Of a stretch of 10,513 nucleotides of DNA, positions 1-10,513 are shown one piece after another. The translations under genes were made by a program, and so were the position numbers. Source of the stretch: Blastocladiella britannica (lineage: Eukaryota > Blastocladiomycota > Blastocladiomycetes > Blastocladiales > Blastocladiaceae); the NCBI GenBank assembly GCA_025349905.2, contig MU625154.1, positions 1 to 10,513 on the forward strand. Direction: 5' to 3'. Position 1 is the stretch's first letter. Every line of letters begins with the position of its first letter. Under the pieces are notes generated by a model, which had not been told where the DNA came from, did not search any database, and saw only the letters and a list, made by a program, of their open reading frames with translations.

Positions 1-129
1 TACAGGATCGAGATCACGTTGTTTCAGCTTTTCCCCCATTTCCTTGGATTTCTGGATTGGTTGTTACAGGCGTGTAATTGATCTGCCCATCTTTTGCAAA
101 TGCAATGCCAATGCGATTTGAATTTTTCT

Positions 130-135
130 TTTATT
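130..135 (-). terminator. Polyadenylation signal AATAAA for the gene ending at 150
   Basis: On the minus strand a canonical AATAAA hexamer lies 15 nt after the TGA stop of the adjacent gene. The surrounding 1-149 stretch is AT-richer than the coding region and I see no other gene in it. The hexamer supports both the strand and the 3' end of that gene, although it is close to the stop for a poly(A) signal. Confidence 0.5.
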
Positions 136-149
136 CTTGCTTGTGCATG

Positions 150-2809
150 TCAGATTGGAATGGCCTCGACAAAATCGCCCAGGCTCACGGCGGCAAGGCT
201 GCTGAGAGCCGCAGGGTCGTCGCCAATAGCCAGCTGGAGCGCGGCCGAGCACGCGGCCGAAACGGATGGCGCACCCGTGTTGGCCGCTGCAGCTGATGCC
301 GAATTTCCCCATCCGCTGCGAACGGCACCCGTTGTCAGCGATGCAGTGCGTGCCGATCTGGACGAAGACATGGAATTGGACAGCCCAGTGTCACCATCAT
401 GTGCGACGGACTCGGGTGACATGGCCCGTGGCAAGCTGGGTTCGGCAGCTGCTGATGCTCCGGTCGTGGTCGCGGCCGTGCTCGTCGCGCAGGTAGTGCC
501 CGCAGACGATGTGGTGGTGGTGCCGCGGCGAAGGGCACTTCGCAGTGAGCTGGATGATGGAGTGGTCATGGTGTTGGTGCGGACTCGAAGAGCCGCAGTG
601 GTGGGCGGCGCAAAGACTGTGGGCCCGAGTTCCGGTGCCGGACATGATACGGTGGTGGTTGTAGCCGTTACAGTGGTGCTGGTGGTGGTTCTGCGGCTGG
701 AGACGGCTCGAAGCGGGCGAGAAGCTGCCGTTCCTGCTGCCATGGCCGCGGTCAATGCGCCGACCCGCCGCTGTGCCCCGCCGCCGCCCATCGCTGCCAT
801 CGCCGCTGCCGCCATGATATCGCTGCCTTCCTCAATAACTCGCACCGTCCGATCGTGCGCTGTCGGCATCAGCGTCGCTACTAGCGGTGACCGGGCGTGG
901 ATCACGGACCGGAGCGAGAACTCGCGGCTGGCGCGTCGCGACGATGGTGCACCCGATGTCGTCCCAGCCGAGCCCCGCCGAGTTGCCGACCCGCTCTTGC
1001 TGATACTGCCAGTCCGGCCAGCCGCTGACCCGCGCGGCGACCCTGCCGATCCGCCAGAGCCAGTGTTTCCGTTCTTGCTGGCCTCAGCGGCGGCAGCGGC
1101 TTCGGCCAGGCGGCGGGCGGTGGCCGGAAATTGTCGCCGGCGCTCTTGCGCACGCGCAATCAGGTCCATGACTGGGTGCTGGCCCGATGACGCCGCGCCG
1201 GCCGTAGTTGCCGCGCCACCACCAGCTGTTGTTGTTGGAGCACCGGTCAGGGACGCCGAGGCGGACGTTCCTGGTGGACCACCAACAACCATTCCACCTC
1301 CGACCTTGCGCCCTCCACCTGGGCCGATCGATCCTGGCTGCGATCCGGCTGGTCCGCCACTGGGACCGCCAGACGCGCTACTACCACCACTCCCACTGCT
1401 GCCCGAGCCGCCATCGGGCCCATTAAATATCAGAGCCTGGTTCACAATATTTGCAAACCGCGACATGGTGCCACCCCCATTTCCCCCTCCTCCGCCCGAT
1501 GCGAGCGCGTCAAACGTCAGTGTTCCGCCACCGCCTCCACGACTCAGGCCGCCCGGGGGAACCATCGACATGCGTCGCCCGTGCATTGATGAATCGGGTC
1601 CAGGGGACAACGTTCCGCTCAGCGCAATGTCCGCGGCAGCTGCACTTGCAGCCGTGGTTCCACTTGCCCCGAGTTTTCCCAAAGCAACCGGAGCAGGCGC
1701 GCCAAATCGGCGGCCGGGCGAGGGGCCAAGGTCCGCGGAGGTCTGGGTGCCGGGAGCACTGGGTAGGGTCGACAGCTGCGGGGCGGCAAGGTGCGGCGCC
1801 TGGAAGATGCTGCACAGGTGCGGCGAGGCAATCGCCCACTCAGACGGCGTGACACTTGCCTTGACGTAGTCACCGAGAAGCGCGTAAAAGTGCTGGTCGT
1901 GATATTTTGTGTAAGTCCCCATGCGAGCAGTCTCAAAATGGAAAGAACGCAGACATCGTAAAAAGATCGCTCCACCGCAATGTTGAGCGACGCGCCATGG
2001 TGCTGCACGATCCGGCAGTAGTCGAGGCACAGTCGGTACCGCGCCGATTCGCGCATGCTCAGAAGCGTCTCGATCGAAAGTCCCTCGTGAGAAATGGGCG
2101 CTGATCCGCGCGATCCGCTCAGTGACGCAGCCGAACCAAGCTGGTCGTCACATGCTGCTGCAAGCTCGGTCAGAGATCCGGTCGGGTTCGCAGTTGCGGA
2201 GGTGGCCGGCTGTGCGGATGCGGCCACGAACCGACTGTTGTTCATAAATGAGCACTTGTGACATGCTGACACTGCAGTTGGGACATAGGTACCGCTTCAA
2301 TTCATCGATCCCTACTTTACTTTCGGCCGCCCGGACAGCAAAGCAGTGCTGGAGATACAGCTGAATGTACATGACGCAGTCGGCCAGAAACAAGTCGCTC
2401 TCGGGAGTGCGCGTAAAGTGGTCAAAGCATTTCGGCAGCGGTTTGGGCAGCCGATCCAGAATGTAAACTGTCCAAGTAAATTTTCTATAGTTGAGCTAAT
2501 TTGTATTGGCGGATCCGCAAGGATATAATTACCTTTCAGCGCCTCGGTCGATGGAAGCATGCTGGCCAGTGTTGAATCAAACGGCCGGAATACGGACATT
2601 TTTCGGATTCGGCCGTCGGCGCCAGCGGCAAGAGATGCAGGCGATCCAGCAGCGGTGGCGGCTTGGATCCCCATAGATATGGAGTAATTTCGTGCCGATA
2701 GATTTTTTCCACTGGGCCGGTGACCCGTAAGATCGAATTGTAGGGTTGGGGGGAGCGGTGATAGAGAGTATCGCACAGCATAAACCTCTTCGGTCGAAGA
2801 TCGGGTCAT
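150..2809 (-). CDS. Unrecognised protein, about 824 aa, four inferred exons, low-complexity C-terminus
   Basis: I do not recognise this protein. The model joins exons 2809-2533, 2467-2293, 2234-1955 and 1892-150. Intron 1 (2532-2468, 65 nt) has donor GTAATT, a CTCAAC branch-like site and acceptor ACAG, and is well supported. Intron 2 is 2292-2235 (58 nt, GTACCT...AACAACAG); an alternative in-frame choice is 2320-2272 (GTAAAG...CTGCAG), which would retain a CHKC-containing segment. Intron 3 (1954-1893, GTCTGC...CCAG) is the least certain, and a sequence frameshift near 1950 is possible. The first 250 or so residues look folded, with Leu, Tyr and Cys-rich helices such as LFLADCVMYIQLYLQHCF and HFYALLGDYVKA. 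The remaining two thirds are Gly, Ser, Ala and Thr-rich with many Ser-Pro and Arg-x-x-Ser sites, so probably disordered. The last exon is open for more than 1.7 kb and is followed by AATAAA. A long antisense ORF here is rejected as a shadow. Strand is fairly sure, function unknown. Confidence 0.6.
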
Positions 2810-2995
2810 TCTTTTTTAAACTTTCTTTGGGATGGGAAGTTGTAATACAAGGAAAAGTGTTTGTGGATGAACGTCGGCCAGGAGGTGATTGGATATGATT
2901 GGGCAGGAAGATTTAATAGGATGGACTATTTATGCGAGATTTGGTCGTTCAGTTAATGGGATGTATTCAGACTGTAAAAATCAACATGCAACAGA
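2810..2995. other. 186-bp spacer between two minus-strand genes
   Basis: This AT-richer stretch holds the 3' untranslated region of the upstream gene (stop at 2996-2998) and the promoter of the downstream gene (start at 2809). No canonical AATAAA is seen; the nearest variant on the minus strand is GCATAAATAG near 2928-2937. A pyrimidine-rich run on the plus strand just before position 2820 gives a purine-rich leader on the minus strand. I see no tRNA, repeat or other gene in it. Confidence 0.4.
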
Positions 2996-5013
2996 TTAAT
3001 CGTCGCTCCCCGAGTGCCGAGAAGAGCTGGAACTCATGCGTGAAATGACGGTCCCCACCGAGCGGAACATGGAACTCAGGATCCGGGATGCACTGCCAGG
3101 GGTCACCGTCACAGGCGACTTGGAAAAGAGCTTGGATGGAGTCGCCGGCAATGGCGTTGCTGCCACCGGCTCAGTGTTTTCGGTAGCAGCGGCGGCAACG
3201 GCGACAATAGGAATCGAAACAGGATGCGTCTCTGCCGTAAACTTGGGCTGGGCCGGTGGCAGGGGAGGCAGATATCCCAACACCTTGCGAGGGGGCAGTA
3301 GTGCCGACAGGCCTGGGGACTCGAGTGGGAGTAGGCTGGTTCGAGACGAAACCGATCTCGCGGTCGGCGTAATGTCGGGGCTGCCCGCGCGGTTCTCGTC
3401 CTCCTCTTCGTTTTCGTCTTCGTCACTGTTCAACACGACCTGGCTCGGCGGCGTGTGCGGCGGGGCTGCAGCGGCGACGTGGTTACTGGGCGAGGGCTTG
3501 GTGGCCGACCCGAGTACGGAAGCGCCTGCCGCCGTTCCCTTCTTGCCGCGCAGGGGCGACGCAGGTTGGGCGACTTGATCCTCATCCTCATCATCCTCAT
3601 CATTTTTCCGCGGGTCAGCAAAGAGATCAAACTCATTGGACCCCTCGGACGACGTGGCTGACGGCGGCGACACTGGGCCCAAGTAGAGCCTGGTGTTTCC
3701 GCGCGAGTCCGGGTGTACGGCCATTTCTCGCGCCTTGAACCGGTCCACCGACCGCACCAAGTTGCGCCAGTGGCGGTCCGAGATCTTGCGTGCTGACCGC
3801 TGGTTCTTGGTAATGTCCGGCAGCGGCGACCGGTCGTACTCGCGCGGCGAGTGCGTGCGCACCACCGACGTGAGGTCCATGTTGATGCGCACTGACCGCG
3901 GGGTCGCGGGCCGCGCCGCTACCACCGCATGCCCGGTGGTCCACGGCACCATTAGCGGCCGGGTGGATAGGGCTGATCGTGGCGTATGCGGCGGCGGCAT
4001 CACGGTTACTGCTGATTTGCGGGGCGGCGTCTTGCGCGGCGGCGTCTTGGGATCCGAGAGGCCAGGCGTACTCGCGCGCGACATGCTGCGAGGTGCATCT
4101 GCTTCAGCATCGACTTTCGTATCTGCTTCAGTATCGGCCACCGGGGACAGTTGGTCCTGAATCGGCGCCTGGTTGGGGAGCAGCGACACGGTACGGGCAT
4201 TGTTGAGATGATCGCCCGTCATGGTCGCTGGCACGGTGGCCGAGGTTACTGTCGCTGTAGTTGTGCACCAACGTGAGGGTCGTGCATGGAGGCATTCATA
4301 GGGCAACACCGCATACCATCGTCTTCAATTGCAGCCGGCTCGGGAATGGGTGTCGATGATGCATCAACTCTCGGCGACCGTTTAGTGCGTGGGACCAGGA
4401 CCGAGATGGTTGCGGGAGGCAGCGCCTGATGCTCGGCTGCAAATGCAGCTGGTACGCGAACCATGGAAGGAGCAATAGAAGAATTGGCAGCAGCAGCGGC
4501 AGCAGCAGCCTCCATACGGGCACGGCCACGCGTCATGGGCGACGAGGGAAGCGGCGGTGCCATCGCCATGGACGCCCTGCGCGACCGGACAGTTATCGTG
4601 CGTGGAGTTGCAGCCAGGCTCGGCTCTTGATCCGACAAAGCAGCCGCAGGAACAGCAGAAGGACGGGCCTTTGGCGGGCGGCCACGACGCTTGGGCGTCG
4701 GCGCTGCATCGTCCGCATGCTCCACCACAAGCGCCGTGATCGGCTTGGCGGTGGTGGAAACGCGCACGCGCTTGCGCGGCGGGATGTTTTCGTCGTTCCC
4801 ATCGGCCGGGGGTACCGATGAGTTCCTGCCATTGGGACCAGGCTCACCATGGCCATCACTGTTGCCATTGTCGTCGTCAGAAGATGCACGCGATTGGCTG
4901 CGAGTGCGTTTGCGAAGGTCGCGCGTCGCAACCGTTTCCTCGGACTGCTGCTCCTGCACCGGGGCTATCGCCGACATGGGCCGGGTGCCAGTGTTACGGC
5001 GTTTTGGTGGCAT
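2996..5013 (-). CDS. Nuclear-looking AT-hook protein, 651 aa, two exons, function unknown
   Basis: Exon 1 is 5013-4317 and exon 2 is 4254-2996. The intron (4316-4255, 62 nt) starts GTATGC and ends CTACAG and restores one frame; an acceptor 6 nt further on is also in frame. The ATG at 5013 sits in an AAAAATGCC context, and no upstream ATG lies in this frame. Visible parts are a basic N-terminus (MPPKRR), an NLS-like PPRKRVRV around residues 78-85 preceded by DENIPP, and an AT-hook core RGRPPK at about 110-115, which in known proteins binds the minor groove of AT-rich DNA. Further on are many S/T-P sites and paired TPPRK units around residue 303-312, a less degenerate block at about 350-425 (REYDRSPLPDI, then a basic helix with DRHWRNLVRSVDRFKARE), an acidic run near 447-463, and a Ser-rich C-terminus. 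This suggests a chromatin or cell-cycle phosphoprotein, which is inference only. No enzyme domain is seen. Confidence 0.65.
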
Positions 5014-5114
5014 TTTTGCTTCTCGATTGTTGATGAAGAGCCGATTCTCACTCGCATCCAACCAACGAGGTCCAGCGTATAAAAATTATTAGATTATGTA
5101 TGTAGCCAAACGAT
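5014..5114. promoter_or_regulatory. Compact 101-bp spacer: WDR75 3' end and next gene's promoter
   Basis: Only 101 bp separate the stop of the WDR75-like gene (5115) from the ATG of the next minus-strand gene (5013). The AT-rich core 5077-5100 reads TATAAAAATTATTAG on the plus strand. On the minus strand this gives TAATAATTTTTATA, which could serve as a termination or initiation element. No AATAAA is present on the minus strand, so the exact 3' end is unknown. Confidence 0.35.
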
Positions 5115-8100
5115 TCAAGCACGGGCACCCGTGGCCCCGACCCGCAGATCCAGCATCGAGCTCATGAGCAAGTCAAACACTGCCTCGACGCTCGGGATCG
5201 CGTGCGCGGGCGCCTCCAGCACCGCGGGTACACCTGCCTCGATGCCCCCGCGTCCCCGCAACAGCTCGTCTTGCTGCGTCGTGGTCTTCGATGGTGCATT
5301 TTCGGCCGCAGTGGGAGCGACCACCGGCTTGCGAATGAAAATGGAGGTCCGCGGTGCCACGGCCGTCACAATCGATGGCCCAGCGGCAGTGACGGCCGCC
5401 GTAGCGACTGCAGTGCCCTTGGCTGCGGGAGTAGCCGACAGCACCGCCAGCTTGTTGGACCGCGTCAGGTACACGAGCTGCGATGCCGAGCCCACGGCGT
5501 CCGCATCAGCGGCATTGCTACCGCCGCTCGGAATGAACGCCATTGACAGGATATCCTCGGGCACGGTCCGCACCGAAAGCGGCACGGGAGACGTGGCCGA
5601 CAGTAGCGTCAGCATCGATTTTGCCCCCTCGGCGGCAGCATCTGCGGCAGCAGCAGCAGCGGCATCCGATGCGGGGTCCACGTCCATGGCATTCGAAACG
5701 GTCTGGCCCGATGTGATGGGAACCGAGGCAGCCGCAGCAGCCGCAGCTGCCAACGATCCGGTATCAACCTGCGTCATGTCCTGGGTGACAATGGCGATCT
5801 GGTCGCGGCGCGGGCACACGGCGGCGCACCGCAGCAAGTGGCCCTTGGGCACCACCCAGCTCCAGGCAATGGCCAGCGTGAGCAGGTCAAACACCGTGAC
5901 ATGGCCGGGAGCCACTGCCACCAGGAGCGGGCAGTTGCCGGACGCAAACGTGACTGAGGCCACGGGCTTGGGCGCCACTAGCGTGCCTACGTGTGCGACC
6001 GTGGCCGGGTCCCACAGCGTCACCAGTGGACCAAACGCCACTGCCAGAAGCGACCCGTCTGCCGCCCACGCGACCGCACACGGGTTCTGCGCCCGGAAGT
6101 AACCCGATGACCGGCACCGCCACTGGTCAATGGTGGTGCCCAACCGCACATCGCGCCGGGTCGCACCGGCGCCGACGGGTACCGCGACCACCTCCCACAC
6201 CGAGAACGTGCCATCATCTTGGGTCGTGGCCAGCATCGGCGCCACCTCTCCCCGGCGACTGCCGCTACCGCCGTTTTGCGCACTGTTGGATGGGCGGAAC
6301 GACAGGCCCGAAATGCGCGGGAGAGCGTCCACGCGCGAGTTGAGCTCGTACCGGCCGTCCATGGCTGAGTACTCCCACAGTCGCAGCGTGCATCCTCGGT
6401 GCACCAGCTGCGCGTTCGGCCGCTCGTCCACGGTGGCCATCCACCGGCCCGACTCGTCAAACGCCAGCCGCGTCACCTGCGGGATCGCGACGCGGTTTCC
6501 CGCGACTGAGTTGTAAGGGACCACCACCAGGTCCGTGACGTGGCAATCCGAGTACGAGTCGTAGAACTGAACCATGCCCGGGCTGCCCTCGAGCGCAATG
6601 TAGCCCGTCCGCGGCTCCACCGTGAGCACGCTCGGGAGCGACCCCGCGTGCGCTCCGTGACCGGACTGCAAAAGTCCATCGATCCCCAGAGCGCCGCCAA
6701 AACGCAGCTCGTCCTCTTCCGACGACGAAACGTAGTTTCCGCCCACAAACGACGGCGCAGGCGATCCGGCGTCGGTTGCCGCGGCAAGAGCGCTGGCGCC
6801 GTGCTGTGGGACGGCGGCGGCAGCCGAGGAAATGGCGGCTAATTCATGCAATGTTCAGATATAGTTCCAATCGCCAAGTAAAAGTAAGGGATCTGTCGTA
6901 CTCGACTTGAGGCCAACAACGCTCTGCTGCACGGCAAGCGTGCTGGCAAGAATGATCCGAATGGCATTGTCCAGCAACCCTACCGCAAACTGGGTCGCGT
7001 CCGGGCTCACGCCAATGCCCAAGATAGGACTACCGAGCTGCGAGTTGAACTGCTTCTGGCCCGTCTCCAAGTGCCAAATCACCAACACGCCTTCGTCGCC
7101 ACCACTGATCATGTGGCGGCCATCCTGCGTGAACGTAAAGTGGTTGACGCCGCGCGCGTGCCAGTGGAAGGAGCGCACTACCGGGTCCTTGGGCGATTGT
7201 CCGGGCGGAAACCCGAGCACCGACCACACCTTGATCTTGCCCGACTCGTCGCCCGTGGCCACCACCGAGTCAAGCGGGTGCGCCGCCACCGTGGTCATTT
7301 TGCGGTCGTTCATGTACTGAGCCCAGGAGAATTGCAGCTGCGCGCCCTCGTCCGGTTTCGTGCGGACCGTTTGCTGGACACTGGCGTCATTGTTCTCGGT
7401 GCCATTGGTGGAAGCAGTCGCAGTCGCAGCAGGTTGGCTGCGCGCATCGTCCACAATGGTACCAATGTGCAGCTTGAAGCGCGCGGCCAGAACCACCGAT
7501 CGCGCGTCCTGCGAAACGTCAAAGGCCGAGCAGTATCGGGCCTTGAGCAGACGCGTAATGGTGTTGGACGAGAGATCCAGCAGCAGCAACACCGAGTTGA
7601 GCTTCTCGGCCGCACGGCCCGACGATTTGGTGACCACCACAAACGCCAAGTGCGGCTGTTTTGGGTGGATGCGGAAGTGCGAAATGGGCGTGCCGAGCTT
7701 CCAGACCTGTTGTTTTTCATGTTGGTATTTACTGCCCCGAGATTTTGGATGTATCAATGAGTACCTTGAGAAGCGCGCCATCGTTGATATCCCACAGACG
7801 AATGGAACCGTCAACCGACGCCGAGTACGTCTGCAGCGGGTTGCGCGGCGACAGGGCCACGGCGGTGATGTTGGCAGTGTGCGATTGCAGGTGGTCGGGC
7901 GGCGAGATGACGCGGATCTGCTGGTTGGTGCGCACGCTGTACAGCTTGATCGACGACGAGGCAATGCACAAAAAGTGCGCGCTATCGGCCGTGAACAGTG
8001 GTGGGTGCGCCGAGAGCTGCCCACCAACCACGCGCGACAGCGTCAAGTGCTGCTGCTGCTGTTGCTGTGGAAGCGCATCGGACGTGGTGGCTGGGGAGCT

Positions 8101-8166
8101 GGTGGGAGTGGGTGCGGGCGATGCCGCAAATGCGGTCGGCGCGGGAATGAGCTCGCCGGTGGCCAT
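5115..8166 (-). CDS. WDR75: WDR75/Nan1 (Utp17) homologue, t-UTP WD-repeat protein of the SSU processome, 976 aa
   Basis: Three exons (8166-7765, 7706-6902, 6838-5115) encode a double WD40 propeller protein. In known systems this protein acts in the nucleolus as a t-UTP/UtpA subunit, linking rDNA transcription with early 18S pre-rRNA processing. Matches recalled from human WDR75 are FTADSAHFLCIASSSIKLYS, QTYSASVDGSIRLWDINDG, MISGGDEGVLVIW, the propeller-linking VEPRTGYIALEGSPG block and the C-terminal APAHAIPSVEAVF. Intron 1 (7764-7707, 58 nt, GTACTC...AACAACAG) gives LLK-VWKLG, which continues the alignment. Intron 2 (6901-6839, 63 nt, GTACGA...GAATTAG) also keeps frame. Lineage-specific features are an N-terminal Pro/Thr-rich leader with a Gln7 run (CTG repeat 8048-8067), an acidic SSSEEDE insert at about 440-446 between the propellers, and poly-Ala tracts near 766-773 and 795-806. 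It is longer than the human protein (830 aa). The ATG at 8166 is the first in frame. Confidence 0.93.
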
Positions 8167-8263
8167 GCTTGCCCTTGTATTTACGATTTACGCGTTCAGT
8201 GGGTCGTTGGATAAAAATTTGGTGCGCGAACTGAATGTATTTTGTAAATGACTAAAATTTGAG
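8167..8263. promoter_or_regulatory. 97-bp divergent spacer between WDR75-like gene and transposase remnant
   Basis: This short AT-rich interval must hold the minus-strand promoter or leader of the WDR75-like gene and the 5' side of the plus-strand transposase remnant. It contains ACGCGT (8190-8195), identical to the MCB core known from yeast G1/S promoters, a TGACTAA (8249-8255) resembling a Gcn4/AP-1 half-consensus, and a plus-strand GGATAAAAAT. An inverted pair TTCAGT (8195-8200) and ACTGAA (8230-8235) is present. All are single short matches, so function is only suggested. Confidence 0.35.
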
Positions 8264-8327
8264 ATGGGCCGTGACCGGTTGCCACCAAATCTTCCGGATC
8301 GAAACCCGCGCTTCACAAAAGGGGAAT

Positions 8328-8379
8328 CCCGCGCGCGGGGTTGTCACCACGTCGGTCTAGAGCACGAGGGCTGCTCTAG
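8328..8379. repeat. Palindrome and hairpin near the 5' end of the transposase remnant
   Basis: Positions 8328-8339 form a perfect 12-bp palindrome CCCGCGCGCGGG. Shortly after it, CTAGAGCA (8357-8364) and TGCTCTAG (8372-8379) form a perfect 8-bp stem with a 7-nt loop. Both lie before the recognisable HTH region, so they may belong to the element's subterminal, noncoding DNA rather than to coding sequence. No role is shown. Confidence 0.5.
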
Positions 8380-9090
8380 GTCATCGCTCCACCAACACGA
8401 CAACTTGTTCGGACACGCGTCGATAAATCGTCGCACCACCGAAATTGATGTATCGCGTCCTGCCGCACCAGCGACCCCCCGCCGCATTTCCGCGCGACCG
8501 GCGTCTACTTCACCCTCGCCCAACCCCAAACGACGTCGCACGCGCTTTTCCGGCAAGGAGATCGCTTTTGCCGTGGTGAAATACCTTGAGTTAAAGAACA
8601 ACAACTTGCGCATCTCGATCAAAACGGCCGCCGAGGATATCGTTCTCGAGAGCGGTGCGCATGTGTCTGCGTCTTCTCTGCAACGCTGGGTTTCCGACGC
8701 AGAGAAGGGTCTGCTTGGTCAAGAGCACTCGCGATCGCTCCTTGGTAAAGCCATTGAAACTACCCTCTCCAACTGGATCATTGAGTTGTCTGCTGGCCGA
8801 AACATCCCCGTGTCTGGCATGATGATTCAGGTCCAAGCCCGCAAGCTGCAAACGAAGATGGTGCACGAGATGGAGGAGTGTCACCTCCCAGCCCCTCAAA
8901 AATTGGCCGATTTTTCGGTGTCCAACGGTTGGTTATATGGGTTCTTGCACCGCAGTGGCATACATTCGTATACTCTGCATGGTACATGGCTCCTTGGGTC
9001 AATACACGTCAATTATGCTAACTTTCCTTTATTGTTTTTTTTTTAATTTAAGGCGAGGCGGGCGCGATTCCTGAGGAAGAGCAGGTTGTG

Positions 9091-9192
9091 TGACGATCAG
9101 CCGATGTCACAGGTACAGCGTTGGGGAAACGCTGTTTGTTTATATAGTGGCACTCGCGATGAGACCAACCTCTCTGGTTCTCCATCGCGAGT
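9091..9192. repeat. Three consecutive hairpins inside the transposase's second inferred intron
   Basis: Hairpin 1 (9091-9109): TGAC-G-ATC pairs with GATGTCA around loop AGCC, with one bulge. Hairpin 2 (9116-9134): CAGCGTT pairs with AACGCTG around a 5-nt loop. Hairpin 3 (9152-9192): a 16-nt left arm ending in GAGACCA pairs with an 18-nt right arm starting TGGTTCTC, with two single-base bulges and a 7-nt loop; its outer 9 bp (CTCGCGATG/CATCGCGAG) are perfect. The block is noncoding in the transposase frame because of the TGA at 9091. It could be a structured RNA, a nested element or binding sites. Confidence 0.6.
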
Positions 9193-9691
9193 CAAGTGTT
9201 TGGCAAGCATATATATTCTCTAAATCCTTCCATGGACCGCAGTGTCCCTCCAGCAGTCGTTACAGGTTGCACTTCGCGAGCTGATCCAATCCCTTGTCAG
9301 AAACGTCCCAGTCATGGACCTATACAACTTGGATGAGACCGGATTGTTCCCGCTGACCGTCCCATGGCGGACGTATGCTGGAGCGCGCCTGCATGGAGGC
9401 CGCACCTCAAAGGAACGAGTCACCACAGTTCCAATCGTCAACGTTGTTGGGGACAAGCTCCCAATGATCGTTGTTGGGAAACTGGTGGCACCACAGGCGG
9501 TCCAAAAGGGTGGCCGTGATTGATGGATGGAGCTGAAGACTAAGTGCACGTACTACTCGCGACCGTCCGCATGGGTTGACCAAGTCATCTTCAACGAATA
9601 TTTGGTGTCGCTCAATGACCAGATGCGTCGCGCGAAACGCAAGATCACACTACTCGTGGACAATTGTCGTGGCGCTAGGTATTTGGTGTGA

Positions 9692-9779
9692 GTGGAGCAT
9701 AATGGGGGCTAGATCTGGTGAGGACATGTGAGTATTGTCTCCTATACCTCACCTCTCGTTCCCCAAGCAGCAGGTTTAT
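9692..9779. other. Short spacer between transposase remnant and convergent small ORF
   Basis: I see no gene here. The plus strand could contain a third transposase intron, with donor GTATTT at 9679 and acceptor AAGCAG at 9770, but the sequence after that acceptor does not give recognisable transposase. On the minus strand the region begins the 3' untranslated part of the small ORF ending at 9780. Confidence 0.35.
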
Positions 9780-9780
9780 T
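9775..9780 (-). terminator. AATAAA signal overlapping the stop of the 97-aa ORF
   Basis: The minus strand reads ATG-TAA-ATAAACC, so an AATAAA hexamer overlaps the last base of the stop codon. This is a usable poly(A) signal position only if the 3' untranslated region is very short. It mildly supports the ORF being a transcribed unit. Confidence 0.35.
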
Positions 9781-10073
9781 TACATTGAATATAACCAAGG
9801 CCCGGCCCATTCCCGCTGCTCGACCTTCCCTATAAATTCTACATTGCTGTAGACGTGTGCAATCTGAGCCGCAGAGCAAGTAAAAGGGCGAGTATTATTG
9901 AGCCCCTCGCCACGGACAAGATAATCCAAGGCCGAGGCCAGAGCAGCGTCGTGGGTTGACTTGGCCTGGAGATCGTGGTGGTTATTGCCAAGGGTTAGCC
10001 AGAGGACGAGTGTGTGTTCCTCCTCAGCAGAAAGCCCTTCGCCTGCAGAGGTCGATTTTGATTGGCGCGACAT
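9780..10073 (-). CDS. Orphan 97-aa ORF between the transposase remnant and the Fanzor-like gene
   Basis: A single-exon ORF of 97 residues starts at the ATG at 10071-10073. I do not recognise it. It begins with a Ser-rich basic segment (MSRQSKSTSAGEG), then a helix-like stretch LSAEEEHTLVLWLTLGNNH that loosely recalls Myb/SANT-like first helices, a second helix-like part (THDAALASALDYLV) and a C-terminal AQIAHVYSNVEFIG segment. No signal peptide, membrane segment or Cys motif is seen. Composition is not the Gly/Ala/Ser-rich type of the host genes on the left. A TATAAATA box lies about 100 nt upstream and an AATAAA touches the stop, which argues for a real transcription unit. It is oriented like the Fanzor-like gene, 187 bp downstream of its stop, so it may be a passenger of the same mobile element or a DNA-binding accessory. 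It could also be the first exon of a broken gene or a chance ORF. Confidence 0.45.
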   Translation of the reverse strand: MSRQSKSTSAGEGLSAEEEHTLVLWLTLGNNHHDLQAKSTHDAALASALDYLVRGEGLNNTRPFTCSAAQIAHVYSNVEFIGKVEQREWAGPWLYSM

Positions 10074-10260
10074 GTCGATTCAAGTATAGCCAAGGTATGA
10101 GGTACGAGGACAGTGCCAGATAAGTCCAGGTTTTAGGTTTTGAAATGGGTGGCCCAAAAAAAAAAATGCGTTATATTTATATTTTCCCACACTCAGCTAG
10201 GCACAAACCCCTAATAATCGGATACTCGGCTCCGTCTGGGCCACTATTCCCGTCATCTAC
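10074..10260 (-). other. Noncoding 187 bp downstream of the Fanzor-like stop; candidate guide RNA and element-end region
   Basis: No ORF in either strand is convincing here. In the TnpB and Fanzor families the omega RNA is made from sequence overlapping or just downstream of the nuclease gene's 3' end and finishes at the element end. By that rule this is the place to look. What is seen is an 11-nt A run (10156-10166), a minus-strand TATAAATA, and a GC-rich patch 10215-10250 able to form only short stems (for example CGGA/TCCG). I found no strong long hairpin by eye, so the omega RNA assignment is inference from position alone. Confidence 0.25.
10174..10181 (-). promoter_or_regulatory. TATA box upstream of the 97-aa ORF
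   Basis: The minus strand reads AAAATATAAATATAACG, giving a TATAAATA match about 100 nt upstream of the ATG at 10073. It lies within a locally AT-rich patch between GC-rich sequence, followed on the same strand by an 11-nt T run. Single short match, no transcription start evidence. Confidence 0.4.
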
Positions 10261-10513
10261 TCATGCACGGTTATAGGCCGGGAGCTCGACTTGGTTGTTG
10301 TGCAAGACCCGGTGGGCCTTGGCAGAGATGTTAGCGACGGCGAGAGCATCACGGTTCCACCACTGGCTCTTGCAGTTAATGCTGGGGCAGCGCAGCAAGT
10401 GGTGTACCTCGCGATACTCGTGTTCGCCGTCGCCGGCGTGGTGGGGGTGGTGTACAGGGACGCGCGGGTGCACGACCGGTCCATGACACGTCGGGCACAG
10501 GCTCGAGGTCCTG
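10261..10513 (-). CDS. C-terminal end of a Fanzor-type protein (eukaryotic TnpB relative), partial at right edge
   Basis: The last 83 residues are visible (codons 10512-10261, stop TGA at 10263-10261); the rest lies outside the window. Near the edge the frame reads TSSLCPTCHGPVV, then HHLLRCPSINCKSQWWNRDALAVANI, and ends QVELPAYNRA. This fits the published Fanzor C-terminal pattern: two Thr/Ser, two residues, a four-cysteine zinc ribbon (Cys codons 10497-10495, 10488-10486, 10389-10387 and 10374-10372), then Arg-Asp of RuvC-III (Asp codon 10350-10348) and an Asn-Ile helix. Fanzor proteins are RuvC-like RNA-guided DNA endonucleases carried by eukaryotic mobile elements and related to bacterial IS605/IS607 TnpB. 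The His-rich loop between the cysteine pairs (HHPHH) is an extra feature. The zinc and catalytic residues in the visible part are intact. The alternative is another C4 zinc-ribbon RuvC-fold protein such as a TnpB of foreign origin. No start, RuvC-I or RuvC-II can be checked. Confidence 0.75.
   Translation of the reverse strand, partial: RTSSLCPTCHGPVVHPRVPVHHPHHAGDGEHEYREVHHLLRCPSINCKSQWWNRDALAVANISAKAHRVLHNNQVELPAYNRA

Follow-up and report, generated by a model that had tools for sequence, protein, structure and literature searches.

At the right edge of a Blastocladiella britannica contig (MU625154.1), a minus-strand reading frame runs off the assembled sequence, and the question is whether it closes a working RNA-guided nuclease gene or belongs to an element that no longer carries one. 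The window, i.e., the whole stretch of 10,513 nucleotides analyzed here, is contig C600 in the 15.26 Mb, 624-contig genome of this blastoclad fungus. The first-pass annotation had placed a probable Fanzor C-terminus at this edge, with its visible Asp and all four cysteines intact, had assigned the family from known family patterns, and had left nuclease activity as a conjecture. The features discussed below are collected in Table 1.

The coding tail at the contig edge

The minus-strand frame 10512-10261 translates as RTSSLCPTC...RCPSINCKSQWWNRDALAVANI...PAYNRA*, with RCPSINC KSQWWNRDALAVANI following the opening motif, and is stop-free until the TGA at 10263-10261. The frame starting at 10513 contains stops. 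Because the frame 10512-10261 is open to the contig edge, the gene extends off the window. The cysteines form a C-x2-C pair (C6/C9) and a C-x4-C pair (C42/C47). The latter also appears in both the GtFz1 and SpuFz1 alignments of the window tail, and the former in the SpuFz1 alignment of the tail and in the GtFz1 alignment of the C40 ORF, a longer relative described below. The third RuvC residue, the sole catalytic residue visible in the window, is Asp in the tail and Asn in GtFz1. The published Fanzor signature is [TS][TS]-x-x-C4 zinc finger-X(5,50)-RD (PMC3627910), and the tail fits it with T2 S3 S4 L5 C6, C9, C42, C47, six residues, and then R54 D55. Thus, a Fanzor C-terminus does lie at the right edge, where the frame is open and every motif element named in the first-pass annotation is present, and the four cysteines and D55 stand in an uninterrupted frame, as had been claimed. 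The RuvC-I Asp and the RuvC-II Glu of the window copy lie beyond the contig edge. In the sibling copy C15, the RuvC-II Glu directly precedes the tail (NEFRTSS), and it is also found in the end of C270 and in C40 and C4. Over 82 shared codons, a single codon indel and a single silent change separate the window from C15, and the window and C366 differ over 81 codons by seven replacement and four silent differences; the comparison with C366 does not indicate strong purifying selection.

Table 1. Positions of the features of the Fanzor-derived element in the window.
Feature	Positions	Strand	Basis
Fanzor1-type protein, C-terminal 83 residues (TNB zinc ribbon and RuvC-III)	10261..10512	-	Translation; genome and PDB matches
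Four zinc-ribbon cysteines	10372..10497	-	C6 10497-10495, C9 10488-10486, C42 10389-10387, C47 10374-10372; counted on the translation
RuvC-III Asp (WWNRD), D55, the Asp of "RD"	10348..10350	-	Equivalent of SpuFz1 D606 and GtFz1 N658 (alignments; residue roles, PMC11423790)
Hairpin GCCAAGGCC-nnn-CGGGTCTTG within the coding tail, putative 5' segment of the omegaRNA	10303..10323	-	Codon constancy, junctions
Conserved 85-nt 3' region between stop and right end, proposed omegaRNA scaffold	10176..10260	-	Comparison of copies
Core motif CCCARACGRNGN6ATCCGA	10218..10240	-	Genome-wide pattern search
Element right terminus GGGAAAATATAAA	10176..10188	-	17 copies have the terminus or a close variant and diverge beyond it
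Predicted guide (15 nt of right flank adjoining the element)	10161..10175	-	Inference; length from SpuFz1 (PMC10432273)

Family assignment and full-length relatives

A search of its own genome gave 40 matches to the tail, distributed over 39 contigs (E<=0.001, itself included). Among solved structures, eight sequences were found at E<=10, and the top two were the Fanzor1 proteins GtFz1 (E 0.021) and SpuFz1 (E 0.15), matches that appear weak over 83 aa only. The 40 genomic matches, together with Fanzor1 proteins as the two best structures, indicate that the tail is not a chance frame. The best Pfam family was Cas12f1-like_TNB (PF07282), below its cut-off (E 0.051, 14.2 vs 26.3 bits), and the match to this family was also below cut-off in the four relatives scanned.

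The family was settled with two longer relatives, C40 and C4, whose tails are 70 and 65% identical to that of the window, respectively. Against the PDB, the C40 ORF (597 aa, main exon) matched GtFz1 (6e-22), SpuFz1 (2.1e-10), and PpFz1 (3.9e-10), and the C4 ORF (585 aa) matched the same proteins (2e-19, 1.9e-6, and 1.7e-8). Both match GtFz1 in three stretches, from before RuvC-I through the TNB domain. All their confident PDB matches are Fanzor1, and no TnpB or Fanzor2 structure was found at E<=1. C40 and C4 carry all three RuvC residues, i.e., DPGK of RuvC-I, the Glu preceding RTSS, and the NRD Asp. In C40 these are D258 (DPGK), E492 (NEFRTSS), and D558 (WNRD), with 236 residues between D258 and T495 (pattern D-X(125,275)-[TS][TS]). 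E492 aligns with E541 of SpuFz1 and D558 with D606 (counted with the chain offset); the roles of the SpuFz1 residues D383/E541/D606 are described in PMC11423790. The family call of the first-pass annotation is therefore confirmed through these relatives, and the lack of RuvC-I and RuvC-II upstream, which it had named as a refutation, was checked on C4 and C40, where both motifs are present. In both, a further exon, in another frame, seems to lie upstream of the main exon.

The C40 ORF is deposited in NCBI as BC828DRAFT_436528 of B. britannica. Protein database searches with this ORF and with an alignment each returned a single protein among the best 8000 candidates scored, the C40 gene itself. 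In the search for viral relatives, 26 stretches fitted the patterns and none was confirmed. The structure predicted for P0001 (the NCBI model of the C40 protein), aligned with the window tail, had a mean pLDDT of 30.5, a pTM of 0.21, and no residue at 70 or above; as two aligned sequences are too few, it speaks neither for nor against the assignment. Fanzor1 was listed in 2013 in the related blastoclad Allomyces (PMC3627910). Our literature search found no paper pairing Fanzor with Blastocladiella, although a listing is possible in supplementary tables, which were outside the search.

Right end and independent insertions

A search with window positions 10513-9701 (minus strand) showed that most of the closest copies stop matching at query positions 338-343, which places the right end of the element at 10176. 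The right-end search gave 20 matches, and three short ones (36-44 nt) were left out. The other 17 copies share this end and constitute family A, the subfamily of the window. By comparing 40 nt on either side of the end without gaps in the 17 copies, the mean identity was 68% inside and 26% outside, and the best pair of flanks outside reached 50%. The first flanking base was T in 11 copies and G in 6. Shared right ends with distinct flanks mean that the insertions were independent, and the window tail is part of a mobile element with a defined right end. In family B (L018, L016, L027, L028, L046, and L054), the right ends have an A-run of variable length, after which the flanks diverge.

The comparison of copies revealed neither a left end nor inverted repeats nor a target duplication. 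An inverse of the 13-nt right terminus (<=2 substitutions) was absent upstream of all 17 copies, within up to 2.6 kb each and less than 400 nt in seven. A shared start of C224 and C306 was considered as a left end and rejected because C274 matches C224 further upstream.

Mobility of shortened forms

One internal deletion is common to five copies (C374, C561, C107, C167, and C274), the right flanks of which differ, so the deleted form has itself been copied and moved. Three others (C76, C359, and C184) retain only about the last 157-189 nt. The family-B copies that were read (C46, C526, and C266) share another junction, located at the same codon, where the tail is fused to a sequence that recurs about 0.67 kb downstream of the Fanzor stop of C40; we cannot say whether it marks a deletion or a composite element. 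The copies were found with queries that were 3' ends, and the retention of this end is therefore partly built in. When the 5' portion of family A served as the query in turn, 23 matches were obtained, including one copy (C254) for which the 1.5 kb read downstream contained no family-A 3' end, and the view that truncation always proceeds from the 5' side was then dropped. The three 3'-only copies against one 5' copy are too few for an asymmetry. The family-A 5' part had no match to Fanzor profiles. A piece of about 70 nt within family A (L040:785-854) also occurs apart from Fanzor tails on C17, C4, C40, and C117.

Catalytic state of family A

Profiles were searched on ten family-A loci (nine of the 17 right-end copies plus C270) and on ten loci of other families. 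The other eight right-end copies (the window, C15, C374, C561, C107, C167, C123, and C395) have little readable upstream sequence and stand outside the RuvC-I count. The N-terminal/RuvC-I profile detected none of the ten family-A loci; it detects C4, C40, C525, C272, and C453. The RuvC-II/lid profile was found in six of ten family-A loci (C224, C270, C306, C366, C45, and C92) and in seven of ten others. Hence, among loci with a RuvC-II part, RuvC-I was present in 0/6 of family A vs 5/7 of the other families. In the six family-A loci with a RuvC-II part, the readable sequence upstream of that part exceeds 1.1 kb, compared with about 0.33 kb from D258 to the start of the matching region in C40. 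Furthermore, the N-terminal half of the C40 protein gave 11 matches on nine contigs, which include neither C270 nor any of the 17 contigs of family A. One of the nine, C119, carries at its contig edge a tail that is more distant (71% identity at the DNA level).

The end of C270 carries 24 bases identical to the first 24 of the window (minus strand). C15 also has them and agrees with C270 for 31 bases further upstream before differing. C270 is frameshifted before its RuvC-II part and lacks RuvC-I; as a guess, it may be the other half of the window copy. Judged from these copies, family A looks non-autonomous. A working nuclease at the window locus, the activity about which the first-pass annotation could only conjecture, is thus not borne out, given RuvC-I in 0/6 subfamily copies and a frameshift in the contig end that fits the edge. 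For the window copy this is an inference, because the gene cannot be read past 10513.

The proposed omegaRNA

The conserved 3' region between the stop and the right end is 85 nt long, similar in length to the SpuFz1 scaffold of 75 nt (PMC10432273). It contains a core motif for which a genome-wide search (<=1 mismatch) gave 28 hits (24 exact and 4 with one mismatch), and the reversed-pattern control gave one. Twenty-seven of the 28 sites lie at Fanzor 3' ends. The remaining one-mismatch site, L062 (C377:4207-4229), lies in 500 bases without similarity to nine Fanzor loci or the C40 protein, and it could be there by chance, since the control also gave one. The core occurs with the same 6-nt spacing in families A (17 copies) and B (8 copies), in C4, and in C40, where the coordinates place it inside the end of the ORF. 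It is likely, judging from this conservation, that the 85-nt region with its core is an omegaRNA scaffold with a guide from 10175; the guide of SpuFz1 is 14-15 nt long (PMC10432273).

There was no match in Rfam. Folding was not clearly better than that of shuffled sequences, with z of -0.27, -2.31, and -1.93 for three lengths, -0.46 for family B, and -0.67 for C4. RNA covariation gave no support (term 0.01, changes on both sides in 1/41 pairs), and it was dropped as proof of an RNA fold because the variation is too small for that.

A hairpin nested in the coding tail is a candidate for the 5' part of the RNA. Five of its six constant residues use a single codon in all eight family representatives. 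In five sequences, codons were identical in 5/6 hairpin columns vs 4/27 other constant columns (Fisher p 0.003, post hoc), and in four sequences in 5/6 vs 21/83 (p 0.008); with two sequences p was 0.11. As the hairpin had been noticed before counting, the count is suggestive only. Within family A, GTT replaces GTC in 4/16 copies, which keeps a G-U pair, and one copy has a 1-nt deletion. The deletion junction of C306 and the starts of similarity in C76 and C359 fall 0-12 nt 5' of the hairpin, which begins 20 codons before the stop of the window. The omegaRNA of GtFz1 overlaps 17 codons (PMC10432273).

Other features of the window

Next to the element lies a Tc5/pogo-like transposase remnant (8264-9523, plus strand), with an HTH_Tnp_Tc5 match (1.3e-10) in ORF 8264-9046. 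This ORF has six genome matches including itself; the other five are short and contain a stop. The piece at 9242-9523 (plus strand) reads LYNLDETG and has no Pfam match; it is presumably part of the transposase. Capture of the tail by this transposase was rejected because the other 16 family-A copies diverge at the right end and none has the window flank. A dispersed repeat at 9727-9843 has 13 further matches among those listed. Two of them form an inverted pair about 0.3 kb apart on C137, so the repeat is perhaps the end of another short DNA transposon. A WDR75-like protein gene occupies 5115-8027 (minus strand) in two ORFs for the first and second beta-propeller, presumably split by an intron.

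Interpretation

We hypothesize that the window edge is the 3' end of a Fanzor1-derived, non-autonomous, ghost-like element of family A that keeps its omegaRNA end, which on the sequence comparisons we judge to be, on balance, the probable explanation. The 3' region would be transcribed as omegaRNA, starting either at the hairpin (10323) or at the stop and running through the right end at 10176 into the flank, so the last 14-15 nt would be a guide from 10175 matching the empty donor site. Family A would have lost RuvC-I and everything N-terminal to it, and its omegaRNA would be used by full-length Fanzor1 made elsewhere, of the C40 and C4 types. These proteins would cut the sister site and so favor retention of the element. 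Against the ghost-like reading, the upstream part of the window copy is outside the contig, repeats missing from the assembly may contain a complete family-A copy, and eight of the 17 copies stand outside the RuvC-I count. The lack of covariation, folding not clearly better than that of shuffles, the absence of a left end and inverted repeats, the use of 3' ends as queries, and the codon differences from C366 weigh on the same side. More tentatively, as possible rather than probable, the omegaRNA may start inside the Fanzor coding tail (10323-10303). With the nuclease lost, the minimal mobile unit would then be a stub encoding the C-terminus, and the shortened families would have multiplied in trans, each insertion taking its guide from its own right flank and relying on a small number of full-length Fanzor1 genes with the same RNA core.

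Three other explanations were weighed. An inert fossil, i.e., a decayed Fanzor tail without RNA product or role, whose 3' conservation reflects recent common origin, would account for the absence of covariation and for the family-A copies with readable upstream sequence being deleted, truncated, or frameshifted. It is nevertheless unlikely, because the 3' core is common to families whose tails are 64-70% identical to that of the window (C283, C4, and C40), one deleted form has multiplied, and the silent sites of the hairpin are, post hoc, unusually constant between families. Slightly less likely still is a complete Fanzor1 gene that is autonomous, has its own omegaRNA, and is interrupted solely because the assembly broke at a repeat. 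In its favor, the frame is undamaged as far as it is visible, with its four cysteines and Asp, C15 is nearly identical, and several contigs end within Fanzor copies, so an intact copy could be unassembled. However, this reading is at odds with the absence of RuvC-I in the six family-A copies that have the RuvC-II part, with the N-terminal-half matches of C40 that miss every family-A contig and C270, and with the frameshift in C270. An unrelated zinc-ribbon protein could explain why the TNB family of Pfam stays below cut-off in the tail and four relatives, but the matches of C40 and C4 include three Fanzor1 proteins of solved structure, extending in GtFz1 from before RuvC-I to TNB, and this reading, hardly credible to us, is in practice already refuted by those structure matches.

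Comparison with known systems

The closest known proteins are Fanzor1 of Guillardia theta (GtFz1, 9cer), Spizellomyces punctatus (SpuFz1, 8gkh), and Parasitella parasitica (PpFz1, 9cf0), to which C40 and C4 correspond in sequence and catalytic residues. Further likenesses are the C-x2-C/C-x4-C ribbon, the multi-copy mobile element, and the conserved 3' region past the stop. They differ from the window, which shows the tail only, from family A, which seems to be without RuvC-I, and from C4 and C40 in the apparent additional exon upstream of the main one. The motif order and the proposed omegaRNA at the right end are also those of TnpB of IS200/IS605 and IS607 (PMC3627910 and general background), but TnpB is prokaryotic, and C40 and C4 match Fanzor1 structures and no TnpB structure at E<=1. 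In S. punctatus, 134 ghost loci with omegaRNA and no ORF are described, and ghost omegaRNAs work with SpuFz1 (PMC10432273). Family A resembles these Spu-1 ghosts in that a right end with an omegaRNA-like region has multiplied without a usable nuclease gene, as seen in C76, C359, C184, and the five-copy deletion. Spu-1 ghosts carry inverted repeats of 30 nt and are devoid of an ORF, whereas family A retains part of the C-terminal coding sequence, and its copies showed no inverted repeat. The Fanzor class, including ghosts and their use by SpuFz1, is already published (PMC10432273). B. britannica adds a blastoclad fungus with 40 Fanzor-tail matches and a readable omegaRNA-like core common to several families, in which pairs of full-length protein and ghost RNA are at hand for testing the movement of ghosts in trans.
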